Below, piece after piece: positions 1 to 7,193 of a stretch of 7,193 nucleotides of DNA (its first letter is position 1; each line of letters begins with the position of its first letter). Both the position numbers and the translations under genes were made by a program. The notes under the pieces are model-generated. The model ran no database searches. It had not been told where the DNA came from and saw only the letters and a list, made by a program, of their open reading frames with translations. This DNA is from Spirochaetaceae bacterium. Its GTDB lineage: Bacteria > Spirochaetota > Spirochaetia > SZUA-6 > RPPD01. The DNA is taken from positions 1 through 7,193 of the forward strand of contig RPPD01000106.1 of assembly GCA_003818675.1 (NCBI GenBank). The letters run 5' to 3'.

Positions 1-188
1 GTAGAGCGGGCATACCCGTCTGCCGCGTGTACAGCTGCCTGTTCGTGGCGCGTGAGCACCAGGTGGATGGACGGTTCGCTGTACAGAACATCAAAGAGAG
101 GGATGACGACACCCCCTGGAAAACCGAATACAGTATCTACTCCCTCGGCCTTCAGGGCTTCAACAATCATTGATGCGCCGCTTTTCAT
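1..188 (-). CDS. ilvB: Acetolactate synthase large subunit, N-terminal part (3' end beyond window)
   Basis: Only the first 62 codons are inside the window. Acetolactate (acetohydroxyacid) synthase is a cytoplasmic ThDP enzyme that condenses pyruvate with pyruvate or 2-oxobutyrate, the first common step of valine, leucine and isoleucine synthesis. The fragment shows the family N-terminus: [11 protein letters not shown] (residues 16-26), then [17 protein letters not shown] (45-61). Glu49 in RHEQ matches the glutamate that activates ThDP in this family. The start ATG at 188 is supported by a very good Shine-Dalgarno sequence, AGGAGGAAG (201-193), 4 nt upstream. Expression appears to be controlled by the leader peptide and attenuator immediately upstream. 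Other ThDP enzymes such as glyoxylate carboligase or the catabolic acetolactate synthase share this N-terminal fold, but the branched-chain leader peptide points firmly to the biosynthetic enzyme. Whether ilvN or ilvC follows cannot be seen. Confidence 0.93.
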
Positions 189-229
189 CAAACTTCCTCC
201 TGTAATACCCGGTTTTTTACTGTCAGCAT

Positions 230-263
230 AAAAAAGAAGCCGTTCCCCGGGGAGAACGGCTTC
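230..263 (-). terminator. Rho-independent terminator (attenuator) ahead of ilvB
   Basis: Read on the minus strand, GAAGCCGTTC (263-254) and GAACGGCTTC (245-236) form a perfect 10-bp stem around the 8-nt loop TCCCCGGG. Six T residues (235-230) follow immediately. This is a canonical intrinsic terminator. It sits between the leader peptide stop codon (284) and the ilvB start (188), so it would stop transcription before ilvB rather than after a gene. That placement is what makes it an attenuator. Confidence 0.9.
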
Positions 264-283
264 GTACCATCAAGGTCGGTAAC

Positions 284-385
284 CTATTCCTCCGGGCTTG
301 CGCGGTAGGGAAGGAGTACAATAATAATAATGCTTAAGAGCGAGTATATTGATCTTTCTGACCGAAGTCCCAAGCATTTATTCAT
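284..385 (-). CDS. Branched-chain amino acid leader peptide of the ilvB attenuator (33 aa)
   Basis: A 33-codon ORF starts at ATG 385 and ends with TAG (286-284). Its peptide contains Leu16-Leu17 and then Ile19-Ile20-Ile21-Ile22-Val23-Leu24-Leu25, encoded by ATT x4, GTA, CTC, CTT at 331-311. In total 12 of 33 residues are Ile, Leu or Val. Such runs are the hallmark of ilv/leu leader peptides, whose function is to stall the ribosome when charged Ile-, Val- or Leu-tRNA is scarce. The ORF lies directly between a promoter-like sequence and an intrinsic terminator preceding ilvB. Oddly, no clear Shine-Dalgarno sequence precedes the ATG; the upstream bases are an AT repeat, and transcription may begin only a few nt before it. 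An in-frame TAA upstream rules out a longer N-terminus. The product itself is not expected to have an enzymatic role. Confidence 0.85.
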   Translation of the reverse strand: MNKCLGLRSERSIYSLLSIIIIVLLPYRASPEE

Positions 386-393
386 ATATATAT

Positions 394-422
394 AATTAAT
401 CCCATATTATGGCTTTTGTCAA
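394..422 (-). promoter_or_regulatory. Probable sigma-70-type promoter for the ilvB leader
   Basis: A consensus -35 box TTGACA (422-417) is followed after 17 nt by TTAATT (399-394), a weak -10 (3 of 6 consensus bases) in a strongly AT-rich tract (TTAATTATATATAT). An alternative -10, CATAAT, lies too close to this -35. With the first choice, transcription would start around 386-388, almost at the leader ATG (385). The promoter sits in the 61-nt gap between the upstream gene's stop (447) and the leader peptide, so ilvB would be expressed independently of the cyclase operon. Confidence 0.45.
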
Positions 423-446
423 CCACATTTTTCCTTTGACATTGTT

Positions 447-1913
447 CTATTTGACAATGGTGACGCGATCAAAGGGCGTAACAGGGTATTTGTCAGTCAG
501 TTTTCTTTCAAGAGTCGCGTATATTTCCTTATCTGCAGAAATTATCCGCAGTATAGCCACTTCAGCGTTGTCTTCTCTTGCTATTGTCACACGGTCCCCT
601 GCATTTAACGTGTGGCCAAATTGCATAAAAAGCAGGATATGTGATGTATCTCTGGCGTCTATTACATATCCCTGGGTTCCGTTTAATGCCGCCAGGGTGT
701 TGATTGCATACATGTAATGCTGCTCCAGTTCACCTGTAGTTGCAAGCGGTTCTGGCTGTGGCGATGGAGTTGCAGTCAGGCGTGAGCGTTCCTGCTCGCG
801 TTGTTCAAGACGTCTGGACATTGAAGTATAGCTGTTAATTATGGTGACGCGGGCTGCGTCAATAAGCTTCAGGGAAGGCGGGATCGAATTCTTGTAATCG
901 ATATCCCTCAGTGTTTTGATTATAAGCGTAAACTCCTGCAGGATCTTGTCCAGAGCCATTTGTTCATCATCAGAAAGAAGTCCGTAACGTACGAAGGTAT
1001 CATCATTTGTCTTGTAGGCAGCGTCAGTGATGCTTCTGGATTGGGTTTCCTTTAGAATTGTGACAAGCTCGTTTGACTGGAAAATGGGATTGTATTTGAG
1101 GATGAGTTCCTCTATCTGCCTTTTGTAGTTGTTTTCCATGATATTGCGAAGCCCTGACTGGTGTTCCTTTAAAAAAACTATGTCACTGGCATAATTGGAC
1201 TGCAGTTCCCTTATCCGTTTTTCATAATAATCCATCCTTGTTTTCATCTCAGCGTCAAATGCCGCCCGCTGGCTTCCCAAAAGCCGTTCACGCCTGCGGA
1301 CCTCTTCAAGCTGGCGCTGGTCATACTTGTCAAGCTGTTCCCGGGCTTTATTTCGTGTTTCAAGGGCTTCCGTGATTTTGAGAGAATACTCGTCCTGGAT
1401 GCGCTGGATGTCCCTGCGTTCAATCCTTGACAGCTCATTTGATCTTATCGTGCGTTCCTCTGCAGAAACCCCGGACAGGTCCACGAGTTCCAATGCCCGT
1501 GTGGTACGGTCCCGGATGACCTGCAGGCGTGTGTCACGTTCTGATTTGAGATCTGCCATCTGTTGCGTGGAAGCTTCTATTTCCCGGTCGTAACGCTTGA
1601 TTGTATCCAGAAGATCCCTGAAGGCGAGGTATTCAAAATCGCTTATATTTATGGGTATGGAGGTTGAGTAGTACTGTATAAAAAAGGTGATCCCGACTGC
1701 GATTGCACCAAGTCCCAGGATGAAGAGCATGACCGTTATAAAGACCCTGGGGCTCCTGTTTTTTCTGGCTTTGGCCATTTCCTCTGATATGTCAAAGGTG
1801 TGCATGGCAGAATCAATTTCCTTCTGCAGGGATACGCGCAAAAACATCTTTTTGCTTTCAGCCTCAAGCTTTGTTCTATCCCGCGAATCTGTTATTTGCT
1901 TTCTAGTTTCCAT
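447..1913 (-). CDS. Membrane-anchored coiled-coil protein with C-terminal beta-rich domain, function unknown (488 aa)
   Basis: I do not recognise a named family. From the chosen start the protein has a charged N-terminal segment (1-56) ending in the basic KARKNRSPR, one hydrophobic membrane helix (about 57-80), a long Arg/Glu/Gln-rich coiled coil (about 95-275, broken near 143-152 at DLSGVSAEE), and a helical middle part (280-375). A Pro-rich linker (380-391) leads to a C-terminal domain (about 398-488) with short strands around GYVIDARD and GDRVTIARED, suggesting a small beta barrel. The positive-inside rule predicts that the coiled coil and C-terminus lie outside the cytoplasmic membrane. 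I chose ATG 1913 because it gives the short 22-nt overlap with the preceding cyclase gene and has GGGATGGA just upstream. An in-frame ATG at 2003 would add 30 residues wholly inside the cyclase gene, and another lies at 1937. The overlap implies coupled translation and a related role. No signal peptidase site is evident. Confidence 0.85.
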   Translation of the reverse strand: METRKQITDSRDRTKLEAESKKMFLRVSLQKEIDSAMHTFDISEEMAKARKNRSPRVFITVMLFILGLGAIAVGITFFIQYYSTSIPINISDFEYLAFRDLLDTIKRYDREIEASTQQMADLKSERDTRLQVIRDRTTRALELVDLSGVSAEERTIRSNELSRIERRDIQRIQDEYSLKITEALETRNKAREQLDKYDQRQLEEVRRRERLLGSQRAAFDAEMKTRMDYYEKRIRELQSNYASDIVFLKEHQSGLRNIMENNYKRQIEELILKYNPIFQSNELVTILKETQSRSITDAAYKTNDDTFVRYGLLSDDEQMALDKILQEFTLIIKTLRDIDYKNSIPPSLKLIDAARVTIINSYTSMSRRLEQREQERSRLTATPSPQPEPLATTGELEQHYMYAINTLAALNGTQGYVIDARDTSHILLFMQFGHTLNAGDRVTIAREDNAEVAILRIISADKEIYATLERKLTDKYPVTPFDRVTIVK

Positions 1914-3637
1914 GTTCCATCCCAGTCCTTGGGGCATGCCCCTGATTTTATCTGTGCGGATTTCATTCTTGTAATGAACACCTCCGTCACTGGCAGTTTG
2001 CATTTTGTAAAATATTTTCCGGCTTCCTTCCAGTCACCCTTGAAGTAACTGTCTCTTGCCTGTGCAAATAGCAGAATGTCTTTCTGGAGGGCCTTGTCAA
2101 CAGTGGCATGGAGCATGGGCCAGTATATATCAGTGTGCTTCTTTTTCCCCTTGACTGCAATCCGGTCCAGGTGCAGAAAGTCAAACTCGAAGTTCTCTGT
2201 ATTTTTTTCCACATCATCTTTGACATAGCGTGAACAAATTACAGGCACCCTGTAAATGCGCGTCAGGCCCTCAAGCCTGGAGGCGGCGTTCACATTGTCC
2301 CCAATGACCGTGTTGGTCATGCGCTCGGTGGAACCGATGTTGCCGTAAAAGACTTCGCCGCCGTCAATTCCCACACCAATGTCTATGAGCACAGCGCGGT
2401 AGATTTCCTCCTCGGCAGCAGTAAGTGCACCGCGCTTTTTTACCAGTTCATCCCTGCGCTTCATCATTTCAACGCGCATTGCAGATGCAACATCCTGAAG
2501 CGCGTATGCAGCCCTTATTGAGGATACGGACTTGTTTACAGGCACCTCGGCAAATGCGCCGAAGATTGCAAGAAGCGCGTCACCGATGATGGAGTTGACT
2601 ATGCCGTTGCAATCATGGATATGCGAGATGGCCTTGTCGTAGTGGAGGTTCAAGAGTGTGATAATGTCTGTTCCAAGGACCTCGGTCATCCTGGTGAAAC
2701 CCCTGATGTCTGAGAACAGAATTGTCAGATCCTGGGATTCACCCTCGAGCCTGATTTCCTTTTCCCTGTATGCCTTGTCAGCAACATCCTGTGTGACGAA
2801 TTTCCTGAAAATCGATAGCAGGTTGTCAATCGTGAAGGAGAGGGCGTTCATGGACAGTCCCATATATGTTATTTCGTCATTCGGGGCTTTATCCAGGTCC
2901 ATGAGGTCAAGTTGCTGTCTTTGCTGCATGTGCATCACACCCTTTGTGATGACCCTGATATATCGGAGTATGTGGTTTATGAGGAATATACCCAGAATAA
3001 GGGTTCCTGCCGTAATCAAAACGATTATTGCAGTAATAATCATGAATATGGTCCATGATGCCGAGTTAAAGTCGGAAAGCTCTTCTGCACGTAAAAACCA
3101 TGCGTCCCAGTTTGTGTTGTATTTGTAAACGCCAAAGTAGTTTTTGCCTGCAAACCAGAAGTTTATGGTTCCCTCTAATTTGGGTTCTGCACCTTTGACA
3201 GGGGTCAGTATTTCGGCAGTAATCCCGGCCAGGTCCTCATGTGGCGCGACTATATGTTCATACTTGTACACATGGAAGAGGAGGGATCCGTCGGGTTTTA
3301 TGGCGAGACATAGTGAATTATCGAAGGAATCATCACCTGAAAAATCGGATAAACCTTTTGCTTCAATTGCCTTTATGGACTCGTCATATCCACCCTGTAT
3401 GGAGTAAATGGTGTACTGGTTTCCTGCAAAGGTATATATCTCGCGCAGATCCTTTACCAGAAGCATCTTCAACAGGCGCATCTGCTGTCCCTGGTTTATT
3501 ACAAGGTTTATGTAGTTTGAAAAGACATTCGAGACAAGAAGTAATACTGAAAACAGCATGACAATCTTTATAACAATCGGGACGATTCTCGTGCCATCAA
3601 TTTTTCTGCCAAATAGCATCTCTTTAATTTTACCCAT
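1892..3637 (-). CDS. Membrane-bound class III adenylate/guanylate cyclase with extracytoplasmic sensor region (581 aa)
   Basis: This is a likely cyclic-nucleotide-forming receptor. Membrane helices at about 18-42 and 195-221 flank an extracytoplasmic region of about 150 residues that should bind or sense a signal. A HAMP-like linker (222-275) follows, then the class III catalytic domain (about 300-505). Metal-binding aspartates are visible in FSDIRGFT (Asp310) and IIGDALLAIFG (Asp353). VIGDNVNAASRLEG (444-457) carries the transition-state residues Asn450 and Arg454, and Thr443 stands at the second purine-specifying position, as in class IIIb enzymes. The lysine normally four residues before the second metal Asp is replaced by Ser349. 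The C-terminus (about 510-550) resembles a single TPR-like helical hairpin. The start is ATG 3637, because AGGTG (3648-3644) is spaced 6 nt from it; a GTG at 3646 would add three residues but overlaps that site. Its end overlaps the next gene by 22 nt. The product (cAMP, cGMP or neither) cannot be decided from sequence alone. Confidence 0.9.
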   Translation of the reverse strand: MGKIKEMLFGRKIDGTRIVPIVIKIVMLFSVLLLVSNVFSNYINLVINQGQQMRLLKMLLVKDLREIYTFAGNQYTIYSIQGGYDESIKAIEAKGLSDFSGDDSFDNSLCLAIKPDGSLLFHVYKYEHIVAPHEDLAGITAEILTPVKGAEPKLEGTINFWFAGKNYFGVYKYNTNWDAWFLRAEELSDFNSASWTIFMIITAIIVLITAGTLILGIFLINHILRYIRVITKGVMHMQQRQQLDLMDLDKAPNDEITYMGLSMNALSFTIDNLLSIFRKFVTQDVADKAYREKEIRLEGESQDLTILFSDIRGFTRMTEVLGTDIITLLNLHYDKAISHIHDCNGIVNSIIGDALLAIFGAFAEVPVNKSVSSIRAAYALQDVASAMRVEMMKRRDELVKKRGALTAAEEEIYRAVLIDIGVGIDGGEVFYGNIGSTERMTNTVIGDNVNAASRLEGLTRIYRVPVICSRYVKDDVEKNTENFEFDFLHLDRIAVKGKKKHTDIYWPMLHATVDKALQKDILLFAQARDSYFKGDWKEAGKYFTKCKLPVTEVFITRMKSAQIKSGACPKDWDGTWKLESK

Positions 3638-3819
3638 AGGGTACACCTGCCGATCTGATTTAGAAACTTCAAGGAATAATAAACATACGAGAATAAAATG
3701 ATTTAATGAATATGTCGAAAGGCATGTTATTCAATTATTTGTTGTTTAAAAAATACTGAATAATAACGCTTAAACAACTTCCTATAATATATATTCTGTC
3801 TACTATAATATGGCTATTC
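3638..3819 (-). other. AT-rich intergenic region upstream of the cyclase gene
   Basis: This gap of about 180 nt separates the radical SAM gene stop from the cyclase start. It is much more AT-rich than the genes around it and is the natural place for the promoter of the cyclase and coiled-coil pair. I see only weak candidates, for example TTCGAC (3719-3714) with TATTCT (3695-3690) at an 18-nt spacing. It also holds a 9-bp inverted repeat. No small ORF, tRNA or riboswitch was recognised. Confidence 0.5.
3741..3778. repeat. 9-bp perfect inverted repeat between the radical SAM and cyclase genes
   Basis: GTTGTTTAA (3741-3749) and TTAAACAAC (3770-3778) are exact reverse complements separated by 20 nt. 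On the minus strand the loop ends in a T run and no T tract follows the second arm, so it is a poor intrinsic terminator. It could be a weak transcript-end hairpin, a regulator binding site, or chance in AT-rich DNA. Confidence 0.45.
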
Positions 3820-6306
3820 TTATATCAGGAGCCTGAAGTAATTGGAATATGTGTCTTCATTATTGCCTTTTGCAAATGTCATCAATCTCGTCACATATGT
3901 ATGTATTATAAATTCTTCATCATTAAAAAGATCTTTAAGTATTCCCTTTAAAGATCCACTCTTGTTGTTTGTATTCTTGAGCCTGATAAATATGGATATA
4001 TTCTCATCTGGAGAATGAGTTATATCATGGATTAAAATGTTGTCATAATGAGAAAATACTTTATCATTCAATTCGCGATTTTTACCTGTAATTTTATAAT
4101 CACTGCCCCAATAGACAGACATGAGAGCGATTTTCTTATCACCTGTATGATAAGGTTTGAGAAGCTTTGCATCTATAATTTTCAGGCCTTCTGGAAGTTC
4201 CCTGTTGCATTCACTGACAAAGGAATGTGTTATATCAAAGTTATAGAGCGTTATCCTGGCAATTTCGCAAAATGACTGGTATCCAAGTGAAAGTGGATGG
4301 GCAAACTCAAGATGAGGTTTTGGATTAAAACCTTCTGTCATTCTTGGAAAAAAACCAGCACGTAAAAAGGTTCTTTCAAAAATAGTCATTATATTCAGAT
4401 GTGACAGGAAAGCAGCTTTCCCTGTTTTTTCAAATGAGAACAGAACCTGGTAAGTTCCCTGTTCCTGTATTATTTCCTTTGCCTTTAAAATAATTGCTGT
4501 CTGTGTATCAATACCAGGATCCTGGATTTCTTCAGCACCAACATCTGTTCTGACCTTGATATTGCTTGTGCACGCTCCACATGCAGAGTCGCATTGCTCA
4601 CGACATAAAGGACTCAAAGAACCGGACATCGACTTTTCATATTCTTTCTTCAGGGTAACTCTTGATACTCTAAAGGAGACAGAATCCCAGGGAAGTGTTT
4701 CCTCAATATTTCTTGCACTGTAGGTTTCCTTGCGAACATCAAAACCCGCATTATCAAGAACACTTTCCCAGAGGTTCCTGTCAATTTGATCCTCCCAGGC
4801 ATCAAACCTCGCACCCTTTAAGTATGCGGATTCGATGAGCTTGCCAACACGGATGTCACCCCGGCCTATCATTCCCTCAAGAAATGATTGAAAAGCCGAA
4901 TGGTACGAGAATTTAAAGTTCTTTTTTGGCAGACTCCGTGAGAGAATTGCAATGCGTGAAAAAGTCTGTTCCTCTGTAATCTGGCCGCACCATTGGAAGG
5001 GCGTATGCGCCTTTGGCACAAAAGCTGATACATTCACGCTCAGGTACATGTTTGTCTTTCTTTGGATATCCAGAAGACAGTTGATGATTTCTTCCGTATC
5101 GTCATTATCAGTGAATCCTGGAAGACCAAGCATGAAATAGAACTTGGCCTGTTTCCATCCCTGTAATTTGGCCTCCCGCAGCAGTGCTATTGTTTTTTCA
5201 ATGGAGACTGGCTTGTTCAGTCTGTCCTGGCAATCCTTTACAGGTGTCTCCACCGCAAAGGTCAGGCCGCTTTTTCGGACTGTCTTTATTTCCCTGAAGA
5301 GCTCCAGGGCAAGCGTATCTACTCGAAGGGATGGCAGGGAGAATGAAACACCAAAAGCACTGTAGTCTCTGTTGAGCATCCGTATAAGCGTTTCAATCTG
5401 CGGGTAATCTCCTGATGAAAGAGAGAGCAGCGATATCTCGCGGAATCCGCGGCGGAAGACATTATCAAAGACTTCCCTGCATATCTGCTTTAATGGTTTG
5501 GCCCGAAACGGCCTGTAAATGAATCCGGCATTGCAGAACCTGCAACCATTGGGACAACCCCGCATTATTTCCACGACTCCATGGTCCTGGGCTGTCTTGA
5601 TATTGGCAACTGGAAAATCATATGACAGATCAGCTGTACCGAAATTACTCCACAATCCAGCCATGGCCTTTATTTTACCAGTCTCTGATTTTCTGCCACT
5701 CCATATTGCTTCATATGATTCAAGAAGGGAGATAAAATCCTTTTTCTTGCCTCCTGATTTTTTTAACTGTACAAGTCTGGTAAAAGAATCGACAAGCCAG
5801 GTATCTGATTCTCCGAAATATATACAGTCAAAAAAGTCTGCAAAAGGCTGGGGATTTGCAAGCCCGGGACCGCCTCCCAGAACAAGAGGCCCCTCCTCCC
5901 CTCTCTGCTGTTGTGAGAATGGCACACCACCGCATTCAAGCATGGCGAGCATATTTGTAGCGCAGAGCTCATAGCCGAGTGAAAATCCAATTATATCAAA
6001 CTCAGAGAGCGGGATCCCTGACTCAAGCGAATAAAGCGGGATGCCATGGATTCGCAATTCCTTTTCAAAATCACGCGCAGGTGCAAATACACGCTCGCAT
6101 TGAACACCTGGTATGGAGTTTAGGGTGCTGTAGAGCAGCTTAACAGCAAGATTTGACATTCCGATTTCATAAAGGTCAGGATATGAAATGGCTACTTTGA
6201 GTACTCCGCTTTTTATCTGGATTCCGGTTTCTCCGCCAGTGTAAGCTCCAGGTTTTTCAACTGACAGGAGTATTTCACGCAAGTCCCGTTCTGGGATTAT
6301 CTGCAT
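3820..6306 (-). CDS. B12-binding-like/radical SAM protein fused to a DUF2344 (TIGR03936-type) domain (828 aa)
   Basis: An iron-sulfur radical SAM enzyme of unknown substrate, resembling the TIGR03960 family. Residues about 35-175 form a Rossmann-like B12-binding-type domain (VAISYPDLYEIGMSN, IIGFSLGYEL, LVLGGGPGLANPQPFADFFD), but the cobalamin-ligating DxHxxG motif is not visible. The radical SAM core follows, with C251PNGC255RFC258 as the CX3CX2C motif binding the 4Fe-4S cluster and SAM. A second cysteine group, C568-x3-C572-x3-C576-x2-C579, may hold another cluster or a metal. The C-terminal part (about 618-810) begins with LFSFEKTGKAAFLSHLNIM and EGFNPKPHLEFAHPLSLG, typical of DUF2344/TIGR03936, which in many bacteria is a separate neighbouring gene. 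The ATG at 6306 lies 3 nt after the rodA stop, with AGAAGG (6324-6319) as a distant Shine-Dalgarno sequence inside rodA, suggesting co-translation. The last third is more AT-rich than the first part. The function in cell growth or RNA/ribosome modification is not established. Confidence 0.92.
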   Translation of the reverse strand: MQIIPERDLREILLSVEKPGAYTGGETGIQIKSGVLKVAISYPDLYEIGMSNLAVKLLYSTLNSIPGVQCERVFAPARDFEKELRIHGIPLYSLESGIPLSEFDIIGFSLGYELCATNMLAMLECGGVPFSQQQRGEEGPLVLGGGPGLANPQPFADFFDCIYFGESDTWLVDSFTRLVQLKKSGGKKKDFISLLESYEAIWSGRKSETGKIKAMAGLWSNFGTADLSYDFPVANIKTAQDHGVVEIMRGCPNGCRFCNAGFIYRPFRAKPLKQICREVFDNVFRRGFREISLLSLSSGDYPQIETLIRMLNRDYSAFGVSFSLPSLRVDTLALELFREIKTVRKSGLTFAVETPVKDCQDRLNKPVSIEKTIALLREAKLQGWKQAKFYFMLGLPGFTDNDDTEEIINCLLDIQRKTNMYLSVNVSAFVPKAHTPFQWCGQITEEQTFSRIAILSRSLPKKNFKFSYHSAFQSFLEGMIGRGDIRVGKLIESAYLKGARFDAWEDQIDRNLWESVLDNAGFDVRKETYSARNIEETLPWDSVSFRVSRVTLKKEYEKSMSGSLSPLCREQCDSACGACTSNIKVRTDVGAEEIQDPGIDTQTAIILKAKEIIQEQGTYQVLFSFEKTGKAAFLSHLNIMTIFERTFLRAGFFPRMTEGFNPKPHLEFAHPLSLGYQSFCEIARITLYNFDITHSFVSECNRELPEGLKIIDAKLLKPYHTGDKKIALMSVYWGSDYKITGKNRELNDKVFSHYDNILIHDITHSPDENISIFIRLKNTNNKSGSLKGILKDLFNDEEFIIHTYVTRLMTFAKGNNEDTYSNYFRLLI

Positions 6307-6309
6307 TAT

Positions 6310-7193
6310 TTAACTGTACCTTCTGTAGTATATATTCAGGATTATACCAATGCTGATAAGCCCGGTCAGAAGTGACGAACCGCCATAAGAAAGGAAAAAG
6401 AGAGGGATTCCCGTAATGGGCATCAGTCCCATGGTCATTCCGATGTTGATGATGCAGTGATAGAGAAACATGGTAATGATTCCTGCACCAATCAAATGCG
6501 CATAGTTGTCTGACGTGTTTTTTATTATATTGATGCTTCTGTGAAAAATCAAAAAATAAAGCACAAGTATTATAAATCCGCCTAAAAGCCCGAGTTCCTC
6601 GGAAATAATGGAGAATATAAAATCCGTACTCTGCTCGGGAACATATTTGAGTTTGCTCTGTGTGCCGCCAAGAAATCCCTTGCCCCAGATCCCTCCAGAA
6701 CCCACAGCTGTTATGGAATTAATGATATGCCAACCCCATTTCTTGTCATCAACATAAGGGTTTAAAAAGATGATCAGGCGGATCTTTGGTGTGGAATAGT
6801 CCTCGAAAACATGCCTGACAATGATTGAACCGATGGATGATGAGACAAGGACCCCTGCGACATACATGACCCAGTAGAAAATGCGATCACGCAGGAATAT
6901 ATAGCCAAGCATTCCTATGACGCCGACCACAATGATCAGTAAAATGAAGATAATCATGTATGAGTCTTCGGTGAAAATTGAGAGGAATGGTATCTGTGTC
7001 CTGAAAAAGAGTTTCTGGAATTCTGGAATCATGGACAGTACTATCATGAAAAAACCCGCGAGAAAAACAAAGAGTATGTAGCGTTTTTTTGTTCCGGCTA
7101 TCCATGCCATGGCAAAAAAAATCGGTATGAACACGAGAGCTGTTCCCATGTCAGGCTGCCATAGAATGAGCCCCATTGGCGCCAGACAAATCA
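6310..7193 (-). CDS. rodA: Rod-shape peptidoglycan polymerase RodA (SEDS family), C-terminal 293 residues
   Basis: The 5' end lies beyond the right edge; the frame is open to the last base, so the internal ATG at 7176 is not the true start. RodA is a multi-pass inner-membrane glycosyltransferase that polymerises lipid II during cell elongation, working with a class B PBP and MreBCD. Visible family signatures, numbered from the Met at 7176, are QPDMGTALVF (7-16), GWHIINSITAVGSGGIWGKG (148-167), GTQSKLKYVPEQSTDFIFS (171-189, with Asp185 at the catalytic aspartate position), SEELGLLGG (192-200), and GIPLFFLSYGGSSLL (256-270). The QPD-to-GWH interval is about 141 residues, roughly twice that of E. 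coli RodA as I recall it, and holds additional hydrophobic segments (about 73-96 and 99-120). FtsW is the paralogous alternative, but the GTQ and TDFIFS context favours RodA. The gene is followed after 3 nt by the radical SAM gene. Confidence 0.93.
   Translation of the reverse strand, partial: ICLAPMGLILWQPDMGTALVFIPIFFAMAWIAGTKKRYILFVFLAGFFMIVLSMIPEFQKLFFRTQIPFLSIFTEDSYMIIFILLIIVVGVIGMLGYIFLRDRIFYWVMYVAGVLVSSSIGSIIVRHVFEDYSTPKIRLIIFLNPYVDDKKWGWHIINSITAVGSGGIWGKGFLGGTQSKLKYVPEQSTDFIFSIISEELGLLGGFIILVLYFLIFHRSINIIKNTSDNYAHLIGAGIITMFLYHCIINIGMTMGLMPITGIPLFFLSYGGSSLLTGLISIGIILNIYYRRYS

Follow-up and report, generated by a model that had tools for sequence, protein, structure and literature searches.

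The locus raises the question of whether the short stretch in front of an ilvB gene, in DNA of apparent spirochaete origin, encodes a ribosome-mediated transcription attenuator, in which a ribosome translating a leader peptide rich in branched-chain amino acids (BCAA) would determine whether RNA polymerase reaches the gene. The elements in question lie on the minus strand of the window, as we call the whole 7,193-nucleotide stretch of DNA that was analyzed. Our analysis argues, with a probability of about 90%, that a conserved attenuator of this kind controls ilvB and also ilvN and leuA, the last two by analogy with two relatives (L002 and L005) in which these genes come after ilvB. The window is a new and well-supported spirochaete member of a known mechanism and, together with about 30 comparative cases, extends a textbook mode of control to spirochaete lineages.

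Organization of the ilvB leader

Read directly on the minus strand, the elements follow one another in the order leader ORF (385-284), IIIIVLL run (331-311), terminator (263-236) with its T6 tract, and ilvB (from 188). The leader ORF comprises 33 codons and a stop codon, begins with the ATG at 385, ends with the TAG at 286-284, and encodes the peptide MNKCLGLRSERSIYSLLSIIIIVLLPYRASPEE. As the preliminary description had claimed, it contains seven straight branched-chain codons, ATT ATT ATT ATT GTA CTC CTT, at 331-311. Past its stop codon, both the scan and folding give an intrinsic terminator hairpin at 263-236, followed by six T at 235-230. This hairpin had been noticed before together with its T tract, and only the stem length of 10 bp then given has to be corrected: positions 263-252 pair with 247-236 around a 4-nt loop (251-248), giving 12 bp with one G-U pair among them. 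The ribosome site and the gene are likewise found where they had been placed, with the Shine-Dalgarno sequence AGGAGG at 201-196 and the ATG of ilvB at 188. The first 62 codons of ilvB (188-1), which then continues off the window, match PF02776 and, as best NCBIfam match, TIGR00118, whose score of 80.9 bits stays below the whole-protein cut-off because the window holds just 62 residues of the protein.

On the upstream side, the sequence TTGACA, read directly at 422-417, is a candidate -35 element for leader transcription. Two weak -10 candidates within 399-392, TTAATT (399-394, with a 17-nt spacer) or AATTAT (397-392, with a 19-nt spacer), were picked by consensus match alone and are absent from the promoter-scan listing.

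Among 2,000 dinucleotide shuffles of the 400 nt upstream of ilvB in the window, one yielded a leader plus terminator by the criterion of the survey described below, and two contained an ORF of 10 to 60 aa with at least seven consecutive I, L, or V residues. The whole leader does not fold with unusual stability in the window (z of -1.6, with 12 of 200 shuffles equal or better), and we therefore do not take structure alone as proof.

Host and genomic neighborhood

A spirochaete host had been suggested from the neighboring genes, and protein comparisons agree with this. Among the matches listed for the 62-residue IlvB fragment, two MAGs named Spirochaetes bacterium reach 78% (L002) and 68% (L005) identity and L001 reaches 75%; other phyla rank high too, with 70% for L003 (Neomarinimicrobiota) and 67% for L004 (Paenibacillus). 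The neighboring radical SAM protein, which matches TIGR03960/TIGR03936, is 49% identical to its counterpart in G002 (the genome of L005) and 43 to 47% identical to those of the order of G376. Identities are 39 to 44% in four of six genomes of the G373 group and 35 to 38% in seven other relatives, and the match in G001 is weak. On the strength of these identities, and not of a tree, we take the window to be spirochaetal, with G002 and the order of G376 as its probable nearest relatives.

The leader is preceded on the same strand by a 518-aa ORF (2003-447), which has no Pfam or NCBIfam match and for which distant matches were found in 3 of 11 relatives searched. An inverted repeat, CATTGT-CAAATAGA-ACAATG (window 437-456), overlaps the stop of this gene and lies ~15 nt upstream of the leader's -35 candidate; it could be an operator or a product of chance. 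In L001, the 3' end of a group II intron (RF00029; L001:1926-2006), whose 5' part is lost at the contig end, lies directly before ilvB, at the place where relatives carry the attenuator.

Recurrence of the leader in related genomes

The survey of ilvB upstream regions covered a sample, not a census, made up of 100 regions and further chosen loci from 303 genomes with a match, after removal of two upstream stretches shorter than 150 nt. The criterion, which was fixed only after the first cases were known, called for an ORF spanning 10 to 60 codons and scoring 4 or more for BCAA within at most 400 nt of upstream sequence and, from -3 to 90 nt past its stop, a terminator-like stem of at least six pairs with at least six T in 8. 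Relatives are labeled Spirochaetota according to the phylum, order, and family groupings around G001, G004, G373, and G376, with L001 included.

Leader and terminator were found together in 22 of 258 regions versus a mean of 0.2 in ten dinucleotide-shuffled sets (0 or 1 in each). In this set of 258, the spirochaete positives were confined to three groups near the ilvB type of the window, plus one paralogue. Enlarging the set by 16 loci of the family of G373 brought the count to 29 of 274, or 27 of 199 Spirochaetota including the window, with seven further positives in that family, all with diverged ilvB; hence, the counts of the survey are lower bounds. Outside the spirochaetes, the positives are L052 and L067, deltaproteobacterial MAGs in which leaders with BCAA runs and terminators also precede ilvB. 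Within the order of G376, all six genomes with a match carry the element (7/8 places, L281 being negative), as do 13/21 genomes with a match (13/26 places) in the family of G373. By the criterion, five of the eight matching genomes of the order of G004 have it, and by eye all eight do, three of these being weaker or long-looped. Most of the Spirochaetota regions examined, 172 of 199, lack the element by the criterion. Thirteen spirochaete rows with an IlvB identity of at least 65% are negative, among them L001 and L115, the latter a curated leader that is missed because its terminator loop is long.

The preliminary description had staked its reading in part on conservation in close relatives, and the sequence half of that test came out in its favor, since BCAA run and terminator recur. 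The Ile/Val/Leu runs are kept while the remaining leader residues and the terminator sequence diverge, and the distance from stop codon to terminator is 16 to 24 nt in all 15 close members. Changes between close leaders number 47, 45, and 80 at codon positions 1, 2, and 3, which is only mildly coding-like; across 10 pairs that are not independent of one another, 53 codon changes are synonymous and 69 non-synonymous. Curated leaders are 16 to 35 codons long, and gene callers may therefore miss such leaders.

Candidate antiterminator pairing

The curated set (n = 24) consists of the window, L067, and 22 Spirochaetota relatives; it includes three loci that fail the uniform criterion, namely L115, whose terminator was set by hand, and L130 and L131, whose runs are weak. 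For each locus, the final 27 nt of the ORF together with the spacer were paired with the 5' arm and loop of the terminator, and the result was compared with 500 mononucleotide shuffles. This pairing reaches P ≤ 0.05 in a majority of the loci (14/24), and the values lie above this in the other 10. In a swap control, no leader of another group paired as well in 8/24 loci, and in several loci half or more did. Pairing begins 6 to 13 nt before the stop codon in 18/24 loci against 4.7 expected, this range having been chosen after the pairing test. Since the loci are related and both criterion and range were set post hoc, the P values overstate the evidence. Pairings of this kind include GCGGGAU with AUCCCGC in L002, AAGGAAGAA with UUCUUCCUU in L116, and GCAGGGAGA with UCUCCCUGC in L280, and the pairing in L067 spans 14 bp, G-U pairs included.

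In the window, the 5' strand of the candidate antiterminator would be formed by the last leader codons and the stop (294-281), at a position similar to that in relatives, and the 3' strand by the loop together with a portion of the terminator 5' arm (261-248). The resulting bulged helix (CGG.GGA...GGUU with UCCCCG and AGCC) folds at -15.1 kcal/mol before the terminator 3' arm exists, versus -19.0 kcal/mol for the terminator. This helix is a candidate for the competing structures that the preliminary description had recommended looking for, but in the window alone it does not outperform shuffled sequences (P = 0.35), and among 15 leaders of other groups, 8 pair with the window's terminator as well as or better than its own leader. 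The case for an antiterminator therefore rests on the relatives. Between the end of the IIIIVLL run and the stop codon lie 24 nt, and a ribosome stalled in the run would leave the antiterminator strand open, while one at the stop codon would cover it.

Initiation on the leader ORF

A TTGAC box begins 35 to 40 nt upstream of the leader ATG in 15/15 loci of the two groups nearest to the window (37 nt in the window itself), with weak -10 matches (3 to 5 of 6 positions, spacers of 15 to 19 nt). The combined length of a -35 box, a 17-nt spacer, a -10 box, and seven further nucleotides is ~36 nt, and the leader ORFs of these groups, including that of the window, are therefore probably leaderless. 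None of the scored Shine-Dalgarno motifs occurs in any of these 15 leaders; L005 has an unscored AGGG near its ATG. The order of G004 presents a distance from TTGAC to ATG of 47 to 86 nt in 7/8 loci where TTGAC was found and an AGGA at most 20 nt from the leader start in 8/8. The spacing of 35 to 40 nt suggests that ribosomes initiate on leaderless transcripts close behind the transcribing polymerase, which bears on the coupling of transcription and translation.

Proposed mechanism and alternatives

We propose a model in which transcription would start a few nucleotides from the leader AUG, so that a ribosome would load on a nearly leaderless RNA and trail RNA polymerase. With Ile, Val, and Leu tRNAs charged, the ribosome would translate through to the stop codon and mask the antiterminator strand (294-281), the hairpin at 263-236 would form, and transcription would end near position 230. 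With these tRNAs scarce, the ribosome would instead stall within the IIIIVLL run, leaving strand 294-281 free to capture the terminator 5' arm, and the polymerase would continue into ilvB. The ORF, codon run, terminator, target gene, their conservation, and, in most of the relatives tested, the pairing of leader end and terminator arm are observed; the promoter and start site, leader translation, termination, the response to supply, and the relative weight of the three amino acids are predicted. The reading of the locus as a ribosome-mediated attenuator, put forward in the preliminary description, is supported by the conserved run and terminator and by the antiterminator seen in relatives.

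The hairpin might do no more than terminate transcription of the upstream 518-aa gene, with the ORF between that gene and ilvB being a chance frame. That gene, encoded by the same strand, does end at 447, and no further terminator was listed by the scan ahead of the leader; however, it was matched in few of the relatives searched (3/11), while leader and terminator recur, and both the stop-to-terminator spacing of the close members (16 to 24 nt in 15/15) and the single positive among 2,000 shuffles of the window argue against a chance ORF, which makes such an origin highly improbable. We consider it more improbable still that the terminator is under the control of a ligand- or tRNA-binding RNA (T-box, ppGpp, or other riboswitch), with the ORF being incidental. 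No Rfam family reaches the gathering score in the window or in seven relatives, and two weak unrelated matches are all that Rfam returns at E ≤ 5 for window positions 150-450. Control of ilvB in Firmicutes is attributed to a ppGpp riboswitch (PMC10272879), yet the leader RNA studied here varies from group to group, with the type of codon run preserved.

A further alternative keeps the leader peptide and dispenses with its specificity: termination would be constitutive and partial, leader translation would uncouple the terminator, and branched-chain amino acids would not be sensed as such. The weakness of the window's antiterminator on its own is compatible with this, as is the report, in a section of PMC1262725, that altering candidate codons of the Streptomyces coelicolor ilvB leader was without effect. 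Such unspecific control is nevertheless very unlikely here, considering that I/V/L runs are retained in otherwise dissimilar peptides and that, in some of the same genomes, his genes are preceded by His codons and trp genes by Trp codons.

Relation to known attenuators

The gammaproteobacterial attenuators of ilv, leu, his, and trp operons combine a run of cognate codons, a stop codon near the antiterminator strand, and a terminator. The window shares these features, its antiterminator strand being a candidate, and differs in that its initiation appears leaderless and in that no separate strand-1 hairpin is demonstrated in it. Leaderless polycysteine attenuators reportedly exist in mycobacteria, and a comparative survey of attenuators by Lopatovskaya et al. 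(2010) may include spirochaete cases.

The actinobacterial ilvB attenuators (Streptomyces lividans ilvL, Corynebacterium ilvBNC, and Mycobacterium tuberculosis ilvB1) have in common with the window a BCAA-rich leader ORF, a terminator, and the target gene. Compared by description, the window belongs to another phylum and its BCAA run is longer, with four ATT among its seven codons. Leaderless leader ORFs, that of ilvL included, are reported for S. lividans in a section of PMC8079986, and in M. tuberculosis the antiterminator is reported to be masked by a ribosome positioned on the stop codon (PMC13236596). Leaderless genes were found in 6 of the 18 Spirochaetes genomes listed in a portion of PMC3160421, at an average of 3.9% of genes.

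Leader-peptide attenuation of ilvB had been expected to be little or not described in spirochaetes. This has to be qualified for Leptospira, for which BCAA uORFs upstream of ilvB were proposed in 2023 (PMC10272879), the Leptospira motif being the sole spirochaete case found in the open-access literature, to which our search was largely confined, subscription papers lying mostly outside its scope. Passages of two papers trace this motif, WRC-14-1, from a weak riboswitch candidate, as first listed (PMC8632094), to its reinterpretation as a BCAA-rich uORF (PMC10272879). It shares phylum and gene with the window and, compared by description, differs in being represented seven times and in Leptospira only, in being rich in threonine as well as BCAA with at least three consecutive valines, and in lying ~70 nt before ilvB (PMC10272879). 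The Leptospira uORF was not recovered among the sampled ilvB upstream regions, whose rows carry no genus labels. The same paper reads the ilvB-OMG motif, an ilvB leader of various phyla, as BCAA uORFs; the window gives no match of that kind in Rfam 15, which may lack the motif. In a passage of PMC2965389, leader peptides are described as known from Proteobacteria and Actinobacteria only, with Firmicutes then added.

Leaders of other operons and of additional ilvB copies

In the G373 group, leaders with three or four consecutive His codons and a terminator precede hisG in all five genomes with a match (L292 to L296), for example MGSKALHHHHGHHRREAGAL; a sixth genome gave no hisG match. The distance from TTGAC to ATG is 40 nt in four of these five, the ATG having been chosen among in-frame starts, and these four leaders appear leaderless. 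The nine hisG loci over the cut-off in the groups of G004 and G376 (L283 to L291) all lacked a His run within at most ~1.5 kb of upstream sequence, and hisG may not head its operon there; two of the nine returned ORFs with scattered His.

Trp-rich leaders with a terminator were found before trpE in 3 of 13 strong trpE-like loci, in G002 (GWWWF; L313:1248-1307), G030 (WCWW; L310:1170-1247), and G004 (WSW; L314). For two of the 13 loci (L309 and L311), which lack a fixed trpE start, the scan took in all of the upstream sequence. A 50-codon ORF in L306 with two separate Trp codons overlaps a terminator and was discounted. At the stop codon of the L310 leader, UUGAUAAACCG pairs with the terminator arm (P = 0.006), and his and trp leaders combined give a pairing P value of at most 0.05 in 4/8. 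The leader codons thus follow the pathway, with His leaders before hisG and Trp leaders before trpE, partly in the same genomes.

We lean toward a broader view in which leaderless ribosome-mediated attenuation would be general for ilv, his, and trp operons in several spirochaete lineages. Each operon, and even each of two ilvB-like genes in one genome, would have its own leader, whose last codons would serve as the antiterminator strand and would have been rebuilt repeatedly as terminators diverged.

L282, an additional ilvB-like gene of G447, has its own, probably leaderless leader with the run LLLVVVVLVVV and a different terminator, and a third copy (L281) has none. A separate leader family precedes diverged ilvB genes in L324, L325, L326, L328, and L330, with peptides ending in [HR]HxxHxDFxxxxGG and terminators close to AGCCCTGCAGTGRAATCACTGCAGGGCT; in L325 and L326, UGAUUUCACUG inside the leader ORF is by eye complementary to the terminator.
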